Source of the DNA: Labilibacter sediminis
Lineage (GTDB): Bacteria; Bacteroidota; Bacteroidia; Bacteroidales; Marinilabiliaceae
Assembly (NCBI RefSeq): GCF_005877885.1
Contig: NZ_VCHY01000002.1
Location: 1-64,000 of the forward strand
Direction: 5' to 3'
DNA: 64,000 nucleotides
Position numbers and translations under genes: made by a program. Below are positions 1-64,000 of the stretch, in pieces. The notes under the pieces were generated by a model. That model did not search any database. It was not told the DNA's origin and saw only the letters and a list, made by a program, of their open reading frames with translations. Positions within the stretch are counted from its first letter, which is position 1. Each line of letters begins with the position of its first letter.

Positions 1-69
1 CCCCTCGACTTGCATGTGTTAGGCCTGTCGCTAGCGTTCATCCTGAGCCAGGATCAAACTCTTCGTTGT
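1..69 (-). rRNA. 16S ribosomal RNA, 5' end only
   Basis: Read on the minus strand this is the conserved start of bacterial 16S rRNA: the 27F primer site (AGAGTTTGATCCTGGCTCAG) followed by the GATGAACGCTAGCG block and ACATGCAAGTCGAG. The mature 5' end is placed near 69 by aligning ACAACGAAGAG with the E. coli start. The rest of the gene lies beyond the left edge. The GACAGGCCTAACACATG stretch resembles Bacteroidales-type 16S. Confidence 0.97.
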
Positions 70-170
70 ATAAAATTATTATGCCTGATTAAACAGACTA
101 TTATTCTTTACAAGAGCTTTAACTCAAAGAATCACTTATTTTTCCTTTTTAAAGTTGCATTTCAATATTT

Positions 171-179
171 TCAAAGAAC
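171..179 (-). promoter_or_regulatory. boxA-like antitermination site in the rRNA leader
   Basis: The minus strand reads GTTCTTTGA about 100 nt upstream of the mature 16S end. This resembles the boxA element bound by NusB/S10 in rRNA leaders. It is supported only by similarity and position; a second CTTTGA-like string lies nearer the gene. Confidence 0.4.
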
Positions 180-270
180 GTTTTCTTAACACTCAGCATC
201 AAGGCATAAGTGATCAGAAATCTTTATATCTTTTCAAGCCCGAAGACTTAAGTTTCAATCTGTCTATTCT

Positions 271-290
271 GTCTCAACCGCTGTTGAGAC
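271..290 (-). other. perfect 8-bp hairpin in the rRNA leader
   Basis: GTCTCAAC and GTTGAGAC form a perfect stem around a 4-nt loop. It lies just after the expected start of transcripts from the promoter nearest 16S (about 303) and inside transcripts from the other three. No T-run follows in the direction of transcription, so it is unlikely to be a simple terminator. It may stabilise the leader or help its processing. Confidence 0.5.
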
Positions 291-308
291 TCGCTGTGAA
301 AGCGGATG

Positions 309-341
309 CAAAGATAACAACTTTATTTTCTAAACTCCAAA
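309..341 (-). promoter_or_regulatory. rRNA promoter P1
   Basis: The minus strand has TTTG at 341-338, a 21-bp spacer, then TATCTTTG at 316-309, matching the Bacteroidota sigma consensus (TTTG / TAnnTTTG). It is the promoter nearest the 16S gene, with expected start near 303. It shares flanking bases (GCATCCGCTTT after the -7 box) with the other copies. Confidence 0.8.
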
Positions 342-456
342 TGTTTTTTGAAGAAAAATTTAAAATTATTTTTTCAAGCTAAACACCATCTCCTCTATCA
401 AGTCAGCACATTAAAACTCTTAATCCTTAGCACTTGCTCTTCTTTAAAAGCGGCTG

Positions 457-489
457 CAAAGATAAGTGATTTAAATTTTAAACTCCAAA
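457..489 (-). promoter_or_regulatory. rRNA promoter P2
   Basis: Minus strand TTTG at 489-486, 21-bp spacer, TATCTTTG at 464-457. About 40 bp here are almost identical to P3, including the spacer and the GCAGCCGCTTTT just downstream of the -7 box. This shows a duplicated promoter cassette. Confidence 0.82.
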
Positions 490-627
490 TATTTTTTTGA
501 TTATTTTTTCGTTTAAATCCTTAGCTTTCCTGACCTCCTCAATCTCTATAATACTATATAGAAACATTCACACTTAAGTCATTACAAAATTGTCATTTTT
601 AGATTCACCCCTCGTTAAAAGCGGCTG

Positions 628-660
628 CAAAGATAAGTGATTTAAATTTTAAACTCCAAA
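628..660 (-). promoter_or_regulatory. rRNA promoter P3
   Basis: Minus strand TTTG at 660-657, 21-bp spacer, TATCTTTG at 635-628. It is nearly identical to P2 over the whole core and initiation region. Confidence 0.82.
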
Positions 661-853
661 TGTTTTTTGTAAAAAATTCTCACTTCTCAAACCCTATCTC
701 ATGACCCCTTTAAAATCACACATCAAGCATTCATTTAATTCCATTGTTGTCGTTCAAAATGTCATCATCTTTAAGCTTTTCTGATTCGTTAGCCAGACAA
801 CCTTTTCTTTAAAAGTGTAGTCTTCAAATGACCCGTTTTCTTCAAAGCGGGTG

Positions 854-885
854 CAAAGAAAAGGACTTATTTTTTAGATTCCAAA
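854..885 (-). promoter_or_regulatory. rRNA promoter P4, degenerate
   Basis: Minus strand TTTG at 885-882, 20-bp spacer, TTTCTTTG at 861-854, with a GCACCCGCTTTG flank like the other copies. The first -7 position pair deviates from consensus (TT for TA), so this outermost copy may be weaker. Confidence 0.6.
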
Positions 886-943
886 CTATTTTATGAAGTT
901 TTTTACTTACCAAAACAACATCCGCAACCTAAAACACAATCTC

Positions 944-964
944 ACACAACGTTAGCCGTTGTGT
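944..964 (+). terminator. hairpin with T-rich tail
   Basis: ACACAACG and CGTTGTGT form a perfect 8-bp stem around TTAGC, followed on the plus strand by TATTTTTTG. It would stop plus-strand transcription heading from the rRNA promoter region towards the genes on the right. No gene upstream on that strand obviously needs it. The rest of 886-1208 shows nothing else I can name. Confidence 0.45.
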
Positions 965-1208
965 TATTTTTTGAAAATAATTTCATCACTACATGAACCA
1001 ACAAAGTCCAACATGAAATATAACCGGAACAATAAACATCTATGAATACTCAAACATATACTTAGCATTTATGGATTCCTGCGAATTACATTCAAAACAC
1101 TTCTTTAACATTACTCAATCCATCTATAATTTTATACTACCTAATATTATAGATGAAGGTTAATTTATATCAGAAGACATATAATTAATCACACAAACAT
1201 TCTTCTTT

Positions 1209-1404
1209 TAGTGCGTTAAGGATTGTAGTGGTTACCCCACAGCACACTTATTGACATTTTAACGAAATGTACAAAAGCTCTCTTCATACATATTATACAG
1301 ACAATACCCAGACAGAAAGTGTGCGAGGAGTATTAACGTAAAGCCTGACCCGACTTATTAGTTTTTACTATTTATTAAGGTTTTTACTAAGGAGGGGAAC
1401 GCCC
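1209..1404 (+). ncRNA. candidate structured RNA, unknown class
   Basis: This gene-free stretch can fold. An outer stem pairs CGTTAA (1214-1219) with TTAACG (1333-1338), extendable by one A-T and one G-T pair. Inside it GCACACT (1242-1248) pairs with AGTGTGC (1318-1324), and ACATTT/AAATGT (1254-1259/1265-1270) forms a small hairpin. GATTGTAGTGG, AAAGCCTGACCCGAC and GGGAACGCCC are unusually GC-rich blocks here. From memory, similar blocks recur together in intergenic regions of other Bacteroidota; I could not check this. The strand is inferred from those blocks. Confidence 0.4.
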
Positions 1405-1569
1405 TGTTAATGACATGCAGAAGCTTTTGTTAATATATTAAAACTCCCCTGTTTAGTTTATTCAAATTAATAAAACCGAAAAGAATACAGCCTTTTTGCA
1501 GAAAATCATTCTATGTTATTGTGGTTGTTACTATATTCGTGATTTATTTTAATTATTAAACATTTAGTC

Positions 1570-2304
1570 GTGAGTGATAGTTTAGTTATAATACCTACCT
1601 ACAACGAAAAAGAAAATATTGAAGCTATTATTGATGTAGTATTTAATTTACCCAAAGAGTTTCATGTACTGATTATTGAAGACAATTCGCCTGATGGTAC
1701 TGCTGATATTATTAAAAGGCTTCAGACAAAGTACGCAGGTAAGTTGCATATGATTGAGAGAAAAGGAAAGCTAGGATTAGGTACAGCATACTTAACAGGC
1801 TTTAAATGGGCTATAGAAAAGAAATATGATTTTATTTTTGAGATGGATGCTGATTTTTCGCACCCTCCTAAAAAATTATTAGATCTGTATGATGCTTGTA
1901 AAAATGGTGCTGATTTAGCTATTGGTTCACGTTATAAATCGGGTGTTAACGTGGTTAACTGGCCTATGGGAAGGGTATTGATGTCGTATTTTGCTTCGGT
2001 ATATGTACGTTTCGTAACCGGAATGAAAATAATGGATACCACAGCTGGCTTTAAATGCTACCAAAGACATACTTTGGAAACTATTCCTTTGGATAAAATT
2101 AAACTAAAGGGTTATGCTTTTCAGATAGAAATGAAATTCACCACCTGGAAATATGGGTTTGAGATAGCAGAAGTACCAATTGTTTTTACAGATAGACAAA
2201 AAGGCGCTTCGAAAATGAGTGGCGGAATTTTTAATGAAGCCGTTTGGGGCGTGATTAAAATGAAAGTAGCAAGCTTTTTTAAGTCGTACAAAAGAGCTGC
2301 ATAA
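1570..2304 (+). CDS. polyprenol-phosphate mannosyltransferase-like family 2 glycosyltransferase
   Basis: This is a 244-residue cytoplasmic GT-A fold enzyme of the DPM1 type. Such enzymes move a sugar, usually mannose from GDP-mannose, to a polyprenyl phosphate. The N-terminal IIPTYNE motif (residues 7-13), EDNSPDGT (37-44) and the metal-binding DAD (93-95) in EMDADFSHPP are all visible, as is the family's GSRY. There is no C-terminal membrane domain, so it resembles the short soluble bacterial forms. The start is GTG; no upstream ATG in frame was seen. It is followed after 38 bp by the dihydroorotase gene, suggesting co-transcription. The actual sugar donor cannot be read from sequence. Confidence 0.88.
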   Translation: MSDSLVIIPTYNEKENIEAIIDVVFNLPKEFHVLIIEDNSPDGTADIIKRLQTKYAGKLHMIERKGKLGLGTAYLTGFKWAIEKKYDFIFEMDADFSHPPKKLLDLYDACKNGADLAIGSRYKSGVNVVNWPMGRVLMSYFASVYVRFVTGMKIMDTTAGFKCYQRHTLETIPLDKIKLKGYAFQIEMKFTTWKYGFEIAEVPIVFTDRQKGASKMSGGIFNEAVWGVIKMKVASFFKSYKRAA

Positions 2305-2342
2305 AATATAACATATATAAATAGGTTAAAACTAATGGGATT

Positions 2343-3683
2343 ATGAATACTACACTCATAAAGGATATAACCATAATAAACGAAGGACAATCTTTTGTTG
2401 GTAGTTTATTAATTGAGGACGATAGAATTTCGAAGATTTTTGGCAGTGACGAGGTTTTACCTAATACTGATGTTGTTATTGAGGGTAAAGGAAAACTTTT
2501 ACTTCCCGGGGCAATTGACGATCAGGTTCATTTTAGAGAGCCGGGTTTAACACATAAAGCAGAAATACATACCGAAGCCAAAGCGGCAGCTGCCGGAGGA
2601 ATTACCTCATTTATGGAGATGCCAAACACAAAACCTCAGGCAACAACTCATGCTGTGCTGGAAGATAAATATGAACTGGCTTCGAAAAAATCGATTGCCA
2701 ATTACTCTTTTTATATTGGTGCAACAAACGATAACCTGGAAGAATTATTAAAAACAGATCCGGAAAAAGTTTGTGGCATTAAAGTTTTCATGGGGTCTTC
2801 TACCGGGAATATGCTTGTAGACAACGAAGAAACTTTAAAGGAAATTTTTTCGAAAGCACCGACTTTGATCGCGACGCATTGTGAGGATGAAGATACCATA
2901 CAAGGTAACCTTAAAACTTACAAAGAAAAATATGGCGAAGAGGTTCCGTTTGAGATGCACCATTTAATCAGGTCAGAAGAGGCTTGTTACAAATCATCGC
3001 TAAAAGCTTCTTCTCTGGCTCGTAAACACGGTGCTCGTTTACACATCCTACATTTAACAACAGCAAAAGAACTTGAGCTTTTGGATAAGGACATGCCACT
3101 TGAGGAGAAAAAAGTAACCGGGGAGGTTTGCGTTCATCATCTTTGGTTTTCGAATGAAGATTATAAAAAATATGGTGCTCGTATAAAATGGAATCCGGCT
3201 ATTAAAACATTAAAAGACAGGGATGCTTTACGCGAAGGTTTAAAAAACGGGAACCTGGATATTGTGGCCACCGACCATGCCCCCCATACCAAAGAAGAAA
3301 AGAAAGGCACTTATTTTAATGCTCCATCAGGAGGTCCGTTAGTACAACATGCCTTGGTTGCTATGTTAGAAATGGCCAAAGATGGCATTTTTACCTATGA
3401 GCAGGTGGTAGAAAAAATGAGCCACTCACCTGCAAAACTCTTTAGAATTAAAGAAAGAGGTTTTATCAGGGAAGGCTACAAAGCTGATTTAGTGATTGTA
3501 GATCCGAAAAAGAAATGGACTGTAAATAGTGAAAATATATATTCTAAATGCGGATGGAGTCCGTTTGAAGAACAAGAGTTCAGCCATACAGTAAGCCATA
3601 CCTTTATTAACGGACACTTGGCATACAACAATGGTACATTTAACGAAGACAAAAAAGGCGAAAGATTAACTTTTGCTCAATAA
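2343..3683 (+). CDS. pyrC: dihydroorotase
   Basis: This 446-residue amidohydrolase should interconvert carbamoyl-aspartate and dihydroorotate in pyrimidine synthesis. Visible are DDQVHFREPG (59-68), the lysine that would be carbamylated in GIKVFMGSS (K147), metal histidines in ATHCED (H179) and HILHLTT (H237), and the catalytic Asp in ATDHAPHT (D311). The usual HxH of the first motif is QVH here: Gln61 replaces the first metal-ligand histidine. I believe this is usual for the Bacteroidota branch, but it is worth noting. A strong terminator follows the gene. Confidence 0.9.
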   Translation: MNTTLIKDITIINEGQSFVGSLLIEDDRISKIFGSDEVLPNTDVVIEGKGKLLLPGAIDDQVHFREPGLTHKAEIHTEAKAAAAGGITSFMEMPNTKPQATTHAVLEDKYELASKKSIANYSFYIGATNDNLEELLKTDPEKVCGIKVFMGSSTGNMLVDNEETLKEIFSKAPTLIATHCEDEDTIQGNLKTYKEKYGEEVPFEMHHLIRSEEACYKSSLKASSLARKHGARLHILHLTTAKELELLDKDMPLEEKKVTGEVCVHHLWFSNEDYKKYGARIKWNPAIKTLKDRDALREGLKNGNLDIVATDHAPHTKEEKKGTYFNAPSGGPLVQHALVAMLEMAKDGIFTYEQVVEKMSHSPAKLFRIKERGFIREGYKADLVIVDPKKKWTVNSENIYSKCGWSPFEEQEFSHTVSHTFINGHLAYNNGTFNEDKKGERLTFAQ

Positions 3684-3688
3684 TATAG

Positions 3689-3733
3689 CAAAGATGGCTA
3701 TTGGCTTTTGGCTGATAGCCATCTTTGTTTTGT
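3689..3733 (+). terminator. terminator after pyrC
   Basis: A 13-bp perfect stem (CAAAGATGGCTAT at 3689-3701 with its complement at 3715-3727) is followed by TTTTGTT. It ends the glycosyltransferase-pyrC unit and overlaps the longest possible start of the next ORF, favouring the later start of that gene. Confidence 0.85.
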
Positions 3734-3763
3734 TGCAAGACTATATATATATATTATACCACA

Positions 3764-4252
3764 ATGAAGTTTGTTTATATTTCACTGTTGATATTGTGTT
3801 TTGGCATTTGCCATAGCTGTAAGCAACAACAACCTGCTGAAGTAACTCATAAAAATGAGAATTATATTGTTTGGGCAGATCCTATAACATACGAGGTACT
3901 GATTAACAACCCTGATTCATTAAATCATTGGGAGAGCACTAAACTAAAACATGTAAAACAACACGAACTTGTTGACCATCTTTTTGAGATGGTTTACTCC
4001 GGACAGAAACAAGCCTACGATTATAACACTCACGAGCCTATCAGCATTAGTGAAATTAAGGAGTTGGAACTAAAGGAATCATTTAGCAGAAATAAAGTAG
4101 GAAAACTACAGTTTACCGAAACATGGCTGTTTGAAGAAAACTCAGGTAAATTAAAGAAAGATGTACAATCTATTTTGCTAGCTTATGAGGTATATAATGA
4201 TTTGGGAGAATTAAGAGGATATAAGGCGGCCTTTTACCTGAAAGATTTTTAA
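3764..4252 (+). CDS. small putative lipoprotein of unknown function
   Basis: The protein has 162 residues from the ATG at 3764. I chose this over an upstream start at 3725 because residues 1-20 then form a clean signal sequence (MKFVYISLLILCFGICHSC) and the earlier start lies in the pyrC terminator. Cys19 follows His-Ser, a relaxed lipobox plausible for Bacteroidota, so export and lipidation are likely. The remainder is charged and has no motif I recognise. It is convergent with the aspartate kinase gene. Confidence 0.7.
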   Translation: MKFVYISLLILCFGICHSCKQQQPAEVTHKNENYIVWADPITYEVLINNPDSLNHWESTKLKHVKQHELVDHLFEMVYSGQKQAYDYNTHEPISISEIKELELKESFSRNKVGKLQFTETWLFEENSGKLKKDVQSILLAYEVYNDLGELRGYKAAFYLKDF

Positions 4253-4296
4253 CTGCCTGTGTATTTATAAAGTTTATCCCCAAAACTTGCTTGTGA

Positions 4297-5571
4297 TCAG
4301 TTGAAAACCCAATCACTTTTCTTTATTACGTAGCGGGCAGTATTTCTACTTAGCTGCGAATCTACAATTTCTTTTCCGCTGGTTATTTCTTCGATGGACT
4401 CGGTAGTATAATTACGAACTGTTACCAACTCCACATCTTCATTGTACCTTACTGTATAGTTTACCTTTAATGCATCAATCAATACATTTACCTGCCTAAT
4501 ATTATTTACACATACTGAAAAATTAAGTGCCGAGTTCTGCATTAAATTTATTTTCACCTTATGCTCAGTAAAGATTGAGAAGATATCCCTCAGGTTTCCT
4601 TCCAGGATAAATGAAAAATCTTTGGGTGATATAGTAATAAACAACTGGTCCTTTTTTAAAATATAAACGGGCACCTCTGTTCGCTGATGCTCCACGGAAC
4701 GAATCACAGTTCCTTCAATACTTTCATCTATAAAAGATTTCACATATAATGGTATTCCTTTATTTTGAAGAGGCTTTAATGTTTTGGGGTGAATAACCTG
4801 TGCTCCGTAAAACGCCAACTCGATTGCTTCAGGGTAAGAAATCTCTTTTAATTTTTGTGCAGAAGGGTACCATCTCGGATCTGCATTGAGTACACCAGGC
4901 ACATCTTTCCATATGGTAAGATGCTCTGCTTCGAGAATATGCGCAATAATAGCACCCGAATAGTCAGATCCTTCACGCCCCAGCGTTGTTGTTTGATTAT
5001 TAATGGTAGAACCAAGAAATCCCTGCGTAATATATAATGATTGATTTTTAAAGCTAAAAGTTTTATGCCCTAATTGGGCGCTTAATCCCCAATTAATAAC
5101 GGCATCGCGATAGTTTTCATCCGTTTTTATTACATCTCTTACATCCACCCATTCATTTAATAAGCTGATGTTGTTTGCATAATTACTTACGATCTGTGTA
5201 GATAGCATCTCTCCATATGAAACAATTTGATCATACTCATAATCATAGTCACCCGATGAATGCACCTGAAGGCGTTTCCATAAGCTTTTAAAAAGTTCAT
5301 CAAACTTTTCATTAAATGAATGATCCACTTCAAACAATTCAGAAACTATTTGGTTATGATATTCATATATTGAATCATACAACTTTTTAACAGCTAATTC
5401 ATCAAGTTCAAAATATGCTTCAACAAGATCTTCCATTGCGTTGGTTGTTTTTCCCATAGCAGAAATAACCACCACCATATTATTATTGTTCCTGCTAATA
5501 ATTCTGCACACATTTTTAACGCCGGCAGCATCTTTTACCGATGCCCCACCAAATTTAAACACTTGTAACAT
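4297..5571 (-). CDS. lysC: aspartate kinase
   Basis: This 424-residue monofunctional aspartokinase phosphorylates aspartate, the first step to lysine, threonine and methionine (and diaminopimelate for peptidoglycan). The N-terminus carries the KFGGASV nucleotide-binding motif (residues 6-12), followed by VVISAMGKTTN and the GREGSDYSG substrate loop. The last roughly 150 residues look like an ACT regulatory region, so feedback control by an amino acid is likely; which one cannot be told. There is no fused homoserine dehydrogenase. I saw no lysine riboswitch in the 189 bp shared with the divergent fbp gene. Confidence 0.9.
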   Translation of the reverse strand: MLQVFKFGGASVKDAAGVKNVCRIISRNNNNMVVVISAMGKTTNAMEDLVEAYFELDELAVKKLYDSIYEYHNQIVSELFEVDHSFNEKFDELFKSLWKRLQVHSSGDYDYEYDQIVSYGEMLSTQIVSNYANNISLLNEWVDVRDVIKTDENYRDAVINWGLSAQLGHKTFSFKNQSLYITQGFLGSTINNQTTTLGREGSDYSGAIIAHILEAEHLTIWKDVPGVLNADPRWYPSAQKLKEISYPEAIELAFYGAQVIHPKTLKPLQNKGIPLYVKSFIDESIEGTVIRSVEHQRTEVPVYILKKDQLFITISPKDFSFILEGNLRDIFSIFTEHKVKINLMQNSALNFSVCVNNIRQVNVLIDALKVNYTVRYNEDVELVTVRNYTTESIEEITSGKEIVDSQLSRNTARYVIKKSDWVFN

Positions 5572-5760
5572 AGTTCAAAAGTTGAAAGTTAATAGTAACG
5601 AATTGTCAACTACAGCTAACAATATGCTAAGATAACAAATAGAGTATTGCAAAATCAAGCTTTAACAAGTGATTCAACTGATTTATATCAGTCGTTTCAA
5701 TAGAGAAATATCATGTTTAATCTGAAATAATCCCAGTAATATTAAAACTAAAACAATACT

Positions 5761-6774
5761 ATGAATGCATTCGAAGTAACTACCCTTAATGAGTTTATTC
5801 TGGAAAAACAAGCTCAATTCCCACAGGCTGAAGGTGACCTGTCGCACCTGTTGCACCATGTGGGTACTGCAGCCAAGATTGTTAACCGAGAAGTGAATAA
5901 AGCCGGTTTGGTTGACATTTTAGGAGAAATGGGAAGTACAAATGTTCAAGGCGAAGATCAGAAAAAGCTTGATGTTTTTGCAAATGATCATTTTATTAAT
6001 TCGCTTCACTCTTGTGGAGAAGTTTGTGCTATTGCCTCTGAGGAGAACGAGAGTTTTATATTGTTTGACGACGATGTAGCCAGAAACGGAAAGTATGTTT
6101 TTTTAATGGATCCATTGGACGGCTCATCAAATATTGACGTTAATGTTTCCATTGGTACCATCTTTTCTATTTATAAAAGAAAAAGCAAGGTAGGTGAAAA
6201 AGCCACCATGGAAGACTTTTTACAACCAGGTACAGAACAGGTAGCTGCAGGATATGTTTTATATGGTTCATCAACTATGTTAGTATATACTACCGGAGAT
6301 GGTATCAATGGCTTTACGCTCGACCCGTCCATTGGTGAATTTTGCCTTTCCCACAAATTAATTAAAAATCCTGAAGACGGATATATATACTCGCTTAACG
6401 AAGGTAATTACCTAAAATTTCCGGCAGGGGTAAAACAATATATTAAGTATTGCCAGGAAAAAGACGAAGCTACCCACCGTCCTTACTCATCCAGATACAT
6501 AGGTTCACTGGTTTCTGATGTACATCGCAATCTATTAAAAGGCGGAATTTTCATGTACCCTGTTACCGAAAGTGCACCTCAGGGAAAACTCAGATTACTT
6601 TATGAGTGTAATCCGATTGCTTTTATAATAGAACAAGCAGGTGGCAAAGCTACTAATGGTACAAAAAGAATTATGGAACTCAATCCTACTTCACTGCATG
6701 AGAGAACGCCTTTTTATTGCGGATCGACAAATATGGTGTTAAAAGTAGAAGAATTTATTAAAGTATTTGGTTAA
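5761..6774 (+). CDS. fbp: fructose-1,6-bisphosphatase, class I
   Basis: The 337-residue enzyme hydrolyses fructose 1,6-bisphosphate to fructose 6-phosphate in gluconeogenesis. The metal-binding signature MDPLDGSSN spans residues 116-124, and [10 protein letters not shown] and the [10 protein letters not shown] block near the C-terminus match class I enzymes. Length is normal. It is transcribed alone, divergent from lysC, and is followed by an inverted repeat at 6790-6820. Confidence 0.95.
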
Positions 6775-6789
6775 GATATTAATTAATAA

Positions 6790-6820
6790 GCAGGAGTTTG
6801 GATTACGAGCAGACTCCTGC
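6790..6820 (+). terminator. hairpin after fbp
   Basis: GCAGGAGT (6790-6797) and ACTCCTGC (6813-6820) form a perfect 8-bp stem 16 bp after the stop. There is no clear T-run, so termination may be weak. Confidence 0.5.
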
Positions 6821-7009
6821 CTAATCTACTATTAATCAACCCTCACCAACACTCACAACCATAACACAAACTATTCCCTACATCACCAAATCGCACCCAT
6901 TCACCTAAATGCCAACATCTTACCCCAAAAACATTGGTTATTGTCGCATATTTTCAATAACTTTTTAAACAACAAGTTGCAAAGCACTGTTATAGATAGA
7001 AATTGGGAT

Positions 7010-8365
7010 ATGGAAAGGCATAGTGCGATAAAAGATCAAAGCAATAATCACGAATTTATTTTGTGGCTCTTTAAAAGTAATCAAAGCTACATTAAGAATC
7101 TCTTGATTGTATATATTATTTTCTTTCCCGCATTTTCATTGCTCGATTACTACAGTACGGATGGTTCTTTTAACGCTACAATCATTATTCGACTTGGCAT
7201 TGGCCTTCCTGCTTTGCTCATTGCCTTTATCTGTTCTTATATTAAAAAGCTTTACCGCTATATTCGATTTATAAATGCAACCGCCCTTTTAGTCATGAAC
7301 TTATGCATTTGCCTGATGTATTGCTACATACAACCTGAGGAAGATGCATTTAACAGTTATTATGCAGGACTCATTATAACAATTGCCACCATCGGAATTT
7401 CCATGAGTAGCTTTAAACTTTCGAGCTTATACATTGGTATTTCCGGCGTCTCCTTTATAGCTATTTCATATTTTGTTCATGATTTACACAACTCCAACAT
7501 TCATTTATTTATAAAATCATCCACTTATATTCTGGTTGCATCATTCCTATTTGCAATAACCTCAAATATTATTGAACGCTTTTCTCTAAAGCTATATCAT
7601 GCTCAAATACAAATAAGCAATGAACGCGACAAAATAACCAACGAAAAAGAAATTTTGGAAAACTTGAATACAACTAAAGACCGTTTTTTCCGAATTATTT
7701 CTCACGATCTACGTAGTCCGTTTACATCGCTCATTGGTTACTTTGATATTCTACTGAGAAATAATCAAAGTGAGTTTAAAGTAAAAAAAGAGGATATTAG
7801 ACAGATATATTTACATATCAGGCGTACCTATAACTTACTTAATAACTTATTAAACTGGTCGAAAACACAATTGAATCAATATAAATTTGTTAAAGAAGAA
7901 TACCTGCTTGAAGAAATTCTATCTGAGAATAAGTCATTATATAACCAAATAGCCAACCAAAAAAACATTAGTATTATTCAGGATTTTCCGACTGATGCAA
8001 AAGTATATTGCGATAAGGAAATGATTATGGTGATTGTTAGAAACCTACTGTTTAATGCCATTAAATTTACAGACACCAATGGTAAAATTGTGATTAAAGG
8101 AACTCTACATACCAATAATATAACTGAAATTGCCGTTATAGATAGTGGTATTGGTATCAGCAAAGAAAATATTGAATTAATACTAAATCCAAACGAATAT
8201 ATAACTACTAAAGGAACATCAAACGAAACCGGGTCAGGTATAGGATTAATTATTTGTCATGATTTATTGCAGAAACACAACTCCAGATTACAAATTGAGA
8301 GCGAAACAAATGTGGGAAGTAAATTCTTTTTTAACCTTCCTACAAAAAACGACGAATCTGATTAG
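7010..8365 (+). CDS. membrane-bound sensor histidine kinase
   Basis: From the ATG at 7010 the protein has 451 residues; a TTG at 6941 would add 23. The N-terminal half has about six hydrophobic segments and little periplasmic sequence. A short coiled linker follows, then the HisKA phospho-acceptor in FFRIISHDLRSP (His about 232) and an HATPase_c domain with the N box (RNLLFNAIKFT), G1 (DSGIGIS) and G2 (GSGIGL). It therefore looks catalytically complete. No response regulator gene is adjacent; the nearest is at 12892-13965. The next gene overlaps its 3' end, so the two may be translationally coupled. Confidence 0.85.
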   Translation: MERHSAIKDQSNNHEFILWLFKSNQSYIKNLLIVYIIFFPAFSLLDYYSTDGSFNATIIIRLGIGLPALLIAFICSYIKKLYRYIRFINATALLVMNLCICLMYCYIQPEEDAFNSYYAGLIITIATIGISMSSFKLSSLYIGISGVSFIAISYFVHDLHNSNIHLFIKSSTYILVASFLFAITSNIIERFSLKLYHAQIQISNERDKITNEKEILENLNTTKDRFFRIISHDLRSPFTSLIGYFDILLRNNQSEFKVKKEDIRQIYLHIRRTYNLLNNLLNWSKTQLNQYKFVKEEYLLEEILSENKSLYNQIANQKNISIIQDFPTDAKVYCDKEMIMVIVRNLLFNAIKFTDTNGKIVIKGTLHTNNITEIAVIDSGIGISKENIELILNPNEYITTKGTSNETGSGIGLIICHDLLQKHNSRLQIESETNVGSKFFFNLPTKNDESD

Positions 8366-9329
8366 GTCCAATAAATCATTATTTTTTTTAATGGTGTTGA
8401 CTTCAATATGCACTTCTTCCTATAGTCAAAAAACCCAAAGTTACTCTGTCAGTCAATCTGAGATTGAGAAATACATTAAGCTTAACAACAATGAGCATCG
8501 ACTTCTTGAGTATAAAGATGACAAAACATCTTTACTACTTAAACTTCAGCAATTACATCATATAAATGCGTCCAGAAAAAAATATAAAAAAGATCCTGTA
8601 GAGCTGGATATACTAGCATCCCGTGTGGCCAACAAGATTTCGAAACAAGCTGCACAAAAAAAATTTATGGGACATTTTAACACTGATGGAGAATCTCCAT
8701 ATCACAGGTATGCTTTTGCCGGAGGAACCCACCATATTGTGGAAAATGCATCAGCAATTTCTGCTAATCAAAAATTACCTGCCGCTGAGAATGACATTAC
8801 CGCTTATATGCAGCAGTTGCACAATGCATTTATGGCAGAAAAAGCACCTAACGACGGACACAAGCAAAACTGCATTCATCCTCATCATAATTTTGTGGGC
8901 ATAGGGTATTATATATATAATAATCAGTTTAGGTATTACGAAGAGTTTGTGGATCAATATCTTAAATTTGGTGATTTCCAGGAAACAGTGACCATCAACC
9001 AAAGCGTAAATCTTCCTGTTAAACCTGTTAAAAACAAACATTTATATATGGCCCTGGCATACTACGAGAAAAAAACAGGCAAAATGTCGGTTGCCGCCAT
9101 CAACAGAAAAAAAGTATATAATGATTATACCAGTGAATTAACTCACCAGATACTTCCCTGGAATTTACCCCAACAAAATAACGAAGGATATACTCCTTTA
9201 AGATTTACATTTACTAAAAAAGGCTTGTACTACATACAAATATTTGTAGATGATAAACCTTACTCAGGTGGAAAGGCCACTACTAAAAATAAGATACAGG
9301 CATCGGGAGTAGTGATTGAGGTGGAGTAG
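8310..9329 (+). CDS. secreted CAP (SCP/PR-1) domain protein
   Basis: The start at 8310 gives 339 residues with a long basic leader, the hydrophobic run SLFFLMVLTSI and an SYSQ-like signal peptidase site; ATG 8391 would cut into the hydrophobic core, and 8259 is further upstream. The central part has the CAP-superfamily pattern: LDILASRVANKIS, a histidine in FMGHFN, VENAS and GHKQNCIHP followed by VGIGYYI. Bacterial CAP proteins are secreted, with roles known for only a few. The roughly 130 C-terminal residues look like a beta-rich extension. The gene overlaps the kinase by 56 bp. Confidence 0.7.
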   Translation: MWEVNSFLTFLQKTTNLIRSNKSLFFLMVLTSICTSSYSQKTQSYSVSQSEIEKYIKLNNNEHRLLEYKDDKTSLLLKLQQLHHINASRKKYKKDPVELDILASRVANKISKQAAQKKFMGHFNTDGESPYHRYAFAGGTHHIVENASAISANQKLPAAENDITAYMQQLHNAFMAEKAPNDGHKQNCIHPHHNFVGIGYYIYNNQFRYYEEFVDQYLKFGDFQETVTINQSVNLPVKPVKNKHLYMALAYYEKKTGKMSVAAINRKKVYNDYTSELTHQILPWNLPQQNNEGYTPLRFTFTKKGLYYIQIFVDDKPYSGGKATTKNKIQASGVVIEVE

Positions 9330-9330
9330 C

Positions 9331-9428
9331 GTGACAACTACATAGTCACAGCTTCCTTTTTCATTGGGGAAGGCTTGACTACATAGTCAAAGCATTTTTT
9401 TGCCGGACAGCTTTAACTATGTAGTTAA
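9331..9428. repeat. three related palindromes; the middle one also a terminator
   Basis: Three short palindromes with the shared core CTA-(CA/TG)-TAG lie in 98 bp: 9331-9349 (GTGAC...GTCAC), 9375-9390 (TTGACTACATAGTCAA) and 9413-9428 (TTAACTATGTAGTTAA). The second is flanked by GGC/AGC and followed by ATTTTTTT, so on the plus strand it can act as a terminator for the CAP gene. The series could equally be tandem protein-binding sites upstream of mfd. Confidence 0.6.
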
Positions 9429-9467
9429 AAGGCATTCGGGCTGAGCTTATATATTAAGCAGATTATA

Positions 9468-9475
9468 TACATTTG
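9468..9475 (+). promoter_or_regulatory. -7 box of a likely mfd promoter
   Basis: TACATTTG matches the TAnnTTTG consensus 17 bp before the GTG start, giving a very short leader. No good TTTG is present at the expected upstream distance, so the assignment is tentative. Confidence 0.4.
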
Positions 9476-9492
9476 CAAAAAATAAAATCATC

Positions 9493-12400
9493 GTGGATAA
9501 ATCGTCAATACTTTCATACTATAAAAGCAATCCTTTATTTGAAAAACTTGCACAGGCACTTAACAGTCAAAAAAGGATTTTTATATCAGGCACAACAGGT
9601 TCTTTTAAGAGTATTGCTTTGGCCAACATGCTTGAAAAAAGCTCGCACCTGGCCGTATTAAATGACAAAGAAGAGGCAGCCTATTTTTATAACGACTTGG
9701 TACAGCTTGTCGGGCAGGACAAAGTATATTTTTTACCATCCACGTATAAACGATCTCCGGAATACGGAAACATTGAATCATCTAATATAATATTACGTAT
9801 CGAAGCCTTAAATTACCTGAGCAATACCAAACACAACGGTATTGTGGTAACCTACCCGTTGGCTCTTTTCGAAAAAGTGCCGTCTAACAACCAGTTAAAA
9901 GATTCAACACTTAATATTAGTACAGGCGAGCAGCTGGATATTTCATTTGTAACCGAGGTTTTAACCGAATATAAATTTGAGCGTGTAGATTTTGTGTATG
10001 AACCTGGTCAGTATTCCGTTCGTGGAAGTATTATTGACATTTATTCTTTTGCTAATGAAGATCCGTACCGTGTAGATTTTTTTGGTGATGAAGTGGACTC
10101 CATCCGTACCTTCGATTTAGAAAATCAACTATCAAAAATAAAACTGGATGATATTGCCATTATTCCGAATTTAAGTTCAGATACCGAAGAAGACACTAAG
10201 GTTCCACTACTGGATTTTATTTCTGAAAACACCAAGGTTTGGGCTTATGATATCGATTTTATTACGTCTAAAATTAAAGATGCTCATCTTAAAATAGTAC
10301 ATCGTAGCAACCAAAAAGCGGATGACGAAAAGATTCCTTCGCCCAATTTATTTAGCAATGGGGATCAGCTCATTCAACTTCTGGAAAATAAATCGACCGT
10401 TGAATTTGGCAAAAGAAGTTTTTATAAAGATTATACCGAAATAAGCTTTAACACTACTCCGCAGCCGGCTTTCAATAAAAACTTCGATTTACTCGAAGAG
10501 GATTTAAACAGCAAGGAGGAAAAGGGTTATCAACAATTTATTTTAGCAGAAAATCCCAAACAGCTCGAACGTTTAGCCGCCATATTTGAAGATAAGGGCA
10601 GTCAGGTATATTATTTGCCCATCAACAAAACAGTGCACGAGGGTTTTATCGATCACGATGCACAACTTTGTTTTTATACCGATCATCAAATATTTGAGCG
10701 TTACCATAAGTTCAGTCTGAGAACCGACAAGGCCCAAATAGCCAAACAGGCCATCTCTCTAAAAGAATTAAGTCGTCTGAATCCTGGCGATTACGTTGTA
10801 CACGTGGATCATGGTATTGGCAGGTTCGGCGGACTAATCACATCTACCGTAAATGGCAAACAACAAGAGGCCATCCGACTAATATTTAAAGATAATGATG
10901 TTCTATTGGTGAGTATTCACTCTTTGCATCGCATAAGCAAATACAAAAGCAAAGAAGGTGTTGCCCCAAAAATTAATAAACTGGGAACAGCAGCATGGCA
11001 GAAAATTAAAGATAAAACCAAAAAGAAAGTAAAGGATATAGCTCGTGAATTAATATCGCTATATGCCAAACGAAAACAAGAGCCTGGCTTTGCTTTTTCG
11101 CCAGATAGTTATCTCCAAACTGAACTTGAGGCTTCATTTATATATGAAGATACGCCAGATCAGGAAAAATCTACTCGTTTGGTAAAGGAAGCCATGGAAA
11201 AAGATACGCCAATGGACATGCTTGTATGTGGAGATGTAGGTTTCGGAAAAACTGAAATTGCCATAAGAGCAGCCTTTAAAGCTGTAGCTGATAACAAACA
11301 GGTTGCTGTATTGGTGCCAACTACCATTTTGGCCATGCAGCATTTCAATACTTTTAAGGAACGGTTAAAAGATTTTCCTTGCGAAATAGATTATGTAAGT
11401 CGCCTCAGAAAACCAAAAGAAATTAAAAATGCCCTCTCCCGTTTAAAAACTGGAGACTTAAATATATTAATAGGTACCCATCGTTTAATTGGAAAAGATG
11501 TTGATTTTAAAGATATGGGTCTGCTCATTATTGATGAAGAACAACGTTTTGGCGTAAGTATAAAAGAAAAACTTAAAAAACTAAAGGTTAATGTAGATAC
11601 GCTAACCTTAACCGCAACACCTATCCCCCGTACCCTGCAATTTTCATTGATGGGTGCACGAGATTTATCCATATTAAATACTCCTCCGCCAAACCGTCAT
11701 CCAATATTAACCGAACTACATAACATTAACGATGAAATTATTAAAGAAGCCCTCACCTATGAAATAGATCGAAACGGTCAGGTTTTCTTTATTCATAACC
11801 GGGTGCAAAATATTTTTGAGGTAGAAGCCATGATTAACCGGATACTACCATCTGCAAAAACAATTGTTGCTCACGGACAAATGGACGGATCTCAGTTGGA
11901 AAAAATAATGTTAGGTTTTATCAACGGAGATTATGACGTGTTAATAGCTACTACTATTATTGAATCAGGGTTAGATATTCCTAATGCAAATACCATAATT
12001 ATTAATAATGCACATCATTTTGGATTAAGTGAGTTACACCAGTTAAGAGGTCGAGTGGGAAGATCAAATAAAAAAGCTTTTTGTTATTTATTGGCTCCAC
12101 CACTAACGTCTATTACGCAAGAGTCGCGCAGAAGACTAAAAATTATCGAAGAATTTTCAGATTTAGGAAGCGGATTTAATATTTCGATGCAGGATTTAGA
12201 TATACGTGGAGCCGGTAATCTGTTGGGTGGAGAGCAAAGCGGATTTATTGCCGACATTGGTTTTGAAACCTATCACAAAATATTAAATGAAGCTCTTCTG
12301 GAATTAAAAGAAACTGAGTTTAAAGATCTGTATCAGGAAGAGATTAACCAGGAAAATTTACAGAACGTTAAGTTTGTTTCTGATTGCACCATAGAAACCG

Positions 12401-12843
12401 ATGCTAAGCTTCTGTTTCCAAATGAATACATTGAAAATGTTGCTGAACGAATGCAACTTTATCGAAAACTCGATGGCCTTAAAAATGAAGAAGAGCTGGA
12501 GATTTTCCGTCAGGAGCTTATCGATCGTTTTGGTACTATTCCTGATACAAGTGAAGAGCTCATGCAGGTGGTTCAGATACGCTGGAAAGCTATTGATCTT
12601 GGAATCGAAAAAATCATTTATAAAAATAGTAAGCTAATCATCTATTTTGTTTCTAACCAGGAATCGCCATACTACCAATCGGCAGTATTTACAGGAATTC
12701 TGGGCTACCTGCAAACCATGGGTAAAAAAGTAAAAATGCAGGAAAAAGGAAATAGATTAAGCATGGTTTTCCCCGTGGTAGAGAATATCCCTTCAGTTAA
12801 ATCAATATTTGAAGAAATACACTCAAACATATTCAAAAAATAA
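9493..12843 (+). CDS. mfd: transcription-repair coupling factor Mfd
   Basis: The 1116-residue DNA translocase removes RNA polymerase stalled at lesions and recruits UvrA. The UvrB-like N-terminal domains are followed by the RNAP-interacting domain (LNPGDYVVHVDHGIGRFGG) and the helicase: Walker A in GDVGFGKTE (near 579-587), the IIDEEQRFG box, TATPIPRTL, and the IESGLDIPNANT and GRVGRS motifs. A TRCF C-terminal domain ends the protein. The start is GTG; length is typical of Bacteroidota Mfd. It converges on the response-regulator gene with only 48 bp between. Confidence 0.97.
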   Translation: MDKSSILSYYKSNPLFEKLAQALNSQKRIFISGTTGSFKSIALANMLEKSSHLAVLNDKEEAAYFYNDLVQLVGQDKVYFLPSTYKRSPEYGNIESSNIILRIEALNYLSNTKHNGIVVTYPLALFEKVPSNNQLKDSTLNISTGEQLDISFVTEVLTEYKFERVDFVYEPGQYSVRGSIIDIYSFANEDPYRVDFFGDEVDSIRTFDLENQLSKIKLDDIAIIPNLSSDTEEDTKVPLLDFISENTKVWAYDIDFITSKIKDAHLKIVHRSNQKADDEKIPSPNLFSNGDQLIQLLENKSTVEFGKRSFYKDYTEISFNTTPQPAFNKNFDLLEEDLNSKEEKGYQQFILAENPKQLERLAAIFEDKGSQVYYLPINKTVHEGFIDHDAQLCFYTDHQIFERYHKFSLRTDKAQIAKQAISLKELSRLNPGDYVVHVDHGIGRFGGLITSTVNGKQQEAIRLIFKDNDVLLVSIHSLHRISKYKSKEGVAPKINKLGTAAWQKIKDKTKKKVKDIARELISLYAKRKQEPGFAFSPDSYLQTELEASFIYEDTPDQEKSTRLVKEAMEKDTPMDMLVCGDVGFGKTEIAIRAAFKAVADNKQVAVLVPTTILAMQHFNTFKERLKDFPCEIDYVSRLRKPKEIKNALSRLKTGDLNILIGTHRLIGKDVDFKDMGLLIIDEEQRFGVSIKEKLKKLKVNVDTLTLTATPIPRTLQFSLMGARDLSILNTPPPNRHPILTELHNINDEIIKEALTYEIDRNGQVFFIHNRVQNIFEVEAMINRILPSAKTIVAHGQMDGSQLEKIMLGFINGDYDVLIATTIIESGLDIPNANTIIINNAHHFGLSELHQLRGRVGRSNKKAFCYLLAPPLTSITQESRRRLKIIEEFSDLGSGFNISMQDLDIRGAGNLLGGEQSGFIADIGFETYHKILNEALLELKETEFKDLYQEEINQENLQNVKFVSDCTIETDAKLLFPNEYIENVAERMQLYRKLDGLKNEEELEIFRQELIDRFGTIPDTSEELMQVVQIRWKAIDLGIEKIIYKNSKLIIYFVSNQESPYYQSAVFTGILGYLQTMGKKVKMQEKGNRLSMVFPVVENIPSVKSIFEEIHSNIFKK

Positions 12844-12891
12844 TATAAAAGCAGCTATAGCAAATCTTAATCTACTTTTTAAAGAATTAGC

Positions 12892-13965
12892 TTACAGGCA
12901 TTTTTCAACCAACAGTATTTCAGCAATATTGCCAGAGATGGAACAAACAATATGTAGATTAAACTTTTTAGTTTCCTGGTTTAAAAAGGATATTTCTACC
13001 TCATGCTTATCTAGGCATTGGTATGACTTATCCTTTAATAAATCAATCCAATCCAGATTAGAAGTTATATAGTTGGTTATATTATTTCCCAATATATCCT
13101 CTCCTTTTAAAAGTTCGCGTGCATTTTGGTTCAACTGTATCACATCCATTGCTGCATTTAAAACAAAGTATGGTTTATTGATTTCGAACAAAGCATTGTT
13201 TTGGGCAAGTACTTTTTTCTCATTCAGCTTATCCTGTGATACATCGCGTATAATCAATTGCAGCGACTGTTGATTATTAAAATTCACTTTAGATCCGGTA
13301 ATTTCGGCCCAATACAAATCTCCATGCACTGTTTTCATTTTAGCTAAAAAAGGCTGTATGCGTTTATCTGCTGAAACAAATGAATCAATTACCTCACAAA
13401 ACTCTTCATAACTATCCTCGTGCACATAGTTCTTAATAGGTGTGGATATTACATCTTCAATATAATGTGTTTTAAACACATCTAAACCAAGACGATTCAG
13501 GTACATCACATTTCCATTTCTAACCACTACAATAGGCATTGGCGAATCGGAAATAAACTCACGATAACTTTGCTCTCTTTGTTTTTGTTCAAGGTCAACC
13601 TTATGCTTATAGTATGCCAAATCAATACTTATCCCCAGCTCTTTTTTATTAATAGGTTTTACCAAATAACCATATGAATTTGACACAATAGCTCTTTCTA
13701 TCACCTGCGAACTGGTATCACTTGATATATATATAATAGGAACCTCCAACTCTCGCTTCAGCATTTCAGCAGTTTGAATACCATCCAAATCACCCTCTAA
13801 ATGAATGTCCATAAGAACAACATCGGGTCTCAACTCCCTACATTTTTCCAGGGCTTCCTTACCAGAACCTGTTCTACCCACAAACTCGTGACCTAAATCA
13901 CGAAGAAACATGGTAAAAATAGCTGTGATAAACCTATCATCTTCAACAACAAAAACTTTCCTCAT
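12892..13965 (-). CDS. response regulator with PAS-like sensor region, no output domain
   Basis: The protein has 357 residues. Residues 1-120 form a receiver domain with the acidic pair EDD, the phospho-acceptor Asp53 in LMDIHL, and the Lys of GYLVKPIN. Residues from about 130 form one clear PAS domain (SDSPMPIVVVRNGNVMYLN ... LQLIIRDVS) and a second, shorter PAS-like stretch near the end. There is no helix-turn-helix, GGDEF, kinase or phosphatase domain, so it probably relays a phosphorylation signal through protein contacts. The orphan histidine kinase at 7010-8365 is the nearest possible partner, but nothing links them directly. Confidence 0.82.
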   Translation of the reverse strand: MRKVFVVEDDRFITAIFTMFLRDLGHEFVGRTGSGKEALEKCRELRPDVVLMDIHLEGDLDGIQTAEMLKRELEVPIIYISSDTSSQVIERAIVSNSYGYLVKPINKKELGISIDLAYYKHKVDLEQKQREQSYREFISDSPMPIVVVRNGNVMYLNRLGLDVFKTHYIEDVISTPIKNYVHEDSYEEFCEVIDSFVSADKRIQPFLAKMKTVHGDLYWAEITGSKVNFNNQQSLQLIIRDVSQDKLNEKKVLAQNNALFEINKPYFVLNAAMDVIQLNQNARELLKGEDILGNNITNYITSNLDWIDLLKDKSYQCLDKHEVEISFLNQETKKFNLHIVCSISGNIAEILLVEKCL

Positions 13966-14012
13966 AATATATTTAGCTTAAGATCGTGATTTTATGAAAA
14001 GGTATTTTTTAC

Positions 14013-14020
14013 TAATTTTG
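14013..14020 (+). promoter_or_regulatory. -7 box of a possible coaX promoter
   Basis: TAATTTTG fits TAnnTTTG and lies in the divergent gap between the response regulator and coaX. The -33 box is poor. This would give a leader of about 120 nt. Confidence 0.3.
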
Positions 14021-14147
14021 GCATAATCTAAAAACATATACAACAACACTATTAGCGCTGTAATGTTTTAACTTTAACTCAGTCTATCAACAGAGAAAAC
14101 TTCACGTTTTAATACTAATCATACACCTTTTATAAAACAGAATACTT

Positions 14148-14891
14148 GTGAATTTAGTCATAGATCAGGGAAATACATTTACTAAATACGGTGTTTTTGA
14201 TAAGGGGAACCTTATTCATTTTAATTCAGGCAAATATCTTGATGAACATGAAATCTCCAATTTAGTCGACAAATATCATATCCACAGAATACTTTTATCA
14301 TCAGTACAGTACTCAAATGAGAATATACAATCGGCTGTCAAAAATTTAAACATTAGTCCTGATATTAAACTAATTGTTTTAGATAGTCAAACACCCCTAC
14401 CCATAAAAAACAAATACGAAACACCACAAACTTTGGGCAAAGACCGTTTGGCTGCTCTTGTAGGTGCTTCTACCACTTACCCGGGTGATCCGAAACTAGT
14501 TATTGATGCCGGCACAGCAATCACCATCGATTTCTTAAGCGAAGATTTACAGTTTAACGGAGGCAATATTTCACCCGGTATTCAAACCAGATTTAATGCT
14601 TTGCACCAAAATACAAAACAATTGCCTTTATTAAACTTAAGTGATGATTCTCCATTTTTAGGAACAAATACTCATAAAGCAATATGGTCCGGTGTACAAA
14701 ATGGAGCTATTTTTGAAATAGACGGCTACATCAACCACTTCAACTCACTGAATCCCAGCACAAAAACTATTTTAACAGGTGGTGATGCATATTTTTTTGC
14801 CAAAAATCTAAAAAATCCCATCTTTGTAGATCTTAATTTGGTACTAAACGGTTTAAATACAATATTAGAATACAATGCTAAAACTAAATAG
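14148..14891 (+). CDS. coaX: type III pantothenate kinase
   Basis: This 247-residue ASKHA-fold kinase phosphorylates pantothenate, the first step of coenzyme A synthesis. The DQGNT phosphate-binding motif (residues 6-10), TLGKDRLAA and DAGTAITIDFL all match CoaX. The start is GTG. The next gene begins 17 bp before this one ends, and the block coaX-OMP-TPR-lptC runs in one direction, so the gene probably leads an operon whose other members work in the envelope. Confidence 0.93.
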   Translation: MNLVIDQGNTFTKYGVFDKGNLIHFNSGKYLDEHEISNLVDKYHIHRILLSSVQYSNENIQSAVKNLNISPDIKLIVLDSQTPLPIKNKYETPQTLGKDRLAALVGASTTYPGDPKLVIDAGTAITIDFLSEDLQFNGGNISPGIQTRFNALHQNTKQLPLLNLSDDSPFLGTNTHKAIWSGVQNGAIFEIDGYINHFNSLNPSTKTILTGGDAYFFAKNLKNPIFVDLNLVLNGLNTILEYNAKTK

Positions 14892-16179
14892 ATTAGCAAT
14901 CATCTTGCTAACGCTGATATCGACTTATCCAGTATTAGAAATTTCATCTCAACAGAGAACTTACTCTCCATTATCTAGGTTTGGCATTGGCGAACAACAA
15001 CAAATAGGTTTCAATAGCAGTAGTGCTATGGGATACACGGGAATTGCAACTCGTTCTTCCTATGGACTTAACAATTTAAACCCTGCTTCACTTACAGCCT
15101 TAGATTCATTATCTTTTTATTTCGAAGGAGGAATATCACATTACTGGCAAGAATTTTCCTATGACGGAACATCTGCCAGAAACAGCGATATGGTTTTTGA
15201 TTATATTGCACTAGGATTTTCTGTTTCTCCAAAATTTTCTTCAACAATTGGTTTTAAACCAATAACCAGTTCAGGTTATGATTATGAAAATGTTGAACAG
15301 TTCGAAAGTGGTGAAGAAGCATATTCACAGTTATTTGGTTCCGGAAACGTGACACAGGCATATTTCGGGATTGCATACCAACCGCTTAAAAGTCTCTCAA
15401 TTGGTGCTAACATTGGCTATAATTTTGGCAGCTTACAAAACACTTCAAAAGCAACATTTAGTGACCCCAATGCTCTTAAACACGGAGTATACAGAGAAAC
15501 CAGAGTATCCAGCATAACTTATGATTTCGGTATTCAATACGAACATAAACTTTCAGAAGAAAAATCAATTACCATTGGTACTACATTCAGACCTAAATTA
15601 GCGTTAAGTGGTGATACCACAAGGTATGTAGCAAGAGGTACCACTTTTGGAGATAACAACAATCTATTTCAGGAAGGAACACTTATTGACACGCTGGCAT
15701 ATGCACAAAATGAATACACAGGTGCTGATTATGAATATGCCGCTTCCTGGGGGTTTGGTTTATCGTATAAAATTGAAAACAAACTGAACATTGCTTTAGA
15801 CTATCAGGTAGAATCATGGGCTGATGTCAATTTCCTTGAAAAAAACATAGAATTACAAAACAGCCACAGGTATGCTATAGGTGCTGAATTTATACCGAAC
15901 GACAGATCTGCCAAAAGTTACTTAGCCAGAATACGATACAGAGCAGGAGCTTTTTATAAAAATGAAAGTATTGTAATCGATGATCATGACTTATACAATT
16001 ATGGCATAACTTTTGGAGTAGGATTACCACTAAAACGATCAAAAACAGCAGTTAATATAGCTATGGAATTCGGAACAAGAGATGCTAAAAGCAATAACAG
16101 TGTATCACAAACTTATGGCAAAGTAATTGCCAGCTTTAGCTTGCACGAATTCTGGTTTGTGAAACGTAAATTCGATTAA
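14875..16179 (+). CDS. outer-membrane beta-barrel protein, FadL-like appearance
   Basis: The 434-residue protein has an N-terminal signal sequence (hydrophobic residues about 7-22). It then carries RTYSPLSRFGIGEQQ and SSAMGYTGIATRSSYGLNNLNPASL, a pattern seen in Bacteroidota outer-membrane proteins of the FadL/PorV-like kind. Alternating hydrophobic strands continue to a terminal aromatic stretch (HEFWFVKRKFD), consistent with a beta barrel. Its substrate is unknown. It overlaps coaX by 17 bp, which suggests coupled translation. Confidence 0.7.
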   Translation: MLKLNRLAIILLTLISTYPVLEISSQQRTYSPLSRFGIGEQQQIGFNSSSAMGYTGIATRSSYGLNNLNPASLTALDSLSFYFEGGISHYWQEFSYDGTSARNSDMVFDYIALGFSVSPKFSSTIGFKPITSSGYDYENVEQFESGEEAYSQLFGSGNVTQAYFGIAYQPLKSLSIGANIGYNFGSLQNTSKATFSDPNALKHGVYRETRVSSITYDFGIQYEHKLSEEKSITIGTTFRPKLALSGDTTRYVARGTTFGDNNNLFQEGTLIDTLAYAQNEYTGADYEYAASWGFGLSYKIENKLNIALDYQVESWADVNFLEKNIELQNSHRYAIGAEFIPNDRSAKSYLARIRYRAGAFYKNESIVIDDHDLYNYGITFGVGLPLKRSKTAVNIAMEFGTRDAKSNNSVSQTYGKVIASFSLHEFWFVKRKFD

Positions 16180-16204
16180 AAATTATTTTAAACCTATAAA
16201 CATC

Positions 16205-17575
16205 ATGTCAAGAATTTTTACAAAAATTTTTATAACGGGAATGATAACCCTTTTAGCCGCCACATCATTTGGCCAAAAGGGAGTAGAAGATGGCTCAAAA
16301 TATGGACACGGAGAAGATAGTATCAGATGTCTTCAAAACTTGTCTTTATTTATTGAGTATGTAAAACAAAAAAGTTATGCAGACGCAATTCCTTCTTGGG
16401 AAATTGCTTTTAACGAATGTCCGTTAGCTAATTCAAAAATTTATACTGATGGTATTAAAATTATGGATTGGCGCATTAAAAAAGAAAAAGACAAGGCTAA
16501 AAAAGAAGAGCTTTTTCAACAATTAATGGGCGTTTACGATCAACGTATAAAGTATTTTGGAGACCATAAAAAATACAATGAAAATTATATCCTTGGTCGT
16601 AAGGCAACAAAAATGTTATCCTACAAAAAAACGAATCCTGAAGCCAGAGCACAAGCACAGGAGTGGTTTGAAAAATCAATTGCCGGTCAAAAAACAAAAA
16701 GTGAAATTGCTGTATTAGCAACATACATGACCAACACTGTGGCCATGTATAAATCAGGACAAACGGATGCAGAAACTGTCGTTAACAACTATATTAAAGT
16801 AAATGACATTTTATCGACAATCCTTACTAAACTACCTGCTAATTCAAAGCACAAACCAGTACTTGAAGGCGTAAAAGGTAAAGTAGAAGAGCTATTTGCT
16901 AAAAGTGGAGCTGCCGACTGTGAAACAATTGAGCAAATTTTTGCCCCTCAGCTGGCTGAAAACAAAGATAACCTTGACTGGTTAAAATTAGTCAACAAAT
17001 TATTGGCTCGTGCCAACTGTGAAGATGCACAATTACTTTACGATGTTTCTGAAAGCTTACACGTAATTGAACCTTCTTCTTCTTCAGCATATGGGTTAGC
17101 TCGTATGTATTTAAAAACTCAGGACCTTCCAAAGGCTGTAGAGTATTACAACGAAGCTATTAACCTGGAAGAAGAGGCTGAGCAAAAAGGAACTTATTTA
17201 TATCAATTAGGTTTAATTAAATTTAACCAAGGTAAATTGGCTGAATCTCGTACAAATGCAAGAAAAGCCATTGAGCTAAGACCAGACTGGGGAGATCCTT
17301 ATATTTTAATTGGTAACTTATATGCTACTTCGGCTAAAAACTTTGGAACAAAAGAATTTGAGCACAAAACAGCATATTGGGCTGCAGTGGACCAGTTTTT
17401 TAAAGCGAAGAAGATTGACCCTGAAGTTGCTGAAAAAGCTAATGAACTTATCAACATTTACTCTAAGCACTTCCCTGGAACGGAAGAAATTTTCTTTGAA
17501 GGTCATCAGGTTGGTGATTCTTATGCTGTTGGTGGTTGGATTGGTGTTACAACAACTGTACGTGCAAAAAAATAA
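16205..17575 (+). CDS. exported tetratricopeptide-repeat protein
   Basis: The 456-residue protein has a signal peptide ending near AATSFGQ. Helical repeats follow; the clearest TPR units are near residues 295-370 (YGLARMYLKTQDLPKAVEYYNEAI, then YQLGLIKFNQGKLAESRTNARKAIELRP). It lies between an outer-membrane protein and an LptC-like gene, so it probably acts as a periplasmic scaffold. The function is unknown to me. Confidence 0.75.
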   Translation: MSRIFTKIFITGMITLLAATSFGQKGVEDGSKYGHGEDSIRCLQNLSLFIEYVKQKSYADAIPSWEIAFNECPLANSKIYTDGIKIMDWRIKKEKDKAKKEELFQQLMGVYDQRIKYFGDHKKYNENYILGRKATKMLSYKKTNPEARAQAQEWFEKSIAGQKTKSEIAVLATYMTNTVAMYKSGQTDAETVVNNYIKVNDILSTILTKLPANSKHKPVLEGVKGKVEELFAKSGAADCETIEQIFAPQLAENKDNLDWLKLVNKLLARANCEDAQLLYDVSESLHVIEPSSSSAYGLARMYLKTQDLPKAVEYYNEAINLEEEAEQKGTYLYQLGLIKFNQGKLAESRTNARKAIELRPDWGDPYILIGNLYATSAKNFGTKEFEHKTAYWAAVDQFFKAKKIDPEVAEKANELINIYSKHFPGTEEIFFEGHQVGDSYAVGGWIGVTTTVRAKK

Positions 17576-17583
17576 AGGATACA

Positions 17584-17622
17584 ATATACCTCAATCAAAC
17601 CACAAATTAGGTTGAGGTATAT
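17584..17622 (+). terminator. hairpin between TPR gene and lptC-like gene
   Basis: ATATACCTCAA (17584-17594) and TTGAGGTATAT (17612-17622) form an 11-bp perfect stem. There is no T-run, so it may attenuate or protect a processed mRNA end rather than stop transcription. Confidence 0.5.
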
Positions 17623-17660
17623 AAAAGTTGAATCTGATAAATAATGCAAAATATAAACAG

Positions 17661-18254
17661 ATGATATCTGATTATTATAAAAATATTAGAATTCATTTAA
17701 ATAAAACTGCAAGTGCTATGCTACTTGCAGTTTTGTTTTTTAACCTGGCCTGTACCTCTAATAAACCTGAAGAAATTAGGGCAATAGGCGACAACCAGGA
17801 TATCCCTTCCTTAGAAATAATAGACTTTGAAACTGTCATTACAGATTCGGGTAAGGTTAAATATCATATCATCACTCCACACCTGCTCGACTATGATAAA
17901 AAAGAAGAACCGTATACAGAATATCCTCAAGGCGGTCACATAATGACCTACGATACAGCAATGGTTATTGCCACTCAAATAAAGTGCAAATATGCCATCT
18001 ACCATAAAGAAGAAGATTTATGGGACTTAAGAAACGATGTGGAAGCAGTAAATGAAGACGGGGTTGTTTTTAACTCTGAGCAACTTTTCTGGGATCAGAA
18101 AAAGGAAATCATTTATACCGAAAAGTTTGTTAAGATAACTACAGAAAAAGACATTAATACCGGATACGGTTTGGTTGCAAACCAAAACATGAAAAAATAC
18201 AGACTTAAAAACTATAGTGGTACCATTGCTATCGACGAAGAAGAGACGGAGTAA
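17661..18254 (+). CDS. lptC: LptC-like LPS export lipoprotein
   Basis: The ATG at 17661 gives 197 residues; a TTG at 17628 is a less likely start and ATG 17718 would leave a bare hydrophobic leader. The hydrophobic segment AMLLAVLFFNLAC ends in a cysteine, so this is likely a lipoprotein rather than a transmembrane LptC. The remaining beta-rich sequence (FETVITDSGKVKYHIITPHL, then EEDLWDLRNDVEAVNEDGVVFNSEQLFWD) matches LptC/OstA-like jellyroll repeats that bridge lipopolysaccharide transport through the periplasm. The gene order TPR-lptC-CBS protein is common in the phylum as far as I recall. Confidence 0.75.
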   Translation: MISDYYKNIRIHLNKTASAMLLAVLFFNLACTSNKPEEIRAIGDNQDIPSLEIIDFETVITDSGKVKYHIITPHLLDYDKKEEPYTEYPQGGHIMTYDTAMVIATQIKCKYAIYHKEEDLWDLRNDVEAVNEDGVVFNSEQLFWDQKKEIIYTEKFVKITTEKDINTGYGLVANQNMKKYRLKNYSGTIAIDEEETE

Positions 18255-18325
18255 TGACCATCATATTTTATTTGCTGGCATATAATTACTACTTTCGGTT
18301 TTGCATTAATCGAATATTATAATTC

Positions 18326-19591
18326 ATGGATCAAATAACCATAATTTTAATTGCCCTGTTATTTTCAGCTTTCTTTTCTGGATGCGAAATGGCTTTCATT
18401 TCTTCCAATAAGTTGCTCATTGAATTAAACAAGAAAAAATCACCAACCTTAAGTAAACTAATTGATATTTTCATCAATAATGCAGGTCTTTTTATTTCTA
18501 CATTATTGGTAGGTAACAACATTGCGTTGGTTGTTTATGGTTTAGAAATGGCTCAACTCATTGAGCCTGTAATAAATCAACACATATCTTCTCCAACAGG
18601 TACATTACTCGTTCAAACTATTTTTTCAACTTTACTCATTCTTGTTACGGCAGAATTTTTACCCAAAGTATTGTTTAGAATTAATCCAATACTAGTACTT
18701 AATATATCGGCCCTTCCGCTCCTTATTTTCTATATTATTTTTTATCCGATATCGAAATTAACTGTTGTTATTTCCGATGTACTAATGCATAAGTTGTTAA
18801 AAACACCTCATTTGAACAGCTCTCAAAAAATGGTTTTAGGCAGAGTTGATTTATCTAATTTAATTACACAGCATCACGACAAACTGGAGAATGATGATGA
18901 TGTTGCCAAAGAAGTTAAACTGCTTAAAAATGCGCTGGACTTCTCAAAGGTTAAAGTTCGTGAGTGCATCATTCCGCGCACAGAGATAGAGGCCATTGAA
19001 ATAGGTGAATCATTAGAGGTTCTTCGCCAACGATTTATTGATTCGGGATTTTCTAAGATTCTTGTATACAAACAATCCATTGATAACATCATTGGATATG
19101 TGCACGTTTCGGAGCTTTTTAAGCGACCAAAGCAACTTAAAAATGCTATCAATCCTTTATCCATTGTTCCTGAAACAATGACTGCCAACAAATTACTTGA
19201 AACATTCACTCAGGAACACAGAAGTATCGCTTTAGTGGTGGATGAATTTGGAGGTACTGCAGGAATTGTGACAATGGAAGATATTTTGGAAGAAATATTC
19301 GGAGAAATTGATGATGAACATGATAGCTCTGATTTAATTGAAAAACAAATTTCGGATGATGAATTTGTATTTTCCGGAAGAATGGAGATCGATTATATCA
19401 ATGAAAAATACAACCTGAACCTACCTGAGTCAGAAAACTTTGAAACACTTGCCGGCTTCATATTGCATCATAACGAATCAATTCCCAAAAATGACGAAGA
19501 GATTATCATTGATCATTTTAAATTGAAGATTCAACTCGCTTCCAACAATAAAATTGACCTGATTAATGTTGTTATCCTGAGAAACAACTAA
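18326..19591 (+). CDS. CNNM/CorC-type membrane protein with CBS domains (GldE-like)
   Basis: The 421-residue protein starts with a DUF21/CNNM membrane domain (about four segments within residues 1-150; SAFFSGCEMAFISSN is the family signature). A CBS pair follows (about 200-330; VRECIIPRTEIEAIE and VVDEFGGTAGIVTMEDILEEIFGEI), and then a CorC_HlyC transporter-associated domain. Such proteins are linked to magnesium or cobalt efflux; in gliding Bacteroidota the GldE protein has this architecture. I cannot separate GldE from other CNNM paralogues here. Confidence 0.85.
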   Translation: MDQITIILIALLFSAFFSGCEMAFISSNKLLIELNKKKSPTLSKLIDIFINNAGLFISTLLVGNNIALVVYGLEMAQLIEPVINQHISSPTGTLLVQTIFSTLLILVTAEFLPKVLFRINPILVLNISALPLLIFYIIFYPISKLTVVISDVLMHKLLKTPHLNSSQKMVLGRVDLSNLITQHHDKLENDDDVAKEVKLLKNALDFSKVKVRECIIPRTEIEAIEIGESLEVLRQRFIDSGFSKILVYKQSIDNIIGYVHVSELFKRPKQLKNAINPLSIVPETMTANKLLETFTQEHRSIALVVDEFGGTAGIVTMEDILEEIFGEIDDEHDSSDLIEKQISDDEFVFSGRMEIDYINEKYNLNLPESENFETLAGFILHHNESIPKNDEEIIIDHFKLKIQLASNNKIDLINVVILRNN

Positions 19592-19806
19592 AATTCCTCT
19601 AAAAAAAACGCAACTACAACCTCACTCTCAAACAATTACAACTCAACATAGAAAACTCTTTTTATACACCAAAAAAGCTTATCTCAGAAGGATTAACTTT
19701 TTTTAATAGTTTTTGCTTAATCCATAGGCTTACACACATCGTGTTATCCATTTTTTTGTATATTCGTAACCTAATTTTTGAAGAATTTAAACAAACAGAT
19801 AATAGA

Positions 19807-21900
19807 ATGGCAACATTAGAGAGAATTAGAAAAAAAGGCGGAGTACTTGTCGCTTTTATGGTAGGTTTTGCCTTACTTGCTTTTATACTTACTGATTTTT
19901 TCAGCAGCAAAGGTGGCAACCAGCCTAAAAGTATTGAAATAGGTGAAGTAAACGGTACTACCATTTCTTATAACGCATACCAAAACGAAGTTAGTCAGGC
20001 AGAAGAGTTCAATAAACTAAGAACAGGTCAGGCCAGCCTTGATGAAAATACTCAATACCAAATCAGAGAGCAAATCTGGAATCAAATGGTTTTAGATATT
20101 GTGATGGGTGAAAAATTTGAGGACAATGGAATTGAGGTTACAGCAGAAGAAGTATTGGATATGGCTACCGGTAAAAATGTTCACCCTGCAATTCGCCAGA
20201 TGTTTACTGACCAGCAAACTGGTATGTTCAGACAGGAAGCAGTTGTAAACTTTCTTCGTAACCGCAAGTCGGACAGAAACGCAAACTTTTACTGGGAATA
20301 TTTAAAAAAGCTAATTGTTAACGAAAAACTTAATAGTAAATACACTAACCTTGTTAAAAAAGGAATGTATGTTACACAAAGCCAAATTAACAGCGAAGCA
20401 AACGCTAAACTAAGAAACGTTGACTTTGACTTTGTAGCAGTAAACTACAGAACCATTCCTGATAGTACTGTTGAAGTAAGCGATAGTGAAATCAGTGCAT
20501 ATTACAGCGCTCACAAAAATGATTTCAAGCAAGAGGCAGAAAGAACAATCCAGTACCTTACTTACGTTGTTAATCCATCAGCTGAAGATAGAGAATTAGC
20601 CGAAAAATGGATCAACGATATCAAGCCAGAATTTTCAGATCCTAACACTAATGCAGGTCAGTTCGTTACCATGAATTCTGATCTTCCTTATGAGGATAGA
20701 AACCTAAAAGCTGAAGATGTAAGAATTGCGATTAAAGATTTTGTTGAAACAGCAAAAGAAGGTGATGTTTACGGTCCTTACCTAGAAGATGAAACTTACA
20801 AGCTAAGCAGAATTGTAAGTATTAAACAAATGCCGGATTCTGTAAAAGCGCGTCACATTCTTATTCAGGAACAAGATCCAACAAAAGGTCATGCTGTTGC
20901 TGATAGCTTAATCAAATTAATAAACAATGGATCTGATTTTGCATCTCTTGCTCGTACACACTCTAAAGACAACGGATCGGCCATTAACGGAGGTGACCTT
21001 AACTGGTTTAAAGAAGGAGCCATGGTTAAGCCATTTAACGATGCTTGTTTTAATGGTAAAAAAGGAGATGTAGTTAAAGTTGAATCTCAGTTTGGTATTC
21101 ACATCATCAACATTCAGGAAGTTGGTAAGTTAACTACTAAATACAATATTGTAACATTAGCAAGAGAAATAAAGTACAGCTCTAAAACATACCAGCAAGT
21201 ATACTCTGAGGCAAACAAATTTGCTGCAACTAACAACACTGCTGACAAGTTTATCGAAGGAATTAAAACGGAGAATTTAACACCTCGTTTTGCTACTCTA
21301 AAAGCAAATGATAGAAATGTAAGCGGCTTAGAAAACTCTAGAAGACTAGTACAATGGTCATTTGAGGCTGGCGTTAACGATATGTCTCCAACTATTTATG
21401 AGTTCGGTAATCAATTTGTTATCGCTGTAGTTACTGAAGCACAGGAAGATGGATTTAAAGATGTAAATGATCCAACTGTTTCTAACAATATCAGATCAAT
21501 TTTAGCTAAAGATAAAAAAGCTGATATCATCATTAAGAAGTTTAATGAAAACATTGCAACCAGCCAAAGTCTTTCTTCTTTAGCTCAAAAAATGGACAGC
21601 AGAGTACAAACAGCAACCAACATTAACTTTGGTTCATTCCAGGTTCCAGGAGCTGGGTCAGAGCCTGCATTAGTTGCTTTAGCTTCATTAAGCGAAGTTA
21701 ACCAACTATCAGTACCTGCAAAAGGAAACAATGCTGTATTTGTTGTTAAAGTAACATCTGAGTCAATCAGCGATACGCCGGATACAAATACTACCAAAAT
21801 GCAACTTGAGCAAAGCAATGGCTATAAAGTTGATTACAGACTAGTAGAATCTATTCGTGAAGGTGCTGAAATCACTGACGAAAGATCAAAATATTTTTAA
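19807..21900 (+). CDS. PpiD/SurA-like periplasmic peptidyl-prolyl isomerase
   Basis: The ATG at 19807 gives 697 residues and places a single membrane anchor at about residues 12-32 (GGVLVAFMVGFALLAFILTDFF) just after a basic start, typical of PpiD. The upstream start at 19741 would put an unrelated hydrophobic run first. A SurA-type N-terminal region follows, then a parvulin domain at about 346-438 (VKARHILIQ ... GGDLNWFKEGAMVKPFNDACF ... FGIHIINIQE). It probably helps fold outer-membrane proteins. A perfect bidirectional terminator follows. Confidence 0.88.
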   Translation: MATLERIRKKGGVLVAFMVGFALLAFILTDFFSSKGGNQPKSIEIGEVNGTTISYNAYQNEVSQAEEFNKLRTGQASLDENTQYQIREQIWNQMVLDIVMGEKFEDNGIEVTAEEVLDMATGKNVHPAIRQMFTDQQTGMFRQEAVVNFLRNRKSDRNANFYWEYLKKLIVNEKLNSKYTNLVKKGMYVTQSQINSEANAKLRNVDFDFVAVNYRTIPDSTVEVSDSEISAYYSAHKNDFKQEAERTIQYLTYVVNPSAEDRELAEKWINDIKPEFSDPNTNAGQFVTMNSDLPYEDRNLKAEDVRIAIKDFVETAKEGDVYGPYLEDETYKLSRIVSIKQMPDSVKARHILIQEQDPTKGHAVADSLIKLINNGSDFASLARTHSKDNGSAINGGDLNWFKEGAMVKPFNDACFNGKKGDVVKVESQFGIHIINIQEVGKLTTKYNIVTLAREIKYSSKTYQQVYSEANKFAATNNTADKFIEGIKTENLTPRFATLKANDRNVSGLENSRRLVQWSFEAGVNDMSPTIYEFGNQFVIAVVTEAQEDGFKDVNDPTVSNNIRSILAKDKKADIIIKKFNENIATSQSLSSLAQKMDSRVQTATNINFGSFQVPGAGSEPALVALASLSEVNQLSVPAKGNNAVFVVKVTSESISDTPDTNTTKMQLEQSNGYKVDYRLVESIREGAEITDERSKYF

Positions 21901-21920
21901 GCCCCATTAGGCTATTCCAT

Positions 21921-21953
21921 AAAAAGGCTGTCGAATTCGACAGCCTTTTTTTT
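21921..21953 (+). terminator. strong terminator after ppiD-like gene
   Basis: A perfect palindrome of 30 bp (AAAAAGGCTGTCG, AATT centre, complement) runs into a T-run of eight or more. It ends the coaX-to-ppiD block and can work in both directions. Confidence 0.92.
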
Positions 21954-22067
21954 GCCCTCTACTCAAAGCCACAGACAACCAATCAGAAACAGGCATTTCC
22001 CAGTCAAAACCGAGCAGACAGAACCTTCCGCCTTACCAGCTCATAACCATACCCCACATAATAAAAA

Positions 22068-22092
22068 AGGGAGACCTAAAACAGATCTCCCT
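22068..22092 (-). terminator. terminator downstream of the ftsZ-yqeY end of the dcw cluster
   Basis: AAGGGAGA and TCTCCCTT form an 8-bp stem; on the minus strand it is followed by TTTTTTATTATG. It is the likely final stop of the dcw transcript, beyond the inverted repeat at 22110-22286. Apart from this and the terminator at 21921, the 21954-22067 stretch shows nothing recognisable. Confidence 0.7.
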
Positions 22093-22109
22093 TCACTATA
22101 TTTGTTAAA

Positions 22110-22286
22110 TTAAACCCGGATTATGTGTTAGAATATCGTAATGAGGAATGAAAGTGCAAACAATCAAGGACTTGTTGAGACGATTCATAGCACCGCTATG
22201 GTGAATTGAAACAAGTTAGTTTACGCCTTGATTGGCAGTAGTTTCATTACGTAATAGGTTTTCTAACGCATATTGCGGGTTAAACT
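22110..22286. repeat. long nested imperfect inverted repeat, about 177 bp
   Basis: The two halves are complementary almost throughout. Outer arms: TTAAACCCGGATTATGTGTTAGAA on the left against TTCTAACGCATATTGCGGGTTAAA on the right (left arm given 22110-22133, right 22261-22284). Inner pairs: CGTAATGA with TCATTACG, CAATCAAGG with CCTTGATTG, ACTTGTT with AACAAGT, ATTCA with TGAAT, and a terminal hairpin CATAGC/GCTATG. It sits exactly against the stop codon of the yqeY gene, in its 3' UTR, before the terminator. It could be a MITE-like element or a structured RNA. It contains no ORF. Confidence 0.7.
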
Positions 22287-22741
22287 TATTTGGTACTCAA
22301 TATTTTCTTAACCAAATCAGCTATTTCTTTACCATCAGCCTTGCCTCCCAATTCTTTAGAAGCCATTCCCATTACTTTACCCATTTCTTTCATAGACTGA
22401 GCTCCAGACTCTTCTACAATAGCAGACACTAATCCTTCCAACTCTGCACCTGTAATTTGCTCCGGCAAAAACTTCGCAATAATCTCTGCCTCGGCCGTTT
22501 CATTTTCAGCTAAATCAGCCCTTCCCTGCTCTACAAAAACTGCTGCTGCATCTTTACGTTGCTTCACCATTTTTTGTAATATTTTCATGCTCGATTCTTC
22601 GCTCACATCGCCTCCGGCACCTTCCGCAGTGTTGGCTTCTATCAATTCTTTTTTAATTCCTCTAAGAGCACCTAAAGTAACTTTATCCTTTGCCTTCATT
22701 GCAGTTTTAATGCCCTCTGTTATCTGATCTATTAATGCCAT
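22286..22741 (-). CDS. GatB/YqeY domain protein
   Basis: The 151-residue protein is the stand-alone YqeY form of the helical domain found at the C-terminus of the amidotransferase subunit GatB. MALIDQITEGIKTAMKAKDKVTLGALRGIKKELIEAN at the start and KEMGKVMGMASKELGGKADGKEIADLVKKIL at the end are typical. The function is not well defined; a role in tRNA-linked processes has been suggested for the family. It is the last gene of the dcw cluster, 43 bp after ftsZ. Confidence 0.9.
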   Translation of the reverse strand: MALIDQITEGIKTAMKAKDKVTLGALRGIKKELIEANTAEGAGGDVSEESSMKILQKMVKQRKDAAAVFVEQGRADLAENETAEAEIIAKFLPEQITGAELEGLVSAIVEESGAQSMKEMGKVMGMASKELGGKADGKEIADLVKKILSTK

Positions 22742-22784
22742 TATTATATGCTATATTTAATGAATTATTTTACTTATCGTTTAT

Positions 22785-24275
22785 TTAATCAACATTATCA
22801 TGTAAATACGGGTTATCCCTGATGATCTTTGTTTTCCCATCCTTACCTTCCGAAATAGTAAACCTCGAAACTTTATAATCCGAGTTATCTTCCTGAGGAA
22901 TATTATCTAGTTTTACTTTTTTACGCTTATAAGCCGGAACGTTCTCCAACTTTTCAATATATCGGTCATCTTCCATTTCTTCAAGAGAAATTGAAAATCT
23001 CTCTCCTACACCTGTTGCAATTTTACCTTGCTGATGATACCCCTGAAAAAGGTCATTTTCCTTTTCTTCAACTACCTTCTTCTTAACAGTATCCTTATAA
23101 AACAGATTTATTCTTTCTTCTTTTGCTTTTTCGATTTCGCTAAAATCGACAACCCTACTTGAGCCTTCTTCAACCGAATCTAAATCCAAAACTATAGGTT
23201 CTTCATCAATAGGCTCCAGCTCTTCATTGATTTTCTCCTCAACTCCATCTAAAGAAAAACGCTGAACCTTTGGTTCATGACGTTGAGAAAATTCAGCAAT
23301 ATTTCGTGTATTAAATCCGGTAGCAATAATCGTAACATTAACCTGATCTTTTAAATCTTCATCACTTCCTGTTCCCCAGATAATAGATGCACTCATTCCT
23401 ACTGTATCCTGAACAAAATCAGTAACCTCACCTACCTCATCCATGGTAATTTCATCAATACCGGAAGTAATATTTAGGAGTATATTCTGAGCGCCTCTAA
23501 TATCATTACTATTTAATAACGGCGACTCCAGGGCCTGCTGAATAGCCACTAAAGCTCTATTTTCACCGGCTGCAGATGAACTACCCATAATAGCCACACC
23601 ACTATCTTTCATAACAGTTTCAACATCGGCAAAGTCGACGTTTATATATCCATGAACAGTAATTATCTCAGCTATTCCTTTGGCTGCGGTAGATAAAACA
23701 TCATCCGCTTTGGAGAAAGCATTGGACAACTTAAGGTCTCCATACATTTCGCGAAGCTTCTCGTTATTGATAACCAAAAGAGAATCTACATTCTTTTCCA
23801 TCTCTGAAATACCATCCAGGGCCTGGTTAATCCGCAATTTCCCTTCGAACTTAAAAGGAATGGTAACAATACCAACAGTTAGTATACCCATATCACGGGC
23901 AGCCTTTGCTATAATAGGAGCAGCTCCGGTTCCTGTACCACCTCCCATACCGGCAGTTATAAACACCATCCTGGTGTTATCCTGAAGAACCTTTTCAATA
24001 TCTCCAATATTCTCGATAGCAGCCTGCTTTCCCTTTTCAGGTTTATTACCTGCTCCTCTACCTTCTGTTAATGACTCTCCGAGCTGTATTTTAATAGGCA
24101 CCGGACTATTAACCAAGGCTTGCTCATCAGTATTACAAACTAAAAAATTAACATCCTTAATGCCCTGGTTAAACATGTGATTTACCGCATTGCTTCCACC
24201 ACCACCTACTCCAATTACTTTAATAATGCAATCCTGGTTTTGAGGCATATCGAAACTCATTAATTCCTCGCTCAT
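22785..24275 (-). CDS. ftsZ: cell division protein FtsZ
   Basis: The 496-residue tubulin homologue forms the Z ring. GVGGGGSNAVNHM lies near residue 22 and the GTP-binding GGGTGTG at about 110-116; the T7 region NVDFADV is also present. The variable linker (about 330-435) is acidic. The FtsA-binding peptide (LENVPAYKRKKV, about 440-451) is not at the end of the protein: some 45 more residues follow, ending in RDNPYLHDNVD. This internal peptide plus tail is, as far as I know, a Bacteroidota feature. It is co-transcribed with ftsA, 36 bp downstream. Confidence 0.98.
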   Translation of the reverse strand: MSEELMSFDMPQNQDCIIKVIGVGGGGSNAVNHMFNQGIKDVNFLVCNTDEQALVNSPVPIKIQLGESLTEGRGAGNKPEKGKQAAIENIGDIEKVLQDNTRMVFITAGMGGGTGTGAAPIIAKAARDMGILTVGIVTIPFKFEGKLRINQALDGISEMEKNVDSLLVINNEKLREMYGDLKLSNAFSKADDVLSTAAKGIAEIITVHGYINVDFADVETVMKDSGVAIMGSSSAAGENRALVAIQQALESPLLNSNDIRGAQNILLNITSGIDEITMDEVGEVTDFVQDTVGMSASIIWGTGSDEDLKDQVNVTIIATGFNTRNIAEFSQRHEPKVQRFSLDGVEEKINEELEPIDEEPIVLDLDSVEEGSSRVVDFSEIEKAKEERINLFYKDTVKKKVVEEKENDLFQGYHQQGKIATGVGERFSISLEEMEDDRYIEKLENVPAYKRKKVKLDNIPQEDNSDYKVSRFTISEGKDGKTKIIRDNPYLHDNVD

Positions 24276-24311
24276 ATCACTCTGTTTTAATTATATTTTA
24301 AAAGATGTTGA

Positions 24312-25652
24312 TTACATTTCAACATCTTTCTCATCAAATATTCCTGCTATTGTTTTCTTAAAACTTCCAAAAAGATCTCCGGTATACTCGGTCTTTTCTT
24401 TCTTCTTTTTCTCTTTTCTTTGACGAGAGACTTTTTGATGTCGTTCTTCTGTTTCCTCAAACTCATCAGGAAACAGCTCTTGCTCAACAACTTTTTTAAC
24501 CGGATTATCCATCGCCGTTAACAACAAACCAATACTTGTTGAGTACATCGGTGTTAAATATTCCTGAATATTATTCTCTGCAAGATATTTATCAGGTACA
24601 CCTATACGCACTTCCAATCCTGTACGAAACTTAATTAACTGAGATAGATTTTTTAACATAGCTCCACCTCCTGTAATCACAATTCCGGCACCAAGTTTAT
24701 CATACATCCTGGATGACTCGATTTGATAGATAACGTAATCTACGATCTCTTCCATACGCGCCTGAATAATATAAGCCAATGAACGAAAAGAGATCTCTTT
24801 AGGCTCCCATCCTTCAATACCAGGAATAGTAACCACCATATCTTCACGCTCTAAATCACCCAGGGCCGATCCGAATTGCATTTTTAAGGATTCTGCCTGT
24901 TTAAGCAAAACAGCACATCCTTCTTTTACATCGGTAGTTACAACATTTCCTCCAAAAGGAATTACAGCTGTATGCTGAATAACACCATCGTAAAATACCG
25001 CAACATCAGTTGTTCCTCCACCTATATCAACCAAAACAACTCCGGCCTCTTTTTCCTCATCTGTTAATACAGCCCTGGCCGATGCCATTGGTTCTAAAAT
25101 CAAATGATTTAATTTTAAACCCACACGATTAATGCACTTTTCAATATTATTTACAGAAGCAACTCTTCCTAAAACCACATGGTAATTACCCTCTAATCTG
25201 CGCCCCGACATACCAATAGGGTTTTTCACCCCTGCCTCATTATCTACTACATAATCCTGTGGAAAAACATGAAGGATATTTTCACCTGCTTCTAAAGGAA
25301 TTTTAAAATTATCCTTAAACAGATGATCCACATCAAACTGCGTAATTTCATGATTTGTCTCTATATAGCGATAACCTCTGTTTGGTAAACTTTTTATATG
25401 CTGACCTGCAATACCTACATACACCTCGTATAACTTAACGCCATATTTGGCCTCAACATTAAACACCAGGCTTTTAATGGCATTAACAGTTTCTTCAATA
25501 TTTAAAACAACCCCTCTTTTTACACCAGTTGAAGGAACCTTTTCAATACCCAGCACCTGCAACTTACCGTTGTCATCCTTCTTTCCAACAACAGCTACAA
25601 TTTTTGTAGTACCTATATCGATGGCAGCAATTAAATTGGATAGGTTATTCAT
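24312..25652 (-). CDS. ftsA: cell division protein FtsA
   Basis: The 446-residue actin-like protein anchors FtsZ to the membrane. It starts with AAIDIGTTKIVAVVG (phosphate 1) and contains VLVDIGGGTTDVAVF (phosphate 2) and GIVITGGGAMLKNL (adenosine). A lysine-rich linker precedes the C-terminal amphipathic helix (LFGSFKKTIAGIFDEKD), the expected membrane-targeting sequence. It is encoded 4 bp after ftsQ. Confidence 0.97.
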   Translation of the reverse strand: MNNLSNLIAAIDIGTTKIVAVVGKKDDNGKLQVLGIEKVPSTGVKRGVVLNIEETVNAIKSLVFNVEAKYGVKLYEVYVGIAGQHIKSLPNRGYRYIETNHEITQFDVDHLFKDNFKIPLEAGENILHVFPQDYVVDNEAGVKNPIGMSGRRLEGNYHVVLGRVASVNNIEKCINRVGLKLNHLILEPMASARAVLTDEEKEAGVVLVDIGGGTTDVAVFYDGVIQHTAVIPFGGNVVTTDVKEGCAVLLKQAESLKMQFGSALGDLEREDMVVTIPGIEGWEPKEISFRSLAYIIQARMEEIVDYVIYQIESSRMYDKLGAGIVITGGGAMLKNLSQLIKFRTGLEVRIGVPDKYLAENNIQEYLTPMYSTSIGLLLTAMDNPVKKVVEQELFPDEFEETEERHQKVSRQRKEKKKKEKTEYTGDLFGSFKKTIAGIFDEKDVEM

Positions 25653-25656
25653 GACT

Positions 25657-26388
25657 CTATTTTTTTGTACAAATTATTTGACCCTCATATTTTAAACTAA
25701 TCTCTTTGTAATTATTCCATTCTCTAGGGTGCAATCCCTTTGTATACAAAGCATACAAATGCTCCATCTTCTGAAAATAATTTTCGAGTGATCCTAAATA
25801 AATAATTTGATCACCAACCCTGGGAGTCAAAGAGAACTCTCCATTTTGCTCTACATACACCTGTTCAATTTGTGCATTCCAGAATTCATCATTACTAATG
25901 AACTTTGCAAATTCTATCACTTCATTCAGGCTATCCAGCTTATTCACATGACCACTCAACACCAAAACATGTGCTGAAAACTGATCAAAAAGTGGCATTT
26001 TTACACCTCCCTCATCGATATAATAAGAGCTATAACCAGAAAAAAGTCTTAACAGTGGCTTACGTTGGTCAATTTCAATATTTAAATGACCGCCAACAGT
26101 ATAATAGGCTTCGCATTCGCTTATGGCCTCATGTTTCTTTAAAAACAACTCTATTTCCTCGCAATTTACTTCCTGAACCTGCCCACCCAATAATGTAGGG
26201 TATTTATTCTGCAGGACATCTCTAATCTGCATAGAAGTAACAAAACCAGCTTGCAGGCTATCGTTTACTTCCACATGAATATCTGAACAAACCACCTTAC
26301 TTTTCCCAACGGAAACAAAAGCATACACAATTGGGAAATAGGAAACCACCAATATCCACAACAATGTATTTTTTACCTTCTTCATCAT
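25657..26388 (-). CDS. ftsQ: FtsQ/DivIB-like cell division protein
   Basis: The 243-residue protein has a short cytoplasmic start, one membrane segment (LLWILVVSYFPIVYAFV, about 9-25) and a periplasmic part containing a POTRA-like region (about 45-110) and a beta domain. Identity is weak at sequence level, as usual for Bacteroidota FtsQ, and rests on topology plus its place between murC and ftsA. The 155 bp upstream separate it from murC, leaving room for a ftsQAZ promoter, though I see only a near-match (TATATTTA). Confidence 0.85.
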   Translation of the reverse strand: MMKKVKNTLLWILVVSYFPIVYAFVSVGKSKVVCSDIHVEVNDSLQAGFVTSMQIRDVLQNKYPTLLGGQVQEVNCEEIELFLKKHEAISECEAYYTVGGHLNIEIDQRKPLLRLFSGYSSYYIDEGGVKMPLFDQFSAHVLVLSGHVNKLDSLNEVIEFAKFISNDEFWNAQIEQVYVEQNGEFSLTPRVGDQIIYLGSLENYFQKMEHLYALYTKGLHPREWNNYKEISLKYEGQIICTKK

Positions 26389-26543
26389 ATTATTCAGCCT
26401 ACTATAATCCGCTTAAATATAAGTTATAAAACATGTTTTTATTGACTAACATTCAACTTTTTATAAACAATTAAGCTTCACTTATCAACTTTTTTACCCA
26501 AATTGTTTCCAACATTTGTACTCATCCAAAATTAACCTTGTTG

Positions 26544-27920
26544 TTAAACACTAAGCTGATCGGTTATTTTATCAATTTCTTTATCGATATCACCTGCCCC
26601 CATCATCAGCAAAACTTCAGGATTTAATGCTTTTAACTGATCATACAATTCTTCCTTAGAACTTATCATCTTCACCGGAATATCAACCAAATCCAAAATC
26701 ATTTGAGAGCTTACTCCTTCAATTGGCAATTCCCTTGCCGGATATATATCAAGTAAAACCAGCTCATCTAAAGCACTCAAACTCTGCGCAAACTCTTTAT
26801 GAAAGTCTTTGGTTCGAGAAAACAAATGCGGCTGAAAAACTCCCGTAATTCTTTTATCTCCATACAAGGCTTTTACAGAATTTATGGTCGCATTAATTTC
26901 TTCGGGATGATGTGCGTAATCATCAATCAAAACCAAATCATTTCGCTTAATCCTATAATCGAATCTTCGTCTTATCCCTTTAAATTCGGGTAATGATTTC
27001 CTTATCTCCTCACCCTTTACTCCAACCAAAACAGCCGAAGCACATGCCCCAACAGCATTACCCACATTAACCATCCCGGGAATGCCAAGCAATAAATCTG
27101 TTACTATTCCCTCAGGCGTATGCAAATCAAACTGATACAAACCTTCCACTAAGCGAATATTTTGTGCATGAAAATCCGCCGTTTGATCATCTACAGAGTA
27201 TGTATATCGTTTAATGTTACCTTTATTTTCACCCTGCAACTTAATTCTTTTCTCCAACAGTAAAATACCATCCTCCTTGACCAGGGAAGCAAAATAAGCA
27301 AAAGATTTTTTAACCGAGTTCTCATCTCCGTATATATCTAAATGATCAGCATCCATTGAAGATATCAGGGCTAAGTATGGAGATAATTGCAGAAACGACC
27401 GATCAAATTCATCAGCCTCAAGAACAACATAATCTGATTTTGAAGACAATAAGAGATTAGACTTATAATTTTGAGAAACTCCTCCCAAAAAGGCACTACA
27501 ATCAACCTCAGATTGTTTTAACAAATGCGACACCATGGTTGAAATGGTAGTTTTTCCATGTGTTCCCGCAATACATATACCTTTACGTTGTCGGGTTAAT
27601 ATTCCTAAAACTTCGGATCGTTTTTTAATTTCAAAACCATTATCCTTAAAGAAACACAATTGATTATTGGAAGCTGTTATTGCCGGTGTATACACTACTA
27701 AGGTTGATTCTGTATCCTTAAAGGCATCACATACAAGGTTTAAATCATCATCAAAACAAATACTAATACCTTCTTTCTGTAACTCACCTGTTAGTTGCGT
27801 TTGTGTACGGTCGTAACCCGAAACATTATAGCCATTGGCCTTAAAATATCTTGCCAAGGCACTCATTCCAATACCCCCAATACCTACGAAATAAACATTT
27901 CTTATGCGATCAAAATTCAT
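26544..27920 (-). CDS. murC: UDP-N-acetylmuramate--L-alanine ligase
   Basis: The 458-residue Mur ligase adds L-alanine to UDP-MurNAc. An N-terminal Rossmann motif (FVGIGGIGMSALAR), the ATP-binding CIAGTHGKTTISTMV, the DDYAHHPEEI block and GVFQPHLFSRT are all typical of MurC. It begins 8 bp after murG ends. There is no ddl gene between it and ftsQ, unlike E. coli. Confidence 0.97.
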   Translation of the reverse strand: MNFDRIRNVYFVGIGGIGMSALARYFKANGYNVSGYDRTQTQLTGELQKEGISICFDDDLNLVCDAFKDTESTLVVYTPAITASNNQLCFFKDNGFEIKKRSEVLGILTRQRKGICIAGTHGKTTISTMVSHLLKQSEVDCSAFLGGVSQNYKSNLLLSSKSDYVVLEADEFDRSFLQLSPYLALISSMDADHLDIYGDENSVKKSFAYFASLVKEDGILLLEKRIKLQGENKGNIKRYTYSVDDQTADFHAQNIRLVEGLYQFDLHTPEGIVTDLLLGIPGMVNVGNAVGACASAVLVGVKGEEIRKSLPEFKGIRRRFDYRIKRNDLVLIDDYAHHPEEINATINSVKALYGDKRITGVFQPHLFSRTKDFHKEFAQSLSALDELVLLDIYPARELPIEGVSSQMILDLVDIPVKMISSKEELYDQLKALNPEVLLMMGAGDIDKEIDKITDQLSV

Positions 27921-27928
27921 TTAATCTT

Positions 27929-29011
27929 TTATTTTACTAGCTTCAATAATTCATCTACAATATGCACCGCCGCATCCGGCATGGCAAATTGATTTACATT
28001 TTTTTGTAAAGATTTGATTTTCTCCTCATCTCCAAGCAATTCTATCACCTTATCAATAAGTTGATCATTCACATCTTTATCGGCCACCATTATGGCTGCT
28101 TCCTTACGTACCAAAGCCATGGCATTTTTAGTTTGATGATCCTCCGAAACATTAGGAGAAGGAATAAAAATGGCAGCCTTATTTAATATGGCCATTTCTG
28201 ATATAGACGAAGCCCCGGCCCTTGAAACAACAACATCAGCAAGTGCAAAAGCAGCCTCCATCTTATCTACAAAGGCCATCACTTTAATATTTTCCTGATC
28301 CTTTATTTTATCATTAATCTGTTCAAAATAAAATTTACCCGTTTGCCAGATAACCTGAATATCCTCCTTCAATAACTTCTCATAGCCAGACAAAATTCCT
28401 TCATTAATTGTTCTGGCTCCCAAACTTCCTCCGGTAACAAATACCACTTTTTTATTTGGGTCTAGATTGAAATATCCCGCAGCCTCTTCTCTACTTGGTT
28501 GATTCAGTAAGCTTTGACGAACAGGGTTTCCCGTAAGTATTATTTTTGATTGAGGAAAGAACCGCTCCATCTCAGGATATGCCACACAAATTTTATTTAC
28601 CTTTTTAGATAAGATTTTATTGGTAACCCCCGGATAAGAATTCTGTTCCTGAATGATAGCCGGTATTTTGTTATTGGTAGCCACACGCAAAACAGGTCCA
28701 CTGGCATAACCACCCACACCAACAACAACATCTGGCTTAAATTGCTTAACAACCTTACGTGCCTTAAGCATACTTGCCGCCAGTTTAAAAAAGAAGGTAA
28801 CATTTTTAAAGGTAAGCTTACGCTGAAAACCGGCAACAGGCAAACCTACAATTTTATAACCTGCAGCTGGAACCTTTTCCATTTCCATTTTGCCTTCAGC
28901 TCCTACAAACAATATTTCAATTGAAGCATCCTTTGCTTTAAGCGCATTAGCAATTGAAATAGCCGGAAAAATATGCCCTCCGGTTCCTCCACCACTTATA
29001 ATCACCTTCAT
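27929..29011 (-). CDS. murG: undecaprenyl-PP-MurNAc-pentapeptide GlcNAc transferase
   Basis: The 360-residue peripheral membrane GT-B glycosyltransferase makes lipid II from lipid I. It has the signature ISGGGTGGHIFPAISIANAL at the N-terminus, QEQNSYPGVTNK, GGSLGAR and the donor-binding VVSRAGASSISE. Length is normal. Confidence 0.97.
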   Translation of the reverse strand: MKVIISGGGTGGHIFPAISIANALKAKDASIEILFVGAEGKMEMEKVPAAGYKIVGLPVAGFQRKLTFKNVTFFFKLAASMLKARKVVKQFKPDVVVGVGGYASGPVLRVATNNKIPAIIQEQNSYPGVTNKILSKKVNKICVAYPEMERFFPQSKIILTGNPVRQSLLNQPSREEAAGYFNLDPNKKVVFVTGGSLGARTINEGILSGYEKLLKEDIQVIWQTGKFYFEQINDKIKDQENIKVMAFVDKMEAAFALADVVVSRAGASSISEMAILNKAAIFIPSPNVSEDHQTKNAMALVRKEAAIMVADKDVNDQLIDKVIELLGDEEKIKSLQKNVNQFAMPDAAVHIVDELLKLVK

Positions 29012-29033
29012 ACCAAATCTTTTTAAACTTATA

Positions 29034-30215
29034 TTATGAATACGAAACCTCTGATTCTTCTTTTAATCTCTGAGCCTCTTCCATATTATTTCGGCTTACA
29101 CTAAGAATTGCCCCCAATGCCACACAGGTAAACAAGATTGAAGTTCCTCCCATACTTACCAATGGTAATGGTTGTCCGGTTACCGGGAAAATACCCACAG
29201 CTACCCCCATATTAAAGAAACCCTGAAACACAAGCAAATAAGCTAAGCCGATGGCCAGAAAGGCCGGAAATGTGCGCATACTTCCCCGAACAATAACGCC
29301 TGCCCGAAATAAAAACACGACATAACACATAATCATCAAAATAGCGCCTACAATACCCCACTCCTCTACAATAATTGCAAAAATAAAATCGCTATAAGGG
29401 TGTGGAAGAAAATTACGTTGCTTACTATTACCCGGCCCTTTACCAAAGAAACCTCCAGTAGCTACGGCCATCTGCGCCTGCCGCGATTGATAACTACCTT
29501 CGGAATCCGAATCATCATCATTTACAAAACGCTCAACACGTGCTTTCCATGTTTCTGCCCTGTGAAGAAATGGTAAATATGATGCGGCTGAAAAAATTAC
29601 AACAATTAAAAGAACAGCAACAGCCATGGTGCCAAATAAATATTTAAATGGAACCCTTCCAATAAACATCAACAAAAACGCGATAAAACCAATTAGAAAT
29701 GCTGTGGAAAAATCTTCAGTAAAAATCAGCACACATACAATTCCTGTATAGGTCATAATAGGCTTAAAAGCTCCTACTGCACCCTCTTCCTCATCCTGAT
29801 GACGTGCCAGAGTACGCGCTATATACATGATAAGAGATAACTTAGCAAGCTCCGAAGGCTGAAACGACAAGCCTATTCCAGGCACCGTTAACCAACGTGA
29901 GGCCTGATTCAAACTCATCCCGGTTACAAGGGTTATTAATAAAAGTCCAATGGAAACCCATAAAAACAAGGTGGCATACTTGGCAAATAACCGATAATCC
30001 ATTTGATGAATTAACCATATCAATCCAATACCTACTAAAAGAAACACAAAATGCTTAAACATATAATAATAGGTATTCCCTCCTTGATACTTATATGCCA
30101 ATGATCCAGTAGAACTATATACTGCTAACAAAGAGATAGCCGCAAGGATAGCTATCACTCCCCACAAAATCGGATCGCCTTTAAAATATTTTTGAAGCGT
30201 TGCCTTTAACCCCAT
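29034..30215 (-). CDS. ftsW: peptidoglycan polymerase FtsW
   Basis: This is a 393-residue SEDS-family membrane protein with about ten hydrophobic segments. The ATG at 30215 is preferred over an adjoining TTG. Key blocks include the FQPSELAKLSLIMY loop and GQPLPLVSMGGTS near the end, both SEDS hallmarks. It polymerises septal glycan with the FtsI homologue encoded in the same cluster. Confidence 0.96.
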   Translation of the reverse strand: MGLKATLQKYFKGDPILWGVIAILAAISLLAVYSSTGSLAYKYQGGNTYYYMFKHFVFLLVGIGLIWLIHQMDYRLFAKYATLFLWVSIGLLLITLVTGMSLNQASRWLTVPGIGLSFQPSELAKLSLIMYIARTLARHQDEEEGAVGAFKPIMTYTGIVCVLIFTEDFSTAFLIGFIAFLLMFIGRVPFKYLFGTMAVAVLLIVVIFSAASYLPFLHRAETWKARVERFVNDDDSDSEGSYQSRQAQMAVATGGFFGKGPGNSKQRNFLPHPYSDFIFAIIVEEWGIVGAILMIMCYVVFLFRAGVIVRGSMRTFPAFLAIGLAYLLVFQGFFNMGVAVGIFPVTGQPLPLVSMGGTSILFTCVALGAILSVSRNNMEEAQRLKEESEVSYS

Positions 30216-30224
30216 CAATTCAAA

Positions 30225-31565
30225 TTATAAATTTCTTACACACTCTTTAAACAGTCTTCCTCGCTGTTCATAATTATCAAATAAGTCGAAGCTGGCACAT
30301 GCAGGTGAAAGCAGAACAGAATCTCCTTTGTCGCCAAGATAGTAAGCTGATTTCACTGCCTCCTGCATCGAAGCACACTCTACAATTGTAGGTACTATAC
30401 CACTAAAGCTGTCAACCAGCTTTTGATTATCTTTGCCCAAACACACCAAGGCCTTCACCTTGCTTGCTGCCAGATGCTTTATCTCAGAATAATCATTCCC
30501 TTTATCTACGCCCCCGGCAATCCATATCACCTTTGTTTTCATGCTTTCAAGTGCATACCACGATGAATTGACATTGGTTGCCTTAGAATCGTTAATAAAC
30601 TCCATTCCTCTTACAGACAAAACTCTTTCTAAACGATGCTCAACACCTTTAAAACTCAACAGGCTTTCTCTAATTACCGGCTTTCTGATTTGAAACAAGC
30701 GGGTAACAATACCTGCGGCCATAGTATTATACTGATTATGTCGGCCCTGAATAGCTAATTGCTCAATAAATACACTCATAGCATCCTCCTTTAATTTAAA
30801 TACTATTTGGTTATCTTGAAAAAAGGCTCCTTCACTAACTTCACAATCATTCGAAAAAGGAAGCTGCTGAGCCTTTATACTCCTCACTGCTAACTCCCGG
30901 GTAATATTTTCATCATCCAAACAATAAATGAAATAATCATCTTCTGTTTGGTTTTGTAAAATTCTAAACTTAGAATCTATATAGTTTTGCATCTTATAAT
31001 CGTAGCGATCAAGATGATCAGGCGTGATATTCATTAAAACAGCAATATCTGCCTTAAACTGATACATCCCGTCCAACTGAAAGCTACTCAACTCGAGCAC
31101 ATACCACTCTTTTGGTGAATCAAGCGCCACCTGCCGGGCTAAGCTCTGACCGATATTTCCGGCTAATCCCACATTAACACCTGCACTTTTAAGCACATGA
31201 TAGGTCAATAAAGAGGTAGTGGTTTTTCCGTTACTTCCGGTAATACAAACAAATTTTGCATCAGTAAATCGAGCTGCAAATTCAATTTCAGAGATCACTT
31301 CAATCCCTTTATCCCTTAAGCCAACAATTAATGCAACCGTATCCGGAATACCAGGACTTTTTACCACAACATCTGCATTAAAAATTTTCTCCTGCGAATG
31401 CTGATTCTCCTCGTAGTTAATTTGATGGCTTTCAAGCTCCTCTTTAAAAGTATTTTTTACCACAGACATATCTGAAACAAAAACATCAAAACCCTGTTTT
31501 TGAGCCAAAAGTGCCGCTCCAACACCACTCTCTCCTGCACCTAATATAACTACTCGTTTATTCAT
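30225..31565 (-). CDS. murD: UDP-MurNAc-L-alanine--D-glutamate ligase
   Basis: The 446-residue Mur ligase adds D-glutamate. ILGAGESGVGAALLA is the N-terminal nucleotide-fold motif; ATP binding is through CITGSNGKTTTSLLTY; GVEHRLERV and NDSKATNVNS are typical MurD blocks. It lies 9 bp upstream of ftsW. Confidence 0.97.
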   Translation of the reverse strand: MNKRVVILGAGESGVGAALLAQKQGFDVFVSDMSVVKNTFKEELESHQINYEENQHSQEKIFNADVVVKSPGIPDTVALIVGLRDKGIEVISEIEFAARFTDAKFVCITGSNGKTTTSLLTYHVLKSAGVNVGLAGNIGQSLARQVALDSPKEWYVLELSSFQLDGMYQFKADIAVLMNITPDHLDRYDYKMQNYIDSKFRILQNQTEDDYFIYCLDDENITRELAVRSIKAQQLPFSNDCEVSEGAFFQDNQIVFKLKEDAMSVFIEQLAIQGRHNQYNTMAAGIVTRLFQIRKPVIRESLLSFKGVEHRLERVLSVRGMEFINDSKATNVNSSWYALESMKTKVIWIAGGVDKGNDYSEIKHLAASKVKALVCLGKDNQKLVDSFSGIVPTIVECASMQEAVKSAYYLGDKGDSVLLSPACASFDLFDNYEQRGRLFKECVRNL

Positions 31566-31585
31566 CCTTTTTATTGATAGTTTAA

Positions 31586-32818
31586 TTATCTAACCTTAAG
31601 TGTAACAATTGTTAATACAGCCAAAATAATTCCTACAATCCAAAAGCGGGTAACAATTTTAGACTCTGTATATCCTTTCTTTTGATAATGGTGATGTAAT
31701 GGCGCCATCTTAAATACACGCCTTCCCTCTCCATATTTCTTTTTAGTATACTTAAACCATGACACCTGAATCATCACGGAAATGTTCTCTACAAGAAAAA
31801 TTCCACACAGAATCGGAATCAATAATTCGGTACGTATAATAATGGCAAAAACAGCAATAATACCACCTAAGGTTAAACTTCCTGTATCACCCATAAAAAC
31901 CTGTGCAGGAAATGAATTATACCATAAAAATCCGATAGTTGCTCCAATAAAGGCACTCATAAAAATTACTAATTCCTCTGATTGAGGGATATACATGATA
32001 TTCAAATAATCGGCATATACGGTGTTACTGGAAACATAAGCCAATATTCCCAATGTTGTTCCGATAATGGCCGAGGTACCTGTAGCCAGACCATCGAGAC
32101 CATCAGTCATATTTGCTCCATTAGAAACCGCTGTAATGATGAATATGACAGCCAACACAAAAACAACCCATCCCCACTTAGCTGCCGATTCACCCATAAA
32201 GCCAACAAACCATGAATAATCGAAACGATTGTTTTTAACAAAAGGAATGGTTGTTACAGTTGATTTTACATCGCGCGTAGCCTGCTTTTCTATACTTTGT
32301 CCATCTTCAGTTTGTACAATTACTGTTTCACCAGGAATTTTTTCACGGATAACTACAGCATCGCTAAAGAATAATGTTAAGCCAACAATTAAACCCAAAC
32401 CAATTTGACCAGCAATTTTAAACTTACCCGCCAAACCTTCTTTATTCTTTTTAAATACCTTAATATAATCATCTAAAAATCCGATAACACCTAACCAAAT
32501 CGTAGATACCAACATAAGAATGACATATACATTTGACAACTTACTAAAAAGCAAGGTGGGTATTAATATGGAAGCAATAATGATGATTCCCCCCATCGTT
32601 GGGGTACCTTTTTTCTGATACTGACCTTCAAGATTTAAATCCCTGACAACTTCGCCAATCTGCTTACGCTGTAATAACTTAATTACTCTTTTACCAAATA
32701 TGGTTCCTATTAAAAGCGATACTATTACAGCTAAACCTGAACGAAAAGAAATATATTTAAACATTCCTGCTCCAGGTAAATCCAACTGCTCAAAGTATTC
32801 AAAAAGATGGTATAACAT
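31586..32818 (-). CDS. mraY: phospho-MurNAc-pentapeptide transferase MraY
   Basis: The 410-residue membrane enzyme makes lipid I on undecaprenyl phosphate. [25 protein letters not shown] and [11 protein letters not shown] are the family's active-site blocks. It is about 50 residues longer than E. coli MraY because of a periplasmic insertion near residues 165-205; this looks typical of Bacteroidota. Confidence 0.97.
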
Positions 32819-32871
32819 TTAATTTTATATTTTTAGATTACAAACAACCAATATTGTTTACACTCTGATTC

Positions 32872-34335
32872 CTATATCATTTCAAAAAATTCCTTTACAA
32901 CCTCTCTATCATCAAAATAATGCTTTACGCCATCTACCTCCTGATAATCCTCGTGCCCTTTGCCTGCTACCAGAATAACATCTCCCCTCTTGGCTAAAAC
33001 ACAAGCTGTTTTTATGGCCTCCTTACGATCCACAATAGATACCACTTTAATTCTGCTTTTAAAATCCACACCTTCCATCATATCATCTATAATGGCTTGA
33101 GGTTTTTCAGTCCTTGGATTATCAGATGTAAGAATAACACGACCACTATTAGCAACAGCAACCTTTGCCATCTCCGGTCGCTTAGCTTTATCTCGATCAC
33201 CTCCTGCACCCACTACTGTTATCAGCTCCTGCCCAGGCTGGCGTATATGATTTATTGTTTCAATTACATTTTTTAAAGCATCAGGCGTATGTGCGTAATC
33301 AATTATAGCAGTAATACCGCCCTTTGAACGCAAAGTTTGAAAACGACCATCAACACTATGCAACTTACTTATAGCTATAAGCACTTCATCTTTACTTCTT
33401 CCTAAGGATAATGCTACCCCATACACAGCTAAAAGATTTTGAGCATTGAACTTACCTATAAACGGCGTCCATACTTCATCATCATTAATAAGCAACTGCA
33501 TACCCTCAAACATGCTTTCAATAATCCTGGCCTTGTAATCCGCCATTCCTCTTATTGAATACGACTTGATATTGGCCTTGCAGTTTTGAACCATTACCAT
33601 TCCATTTTTATCATCGGAATTTATAATGGCAAAGGCATCCTTCGATAAACTGTCGAAAAATATTTTTTTGGCTTTTAAGTAAGCATCAAAAGTTTTGTGA
33701 TAATCAAGATGATCATGGGTTAAATTTGTAAATACTCCACCCTTATATTTTAAACCTGCAATTCGCTTTTGATCAATAGCATGAGAACTCACCTCCATAA
33801 AACAATAACGACAACCGGCATCCACCATCTGACGCATCAATTTATTTAAGGCCACAGGATCAGGCGTAGTATGTGTAGAAGGTATTTTTTCATCTCCTAT
33901 ATAATTGGCCACAGTACTAAACAAGCCCGACTCAAACCCCATCTCTCTAAATAACTCATAAAGCAAAGTTGCCACCGTTGTTTTACCATTGGTTCCTGTT
34001 ACACCAATCAGTTCCAGTTCGTGGGAAGGATTGTTATAAAAACCCGATGCTATTTCACCCAATGCTTTAGCAGAATCCTCAACCACTACAAAAGTTACAT
34101 TCTCGTATTCCTGTGTTGGTTTATGCTCACAAACAATTACATCACAACCAGCAGCTATAGCCTGAGAAATAAATGCATGACCATCTGCGCTGACGCCTTT
34201 TACAGCTACAAACAATGTATTCTCAACAGCCTTTCTTGAATCAAATGTTATAACATTAAATTCAGCCTGATCGTTACCTGTTAATTCAGATACCTTAGTC
34301 CATTCTTTTATTTGCGAAACACTAAATTTCATCAA
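32872..34335 (-). CDS. murE: UDP-MurNAc-tripeptide synthetase, meso-diaminopimelate type
   Basis: The 487-residue Mur ligase adds the third stem residue. GVTGTNGKTTVATLLYEL is the ATP site. LTSDNPRTEKP contains the DNPR motif associated with meso-diaminopimelate specificity, which predicts an mDAP peptidoglycan and connects with the lysC gene at 4297-5571. The start codon overlaps the ftsI stop. No murF follows, unlike in E. coli. Confidence 0.97.
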   Translation of the reverse strand: MMKFSVSQIKEWTKVSELTGNDQAEFNVITFDSRKAVENTLFVAVKGVSADGHAFISQAIAAGCDVIVCEHKPTQEYENVTFVVVEDSAKALGEIASGFYNNPSHELELIGVTGTNGKTTVATLLYELFREMGFESGLFSTVANYIGDEKIPSTHTTPDPVALNKLMRQMVDAGCRYCFMEVSSHAIDQKRIAGLKYKGGVFTNLTHDHLDYHKTFDAYLKAKKIFFDSLSKDAFAIINSDDKNGMVMVQNCKANIKSYSIRGMADYKARIIESMFEGMQLLINDDEVWTPFIGKFNAQNLLAVYGVALSLGRSKDEVLIAISKLHSVDGRFQTLRSKGGITAIIDYAHTPDALKNVIETINHIRQPGQELITVVGAGGDRDKAKRPEMAKVAVANSGRVILTSDNPRTEKPQAIIDDMMEGVDFKSRIKVVSIVDRKEAIKTACVLAKRGDVILVAGKGHEDYQEVDGVKHYFDDREVVKEFFEMI

Positions 34336-36440
34336 CCCAACTTTATTATTATTCTCGTTCCACTTTTTATTCTGCTACCTGCTGCAATTGATTGCTGAAC
34401 CACTTTACCCCTTCCGGATACAATTACTTTAAGCCCCATATTTTCTAACAAACAAACAGCATCCTTTGCTCCCAGGCCTCTAACACTTGGCACTAAACCC
34501 TCTGCAAAAGATTTTCGTTTAAAGTTAACCTTGTGTTCCTGAGCCGTTGTTGAAATCCAATTTGACTCTACTTCTTGCCCATCAACAGTTACCTGCAGTT
34601 TTTCAAATACTGTAGCCAAATCTTCCTTTGTACCACCTTTTGAATATGGCATAACTCCGGAAGTCGGATTTTCTTTTACCCGCTCCTTCAGCATATCAAA
34701 ACCTGAGGCATATACTCTGTCAGCTATATCTTTAAAGACCGTTCCGGCCACCAAATTACCGTAATACACATTATTTGATGGTCCGTTAACTACTACAATA
34801 CACGAATACTTTGGTCTGTCAGCAGGAAAATAACCGACAAAAGAAGCCTGATACTCAACGCCACCTTTTTTATAACCATCTTTTCCCTTAGCTATTTGCG
34901 CAGTTCCCGTTTTACCCGCTATCTTGTAATTGCTATTCTTTATATTCTTTGCCGTTCCATTTTCCACAACCCCAACCAACAATTCATGCACCTTATCAAT
35001 AGTTGACAATGAACATATTGATGGATTCAATACTTTTGGCTCATAAGATTCAACCAATTCACCATGACGATAAACTCCTTTCACAAAAAATGGCTTCATC
35101 GTTTTTCCATTATTGGCCACTGCATTGTAAAATGTTAAGGTTTGAAGAGGCGTCATTTTTACTTCATATCCAATCGACATCCAGGGAAGTGTAACACCAG
35201 ACCATGATTTAGAATTCGGATATTTAATCATTGGGTCATCTTCCCCTTTAATCTCTAATCCGTTTTTCTTATTCAGGCCCATAGAATACAATCTATCTAC
35301 AAACTTTTTAGGATTTGATTTATAATGTTCAACCACCATTTTAGAAATACCCACATTAGATGATTTCTCAAAAACCTGCCTGTGGGTAATTATTCCGTAA
35401 CCTCCAAGATGCGAATCGCGCATGGTACGATCATAAAATTTACAGACTCCGTTACCTGTTTCAATTGAATCATCCAAATTAATCATGCCATCTTCAAGAG
35501 CCACCATAACACTGGCCAGCTTAAACACAGAGCCTGGCTCCGAAGCCTCTCCAATCGCATAATTAAAATAGTCCTCAATATACACACCTGCACTTCGTCG
35601 ATGGAGGTTGGCTATAGCCTTTATTTCTCCGGTTTGCACTTCCATTAATATGGCAATACCATGATGCGCATTGTGTTTAATTAACTGCTGCCTCAAAGAA
35701 CTTTCTGCAACATCCTGGATTTCAATATCCAGAGAAGTTAAAATATCATTTCCATTTTTTGGAGGCATCACCTCTTCAGGCACCCATCTGCCAGAAATTC
35801 GGGTAAAGGTATTCACCCCATTCTTACCCTTCAACACCTCATTATAGGCACGCTCTAAACCAACCATACCTCCTTTTTCTTTCTCTTCATAAAGTTTACC
35901 AATGGTACGAGATGCCAAAATTCCAAAAGGTTGCTTTCGCTGATCTATTTGTTCTGGTATAAATCCTCCCACATTTTTTCCCAATCGAAAAATTGGAAAC
36001 TTCTTTACCTCTTTTAATTCTGTATAAGAAATACGTCGACGATGAATTCTGTAATATCGTTTACCTTTCTGACGTGCATCAACCAGACTTCTTTTATATG
36101 CAGAAGCAGATTTATCTTTAAAAAACTTAGATAAACAGATGCCTAAACTATCTACATTCGCATTAAAAATCTCATCTTTTAAACCATGTGCCATCAAATC
36201 CATATACAATCGATAACTTGGCACAGAGCAGGCTAACTTACGACCATCACTGGCCAGTATATTTCCCCTGTTTGCTTCAATTTCACGCTCCTTACTCGTT
36301 AACTTAGCTTCCTTGCTTCGCCACTCCTCCCCTTCTACAACCTGAAGATAAACGACCTTACCAAAGACAACGACAGCCAGCACAACCAACGCAAGGTAAA
36401 TAACCCCAACTCTCCATGTTATGTCTCTCTTTATCGTCAT
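34332..36440 (-). CDS. ftsI: septal penicillin-binding protein (FtsI/PBP3) with PASTA domain
   Basis: The 702-residue class B PBP has one N-terminal membrane segment (about 10-32) and a dimerisation domain. The transpeptidase has catalytic Ser in SVFK (about 304), SSN (about 360) and KTGTA (about 508). The last 60 residues form a PASTA domain (VPSVRGLGAKDAVCLLENMGLKV), which E. coli FtsI lacks. It cross-links septal peptidoglycan with FtsW as partner. Confidence 0.95.
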   Translation of the reverse strand: MTIKRDITWRVGVIYLALVVLAVVVFGKVVYLQVVEGEEWRSKEAKLTSKEREIEANRGNILASDGRKLACSVPSYRLYMDLMAHGLKDEIFNANVDSLGICLSKFFKDKSASAYKRSLVDARQKGKRYYRIHRRRISYTELKEVKKFPIFRLGKNVGGFIPEQIDQRKQPFGILASRTIGKLYEEKEKGGMVGLERAYNEVLKGKNGVNTFTRISGRWVPEEVMPPKNGNDILTSLDIEIQDVAESSLRQQLIKHNAHHGIAILMEVQTGEIKAIANLHRRSAGVYIEDYFNYAIGEASEPGSVFKLASVMVALEDGMINLDDSIETGNGVCKFYDRTMRDSHLGGYGIITHRQVFEKSSNVGISKMVVEHYKSNPKKFVDRLYSMGLNKKNGLEIKGEDDPMIKYPNSKSWSGVTLPWMSIGYEVKMTPLQTLTFYNAVANNGKTMKPFFVKGVYRHGELVESYEPKVLNPSICSLSTIDKVHELLVGVVENGTAKNIKNSNYKIAGKTGTAQIAKGKDGYKKGGVEYQASFVGYFPADRPKYSCIVVVNGPSNNVYYGNLVAGTVFKDIADRVYASGFDMLKERVKENPTSGVMPYSKGGTKEDLATVFEKLQVTVDGQEVESNWISTTAQEHKVNFKRKSFAEGLVPSVRGLGAKDAVCLLENMGLKVIVSGRGKVVQQSIAAGSRIKSGTRIIIKLG

Positions 36441-36452
36441 TTATTAATGCTA

Positions 36453-36827
36453 CTATTTTGTAATTATAATTTGCCTTGGTGGTTCAACAAGTTCTTCAAG
36501 CTCTACTCCCGCTTCTTTTACCTTTTGTAAAATCACTGACTGCTTGCTGATATACATTAAATCCGATGAAGTAGTAATTGCTTCTATTCTTAATTCCTGT
36601 ATATCCTTATTAAGTGTTGCAGCTTTCTTCAGTAATTTCTCAACTTTAAAATGGTTTGATATATAAGTAAATGCCAACACAGTTAAAAACAGAAAATAAG
36701 GCAGCTGCTTCACCACAACATCACGGGTAAATATTCTTCCGGAAACGATGTCTCGAAAAGATATCTTTCGAAATGCATAATCGCCCGACCCGACAAACTC
36801 AGCCTCTTTCTTTTTCTTTGCAGCCAT
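36453..36827 (-). CDS. ftsL: FtsL-like cell division protein
   Basis: The 124-residue protein has a basic start, one membrane segment (LPYFLFLTVLAFTYISNHF, about 43-61) and a predicted coiled coil after it (KLLKKAATLNKDIQELRIEAI). There is little sequence identity, but size, topology and location between rsmH and ftsI fit FtsL, which links FtsQ to FtsW/FtsI. Confidence 0.85.
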   Translation of the reverse strand: MAAKKKKEAEFVGSGDYAFRKISFRDIVSGRIFTRDVVVKQLPYFLFLTVLAFTYISNHFKVEKLLKKAATLNKDIQELRIEAITTSSDLMYISKQSVILQKVKEAGVELEELVEPPRQIIITK

Positions 36828-36829
36828 AT

Positions 36830-37735
36830 CTATATTTTTTCTGATATTCGAAGTTTGGCACTTCTTGATCTGCTATTTACCACTAACTCATGTGCCGTTG
36901 GCAGAATTGGCTTACGGCTTATGGCCTTAAAAGGAACTATACTTTTCCCATAAAAATCTTTTTCCGGTTGCGTTTGATCACAATCCCCTGTTTTCATAAA
37001 ATTCTTAACCAATCTATCTTCCAGGGAGTGATACGAAATAATAACCAACCGTCCTTCCTCTCCAAGCACATCCTTGGTTTGCATTAACATTTCTTTAAGC
37101 GCCTCCATTTCTCCATTCACCTCAATACGTAATGCCTGAAATACTTTAGCCAGAAATTTATTTTTATCGCGAGCAGGCACACAAGGCTCAGCCACCTCAA
37201 GTAATTCTGAAATCATTACAAAAGGCTTGCCCTGGCGATAATTTAATATTCCTCTCACCAACTTGGCACAATGCTTTATCTCTCCATAATTTTTAAAAAT
37301 CTTAAATAAATCATCTTCACTGTACTCATTAAGAACATCAGAAGCTTTCAGCCTGGCTTGTTTATTCATGCGCATATCAAGCTCACCCTCAAACCGAAAT
37401 GAAAATCCTCTTTCCGGAGTATCAAAATGATGAGAAGAAACCCCTAAGTCAGCTAAAATACCATCTACTTTTGAAATATTCAGATAACGTAGAAAGTGCT
37501 TTAAATACCTAAAATTGTGCTTCACAAAAATCAAACGCTCATCATCAGGTCTGTTTGCATAAGCATCTTCATCCTGATCAAAAACAATTACTTTCCCACC
37601 TTTCAGGTGCTTTAAAATTTCTTTTGTATGACCTCCTCCACCAAAAGTCAGGTCAACATACACGCCACCTTCTTTCAGTTTAAGGCCTTCGATGCACTCG
37701 TTCAGCAAAACCGGTACATGATAAACATCCTCCAT
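36830..37735 (-). CDS. rsmH: 16S rRNA (cytosine1402-N4)-methyltransferase RsmH
   Basis: The 301-residue SAM-dependent enzyme (old name MraW) methylates C1402 in the ribosomal P site. It has HVPVLLNECIEGL, the SAM motif DLTFGGGGHTKEIL (about 28-41), LADLGVSSHHFD and the C-terminal ISYHSLEDRLVKNF. Its start overlaps the mraZ stop by one base (TAATG). Confidence 0.97.
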   Translation of the reverse strand: MEDVYHVPVLLNECIEGLKLKEGGVYVDLTFGGGGHTKEILKHLKGGKVIVFDQDEDAYANRPDDERLIFVKHNFRYLKHFLRYLNISKVDGILADLGVSSHHFDTPERGFSFRFEGELDMRMNKQARLKASDVLNEYSEDDLFKIFKNYGEIKHCAKLVRGILNYRQGKPFVMISELLEVAEPCVPARDKNKFLAKVFQALRIEVNGEMEALKEMLMQTKDVLGEEGRLVIISYHSLEDRLVKNFMKTGDCDQTQPEKDFYGKSIVPFKAISRKPILPTAHELVVNSRSRSAKLRISEKI

Positions 37736-38208
37736 TATTCCCCCTCCTTTTGACGATTAATAACTCCTCCTAAAATATTTTCTGCCATCAGAGCCAAGTC
37801 ACTCTCCGACATTTCTTCACTCTCGTATACACTCTTATGCCACAACTCTATTTTTTGATCAACTCCCACAAGAACAATCTCTTTAGGAAGACCTATTTTC
37901 TCCATTAACCTTTTGGGTACTAATATTCTTCCATTGGCATCAAAAGTAACTTCTGCTGCTCCTCTAAAATATTGACGATAGAATTTATTCTCGGCCCGAT
38001 TATACAAATTCACCCGTGAGCGAATTTCTTCCATTTCTTCTTCCCACTCTGGATACGGTGACAAAATTAAGCAATCTTCAAACAAATCCTTCCTTACAAC
38101 AAAACGATTCTCTTCCATTGCATTCATTGCCTTTTTAAACACCGAAGGCAAAACAATGCGTCCTTTTGTATCAGATTTACAAACAAAATCACCTATAAAT
38201 GTGGCCAT
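37735..38208 (-). CDS. mraZ: transcriptional regulator MraZ
   Basis: The 157-residue protein has two SpoVT-AbrB-like units (DTKGRIVLPSVFKKA near the start, and ANGRILVPKRLMEKIG in the middle). MraZ proteins form ring-like oligomers and regulate the dcw operon by binding 10-bp-spaced repeats upstream of their own gene. Such repeats are visible here at 38252-38278. Confidence 0.96.
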   Translation of the reverse strand: MATFIGDFVCKSDTKGRIVLPSVFKKAMNAMEENRFVVRKDLFEDCLILSPYPEWEEEMEEIRSRVNLYNRAENKFYRQYFRGAAEVTFDANGRILVPKRLMEKIGLPKEIVLVGVDQKIELWHKSVYESEEMSESDLALMAENILGGVINRQKEGE

Positions 38209-38251
38209 TACGATTGCGAATTAATTTTGGTAAAAATATAAAATTTATAAA

Positions 38252-38278
38252 CCACAATCAACCACTTTGTTCCACTTT
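38252..38278 (-). promoter_or_regulatory. MraZ operator: three repeats at 10-bp spacing
   Basis: The minus strand has AAAGTGG (38278-38272), AAAGTGG (38268-38262) and ATTGTGG (38258-38252), each exactly 10 bp apart, 44-70 bp before the mraZ start. They match the AAAGTG-type direct repeats known for MraZ in other bacteria. A possible promoter (TTG, then TATATTTT about 18 bp later) would overlap the site, which fits autoregulation. The rest of 38279-38596 shows nothing else I can name. Confidence 0.75.
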
Positions 38279-38596
38279 ATTACATATTGTTGATAAGTTT
38301 TATAATTACAAAGAAAAACAAGCTATCAAAACTTCTTAAAAGTAAGGTAACTTATGATTCTAACTTCAAAAATAGTCTTGAAAAAAATCATTCTTTACAT
38401 TTATAGGGGTGCACAAACAATAAGCTGCCATAAATCCCCTATAAAACAGAATAATTCCAACCTCCTGTTTTTTATATGTAGGATCGCACCAATTATCCAC
38501 AGGGCTATAAAAAATAACGCAGGGTAATGTATTAATTACAATTGACAAACCTTAACTCACATCGTAAATTACCTCTCAAATATTTTAATTTAAAAA

Positions 38597-39502
38597 ATGA
38601 AAACAATGAAAACAATTGCACTATTACTAGTTATATTGATGCCACCCGTTTTAATGGCACAATTAAGTAAAGACGAAGCGGCCATAAAACAGGTGATTGA
38701 GAATGAAACAAATTATTTCCTTCAACGCGATTTTGAAAAATGGAGTAATACATGGTTACACTCTCCAACGATTCATTGGGCTGTATATTCTCCAAATTAT
38801 CACTACGAATACTCAAGCTGGGAGGAGTTAGAAAAATACATTAAAGAGGAGTTTAAAAGAAACCCTCAACCTATCGAAACTGAACTAAACAAAACTGATT
38901 ACAAATTTAACATTACCAAAAACGCCGCCCTGGTAAGGTTTACCGAAGCCGAAGGTAGTGGTACGCGCGTTTTAATCAAAGACGGAGGCAAGTGGAAAAT
39001 AAGCCAAATGACAGTAACTAAACTAGACGAATATAAAGTTAAAAACAATATGAGATTACTCAACTGGGCACAAGGATCCTGGCAGATAAACACAGAACTA
39101 TCGGAAATTAATATGCCGTGGGTCGATTCCATAGAAAAACAAACTTGCTACTTCACTAAAACACCAACCGGTTTTAAAATAAAATCAGTCTTTACAAATA
39201 ACCAGGGCAATGGACAATGGCATATGTGGGAAGTAAAAGAATTGAATATCACACCTTATAATACTTTATTGCCCGTATTTATAAAAGCTGGTGGCGACAA
39301 TTGGATTCAAGCAACAATGGGAAAGGCATTTTTTAAAGAGCAACAACTCAATATTATCTATTACCAACCTGAGAACTCTGAACGCGTAGTACGTAAAGAA
39401 GTTTACTCTTTTGATTTAAATGGCACACTTACGCTTGAAGGTAAGTTTATTGAGGAAAATGGCAAAAAGGAAAATACCTATAAATATGTTTTTGAACGTT
39501 GA
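38597..39502 (+). CDS. secreted protein with SnoaL/NTF2-like N-terminal domain
   Basis: The 301-residue protein has a signal peptide (MKTMKTIALLLVILMPPVLMAQ). Residues about 25-150 resemble a SnoaL/NTF2-fold domain (DEAAIKQVIENETNYFLQRDFEKWSNTW ... ALVRFTEAEGSGTRVLIKDGGKWKISQMTVT). The C-terminal half is beta-rich without a motif I know. No catalytic residues are evident. It is monocistronic, with a strong terminator after it. Confidence 0.6.
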   Translation: MKTMKTIALLLVILMPPVLMAQLSKDEAAIKQVIENETNYFLQRDFEKWSNTWLHSPTIHWAVYSPNYHYEYSSWEELEKYIKEEFKRNPQPIETELNKTDYKFNITKNAALVRFTEAEGSGTRVLIKDGGKWKISQMTVTKLDEYKVKNNMRLLNWAQGSWQINTELSEINMPWVDSIEKQTCYFTKTPTGFKIKSVFTNNQGNGQWHMWEVKELNITPYNTLLPVFIKAGGDNWIQATMGKAFFKEQQLNIIYYQPENSERVVRKEVYSFDLNGTLTLEGKFIEENGKKENTYKYVFER

Positions 39503-39516
39503 TGCATAAATATTTT

Positions 39517-39569
39517 ACCACAAAAGATTTCTAATTCTTTGATCCCATGGAATCTTTTGTGGTTATTTT
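39517..39569 (+). terminator. terminator after the SnoaL-like gene
   Basis: ACCACAAAAGATT (39517-39529) and AATCTTTTGTGGT (39551-39563) form a perfect 13-bp stem followed by TATTTTT. The remaining gene-free stretch to 39889 is AT-rich and shows nothing recognisable. Confidence 0.88.
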
Positions 39570-39889
39570 TATGAGCTCCTTAATCATAGCAAGAACTTTT
39601 TTTATTACAATATTTTGATATAGCTGATGATTTATGAAACGTATCACACTACTGTTATACAATAATAAAATAACATTGATCTAAATTATTATTGAAAAAT
39701 AGTACCCATTTTAGTAACCTATCAATAGCCCTCCTCTCATCCCTTTATTTATCGACTACCTGAAACAATCTCTTCCTCTAATAGCCCCTAATTATCACCC
39801 CTAAAAAAAATATCTCTTTATTTTTTTCTTACCAAGACCTTCAGTTTTAGTATTTTTTTCCTAAAATTGACCTCTCATTTGAAGAATTA

Positions 39890-40726
39890 ATGAACCAAAA
39901 CAGTAACAAACCATCAGTAAAGCTGGATATTGAGAAAATATTTCATGACAAAAATCCAGCTATTTTAAAGTGGATACCCAAATTCGTTATCTCTTATTTA
40001 AAAAGAGTTATTCACCAGGATAGTCTTAATGAAATATTGGTTAAAAATCCGAATAGTTATAATGTAGAATTTGGCAAACTATGCACCCAACTCTTTGGAG
40101 TTAAAAGCAACTCTGTTGGCTTGGATAAAATACCTACTGATGGGCACTATTTATTTGTTGCCAATCACCCCCTGGGAGGGTTAGACGGAATTATATTTAT
40201 GAATGAAGTAGGCAGCGTGTTTAATGACATTAAATTCCCCGTAAACGACATATTGCTGGAGATTGGAAGATTTAACGACATATTTGTACCCATTAACAAA
40301 CATGGAGGCCACTCAAGAAAAGCAGCCATGCTTATAGAAGATGCATTTCAGTCCGACTCTCAAGTTCTGTTTTTCCCTGCTGGATTGGTATCCAGAAAGC
40401 AAAAAGGTGAAATTAAAGATTTGGAATGGAAAACTAACTTCATAAAAAAAGCAATCAAACACAAAAGAAATATCGTTCCGGTTCATATTGAAGGTAAAAA
40501 TTCGAGATTCTTTTATAATCTGGCCAGACTTAGAAAGTTTTTTGGATTAAAAGCAAACATTGAAATGCTTTACCTGGTTGATGAAATGTTTAAGCAAAAA
40601 GGCAAAGACATTACCGTTACTTTTGGCACTCCAATTCCATGGCAAGAGATCAAAGAAAAGCACTCTGCAAAAATATGGGCAGAAAAAATAAAAGAAACAG
40701 TCTACACCTTACCAAAATTAGTTTAA
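39890..40726 (+). CDS. glsA: O-acyltransferase of glycine-lipid type (GlsA-like, PlsC family)
   Basis: The 278-residue protein belongs to the LPLAT/PlsC superfamily; the acyltransferase motif is NHPLGGLDG (His93 and Asp99, one residue more than the classic HX4D spacing), with FFPAGLVSRKQKG as the second block. It lies 29 bp before a GlsB-like gene. In Bacteroides thetaiotaomicron adjacent glsB and glsA genes make glycine lipids, GlsA adding the second, ester-linked acyl chain. The symbol rests on this pairing and could instead belong to a related amino-acid lipid. Confidence 0.72.
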   Translation: MNQNSNKPSVKLDIEKIFHDKNPAILKWIPKFVISYLKRVIHQDSLNEILVKNPNSYNVEFGKLCTQLFGVKSNSVGLDKIPTDGHYLFVANHPLGGLDGIIFMNEVGSVFNDIKFPVNDILLEIGRFNDIFVPINKHGGHSRKAAMLIEDAFQSDSQVLFFPAGLVSRKQKGEIKDLEWKTNFIKKAIKHKRNIVPVHIEGKNSRFFYNLARLRKFFGLKANIEMLYLVDEMFKQKGKDITVTFGTPIPWQEIKEKHSAKIWAEKIKETVYTLPKLV

Positions 40727-40755
40727 TTTTGTAGCTCCAAAAATCTATAATTTAC

Positions 40756-41712
40756 ATGGATTCAGATAAACCAATTATTCCTCCAGTTGAAAAAGATAAA
40801 CTGGAGGCAGAATTAACTAAAGAAAGATTTGTTCGCAACACTAACAAGGGCGGCAATAAAATATATGACTTTGCAGGATCTGAAGCTCCAAACTTGATGA
40901 GAGAGGTTGGTCGCTTACGAGAGATTTCTTTTCGTCAGGCAGGCGGAGGTACCGGCAAAGAAGCAGACATTGACGATTACGATACTGCAGAAGTTCCTTA
41001 CAGACAGCTTATCGTTTGGGACCCTATGGAAAAAGAAATATTAGGAGGCTACCGCTACATCATGGGAAACACAATTCCCAGAGATAAGGATGGCAATGTA
41101 AAACTAGCCACTTCCCGCTTATTTCATTTCTCTAAAAAGTTTTTAGATGAGTACCTCCCAAAAACCATTGAGTTGGGCAGATCATTTGTTCAACCTCAAT
41201 ACCAATCGAGCAAACAAGGTGCAAAAAGCCTTTACGCTTTAGATAATCTTTGGGACGGACTAGGTTCATTGATTGTTAATAATCCTGAGATGAAATATTT
41301 CTTTGGAAAAGTGACCATGTACACCCACTTTAATCAGGAAGCCAGAGACCTTATCTTAAGCTTCATGAATAAATACTTTAGCGATCCTGACTTATTAGTA
41401 TATCCGTTAGATGACTTTAAAGTAAAAATAGGATTATCACCTGAAAAAATTGATGAAATTTTTAAAGGACCAACTTTCGTTGAAGATTACAAAGTACTTA
41501 ATAAGAGAGTAAGAGAATTAGGTGAATCTATCCCTCCGCTTGTTAATGCTTACATGAACCTGTCGCCATCCATGAGGTCATTTGGCACGGCAGTAAACGA
41601 TCGTTTTGGAGACGTTGAAGAAACAGGTATTATTATAACTATCAATGAATTTAATAAAGCGAAAACCCAACGACACGTTGAAACATACAATCCTAACGAT
41701 CCACACGATTAG
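40756..41712 (+). CDS. glsB: N-acyltransferase of glycine-lipid type (GlsB-like, OlsB family)
   Basis: The 318-residue protein resembles the OlsB/hemolysin-like GNAT acyltransferases that transfer a 3-hydroxyacyl chain to an amino acid. Conserved blocks include REVGRLREISFRQAGGGTG, IVWDPMEKEILGGYRYIMG, TIELGRSFVQPQYQ and YFFGKVTMY. With the upstream PlsC-like gene it makes a two-step pathway to N-acyl and then di-acyl amino-acid lipids. A TAATTTTG string over the upstream stop codon might be a promoter, without a clear -33 box. Confidence 0.75.
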   Translation: MDSDKPIIPPVEKDKLEAELTKERFVRNTNKGGNKIYDFAGSEAPNLMREVGRLREISFRQAGGGTGKEADIDDYDTAEVPYRQLIVWDPMEKEILGGYRYIMGNTIPRDKDGNVKLATSRLFHFSKKFLDEYLPKTIELGRSFVQPQYQSSKQGAKSLYALDNLWDGLGSLIVNNPEMKYFFGKVTMYTHFNQEARDLILSFMNKYFSDPDLLVYPLDDFKVKIGLSPEKIDEIFKGPTFVEDYKVLNKRVRELGESIPPLVNAYMNLSPSMRSFGTAVNDRFGDVEETGIIITINEFNKAKTQRHVETYNPNDPHD

Positions 41713-41735
41713 ATAATAATTACTTACAATATTTC

Positions 41736-41768
41736 AAAGGCATTTCTATAACAGAAGTGCCTTTTTTC
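41736..41768 (+). terminator. terminator after glsB-like gene
   Basis: AAAGGCATTTCT and AGAAGTGCCTTT pair (one G-T) around a five-base loop, and TTTTTT follows. Confidence 0.82.
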
Positions 41769-41895
41769 ATTTTATATTGTTCAATAATCACCTCCAATCA
41801 AATATTCATTGAAAAATTTAGATAAATAATTTATTCTTACATTTAATTCTTATTATTCATACACCCTACAAACAATCAATTAAGTACCGTACTGC

Positions 41896-44322
41896 ATGAA
41901 AAACCTAATCCTAACAATACTGCTTTCGGTAATAATACAAATAACTTCATCACAAGAGAAAAAAAGTGTTGAAGCTCTACAGATAGATAAGCCACTAACT
42001 ATTGATGGTTACTTAAATGAAGAAGCATATTCCCATATTGCACCAGCTATAGATTTTGTACAATTACAACCGTATAATGGCAAACCTTCTTTTCAGAAAA
42101 CAGAAGTCTATTTCTTTTACGACCAATCAGCCGTATACCTTGGAGCCATGCTTTACGACAATTCTCCGGATAGTATTTTTAATTTCCTATCAAGCAGAGA
42201 TAACATAGGAATGTCAGACTACTTTGGTGTTTATTTTGATCCATATAATAAAGGACAACTAGCGTATGGCTTTTTCATTACTCCTGCGGGTGTACAAACA
42301 GATATAAAAGCCATAAAAAGCAATTACGACCGCGAAGATGGTAACTGGGATGCTGTTTGGCAAAGTAAAACCAGGGTGACTGACAAAGGTTGGATCATTG
42401 AAATGCGCATACCTTTCTCAGCTTTACGCTTCCCTGAAGTTGAAGTACATACCTGGGGACTAAATATGTTCCGAAATATCAGGCGCTACAATTCAAATAA
42501 TTCCTGGAATTTTATTGATAGACAGGTATCAGGATTTATTCATCAACAAGGAGAGCTAACCGGAATAAAAAACATTAAACCTCCCATCAGGCTCTCTTTA
42601 AGTCCATATGTAGCAACATATATTGAATCGACAGGCGATGGTAAACCTGTAGAATTCCTATATAAAGGAGGTATGGATTTAAAATACGGTATAAATGAGA
42701 GCTTTACATTGGACATGATGTTAATTCCAGATTTTGGACAAATACAATCTGACGATAAGCAGCTTAATTTATCTCCCTTTGAATTATACTATGATGAGAG
42801 AAGGCAGTTTTTTACTGAAGGTACAGAGTTATTTCAAAGGGGAGATATATTCTATTCACGCAGAATTGGAGCTAAACCCAAATTTGCCTCAAGGGCAGAA
42901 GATAATTTAAAAGATAATGAAGTAGTTGATTTCAATCCCACTACAACTCAGTTAGTAAATGCTACAAAGGTATCAGGAAGAACCACCAATGGTTGGGGAT
43001 TAGGATTACTAAATGCCATGTCATTATCCTCGAATGCGACAATAAAAGACACCTTAAGCGGGAAAACCAGAAGCATTGAAGTACAGCCTTTTACTAATTA
43101 CAACACATTTGTAGTTGATAAATCATTAAAAAACAACTCCTATGTAAGCCTTATCAATACAAATATGATAATAGCCGGAAATCCATATACTGCCAATGTT
43201 ACTGCTACCGAATTTCAAATTAGGGATAAAAACTTAACCTTTGCTATTAGCGGGCAAGGCGGTTATAGCCATCGTAAGGATGAAAATAAACAAATACAGG
43301 AAGGTAACTATGCCGAGCTTGAATTGGAGAAAAACGGTGGACAATTAAACTTTGGTGTTGAGCAGGAATATTATTCAGAAAACTACAACCCAAACGACAT
43401 GGGATTTCTTCGCAGGAATAATATCCTAACTTCAGAGGCATATATTGAATACAGCATTGTAGAACCTTTTTTTATTTTTAGAGAATGGCATATTGGTGCC
43501 TTTAGTGAATATGATAGAATCGTAAATCCCAACGATTTTATGGGTAGCGAAACTAGTATTTGGACCTACTTTCAGTTTAAAAACAATTATGGTCTAAACC
43601 TTAATACAGGCTATGGTTCGTACCAACACGATTACTATGAAACAAGAGTAGAAGGTCGTTATTTTTATCAACCACACTACTTTTGGGGCAATATTTCACT
43701 TAATACCGATCGTAGAAAGAATTTAAGTTTTGGCGGCCGTATAGGAAGCGCAAACCGCCCTAAAACAGATGAGTATAATTATAGTGGCTATATTGGAATA
43801 GATGTCCGTTTGGGTCAACACTTAAGATTAGGATATGATTTACATTTCAATAATGAATTTAACAACAATGGACATGTTGACCACACAGAAAATAACGACA
43901 CAATTTACATAGGAAAACGAGATGTAAGCATATTAGAAAACAAAATTGAAATAGATTACACATTTAACAACGCTTTAAGTTTAAGTTTTAGAGGACGTCA
44001 TTATTGGTCTGGTGTTCAATACAAAGATTTTTTCCAATTGAATGAAGATGGTTACTTAATACATGATCCATCGTATATTCAAAATCACAATAACAACCTT
44101 AACATCTTTAATATTGATATGATTTTAAGATGGTTTTTCGCACCTGGTTCTGAAATATCCATAGCTTGGAAAAATGCAATATTTGATGAAGATGAAGAGG
44201 TTGACCATAACTTAAGAAGCAACTTTAACAACATGATGAAAGCACCAAAAACAAATACAATTTCATTAAAAATGCTTTATTACATAGATTATCATACCCT
44301 GAAAAACAGAAGAAAAAAATAA
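41896..44322 (+). CDS. outer-membrane protein with CBM9-like and DUF5916-type domains
   Basis: The 808-residue protein has a signal peptide ending near TSSQ. Residues about 25-215 form a carbohydrate-binding family 9-like domain (LTIDGYLNEEAYSHI, then GWIIEMRIPFSALRFP). The rest fits the DUF5916 family: FTLDMMLIPDFGQIQSDDKQLNLSPFELYYDERRQFFTEG is its usual signature. The C-terminal half alternates in aromatic beta strands, consistent with an outer-membrane barrel. The substrate is unknown; no SusC/SusD pair is nearby. Confidence 0.8.
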   Translation: MKNLILTILLSVIIQITSSQEKKSVEALQIDKPLTIDGYLNEEAYSHIAPAIDFVQLQPYNGKPSFQKTEVYFFYDQSAVYLGAMLYDNSPDSIFNFLSSRDNIGMSDYFGVYFDPYNKGQLAYGFFITPAGVQTDIKAIKSNYDREDGNWDAVWQSKTRVTDKGWIIEMRIPFSALRFPEVEVHTWGLNMFRNIRRYNSNNSWNFIDRQVSGFIHQQGELTGIKNIKPPIRLSLSPYVATYIESTGDGKPVEFLYKGGMDLKYGINESFTLDMMLIPDFGQIQSDDKQLNLSPFELYYDERRQFFTEGTELFQRGDIFYSRRIGAKPKFASRAEDNLKDNEVVDFNPTTTQLVNATKVSGRTTNGWGLGLLNAMSLSSNATIKDTLSGKTRSIEVQPFTNYNTFVVDKSLKNNSYVSLINTNMIIAGNPYTANVTATEFQIRDKNLTFAISGQGGYSHRKDENKQIQEGNYAELELEKNGGQLNFGVEQEYYSENYNPNDMGFLRRNNILTSEAYIEYSIVEPFFIFREWHIGAFSEYDRIVNPNDFMGSETSIWTYFQFKNNYGLNLNTGYGSYQHDYYETRVEGRYFYQPHYFWGNISLNTDRRKNLSFGGRIGSANRPKTDEYNYSGYIGIDVRLGQHLRLGYDLHFNNEFNNNGHVDHTENNDTIYIGKRDVSILENKIEIDYTFNNALSLSFRGRHYWSGVQYKDFFQLNEDGYLIHDPSYIQNHNNNLNIFNIDMILRWFFAPGSEISIAWKNAIFDEDEEVDHNLRSNFNNMMKAPKTNTISLKMLYYIDYHTLKNRRKK

Positions 44323-44411
44323 ATCGATAATTATAGTTATTCACTGAACTATAATCCCCATTTCAACTTATAGTATAAACGATAAATTAAACATAGCTTT
44401 ATCGATACTTT

Positions 44412-44972
44412 ATGGTACATTTAAAAGATAATAACACTGCATTATTGATCATTGATGTGCAGAAAGGTTTTGAAGACGAAGCTTATTGGGGAAGCAACAA
44501 AAATGCAGAGGAAATTTGTGCTAAGATTTTAACCAAGTGGAGAGATTTAAAACTTCATGTGTTTCACATAATCCACAGTTCTCAAAATCCTAAATCTAAA
44601 CTTCACAAGTCACATCCAGGATTTAAAATTCATGATTTAATTAAACCTCTAGAGAATAAACCTTTAATTATTAAGAATGTAAATAGCGAATTTATAGGAA
44701 CTAATTTAAAAGAGAGGCTTGACAAACAAAAAATTACCCAGATTATCATTATTGGCTTAACAACAAACCATTGCATTTCAGCATCAGCTCGAATGGCTGA
44801 AAATTTAGGTTATGATACGTTTGTGATTTCTGATGCTACAGCCACTTTTGACAGGATTAGTATTAACGAAGAACAATTTTCATCTGAAACAATTCATCAA
44901 ACAGCCCTAGCCAGCCTAAACGAAGAATTTGCTAAAGTTATTAATAGCAAGCAGCTATTTAAAATTGTTTAA
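44412..44972 (+). CDS. isochorismatase-family cysteine hydrolase
   Basis: The 186-residue protein has the family's catalytic triad: Asp15 in LLIIDVQKG, Lys88 in LIIKNVNSEF and Cys121 in TTNHCISASARMA. These folds include nicotinamidases, isochorismatases and other amide hydrolases. No zinc-binding DXH nicotinamidase motif is seen, so the substrate is open. It stands alone between two longer intergenic gaps. Confidence 0.85.
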   Translation: MVHLKDNNTALLIIDVQKGFEDEAYWGSNKNAEEICAKILTKWRDLKLHVFHIIHSSQNPKSKLHKSHPGFKIHDLIKPLENKPLIIKNVNSEFIGTNLKERLDKQKITQIIIIGLTTNHCISASARMAENLGYDTFVISDATATFDRISINEEQFSSETIHQTALASLNEEFAKVINSKQLFKIV

Positions 44973-45124
44973 TCTAATCAGCTTCTTCATAATCAACAGA
45001 ATAACTGACCCATCATTTTGATTGAGCTAAAGAATTGGTTATTTTAAACATCAATTACACATCAATAATAAGTACATTCAAATTAAAGAGATAATAAACG
45101 ATATAAAACCTTCGACTTACGAAC

Positions 45125-46612
45125 ATGAACGAATACGATTTAATAGTGATTGGCTCAGGCCCTGCAGGATTTTCATCGGCTATTAGAGCCTTAGATTACG
45201 GTTTAAAAATATGCATAGTAGAAGGTGCACATCTGGGGGGTGCCGGAATTATGAACGGTGCTTTAACCTCAAAAACCATGTATGAATTAAGCATGGATTA
45301 TGCCGTAGCTGCTCGTACCGACAGAGGCTATAGGTCCGGAAGCCTAAGTGTTGATTTCTCACATGTGATTAAAACCGTTGTTCATGCTGCCAAAGAAAAG
45401 CAGTATCAAATGTTGAGTCAAATAGAAACATTCTCTGAACGAAAATCAAACAAAGGATCGTTAGAATTGGTTAAAGGTTGGGCAAAATTTATCGATCCCT
45501 ACACTATTTCGGTAGAGAATGAAGGATCAATACAAATACTTAAAGCTAAAAACTTTATTATTGCTACTGGAGCTAAACCGCGAAAAGCACCGGGATTGGA
45601 TATTGATCACGAACGTATTATTGACTCTAATGACATTCTGAAACTTAAGAAATTTCCAGAACGTATGTTAATTATTGGTTCAGGAATTATTGGTTGTGAG
45701 TTTGCTACTATATTCTGCAACTTTAAACAAACTGAGGTTCACCTTTTAGATAGAGCAAACCGCGTACTACCAAATGAAGATAACGATGTTAGTGAGTTTG
45801 TATCCAAAAACCTGGAAGACAATGGCGCTATTATTCATCATACAGCCCATCTGCGAGCCATTAACAAACACCCCGACCACCTGGAAGTTGTGTTAGATTA
45901 CGACGCTGGAAATAGTAGAGTTATTGAAGTAGATCTTGCTCTAGTTGCCATTGGTCGTGTACCGAATACAGAAAACCTGGGCTTGGAAAAAATTGGTGTA
46001 GAAACCACCGAAAGAGGTACAATAGAAATTGCTGATAACTGTGTTTTAAGAGACGGGAAAAATCAATGCCATATTTATGCAGCTGGAGATATTACTGGTC
46101 ATACACAATTATACAGCGTAGCAGAGTTTCAAGGACGATTAGCTGCTGAAAAAATTGCAGCTACCCCATGCTATCCGCTTGACTACTCGCATATGTCGAC
46201 TCTCATGTTTTTTAAACCCGAATTAGCTTCCGTAGGCTTAAATGAAAAACAGCTGCGCGCACGTAAAATTCCGCACAAAGTAGCATTCTACTCCAATCAA
46301 CTGGTTAACAGAGCCATCGCTATGCGAAACACCAATGGTTTTGTAAAAATCATTGTAAGCAACGATGACGAACCTAAAATTTTAGGAATGAGAGCCGCAG
46401 GTCCACAAGCTTCTGCTTACATCGTATCTGTTGCACACCTTATCAACCAAGGCAACAGCCTTCAGGAAGTGCTTAAGATCTTTTACCCTCATCCCAGCGT
46501 TGCTGAAGGAATACAAGAATGCCTAAGAACACTTAGCGGAAAGTCTATCTACAAACCAGAAGCCTTCCCCAATTTAATCAACTTTAAGGAATGGCAACCT
46601 ACAGAATCATAA
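45125..46612 (+). CDS. FAD pyridine-nucleotide oxidoreductase lacking the redox disulfide
   Basis: The 495-residue flavoprotein has the dihydrolipoyl dehydrogenase fold: GSGPAG (10-15) for FAD, GSGIIGCEFA for NAD(P), YAAGDITG for FAD, and a dimerisation domain with HPSVAEGIQE near 456-465. The motif that normally carries two cysteines (GGTCLNVGCIPSK) reads GGAGIMNGALTSK (38-50); both cysteines are replaced. It therefore cannot act as a lipoamide or glutathione reductase. A transhydrogenase-like role similar to SthA, or a quinone reductase role, fits better. Confidence 0.82.
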   Translation: MNEYDLIVIGSGPAGFSSAIRALDYGLKICIVEGAHLGGAGIMNGALTSKTMYELSMDYAVAARTDRGYRSGSLSVDFSHVIKTVVHAAKEKQYQMLSQIETFSERKSNKGSLELVKGWAKFIDPYTISVENEGSIQILKAKNFIIATGAKPRKAPGLDIDHERIIDSNDILKLKKFPERMLIIGSGIIGCEFATIFCNFKQTEVHLLDRANRVLPNEDNDVSEFVSKNLEDNGAIIHHTAHLRAINKHPDHLEVVLDYDAGNSRVIEVDLALVAIGRVPNTENLGLEKIGVETTERGTIEIADNCVLRDGKNQCHIYAAGDITGHTQLYSVAEFQGRLAAEKIAATPCYPLDYSHMSTLMFFKPELASVGLNEKQLRARKIPHKVAFYSNQLVNRAIAMRNTNGFVKIIVSNDDEPKILGMRAAGPQASAYIVSVAHLINQGNSLQEVLKIFYPHPSVAEGIQECLRTLSGKSIYKPEAFPNLINFKEWQPTES

Positions 46613-46647
46613 ATCATCAATAAAAATAACATGCAAAACCAACAGGC

Positions 46648-47796
46648 ATGAAATCAAATCAAACCCTAAAAACAATTGGCATTATCGCCATTTCTCTTTT
46701 TATTCTTTACACCATAACTCCGGCCTACCTAAAGATGACCATAGTGCATCTTTTCCCCGGCATTGAAGATTATAAGATATTCAAAAACCGAATTGTGGCA
46801 ACAGGAACAGTAAGTCCTTGGCAAAATGCACACGATTTTATGCAATACAAAATTACTGATCAAGAAAGAGATACGCTTGAACATTACAAATCGGTTGCCT
46901 ACTTAATCATACAACACGACTCTATTGTATATGAAGAATACTGGGACAATTTCAACCAACATACTTTATCAAACTCTTTTTCTGTTGCCAAAAGCGTAGT
47001 TGGACTGTTAATTGGCTGTGCCATTGATGATGGCTACATACAAAGTATTGATCAAGCTGTGGGAGATTTCATTCCTGAATTTAAAATACCTCCAAACAAT
47101 AAACTCACCATCAGGCACCTATTAACCATGAGTAGTGGCTTAAACTGGAACGAAAGCTATGACAACCCTTTTTCGATGACAACCAAAGCATACTATGGAA
47201 ATGCCATTAACAAGCTGGTTCTAGATTTAAAAGTCATCGAAACTCCGGGGAAAGAGTTTCATTACAAAAGCGGAAACACACAACTACTTTCCATCATATT
47301 AAAAAAAGCCACTAAAAAATCCTTATCCGATTACGCTTCTGAGAAATTGTGGATTCCATTAGGAGCAGAAAACGAAGCACTTTGGAGCCTGGACAAAACC
47401 AATGGAGACGAAAAAGCGTATTGCTGCCTAAATAGCAATGCGAGAGACTTTGCCCGCCTGGGAAAACTAATTCTTAAGGATGGACACATCAAGAAAAAAC
47501 AATTAATCAGTAAAAAATATTTACAAAAATCAATTACTGCAGCCAATTACCTCACAGATCACGAAGATCATAAACCTGTAGATTTTTATGGCTATCAATG
47601 GTGGATTATAAACCATGAAGGAGAAAACATCCCATATGCGAGAGGTATTTACGGCCAATATATTTTTGCCCTAAAAAAACATGATGCCATTGTGGTCAGG
47701 CTAGGCCATAAGAGAAGCAAAAGCAAAATAAATCATCACCCCAGCGAAATATACTCATACCTAAGCACAGCAAAACGCATATTAAAACAGCGATAA
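46648..47796 (+). CDS. serine hydrolase of the beta-lactamase/class C PBP family
   Basis: The 382-residue protein has an N-terminal membrane segment (about 9-25), which may be an uncleaved signal anchor. The SxxK motif is SVAK (Ser112-Lys115), Tyr206 in HYKSGN is the YxS/N motif, and LTIRHLLTMSSGLNW is characteristic. These enzymes include esterases, D-aminopeptidases and muropeptide hydrolases; the substrate is not evident. It starts 35 bp after the flavoprotein gene. Confidence 0.85.
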   Translation: MKSNQTLKTIGIIAISLFILYTITPAYLKMTIVHLFPGIEDYKIFKNRIVATGTVSPWQNAHDFMQYKITDQERDTLEHYKSVAYLIIQHDSIVYEEYWDNFNQHTLSNSFSVAKSVVGLLIGCAIDDGYIQSIDQAVGDFIPEFKIPPNNKLTIRHLLTMSSGLNWNESYDNPFSMTTKAYYGNAINKLVLDLKVIETPGKEFHYKSGNTQLLSIILKKATKKSLSDYASEKLWIPLGAENEALWSLDKTNGDEKAYCCLNSNARDFARLGKLILKDGHIKKKQLISKKYLQKSITAANYLTDHEDHKPVDFYGYQWWIINHEGENIPYARGIYGQYIFALKKHDAIVVRLGHKRSKSKINHHPSEIYSYLSTAKRILKQR

Positions 47797-47811
47797 CAGC
47801 TATAACAAAAA

Positions 47812-47844
47812 CAAAGGCTGCCTTAAATTAAAAGACAGCCTTTG
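47812..47844. terminator. bidirectional terminator
   Basis: CAAAGGCTG (47812-47820) and CAGCCTTTG (47836-47844) form a stem between the convergent serine hydrolase and purF-like genes. T-rich tails are present on both sides. Confidence 0.82.
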
Positions 47845-47869
47845 CTTTATAATATATTTTTACCATCCC

Positions 47870-49771
47870 TTAATAGGCCCTGGCATTTCTTCCTTCAACA
47901 AAGTTTATAAAAGAAGTATTCACTACTTTATTACCTCCTGCTGTTGGATACCTACCTGTAAAGTACCAATCTCCATTATCATTAGGACAAGCCTTATGTA
48001 GATTTTCAACGGTTTGATATACAACTTCCACCTCAGCATCAATATCCTCAGGAGTCAACATTTCTGCTATTTTAGCCGAAACTTCTTCAACTGTAAAAGG
48101 CTTGTAAATTTCACGTACATAGTTTACAATTTCTTCTTTAGGCAGATTTTGTTGCTCTTTACATTTCTTATACACATCGTCAATTATCGACTGCATACCC
48201 CTTTCCTTTAACAAAGCAATGGTAGCTCTAAATGCACAGAAGTCGCCCAACTTAGCCATATCAATACCATAACAATCAGGGTATCTGATTTGAGGTGCTG
48301 AAGAAACAACAATTATCTTTTTAGGATGAAGCCTGTCTAATATTTTCAGAATACTCTTTTTTAAAGTAGTACCCCTCACTATTGAATCGTCAATGATTAC
48401 AAGCGTATCTTCCTGATTTTTAACAATGCCGTAGGTTACATCATAAACGTGAGCTACCAAATCATCTCGACTTTCATCATCAGCAATAAAGGTTCTCATC
48501 TTCACATCCTTGATGGCAATTTTTTCAATTCGAGGCTCAAGACTCATGATTTCCTCAAGTTTTTTGTCATCAATTTCAGAACCAAGCTCCTTTATTTTCC
48601 TCATCTTTTGATTAGTACAGGCCGACATCACCCCTTCCATCATTCCATAAAAAGCTGTTTCCGCTGTATTTGGAATATATGAGAAAACAGTATTTTTCAA
48701 ATCATGATTAACCTTATCCAGGATAGATGGGGCCAATAATTTACCAAGCTGTTTTCTCTCCTGATATATATATTTATCACTACCTCTTGAGAAATAAATT
48801 CTCTCGAATGAACAAGATCTTCTTTCTTGCGGTACACGAACCAACTCCTCAGAAACCTCACCATTCTTCTTAACAATTAATGCATGTCCCGGCTTTAACT
48901 CCTTAACATCATTAATTCCAACATTCATTGCCGTTTGAATCACAGGACGTTCTGAAGCCACTACAACAATCTCATCATCCACATAATACGAAGCAGGGCG
49001 GATTCCCCATGGATCTCTGGCTACAAATGAATCGCCATGACCAAACATACCGGCAATTACATAACCACCATCCCATCGACGACTGGAACGCTCCAAAATC
49101 TTTCTCACATCAAGATTCTCTTCAATCTTATGCGAGATTTCACGATTAGAGAATCCTTCATTCTTATATTGACGGAATAACATTTGATTTTCTTCATCAA
49201 GAAAATGCCCAACGTTTTCAAGGATTGTTACTGTATCTGTAAAGTCTTTAGGGTGCTGACCTAAATCCTCCAAATTCTTAAAAATCTCATCTACATTAGT
49301 CAGGTTAAAGTTACCTGCTAAAACCAAGTTACGTGAGCGCCAATTATTTTCACGCATAACCGGGTGCACGTAATCGATGCTATGACGACCAAAAGTACCA
49401 TAACGAAGGTGACCCAGATACAGCTCACCTGAGAATGGCATATTTTCTTTTGCCCACACCGGATCTTTAATCAACTCCGGTGTACTTCCTTCAACCGATT
49501 CTAAAGACTTGTTAATACCGGCAAAAACATCCTGAATAGGATTTTCTTTGTTTGACCTTTTTCGCGAAAGATACTTTGATCCTGATTTCTGATCAATCTT
49601 TAAGCTTACAACTCCAGCACCATCCTGACCTCTATTGTGCTGTTTCTCCATCAACAAATAAAGTTTATGCAATCCGTACATCCACGAACCATACTTCTCT
49701 TTGTAATACTCCAGTGGCTTACGTAATCTTATTAACACAAAACCACACTCATGCTTAATTTGATCGCTCAT
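47870..49771 (-). CDS. PurF-like class II glutamine amidotransferase / phosphoribosyltransferase
   Basis: The 633-residue protein has an N-terminal glutamine amidotransferase domain and a C-terminal PRPP-binding domain with LVIIDDSIVRGTT (about 456-468). The catalytic Cys is residue 9 (MSDQIKHECG), so an eight-residue propeptide would have to be removed, as happens in Bacillus subtilis PurF. HLRYGTFGRHS and AGNFNLTN supply other glutaminase residues. At 633 residues it is much longer than usual PurF (about 470-510), with extra sequence in both halves. It may be the pathway enzyme or a second, paralogous copy. Confidence 0.75.
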   Translation of the reverse strand: MSDQIKHECGFVLIRLRKPLEYYKEKYGSWMYGLHKLYLLMEKQHNRGQDGAGVVSLKIDQKSGSKYLSRKRSNKENPIQDVFAGINKSLESVEGSTPELIKDPVWAKENMPFSGELYLGHLRYGTFGRHSIDYVHPVMRENNWRSRNLVLAGNFNLTNVDEIFKNLEDLGQHPKDFTDTVTILENVGHFLDEENQMLFRQYKNEGFSNREISHKIEENLDVRKILERSSRRWDGGYVIAGMFGHGDSFVARDPWGIRPASYYVDDEIVVVASERPVIQTAMNVGINDVKELKPGHALIVKKNGEVSEELVRVPQERRSCSFERIYFSRGSDKYIYQERKQLGKLLAPSILDKVNHDLKNTVFSYIPNTAETAFYGMMEGVMSACTNQKMRKIKELGSEIDDKKLEEIMSLEPRIEKIAIKDVKMRTFIADDESRDDLVAHVYDVTYGIVKNQEDTLVIIDDSIVRGTTLKKSILKILDRLHPKKIIVVSSAPQIRYPDCYGIDMAKLGDFCAFRATIALLKERGMQSIIDDVYKKCKEQQNLPKEEIVNYVREIYKPFTVEEVSAKIAEMLTPEDIDAEVEVVYQTVENLHKACPNDNGDWYFTGRYPTAGGNKVVNTSFINFVEGRNARAY

Positions 49772-49954
49772 AATTTTTAGAGACTAAACTTATAATTTTT
49801 AAGAAAGCGCAAATTTATTTTATTTTTTCGGCTTCCCCAACAACAAAATACCTTTAATAAATTGTAATGGTACTTTTTTTACATACACCTCTACAAATAC
49901 CACAGTACAGCTGCTTAAACACAAACTCAAAAACACTTTTCAATTTAAAACAAC

Positions 49955-49978
49955 AAACGCTCTCTTTCGAGAGCGTTT
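49955..49978 (-). terminator. hairpin terminator after the SPOR gene
   Basis: AAACGCTCTC and GAGAGCGTTT form a perfect 10-bp stem with a TTTC loop, two bases after the SPOR gene's stop. On the minus strand it runs into GTTGTTTTAAA. Confidence 0.78.
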
Positions 49979-49980
49979 AG

Positions 49981-50433
49981 TTATTGTAAATTTGACAATG
50001 ATATATTATTAACCGGCACGGGATAACAACTAGGAAATTCTTTTTTTAAACTTCTGTATAATTCCAATGCCTCATTTTTACTTCTAAAATCACCTACCTG
50101 AACTCGCCAAAAGGGAGCTTCATACATCACATATATTTTTTCATCGCTAAAAAGAGAAAGTAATTTCTTTTTTACTTCTGTAGCTTCATTTTTTGCATTA
50201 TTGCTCGAACCTAAATACAGTTGAATACGAAATCCGTCAATCCCGCCATTTCTTTTATTCATATCTATATGAACACCTACCATATTCTCAAGCTCAGGAT
50301 CTTGAATAACATTAACCCTTCCACTATCTCCCTTACTATAACTCAACTCTTCAAAAAACTGTTGCCCCGTTTTATTTTGTCCGTTCAAATAAACAGCCAT
50401 AAAACAGACAACTATAAAAAGCACTATCCTCAT
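49981..50433 (-). CDS. exported SPOR-domain protein
   Basis: The ATG at 50433 gives 150 residues with a signal peptide (MRIVLFIVVCFMAVYLNGQ); a TTG four codons earlier is possible. The C-terminal about 80 residues (GFRIQLYLGSSNNAKNEA ... APFWRVQVGDFRSKNEALELYRSLKKEFP) match the SPOR domain, which binds denuded glycan strands at the septum. It thus fits thematically with the division genes at 22785-38208 but is not near them. Confidence 0.8.
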   Translation of the reverse strand: MRIVLFIVVCFMAVYLNGQNKTGQQFFEELSYSKGDSGRVNVIQDPELENMVGVHIDMNKRNGGIDGFRIQLYLGSSNNAKNEATEVKKKLLSLFSDEKIYVMYEAPFWRVQVGDFRSKNEALELYRSLKKEFPSCYPVPVNNISLSNLQ

Positions 50434-50457
50434 ACCAAACAACAAATAAATTTAAGG

Positions 50458-51306
50458 CTACAAATATAGCGTTTCTTTTGTTGGTACAGCAAGAACCGGA
50501 CAAGATGATTCATTAATAAGTTCATTTGCAAATGGCTTAACCAATCCTTCAAAAGGATTTGATGAATGATGTATTTTTGTAGCCACCAGATCAGCATCCT
50601 CTTCCTCTATAAATTTCATTACCAACTTAGCCTTTGATCCTCCTGAAATTATTTTTGATTCCACCTCCAGATCTGTGTTATTTTCTATAAATCTAACTGT
50701 TTGTTTGACAAATGCCCTTACCCTGCTTTCTTTTAAGCCAAATCCTTTTTCTTTTACCCCAAGGACTACAATTTTAGCATTAAATAAATTAGCAACACCT
50801 ACAACAGTTGGCACTTTTTGCCTGCTTGATTTATCAACACTTATCGGGAGAACAATTTTGCCAATACCTCTCCATTTTCTTTCGGGTCTTACGGTTAAAA
50901 CTGATACAGGAGCACTACAAACCAACCTATATGCATTACTCCCAATCCATTTATCCTCAAATCCTGAAGCTCCATGCGTACCTATAACAATCAAAGCAGA
51001 ATCATCATATTTGGCCTGGTTAGATATCTCCTTAAAAACATTGCCCTCACGTATTTTATAATCAAAAACTCCGTTGGGCACATAATATTTACTTTTAAAA
51101 TTCTCCGAGATTTCTTTCATCCAGTCTTCAACATCATCATGCAGCATAGCTTCCACATCTTTTTGCACATATCTATACTGCTTCTTTTTATTTTTTACAT
51201 GTACTACCCTCAGGTCGGCGTTTAATTTATTGGCAATTTGAACACCATATCCTAAAGCATTTAATGAATTTTCAGAGAAATCAATGGGGACTAAAATACG
51301 TTTCAT
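50458..51306 (-). CDS. tandem universal stress protein
   Basis: The 282-residue protein has two UspA domains. The first (about 1-145) begins ILVPIDFSENSLNALGYG and has the ATP-binding GTHGASGFEDKWIGSNA. The second lacks the full glycine signature and is likely structural. These cytoplasmic proteins respond to growth arrest or stress. Expected to be monocistronic. Confidence 0.9.
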   Translation of the reverse strand: MKRILVPIDFSENSLNALGYGVQIANKLNADLRVVHVKNKKKQYRYVQKDVEAMLHDDVEDWMKEISENFKSKYYVPNGVFDYKIREGNVFKEISNQAKYDDSALIVIGTHGASGFEDKWIGSNAYRLVCSAPVSVLTVRPERKWRGIGKIVLPISVDKSSRQKVPTVVGVANLFNAKIVVLGVKEKGFGLKESRVRAFVKQTVRFIENNTDLEVESKIISGGSKAKLVMKFIEEEDADLVATKIHHSSNPFEGLVKPFANELINESSCPVLAVPTKETLYL

Positions 51307-51532
51307 AAAAAATGTTTTAACAGAATTAAATTACCAAAACCCGTCTTTTTATTTTTCAAATAAAAATATTCCCCAGCGCAATTACATTTTACGCAGATAA
51401 AAAGATTTTGTTATAACTATTAATGAATACATCTGTAACTCTTACTTCAAAAAAAACAGAATGTATAATTTAAGAAAAACTTTTTAGTATCGAAGAGATT
51501 ATAACTGAAGTATGAAAAAATATCCTTAAAAG

Positions 51533-51596
51533 AAAATACCGAGAAACATCCTGACTCCAAAGTCACAGACATTCTCGGTATCAATCAACACAACAC
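51533..51596 (-). ncRNA. hairpin repeat copy 1 (possible small RNA)
   Basis: On the minus strand: GTGTTGTGTTGATTGATACCGAGAA, a hairpin, TTCTCGGTATTTTCTTTT. The outer stem ATACCGAGA/TCTCGGTAT is shared with the other copies, but the loop differs (GACTTTGGAGTC, no CCCC). No clear promoter lies directly before it. The opposite orientation is possible: on the plus strand the conserved linker is followed by a hairpin (AACCTTT/AAAGGTT, 51612-51647) and a T-run. The 51307-51532 stretch before it shows nothing recognisable. Confidence 0.45.
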
Positions 51597-51666
51597 ATTT
51601 TTAATAAGGTTAACCTTTATGCATTACAAGCATCAACTACAAAGGTTTTTATTTTTTTGTAAAATT

Positions 51667-51752
51667 GAAAAAATACCGAGAGTTACTTCTATTTTGTGGG
51701 GACAAAGTTTATTGTAACTCCCGGTATCAATCAACACAACACTTCTTTTAGG
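51667..51752 (-). ncRNA. hairpin repeat copy 2 with promoter and terminator (likely small RNA)
   Basis: A perfect promoter stands directly in front, so a transcript of about 85 nt is expected: a short 5' end, the conserved GTGTTGTGTTGATTG, then a long hairpin (TACCGGGAGTTAC ... GTAACTCTCGGTA) whose loop holds TGTCCCCAC, and a T-run (TTTTTT) at its end. Promoter, hairpin and T-run together make an independent small RNA likely. There is no ORF. The C-rich loop could be a pairing site. Confidence 0.6.
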
Positions 51753-51756
51753 CTGT

Positions 51757-51788
51757 CAAAAATATTCACTATTAAATATTTAAACAAA
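51757..51788 (-). promoter_or_regulatory. promoter of repeat copy 2
   Basis: Minus strand TTTG (51788-51785), 20-bp spacer, TATTTTTG (51764-51757): a full match to the Bacteroidota consensus. It lies inside an inverted repeat (GGCTGTCA at 51751-51758 with TGACAGCT at 51798-51805), which might be an operator or the terminator of an upstream RNA. Confidence 0.65.
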
Positions 51789-51830
51789 AACATAAACTGA
51801 CAGCTTTATATTTTATTAGTTGTGTTTTTG

Positions 51831-51898
51831 AAAATATACCGGAAGTTACTCAAGTGGGGACAAGATATGTAACTCCCGGTATTGATCAACACAACACT
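51831..51898 (-). ncRNA. hairpin repeat copy 3, in the 3' UTR of the STAS gene
   Basis: On the minus strand: GTGTTGTGTTGATCAATACCGGGAGTTAC, loop with TGTCCCCAC, GTAACTTCCGGTATATTTTC. It begins five bases after the STAS stop codon, so it can be the gene's terminator or a 3'-derived small RNA. Loop and stem match copy 2 closely. Confidence 0.55.
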
Positions 51899-51903
51899 AT
51901 TTT

Positions 51904-52248
51904 TTATGCCATTAATAAGTTTTCGGAAAACGGTTTAGGTCTATCGCAAAAGAAAAACAAGTGATCTACATTAGCAGATTTAAATGATTTATACACCTTA
52001 TCTTTTACATTAAACAAACTCACCTGCCCCTTATTCATCTCCGACAATCGTTGCCCTGCCATCAGAGCATCAATTGTATCTGAATCAATTTCTTTTACCT
52101 CATTGAAATCGACAATTATATTTGAAAAGGGATTAGTTAATTTTTTGATCAGTTCATTTTTAAACTGAAAAGAATGTGCCTTACTTAATCTGGCACATTT
52201 ATCAAACGATACCAGAATGGTATTGCTATAGGTTTTTATTTTAATCAT
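51904..52248 (-). CDS. STAS-domain protein (anti-sigma factor antagonist-like)
   Basis: The ATG at 52248 gives 114 residues, nearly all one STAS domain; upstream codons to 52302 are possible but add nothing conserved. FSNIIVDFNEVKEIDSDTIDALMAGQ is the family's central block, with a Ser next to Asp at the usual phosphorylation site (IDSD). Such proteins switch partner kinases or sigma regulators. No partner kinase is adjacent. Its 3' UTR carries repeat copy 3. Confidence 0.72.
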   Translation of the reverse strand: MIKIKTYSNTILVSFDKCARLSKAHSFQFKNELIKKLTNPFSNIIVDFNEVKEIDSDTIDALMAGQRLSEMNKGQVSLFNVKDKVYKSFKSANVDHLFFFCDRPKPFSENLLMA

Positions 52249-52420
52249 AACTCGTGTGTTTGTGTTTCGCAAAACCCTTTTCCAAAGCATATGCCAAAAC
52301 AAAACACCTATTGACTATCAGGCACTTACAAAATATACCGCTTGTAAACTTCTTATTATTTGGAATTTTGTCCATATTTTGGAAGCTTTAAGGGCATTTA
52401 ATTTAAAAACGACAAAACAA

Positions 52421-52451
52421 TTTCGTTTCTCCAATGATTGTAATAATTTTG
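52421..52451 (+). promoter_or_regulatory. likely promoter of the PlsC-like gene
   Basis: TAATTTTG at 52444-52451 matches TAnnTTTG; TTTC at 52421-52424 lies 19 bp before it as a weak -33. It would start transcription about 18 nt before the ATG. Confidence 0.45.
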
Positions 52452-52474
52452 CACTGAAAATTTAAACTATTAAA

Positions 52475-53608
52475 ATGGTAACAGACCAACATTTTGATTC
52501 GATACGACCATATCGCGATCATGAAATTCATAGAGTTATTGAAGAATTAATGAAAGAAAACTCTTTTGTTGAACTTCTAAAATATTTATTCCCCCATATT
52601 CCGATTAAAGATTTTATCGATAAATTACTTCAGGTAAAATCTGTTCATGAATTTCAGATTGGAACAATTTACCCGTATATAAAAGGTATAATTAAAGAAA
52701 CTACAAACGGTGTTACTTGCGAAGGTCTGGATCAATTAGACCCTCAAAAAAGCTATATATTTATATCGAACCATCGAGATATTGTACTGGATTCAGCATT
52801 TTTAAATATCCTTTTACACGAAAATGGTTTTGACACCACAGAAATTGCCATTGGAGATAACTTACTTATATATCCATGGATAACTCAACTGGTTAAATTA
52901 AACAAATCTTTTATTGTTCGAAGAAACCTTCCTGCCCGTCAAATGCTTCAAAGCTCTAAGTTATTGTCTGAATATATAAGACATAACATTACCGAGAGAA
53001 AACAAAGCGTTTGGATAGCACAACGAGAAGGAAGGTCGAAAGATGGAGACGACAGAACGCAAACCAGTCTTTTAAAAATGATTAATATGAGTGGAAACGG
53101 TAGTTTTTCTGAAAATTTTAAAGAACTGCATATTGTTCCTCTTTCTATTTCATACGAATATGATCCTTGCGATTATTTGAAGGCACATGAATTCCTGTTA
53201 AAAAAGGGAAATCCGGAGTACAAAAAATCTCAGGCTGATGACTTAAAGCATATGGCTTCGGGAATAAAGGGACGCAAAGGAAGAGTACATTTTAAGGCAG
53301 GCACACCTATTAATGCTGAACTTGAAGGACTTGATAAGGTGGATAAAAACGAACAACTTAATCAATTAGCAGGTTTAATTGACGACCAAATTCATAATAA
53401 CTATAAATTATGGCCTGGTAATTTTATTGCCTCAGATATCCTGAATAAAAACAATCATTTTGCCCATAAGTACACACAGGATGACATGAAAATATTCGAT
53501 GAATACATTAAAGATCATTTATCCAGAATTGATGCAGATAAAGATTTTATCTACAATGCTCTTATGGAAATGTATTCTAATCCTGTAAAGAATTTCTACA
53601 AGGAGTAA
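52475..53608 (+). CDS. glycerolipid acyltransferase-like protein (PlsB/PlsC superfamily)
   Basis: The 377-residue cytoplasmic protein has the acyltransferase motif SNHRDIVLD (His100, Asp106, one residue wider than HX4D), then FIVRRNLPARQM and WIAQREGRSKDGDDRTQ, which correspond to later LPLAT motifs. There is no membrane segment. It likely acylates a glycerophosphate or similar lipid head group. It is the second such enzyme in the window after the GlsA-like protein, and divergent from the STAS gene. Confidence 0.78.
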   Translation: MVTDQHFDSIRPYRDHEIHRVIEELMKENSFVELLKYLFPHIPIKDFIDKLLQVKSVHEFQIGTIYPYIKGIIKETTNGVTCEGLDQLDPQKSYIFISNHRDIVLDSAFLNILLHENGFDTTEIAIGDNLLIYPWITQLVKLNKSFIVRRNLPARQMLQSSKLLSEYIRHNITERKQSVWIAQREGRSKDGDDRTQTSLLKMINMSGNGSFSENFKELHIVPLSISYEYDPCDYLKAHEFLLKKGNPEYKKSQADDLKHMASGIKGRKGRVHFKAGTPINAELEGLDKVDKNEQLNQLAGLIDDQIHNNYKLWPGNFIASDILNKNNHFAHKYTQDDMKIFDEYIKDHLSRIDADKDFIYNALMEMYSNPVKNFYKE

Positions 53609-53617
53609 AAAAACTAT

Positions 53618-53647
53618 AGGAGAAGCTTCAAAACTGAAGCCTCTCCT
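53618..53647 (+). terminator. hairpin after the PlsC-like gene
   Basis: AGGAGAAGCTTC and GAAGCCTCTCCT pair with one mismatch around AAAACT nine bases after the stop. The T-tract is interrupted by C. The stretch to 53917 shows nothing else recognisable. Confidence 0.65.
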
Positions 53648-53917
53648 TTCCTTCATCTCTTGCAAAAAAAGGACTCTATCCTCAAAAGATTTTAATCAAT
53701 CTCTCCTATTTCTGTTTGCAGAAATATACTTTCCCTTATCTGTTTTTGATCATTATTTTAATATTGTGCAGCAAACATTATATCAAAAACGACAACTTTT
53801 CATTCTTACCAAACACTACTTATCCTAACACAAGCTTTGCCCGGCTTTAAAAACCACACTCTATCTAATGGGTAAATCAATTTTTCTTAAGGGGATAATA
53901 TTGTTTAGCCCATACTA

Positions 53918-53965
53918 TTTTATATACTATTGGTTTTATATACTATTGGTTTTATATACTATGTT
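53918..53965 (+). repeat. 16-bp direct repeat, three copies
   Basis: TTTTATATACTATTGG occurs twice in tandem (53918-53933, 53934-53949), followed by a third copy that differs at the end (53950-53965, TTTTATATACTATGTT). It ends within the -7 box of the promoter before the fucosidase gene. Copy number could vary by slippage. Confidence 0.85.
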
Positions 53966-53967
53966 TG
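53960..53967 (+). promoter_or_regulatory. -7 box of the fucosidase promoter
   Basis: TATGTTTG exactly fits TAnnTTTG and starts in the last unit of the tandem repeat. The only upstream element at fitting distance is TTTT (22 bp before), so the repeat supplies the -33 region. The leader would be about 67 nt. Confidence 0.55.
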
Positions 53968-54039
53968 TGAGTAATGCTAATTGGATGTCATTTACTCCAA
54001 TAGCATTGCATTCTTAATTTATTTTCAAAACTTAATAAC

Positions 54040-56454
54040 ATGAGTCAATTGCGTATTTTGCTTGCTGCATTTTTAGCTTTGTTAATTGCAGGAACTTCGT
54101 GTAAACAAATTCCAAAGGAAACAAATGAAACGTTGTGGTTTGATGAACCTGCCCAACACTTTGAAGAAACTTTAGTTCTTGGAAACGGGAAAATAGGAGC
54201 TTCTGTTTTTGGAGGAATTACCTCTGATAAGATTTTTTTAAATGACGCCACCCTTTGGTCAGGAGAACCCGTAGAACTTAAGAAAATTCCGGAATCAGCT
54301 GAGCATGTACCTGCCATTAGAGAAGCTTTGAAAAATGAAGATTATGCATTAGCTGATGAACTAAGCAAAAAGCTACAAGGAGCATTTTCTCAATCGTATG
54401 CTCCATTAGGCACCATGTATATGGATTTTAAACATGAAGGCTCTACTCAAAATTACAGAAGGGAATTAGACCTCTCCAAAGCTGTTTCGTCTGTAAACTA
54501 TACGATTGGAGACGTTGATTATTCCAGAGAATATTTTATCTCACATCCGGATAAAGTAATGGTGATAAAACTTAACAGTAGTAAAAAAGGAGCACTAAAT
54601 TTTGATTTAAAATTTGAGAGCCTGCTTAGATACAAGCTTAATTTCGACAATGATATTTATGTAGCAACTGGCTATGCCCCTTACCACGCAGCCCCTGTTT
54701 ATCGTAAAGATGATCCTAATCCAATTTTTTATGACGAAAACAAGGGTACGCGCTTTGCTTCATTATTTAAAATTGAAGACTTTGACGGCGAGCTTGTAAA
54801 AGAAGATAGTATTATTGGTATTCGAGGCGGTACATCTGCAACCATATACCTGGCTATAGAAACCAGCTTTAACGGACACGATAAAGATCCTGCAAAAGAA
54901 GGACTCGATGCCTTAAGCAGTGCAAAGAAAAACCTTATTAATGCAACAAAAAAGACCTTTAACAATGTTAAAAAGGATCATCTTTCAGATTATCAAAACT
55001 TATATAATCGCGTAAGTCTAGATTTAGGACCAACAGAGGCACCTGAACTCCCTATTAACGAAAGATTAAAGAGATACGGCACAGGAGCAGAGGATAAAAA
55101 ACTGGAAATGCTATATTTCCAATTTGGTAGATACCTTTTAATATCAAGTTCTCGTACCAAAGGAGTGCCTGCCAACCTGCAGGGCATTTGGAATCCACAT
55201 ATGCGACCACCTTGGAGTAGCAATTACACCATTAATATCAATACTGAAGAAAACTATTGGTTAGCTGAAATTGCTAACTTATCTGAACTGCACTATTCAC
55301 TTCTTGACTTTGTTGAAAATCTTTCTAAATCCGGAGAAGTTTCTGCACAAAGAGTTCTTGGAGCTAATGGCTGGATGGCCTGCCACAATACCGACATATG
55401 GTGCATGAGTCACCCTGTTGGTGGCTTTGGCGATGGAGGAGTTCATTGGGCTAACTGGTATTTTGGTGGCGTTTGGCTAAGTACACATATGTGGGAACAC
55501 TATACATTTACTCAGGATAAAGATTTCTTAGAAAAACAAGGATATAAAATTTTAAAAGGCGCTGCGGAATTTTGCCTAAGCATGATGGTAGAGGATAAGC
55601 AAGGAAATCTGGTCACTTCTCCTGGCAGTTCACCAGAAAACAAATACATTTCATCCGATGGATACAAAGGAGCAACATTATATGGCAATACGTCAGATAT
55701 AGCACTAGCCAGGGAATGTTTATCACAAACCATTAAAGCATCTGAAATACTTAACACAGATGCTGATTTTAGAGAAGAATTAAAAGCTGCTTTAAAACGC
55801 TTTCATCCATACCAGATAAGCAAAAATGGTCACCTTCAGGAGTGGTATCATGACTGGGAGGATGTTGACCCAAAACACCGCCATCAATCACATTTGATTG
55901 GTCTGCACCCGGGGCACCATATTTCTCCTGAAACAACTCCAGAACTGGCTGATGCCTGCAGAAAAACACTTGAAGTTAAAGGAGATGAAACTACCGGCTG
56001 GTCAAAAGGGTGGAGAATAAACCTTTGGGCGCGTCTTTGGGATGGCAACAGAACCTATAAAATGTACCGCGAATTACTTAAGTATGTTGCACCTGATGGA
56101 ATAAGAGAAAGATACAATAAAGGGGGCGGAACATATCCAAATCTTTTTGATGCTCACCCTCCATTCCAAATTGATGGTAATTTTGGGGGTGCTGCAGCAG
56201 TTATTGAAATGCTAATGCAGTCAAAAGAAAATGAAATCAGGCTATTACCTGCATTACCTGACGTATGGGATCAGGGAAGCATATCCGGAATTTGCGCAAG
56301 AGGTGGTTATGTAGTTGATATTAAATGGAAAGATAATAAACCTCAAAAAGTAAAAGTAACTGCCAAAGCTGGTGGTGAAACAACACTTATTTTTGAAAAG
56401 CAAACAAAAAAATTAAAACTAAGTAAAGGAGAGTCTGTTGAACTAGATTGGTAA
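54040..56454 (+). CDS. alpha-L-fucosidase, glycoside hydrolase family 95, lipoprotein
   Basis: The 804-residue enzyme has a lipoprotein signal peptide (LLAAFLALLIAGTSC, Cys22), so it is likely anchored in the envelope. Its sequence fits GH95, inverting 1,2-alpha-L-fucosidases: TLWSGEP, NYTININTEENYWLAE (asparagines), SPGSSPENKY (the Glu equivalent to the general acid as I recall) and HPPFQIDGNFGGAAAVIEML (Asp). It stands alone; there is no SusC/SusD pair or other glycosidase nearby, so it is not part of a visible polysaccharide-use locus. Related family members act on L-galactose. Confidence 0.9.
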   Translation: MSQLRILLAAFLALLIAGTSCKQIPKETNETLWFDEPAQHFEETLVLGNGKIGASVFGGITSDKIFLNDATLWSGEPVELKKIPESAEHVPAIREALKNEDYALADELSKKLQGAFSQSYAPLGTMYMDFKHEGSTQNYRRELDLSKAVSSVNYTIGDVDYSREYFISHPDKVMVIKLNSSKKGALNFDLKFESLLRYKLNFDNDIYVATGYAPYHAAPVYRKDDPNPIFYDENKGTRFASLFKIEDFDGELVKEDSIIGIRGGTSATIYLAIETSFNGHDKDPAKEGLDALSSAKKNLINATKKTFNNVKKDHLSDYQNLYNRVSLDLGPTEAPELPINERLKRYGTGAEDKKLEMLYFQFGRYLLISSSRTKGVPANLQGIWNPHMRPPWSSNYTININTEENYWLAEIANLSELHYSLLDFVENLSKSGEVSAQRVLGANGWMACHNTDIWCMSHPVGGFGDGGVHWANWYFGGVWLSTHMWEHYTFTQDKDFLEKQGYKILKGAAEFCLSMMVEDKQGNLVTSPGSSPENKYISSDGYKGATLYGNTSDIALARECLSQTIKASEILNTDADFREELKAALKRFHPYQISKNGHLQEWYHDWEDVDPKHRHQSHLIGLHPGHHISPETTPELADACRKTLEVKGDETTGWSKGWRINLWARLWDGNRTYKMYRELLKYVAPDGIRERYNKGGGTYPNLFDAHPPFQIDGNFGGAAAVIEMLMQSKENEIRLLPALPDVWDQGSISGICARGGYVVDIKWKDNKPQKVKVTAKAGGETTLIFEKQTKKLKLSKGESVELDW

Positions 56455-56471
56455 TATACGCAAGCAATACC

Positions 56472-56506
56472 AAAAGAGGCTATCTCAGTTGAGATAGCCT
56501 CTTTTT
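56472..56506. terminator. bidirectional terminator
   Basis: AAAAGAGGCTATCTCA and its exact complement form a 16-bp stem with a GT loop between the convergent fucosidase and aspS genes, ending in a T-run. Confidence 0.92.
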
Positions 56507-56529
56507 AGTATTAATAAGTTAAGTATAAA

Positions 56530-58287
56530 CTATTCTTTTATTTCTCTGAGTTTAATACACAATTCTTCAAGCTGATCTTCTGCTACAGGTGATGGAGAAT
56601 CAATCATCACATCACGTCCTGAATTATTTTTAGGAAATGCAATCACATCCCTAATTGAGTCAATTCCTGCAAATAAAGAAACCAACCTGTCAAAACCAAA
56701 GGCAACACCACCATGTGGAGGAGCCCCATATTTAAATGCATTCATCAAGAATCCGAACTGACTTTCAGCCTCCTCTTCGGTAAAGCCTAATAACTGGAAC
56801 ATTTTATGTTGCAACTCATCATTATGAATCCTTATGGATCCCCCTCCAATTTCAACACCATTTATCACTAAATCATAAGCATTGGCTCTTACTTTACCAG
56901 GATCAGTATTAATTAAGTCTAAATCTTCCTTTTTGGGAGAGGTAAATGGATGATGCATTGCATGGAAACGTTCTGATTCTTCATCCCACTCTAACAAAGG
57001 AAAATCCACAACCCAAAGCGGAGAAAATTTATTTTTATCTCTATACCCTAAACGCTCTCCCATCTCTAAACGAAGTTCGCACAATGCATTTTGAGTTTTA
57101 GCCTTTGCTCCGGCCAACACTAGAATTAAATCTCCAGGCTTCGCATTAAATGCCTCAGCCCATTTTGTTAGAGCTGCCTCATCAAAAAACTTATCTACAG
57201 ATGATTTAAAAGTTCCATCTGTATTAAATTTAACATACACCAGACCTTGTGCTCCAATCTGCGGTTTACGCACAAAGTCAGTTAACTTATCTAATTCTTT
57301 TCTGGAATATGAAGCACATCCTTCTGCACAAATACCTCCCACATACTCAGCATCCTCAAATACTTTAAAGCCACAGCCAGATAACATATCCTTCATTTCA
57401 ACAAACTTCATGTCGAAACGAATATCCGGCTTATCAGAACCATAATACTTTATAGCATCAGTAAATGGCATTTGTGGAAAATCATAATCAAACTCCACAT
57501 CTTTAATCACCTTAAATAGATGCTTAGTCATTCCTTCAAAAGCAGCAAGCACATCCTGTTGTTCAACAAAAGCCATTTCGCAGTCTATTTGCGTAAACTC
57601 AGGTTGACGATCAGCACGTAAATCCTCATCTCGAAAACACTTTACGATTTGAAAATAACGATCAAATCCGGCAACCATTAATAACTGCTTAAATACCTGA
57701 GGAGATTGTGGCAGAGCGTAAAACTCACCCTGATTCATTCGTGATGGCACAATAAAGTCACGAGCTCCCTCTGGTGTAGATTTTATTAAAACAGGTGTTT
57801 CTGTTTCAATAAAGTTTTGCTGGTTTAAATAGTTACGCACTTCAAATCCTAACTTATGGCGCAACTCCAAATTTTTACGCACCGGATTTCTACGCAAATC
57901 AAGATAACGATACTTCATACGAAGCTCATCCCCGCCATCTGTCTCATCCTCAATAGTAAACGGAGGTAATTCTGATGGATTTAAAAGAACAAATTCATCA
58001 ACTAAAATCTCAACATCTCCAGTTGGAATTTTATTATTCTTATTGCTACGTTCGGCTACTTTTCCTGTAACCTGAATTACAAATTCCCGACCTAATTTAC
58101 GCGCTTCTTCACTTAAGTCTTTTCTGGATTCAACATCTAAAACCAATTGAGTAATCCCATATCTATCTCTTAGATCGATAAAAGTCATACCTCCAAGGTT
58201 ACGCACTTTCTGAACCCATCCGCTTAAGGTTACATTCTTATTTGCATCCGTAAGTCTTAATTCTCCACAAGTATGTGATCTGTACAT
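56530..58287 (-). CDS. aspS: aspartyl-tRNA synthetase
   Basis: The 585-residue class II enzyme has the N-terminal anticodon-binding OB fold ([26 protein letters not shown]), motif 1 region with [14 protein letters not shown], motif 2 in [18 protein letters not shown], the bacterial GAD insertion (about 285-410) and motif 3 [24 protein letters not shown] -7-like box lies about 100 bp upstream (58384-58391, minus). Confidence 0.97.
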
Positions 58288-58440
58288 TCTATACTATTTA
58301 AACATTCAATGGATAATCCTGTAATTATATCTTAATATTAATTACTAATTTCGTATTCTTTCCTCACCAGAAAAAACAAACATCAAAAATATAAAGAATT
58401 AAAATAAAATTACTGGTTTCGACCAACATAAAGTTGAAAG

Positions 58441-58887
58441 ATGACTAAAATCAATTTCTCAGATGAATATTTTATGCAACAAGCACTCAAAGAAGCACAA
58501 ATTGCTTTGCAAAAAGACGAAATTCCGGTTGGTGCCGTGGTTGTATGCAAGAACCAAATTATTTCAAAAGCCCACAATTTAACCGAAACATTAAACGATG
58601 TAACTGCACATGCAGAAATGTTAGCCATAACAGCCGCTTCAGAATATTTAGGTGGTAAATACCTTAACGAGTGCAAACTCTATGTTACTCTTGAACCCTG
58701 CTGCATGTGTGCAGGAGCGCTTAACTGGTCACAAATTTCAGAAATACACTTTGGAGCAAAAGATGAAAAAAGAGGCTTTATGAAACATACACCCCCTATA
58801 AAACACCCCAGAACCAAAATTTTTAATGGTGTTTTGGAAAAAGAATGCTCCGAAACAATCAAAAATTTCTTTAAAACTAAAAGATAA
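58441..58887 (+). CDS. tadA: tRNA adenosine(34) deaminase-like protein
   Basis: The 148-residue cytidine-deaminase-fold enzyme has zinc ligands His57 in HAEM (with Glu59 as proton shuttle) and Cys87/Cys90 in EPCCMCAGAL. TadA makes inosine at the wobble position of tRNA-Arg(ACG). The symbol depends on this being the main copy; a guanine or cytosine deaminase of the same fold cannot be fully excluded. It is divergent from aspS. Confidence 0.82.
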   Translation: MTKINFSDEYFMQQALKEAQIALQKDEIPVGAVVVCKNQIISKAHNLTETLNDVTAHAEMLAITAASEYLGGKYLNECKLYVTLEPCCMCAGALNWSQISEIHFGAKDEKRGFMKHTPPIKHPRTKIFNGVLEKECSETIKNFFKTKR

Positions 58888-58926
58888 AATAATTAAACTT
58901 TTTACTTTTTTCGTAGTTTTATACAC

Positions 58927-59616
58927 ATGGATTTTAAAGCTATTTATTTAGAACTGGAAAAGTGTGGTACCGAACAAAACAGGAAAGTGTATACGCGCCA
59001 TGGTGCCAAGGGTGATTTATTTGGAGTAAGTTTTGCTGACCTCAAAAAATTAAAAAAGCACATTATATCTCCTAATGGTACAAAAGGAGTTAACCATAAA
59101 ATAGCGCAACAACTTTGGAACACCAGAAATATTGATGCCCGTATTCTGGCTTGTATGATTGCCGATAGCAAGAAAATAAACCGCAATGAAGCAAACAAAT
59201 GGGTATCCGTTATAAACTACTATGTTTTGGCTGATTATTTTGCGGAACTAATAGCCTCCAGCAGGTTTGGTACAGACATCATGTATTTATGGATACAATC
59301 GCCCGATGAATACATCAAAAGAGTAGGATTTTCGATACTTAATTACATTGCCCGAAATGATCAGACAAAAAGCGACTTATTTTTCAATGGCTTTCTGCAA
59401 AAAATAAAACAAGAAATTCCAACATCCCCAAATAGAGCAAGAGAATCCATGAACAACTGCCTAATTTCTATTGGAGGGAGATCTATTAATTTAAAAGAAA
59501 AAGTATTAAAGGTAGCCCAAGCCATTGGTCCTGTTCACATTGACCATGGTGAAACATCATGCAAAACTTTTATTATTGAAGAGTACCTTGAAAAAATATG
59601 GAGTAGAAAGAAATAA
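58927..59616 (+). CDS. DNA alkylation repair protein, AlkD-like
   Basis: The 229-residue protein is all-helical and matches the AlkD/AlkC HEAT-like family (MDFKAIYLELEKCGTEQNRKVYTRHG, FGVSFADLKKLKKHI, LWNTRNIDARILACMIAD). AlkD is a glycosylase that removes bulky or positively charged alkyl bases without base flipping. Many members are divergent and unproven, so activity is not certain. It starts 39 bp after the deaminase gene. Confidence 0.8.
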   Translation: MDFKAIYLELEKCGTEQNRKVYTRHGAKGDLFGVSFADLKKLKKHIISPNGTKGVNHKIAQQLWNTRNIDARILACMIADSKKINRNEANKWVSVINYYVLADYFAELIASSRFGTDIMYLWIQSPDEYIKRVGFSILNYIARNDQTKSDLFFNGFLQKIKQEIPTSPNRARESMNNCLISIGGRSINLKEKVLKVAQAIGPVHIDHGETSCKTFIIEEYLEKIWSRKK

Positions 59617-59641
59617 CGATACCAAGCTTGTGAAAATACAA

Positions 59642-59675
59642 AAAGGGTGATTCCAAAATTTGGAATCACCCTTTC
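59642..59675. terminator. bidirectional terminator
   Basis: AAAGGGTGATTCCAAA and its near-perfect complement lie between the convergent alkD-like and surface-protein genes; T-runs flank both sides. Confidence 0.88.
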
Positions 59676-59690
59676 TTTATAATATTCAAT

Positions 59691-62600
59691 TTATTTTCTA
59701 TCTGTTATTACCAGTTTAGTGCTTACATGACCTTTATTTTTCTCGGAGGCCGTAATTAAATAAACGCCACTATTTAATATTTCTGATATACTGTGTCGTC
59801 CACTATTAGTATATTGAGACTGATGAAGTACTTTACCAGACATATTGGCAATAGTGATAGTCACTTCTCCTGCAGTATTTTCTTCCAACAGATTTTCAAC
59901 CACCTCAATTACACCACTGGCATCATAGGCAAAAATAGTAGCTTTTTTATCTGATTGATTCATTTCAATACCTCCTTCAGTATCCGTCGTTATCATCTCA
60001 AATTTAAGTTCGAAACGACCATTATCCTCACCTGCAACAGCCATAAACTCATATTCTGATTGTTGTCTGAGGTCAACGATAGTACCCGTTAGTTTATCTT
60101 CAAGATAAACAGGTAATCCAGGTTTAAAATCATTAATATTGGTAAATCTTAAAATAGAAACCCCTGCACCTTCAGTTTTTACACTATAACCTAACAAAAC
60201 ACCGCGATTTTCAGAAATCTCAGGCAATAAGCTAATGGAAACTTTTTTCTCACCTTTAAGCGAATATACATTTGGCACTTTTTTATTGCTATCAATTCGT
60301 TTCTCAGAATCAAACCTGGTTAACTCACTAGTTCCTATCTCCCTAAATACAACGACACCTTCATCCGTAGTATACTGATTCACCATTTTAAACCTTAACA
60401 CATCATCCACACCTTCACCTCCTGTAGACTTAAGTGCTACTCCTGTTGTATGAACCCGTGCTCCAGACTTAATTATAAAATCACTTGATGCCGTATAGTT
60501 TCTTACCCAAAACGATTGCCCCGGAGGAACAAACCTCACACCGCCATTAACACCCACACCAGACGCAAGATTATAGGTTGCATACCCTCTTATATCTCCT
60601 GGTAAATCTGTACGTGTCCAAATTGATGTTAAAGCATCTCCAAAGTTCAACTCAGAAGATTTACTTAAATCGATGTACGACGGATATGGATTTGCCACTA
60701 AGTACCAACTTGCACCTAATGTACGAGTATAACTGACATCATTATTTACTAAACCTGAATGCGAAATAGTCCCTTGCTCTTTTAAGTTAACAGCATAACC
60801 CTCTAAAGGATCACTAAACGTGTATGTCGTTTTTGTAAGATTATTCCAAGATCCCGGGTAATTATATAAGAAATAGTCATTTGTACCACCCGTTATAGCA
60901 TCATAACTTGCTATCACCGGATTAGAAATTGAATGACCTATATACCAATATCTCAACTCATCATAAGTCCAATCGAACTGAATATTACCAGTTACAGTCC
61001 CGTTTGTAATAAATGAAGTTGGTTTATCATTACTGTTCTCAATTATTAATCCATTGTTTGTTACTAAATTACCATTTACTGTAAATCGCGCTCCCGGCTT
61101 AACGGTTAAAGTAGCTCCTGCACTTATGGTTAAGTCATTCAACTGAACAACATCACTATTAACTGTCGGATCAATAACCGGATTATTGGAAGCAGTATTA
61201 ATGGTAATATCCGATGCTGCAGACGGCAACACTCCACCTGCCCAATTTGACAATGTAAACCAGTCTGAAGTTGTACCCAACCATGTATATGCCGGAATAG
61301 AAATTGATCCAAATGTTATATAATTGGTATTAGAAAAATCGCTATATGTTAATAACGCAGCAGTTTTCACTGTTCCTCCACCTGTATCACCAGAAGGAGT
61401 TTCAATGCTGATCTGCTCCCATGCCGGAGACCCGGGAGTTGCCCAGTTTACCAATTTAAAATTCGAATCAGGAGTAACTCCACTTGCATCATCCCATCTC
61501 AATGTTAAATTACTTTTTGCTGCGTTTGGTCCTTCAACACTCCAATATTCATTTTTACTTACATACTCTACCGGCGCAATCATTGCATTAGGATCTAAAC
61601 CTTCATTGGCCGGACTATTACTGAAATACCTTACTTTCCAGTTTTGAGCACCGCTGGTTTGAGTTTCGGAAATAATTATATTTCCATAACGACCTCCATC
61701 TCCAACAGGGAAATTAAAGTCACCTCCATTGTTAATCTTTTTAATTAGATAACCTTCAACATTGGAACTTGAGCTTCCTCCTACAATGGCTGATTCGGAT
61801 GTATTGGCTACCGCAAAATCATAACCAAATGAATTATTCACAATACCGGTAGTCAGATATAATATATTATCTATCTCGATATTGGTATTTATATTCAGGT
61901 TATTAGCATTATTGATTGTAAAGTGATTGAACGAATTAGCTCCAGTAAATTCACCCGCACCGTTAATGTACTGAACACTACTACCGTTAAAAGTAACATT
62001 AGAGCTACCTGTTCCAGAATCGTATGTTCCACCTGTAAAGTTTAAATCACCTTTAATACTCAAATTCCTGTCATGCTCATTAATTGCATCAACTCCGTTA
62101 AAAGTAATATTGCCCAAAATTGTTAAATCCAGATTCGGAAATCTTCTTTCCCCAGAACCACTTAATACTAAATTATTCAGACTATTTATATCACTTAAAA
62201 AATCATAATTTGTTGATCCTGCATACTCAAGAGTTCCTCCTGAAGATGCAAAGAAAGAATCAAACACACCTGCCGGTAAACTTCCCTGATCTGATAACTT
62301 TAAAGTTCCGGAGCCACTTACATCCCCAATTCTATGACCGAATGTTGATCCAATATTTAATGTTCCTCCTGAATTAATTGTAGTACGATATACTGATAAG
62401 AAATTAGATGGCACATCCACATTATGGGAAATATACACCAACGATCCGCGAGGACCGCCGGCAGGAACAGTTCCTCCAGATGTAGGATAGGTATCCCAAA
62501 TATTTTCATTTGTCCAATCTCCATCTGCAATTGTAATATAACCCGGTACCTGATCCGGTATGGCAGCATCAAGCCCTGCTGTGTATGCTCCGCTAATACC

Positions 62601-64000
62601 TGCATCATTTGTACCTAAAAAGTCAAACACTAATTCATTACTTGCCTCATCAATAACATCAGTACCGGAAAATTTATTCCAGTCACCTGTACCATCAGAT
62701 AATAATCGCGCTGTATAATAATCTGTAATGTCGCTAGGTGATTCAACGTAAACATCTGCTTCATCATATTTAAATCTCATTTCCGATACAAATCCTGATA
62801 TGCCTGACGCACCCAATTCCCAGTGATACTGTAACACATTGTTTTCATCTTCAACACTTGGGTGATACTCATTTGCAGGCTTAACAGTTAAACTACCTGT
62901 GTTATTATCATTATTGGTAATAGCAACGGTAACCGGTGTATATTTACCTCCAGATCCCATTGGGTATGTAAAGTTATAAACCGGATCAGATCCGCTGGTA
63001 ACCTGAGGAAACACTTTCTTAACGCCATTATCCGTAAAGGATATATTATTTTGGATCATGTTAGTGCTTGAGAAGTCATCCGTTCCATGTTCAATGATAC
63101 ATGTTTCCGTAAGTGACAACAGATTTTTATCGATATTAAAGATACCAGCCTCAAGCCTTAGTTTGTTATTTATAGTAAACTCGTTACCCAACGGGACATC
63201 AACTCCTGCTGAATTACTAATAGTTAGCATACCAAGTGTTCCTGCTCCTGAGAACTTCTGATTTGAAGTACCGTTTAAAACAAGACCTTTACCTGATCCT
63301 CCATAAACATGTGTTCCTGCAAAAGTACAATACCCCTGAACATTAACATTATTACTATTATCATTTAATGTTCCTGATTGGAAGTCAAATATATTCTCAA
63401 TATTAATTTCTGAATCGCCTGCGTTTAGAGATAAGTCTGCCGCTCCTGTTTTAGTTAAATTATAAAATACAGCATTTCCCTGTATTGTTTGTGCAGTACT
63501 ACCAGTAAAGGTTGTTGTATTGTTACCGTGAGTAAAAGATCCTCCCATAGTAAAATCACCTCCAATAGACAAATTCTGACCATTGGCGTTAAATGTTGCA
63601 TTACTTTCAACTTCAAAATTCTCCTCAACAGTTAATGGAACAATCCATTGTTTCACTATAAGGTTCGCATCATTTTTAAGCAATATATTTTTAAGAGGTA
63701 TCGAAGAATATAAGCCTATTTCATTTATTCCTGAAGACTGAACAGGATCAAAAGTTATAGTTGTTCCATCTCCTAAATTATTGGTTTCAGGGTTTAAATA
63801 CAATGATGCCACAGAAGCATTACTTTGTCCGTTAGCTATTTGTAACGTACCACCAGTATGCTCAAAATGGCTTCCTGTTCCAAGTACCTCCAAAACACCT
63901 CTCGAACTTTCTGGAGCACTATATTGTCCAACGATCACTGTTCCTCCAGATTGCTTATAAGATAAAATACCTTCATCTGTGGATGTGGCTCTTCTAATTT
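59691..64000 (-). CDS. giant T9SS-secreted surface protein, 5' part outside window
   Basis: At least 1436 residues are visible; the frame stays open to the right edge, so the apparent GTG start at 63938 is not the real one. Repeated beta-rich segments (NLNINTNIEIDNILYLTTG, SNNVNVQGYCTFAG, GLVLNGTSNQKFSGAGTLGML) resemble parallel-beta or adhesin-like repeats that also contain many 'GG(T/S)L' motifs. The last about 85 residues form a type A sorting domain (SGVYLITASEKNKGHVSTKLVI) for the type IX secretion system. Likely secreted and attached to the cell surface; its ligand is unknown. Confidence 0.88.
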   Translation of the reverse strand, partial: IRRATSTDEGILSYKQSGGTVIVGQYSAPESSRGVLEVLGTGSHFEHTGGTLQIANGQSNASVASLYLNPETNNLGDGTTITFDPVQSSGINEIGLYSSIPLKNILLKNDANLIVKQWIVPLTVEENFEVESNATFNANGQNLSIGGDFTMGGSFTHGNNTTTFTGSTAQTIQGNAVFYNLTKTGAADLSLNAGDSEINIENIFDFQSGTLNDNSNNVNVQGYCTFAGTHVYGGSGKGLVLNGTSNQKFSGAGTLGMLTISNSAGVDVPLGNEFTINNKLRLEAGIFNIDKNLLSLTETCIIEHGTDDFSSTNMIQNNISFTDNGVKKVFPQVTSGSDPVYNFTYPMGSGGKYTPVTVAITNNDNNTGSLTVKPANEYHPSVEDENNVLQYHWELGASGISGFVSEMRFKYDEADVYVESPSDITDYYTARLLSDGTGDWNKFSGTDVIDEASNELVFDFLGTNDAGISGAYTAGLDAAIPDQVPGYITIADGDWTNENIWDTYPTSGGTVPAGGPRGSLVYISHNVDVPSNFLSVYRTTINSGGTLNIGSTFGHRIGDVSGSGTLKLSDQGSLPAGVFDSFFASSGGTLEYAGSTNYDFLSDINSLNNLVLSGSGERRFPNLDLTILGNITFNGVDAINEHDRNLSIKGDLNFTGGTYDSGTGSSNVTFNGSSVQYINGAGEFTGANSFNHFTINNANNLNINTNIEIDNILYLTTGIVNNSFGYDFAVANTSESAIVGGSSSSNVEGYLIKKINNGGDFNFPVGDGGRYGNIIISETQTSGAQNWKVRYFSNSPANEGLDPNAMIAPVEYVSKNEYWSVEGPNAAKSNLTLRWDDASGVTPDSNFKLVNWATPGSPAWEQISIETPSGDTGGGTVKTAALLTYSDFSNTNYITFGSISIPAYTWLGTTSDWFTLSNWAGGVLPSAASDITINTASNNPVIDPTVNSDVVQLNDLTISAGATLTVKPGARFTVNGNLVTNNGLIIENSNDKPTSFITNGTVTGNIQFDWTYDELRYWYIGHSISNPVIASYDAITGGTNDYFLYNYPGSWNNLTKTTYTFSDPLEGYAVNLKEQGTISHSGLVNNDVSYTRTLGASWYLVANPYPSYIDLSKSSELNFGDALTSIWTRTDLPGDIRGYATYNLASGVGVNGGVRFVPPGQSFWVRNYTASSDFIIKSGARVHTTGVALKSTGGEGVDDVLRFKMVNQYTTDEGVVVFREIGTSELTRFDSEKRIDSNKKVPNVYSLKGEKKVSISLLPEISENRGVLLGYSVKTEGAGVSILRFTNINDFKPGLPVYLEDKLTGTIVDLRQQSEYEFMAVAGEDNGRFELKFEMITTDTEGGIEMNQSDKKATIFAYDASGVIEVVENLLEENTAGEVTITIANMSGKVLHQSQYTNSGRHSISEILNSGVYLITASEKNKGHVSTKLVITDRK

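Follow-up and report, generated by a model that had tools for sequence, protein, structure and literature searches.

A tandem array of three small hairpin units directly behind a STAS-domain gene of Labilibacter sediminis, taken together with its conserved complements at two other loci, suggests an RNA control circuit of an undescribed type in marine Bacteroidota. The pairing seed, its start-codon target and a decoy are predicted from sequence alone and are conserved in relatives, array and target being present or missing together, and the complete small RNA-target-decoy circuit becomes directly testable in the Labilibacter genus. To our knowledge, most of what is established about regulation by base-pairing RNAs in this phylum comes from gut Bacteroides; a literature search on Labilibacter combined with 'small RNA' found no paper.

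Hairpin units behind a STAS gene

The window, a stretch of 64,000 nucleotides of the L. sediminis genome (G000 in the comparisons below), contains three units of 68-77 nt on the minus strand, the nearest of which begins 5 bases past the stop codon of the STAS gene (Table 1). The units are numbered u1, u2 and u3 in the presumed direction of transcription and correspond to copies 3, 2 and 1, respectively, of the first-pass annotation. Each is laid out as GTGTTGTGTTGAT, a hairpin with ATACCG/CGGTAT ends and a T-rich tail. The word common to the units had been given as 14 bases long; it is present in all three, but its length is 13 because the 14th base differs (T, T, C). The hairpin ends were recovered in 3/3 units, and the minus-strand folds (-20.7 to -22.5 kcal/mol) are equalled by only 0-1 of 200 shuffles per unit. 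Plus-strand folds are also better than most shuffles (0-5 of 200 are as good), so that fold energy by itself cannot assign the strand. Other elements of the original description stand as well: a loop with TGTCCCCAC is common to copies 2 and 3 and missing from copy 1, a T-run follows the minus-strand hairpin (6-7 T among the last 9 bases of the window's units), and the spacers hold inverted repeats, one of them listed in Table 1 and the other being AACCTTT/AAAGGTT. The last unit, u3, is probably a seed plus terminator.

Table 1. Features of the array locus, in coordinates of the window
Feature	Position	Strand	Remarks
u3 (copy 1)	51530..51597	-	last unit, U-rich tail, loop not conserved; 60.0 bits
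u2 (copy 2)	51667..51743	-	5' segment GUGUUGUGUUGAU, loop UUGUCCCCAC; 75.9 bits; fold -22.5 kcal/mol, equalled by 0/200 shuffles
Spacer inverted repeat AGGCTGTCA / TGACAGCTT	51750..51806	.	9-pair stem when the + strand is folded
Candidate -7 element TATTTTTG	51757..51764	-	ahead of u2; read by eye
Candidate -33 element TTTTTG	51785-51790	-	ahead of u2; read by eye
u1 (copy 3)	51830..51898	-	5' segment GUGUUGUGUUGAU, stem, loop UUGUCCCCAC; covariance model 78.8 bits (u1 is within the model's training set); homologous unit in 7/9 genus genomes
STAS-domain gene, 114 aa	51904..52248	-	Pfam PF01740, E 1.2e-5; ATG at 52248
CA-rich STAS leader	52249..52267	-	ACACAAACAC before the ATG, invariant in 7/7
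sigma54-like promoter TGGCAT-N5-TTGG	52282..52296	-	-24/-12 spacing fits; GC of -12 not canonical
Upstream dyad TTCCAAAATATGGACAAAATTCCAA, candidate activator site	52360..52384	-	TCCA-N5-TGGA, then TTCCA, in 7/7

A promoter had been assigned to copy 2, and the candidate -7 element ahead of it does fit the Bacteroidota -7 motif, TAnnTTTG; its counterparts are TACCTTTG in G004, TACATTTG in G005 and one-mismatch forms in the other four genomes that carry the array. The STAS leader has a sigma54-like promoter that fits the -24/-12 spacing. The core TGGCA-N6-TTG is invariant in 7/7 STAS leaders, rpoN is present in 9/9 genomes of the genus, and the ATG start and leader of the STAS gene are conserved in 7 genomes, the alternative TTG start of the open reading frame list (52302) lying upstream of the conserved promoter-like element. 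To judge by its position 5 bases past the stop codon, u1 probably belongs to the STAS 3' UTR and is not a gene in its own right. Autoregulation via pairing with the STAS leader was considered and rejected: at -11.3 kcal/mol the duplex is unremarkable, and 12% of 654 gene starts match or exceed it. Among 295 genomes of the order, 11 have a STAS match at E <= 1e-8, the nine outside the genus at E 6e-11 or poorer.

Conservation of the array within the genus

The covariance-model search of relatives that the first-pass annotation had called for located 22 full units in 7/9 genus genomes (tolerant model R1), in one array of 3 or 4 units each. All seven arrays lie directly behind the STAS gene, which is present in exactly these genomes, and neither array nor STAS gene was found in the other two (G001, G002); nine related genomes represent few independent events. 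The recurrence of such arrays at one location in six genomes besides the window's own is far beyond chance. In a DNA search of 61 genomes (the window's own and 60 relatives) 21 matched at E <= 0.01. The top seven, at 2.8e-14 or better, comprise the window's genome and six of its eight congeners; all others, at E 1.8e-5 or weaker and mostly from other genera, were not counted as arrays. No array was found outside the genus among 71 genomes of the family (the nine of the genus included) with model R2 under stricter filters, the next match having E 0.0017. A pattern scan of a public genome contig collection returned 9 loci, 4 of them with arrays totalling 13 units, in Plebeiobacterium sediminum, P. 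marinum, Labilibacter marinus Y11 and a Saccharicrinis MAG. These add names rather than carriers because by coordinates they are the same records as G008, G003, G005 and G006, respectively. Each of the other 5 loci has a lone match, scoring 19-30 bits, and one of these falls within a gene that by eye resembles a hydrolase; a viral scan with a 15-base pattern gave 45 stretches.

The 5' segment GTGTTGTGTTGA is identical in 22/22 units of the seven genomes, an identity that is partly by construction because the word TGTTGTGTTGA served to collect the units; model R1, which is more tolerant, added none. The loop core TGTCCC (UGUCCC in RNA) is identical in 15/15 non-terminal units amid variable flanks (alignment A2), and the longer loop TTGTCCCC (RNA UUGUCCCC) is exact in 13 of these 15. 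The last units differ in the same way in 7/7 arrays, where the UGUCCCC loop is missing and the 5' segment retained; they have 6-8 T among their last 9 bases, and other units 2-8. Two arrays have peculiarities of their own. That of G005 (L057, the L. marinus Y11 contig) has 4 units rather than 3, and its STAS-proximal stem is strongly re-paired (GCCAGGGG/CCCCTGGC); in G007 (L059) the array is followed by an opposite-strand gene resembling a tRNA synthetase, in place of the universal stress protein gene (read by eye).

RNA character and strand

Across the 22 units 8 of the 14 stem pairs have changed on both sides, a number reached by 2 of 500 shuffles and compared with 0-3 in controls with the partner strand slid; likewise, 91.9% of stem cells pair, versus 37-49% with the partner slid. 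The count of further pair types was not above that of shuffles (344/500 shuffles). In the minus-strand reading the stem cells include 22 G-U and 3 U-G, i.e. 25, versus 3 A-C or C-A. The minus strand is the likelier RNA because these 25 cells would be mismatches on the plus strand, and the opposite strand, which had initially been left possible, is now disfavoured by the asymmetry. A conserved, covarying helix, as expected of a structured, trans-acting base-pairing small RNA, was found, and the putative single-stranded seed has conserved trans complements in 7/7 gene1 starts and in the 8/8 partner loci found (see below).

Compensatory changes and the strand asymmetry of the G-U cells support a minus-strand small-RNA family with a conserved single-stranded 5' segment, and the original reading of the array as a small-RNA family largely holds as a prediction. 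So does the remark that no named class fits. Rfam 15 gave best scores of 13.8-26.1 bits versus cut-offs of 35-70 for the array region and loci L007, L203, L056 and L335; the array and the partner RNA described below are two predicted RNA families without an Rfam match. Of the two features that had been highlighted, the 5' segment and the C-rich loop, both are conserved; function probably centres on the 5' segment, whose trans complements are conserved, and not on the loop. The target prediction proposed for the loop yielded nothing convincing: its best duplex with 654 gene starts of G000, the one genome searched, was -17.3 kcal/mol.

A surface-protein start codon as candidate target

Away from the STAS locus no full unit was found in the nine genus genomes with model R1. 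The 7 off-array matches at E <= 1e-3 are three starts of a gene here called gene1, two in a partner locus, one in an rpoD leader of G002 and one in an intergenic region of G003; the gene1 and partner matches fall on the complementary strand. In G000 the gene1 product has 1,656 aa; its start resembles a signal peptide (by eye), and it combines PKD repeats with a CHU_C type IX sorting domain. The NCBIfam T9SS model remained below its cut-off. The gene is present in 7/9 genomes, exactly the array's seven; because only its first 110 aa served as the query, a remote homologue may have been overlooked in G001 or G002.

The GTG (GUG) start of gene1 lies inside CGGTGATCAATCAACACAACAC (the form of G004 and G006), a stretch found in all seven genomes with small changes. 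Measured against a perfect complement of the u2/u3 5' segment, the site has one extra G, in the start codon itself. The codons for Q, H and N within the site are identical in 7/7 genomes (3/3 columns), versus 8/57 other two-fold columns over the first 430 codons. Duplexes of gene1 with each genome's own u2 range from -21.9 to -33.6 kcal/mol; in tests with 300 shuffles 5/7 beat all, that of G008 was reached by 1 and that of G005 by 6. The gene1 duplex of G000 (-21.6 kcal/mol) is stronger than those of all 654 gene starts examined there (best -17.4), which are crude ORF calls from two other contigs, covering 844 kb of a total of 6.36 Mb. Overall, array duplexes with gene1 and partner come to -22 to -38 kcal/mol versus a random-window mean of -11.5. 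The complement is CA-rich and of low complexity; even after shuffling, partner and target regions have means of -14 to -19 kcal/mol.

Wider sets of targets were also considered. With one mismatch allowed, the target motif occurs at 56 off-array sites versus 32 for a reversed-pattern control, and a sense start codon (ATG, GTG or TTG) lies between -10 and +80 at 18/56 sites versus 5/30 controls by hand count (2 controls that overlapped with target sites being excluded), 7 of the 18 being gene1. This control is contaminated and weakly informative because it shares the core CAACACAAC; it even matched the partner locus of G004. A general anti-leader role, with many CA-rich leaders as targets, was rejected, the 654 G000 starts not being enriched in comparison with antisense or coding stretches. 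The same applies to rpoD, since a 14-base complement occurs in G002 leaders only and in 0/7 other genomes with an rpoD match; G006 has no rpoD match at E <= 1e-30. In G002 two near-identical rpoD contigs, L237 (C41) and L241 (C89), agree at 97% over 287 aa and have CA-rich leaders with an exact or one-mismatch seed complement, and the rpoD leader of G007 retains a stretch that is CA-rich and similar in part. Possible private targets are exact 12-base complements of the seed that occur in single genomes, in intergenic regions or leaders: L163 (G003:C98:50797), L154 (G005:C51:51083) and L173 (G003:C187:102143, outside the motif-site set).

A putative partner RNA beside a sigma54 activator gene

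The second conserved complement lies ahead of the gene for a response regulator, whose sigma54-activation domain matches PF00158 at E 2e-61 in G000. The partner unit was found in 8/9 genus genomes, G001 being outside the loci compared, at L007:1300-1640 (G000:C219), L238, L335, L255, L345, L135, L203 and L340. The locus has a TGGCAY element and a small ORF of ~50 aa, of which the G002 copy has no Pfam or NCBIfam match; the -12 elements of the TGGCAY candidates, here and at the STAS gene, are not canonical. Three conserved structures follow: a hairpin of GGTATC, a CA-rich loop and GATACC (the last pair missing in 2/8), a second hairpin with 32 invariant nt (TTACCATATATAGTTAAATGTAGTTCTAGGCT), and a stem that resembles a terminator and has a T run.

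In the 8/8 loci found, the CA hairpin holds CGGTATCAATCAACACAACAC or a near form, a 20-21-nt complement of the array 5' segment and first stem bases. The partner duplexes reach -27.4 to -34.8 kcal/mol, versus a mean of -11.5 and a minimum of -25.0 in 6000 random windows; 7/8 beat all of 300 shuffles and that of G008 was reached by 1. The site nearly equals the gene1 start site, which is the reason for the idea that the partner may be a target mimic. Array, gene1 and partner are unlinked, lying at about 3.74, 0.25 and 4.53 Mb, respectively, on one contig of G004.

The history of the three parts is told mainly by G002, which groups with G007 in the rpoD tree (100/99) and with G006/G007 in the regulator tree (100/99). 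This genome has the partner, but neither the array nor the STAS gene nor gene1 was found in it; the simplest reading is a joint loss of the array locus and gene1, which fits a functional link between them. The G002 partner contains a perfect 20-nt complement though no array was found there, and the partner hairpin may therefore have another role.

Alternative explanations

The rival with most in its favour holds that the array is mainly a multi-site sponge, i.e. that the 3' UTR copies soak up an acting small RNA encoded beside the sigma54 activator gene. It would account for 3-4 copies of one pairing site at a single locus, and u2 indeed pairs more strongly with the partner than with gene1 in 5/7 array genomes (about equally in G006, more weakly in G004). 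It leaves unexplained, however, the near-identical site at the gene1 start and the finding of gene1 only alongside the array, and partner and gene1 share the same sense at the site, so that they cannot pair mutually through it; the sponge is an unlikely explanation. Still less probable is that the units are protein-binding hairpins, serving as decoys because an RNA-binding protein recognises their UGUCCC loop, and that the complementarity to gene1 and partner is secondary. The constancy of the loop in all 15 non-terminal units despite variable flanks would suit such a protein, as would the lack of a convincing RNA partner for the loop; against it stand the last units, which keep the 5' segment without the loop (7/7), and trans complements that are conserved and specific.

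Hairpins with U-rich tails right behind a stop codon could also be ordinary terminators or processing hairpins of the STAS 3' UTR, devoid of trans function. Neither a conserved loop nor an identical 12-nt single-stranded segment in each tandem copy is needed for that purpose, and we regard this as very improbable. A mobile repeat in decay, resembling REP or MITE elements, or a set of recombination sites would share the short, imperfect tandem palindromes of the array, and this explanation is barely credible: all 22 full units of the nine genomes lie at one STAS locus, which argues against a mobile repeat, the next R1 match having E 2.5e-5, and the genome-wide dispersal expected of such elements was not found. 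In addition, the stems covary, and among the ORFs of 46-57 kb no recombinase or transposase was recognised by eye.

A proposed RNA circuit and its relatives

The conservation, covariation, strand preference, conserved complementarity and shared presence found here are compatible with a circuit in which transcription, repression, the decoy role and the direction of control would be as follows. The array would give rise to tandem sibling small RNAs from the minus strand. Whereas u1 would be the 3' UTR of a STAS mRNA seemingly driven by sigma54, u2 and u3 probably have their own promoter. The single-stranded 5' segment GUGUUGUGUUGAU (UGAUACCG) would serve as base-pairing seed and bind the gene1 mRNA in trans, covering its GUG start codon, which would block translation. 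That tandem sibling small RNAs pair with gene1 as their target is the better-founded half of this proposal, and we consider it somewhat probable. The partner RNA would be the 3' part of the transcript of the ~50-aa small ORF beside the NtrC-type sigma54 activator gene and most likely serves as a target-mimic decoy, titrating the array RNA, if it is not a second target; for the decoy role as such the balance is about even. The whole, three unlinked parts comprising a small-RNA array in a sigma54-driven STAS 3' UTR, the GUG start of a giant surface protein at which the seed is aimed and, in the 3' UTR of a small-ORF mRNA, a decoy that mimics the target, where the activator beside the decoy may switch both RNAs, is put forward tentatively, with the chances slightly against it.

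By published descriptions rather than by sequence, the array may work like the multicopy small RNAs FopS and LhrC. FopS/GibS of Bacteroides thetaiotaomicron are described as paralogous small RNAs, ~65-70 nt in length, whose conserved 5' seed binds close to the start codon of a surface-protein mRNA; the same account gives 14 copies of FopS with one member derived from a 3' UTR, sigmaABfr promoters, many susC targets and antagonism by the protein RbpB (PMC11697453). On that description FopS is the nearest system in phylum and mode, sharing with the array the Bacteroidota host, paralogous small RNAs, the 5' seed and a start-codon-proximal surface-protein target. The array differs in being one tandem locus behind a STAS gene, apparently with a single main target, and in being accompanied by an RNA that contains a target-like site; FopS-like paralogues at many loci were not found, the 22 units being confined to single arrays. 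Neither GUGUU nor UGUUG occurs in the main text of the FopS paper.

LhrC1-5 of Listeria monocytogenes, reported as a multicopy small RNA with redundant sites, one of them a C-rich (UCCC) loop, that blocks translation of an adhesin (PMC4132741), appears nearest in its multicopy design and surface adhesin target. In the published account, however, the C-rich motif of LhrC is itself the pairing region and binds a G-rich site ahead of the start codon, while here the complements belong to the GU-rich 5' segment. The nearest decoy is probably InvS, a 3'-derived RNA that is reported to pair with the small RNA PinT and to lift target repression (PMC12721325). Compared with the system described there, the decoy of the present circuit is proposed from conserved complementarity alone, lies beside a sigma54 activator gene and would mimic the start site of the target.
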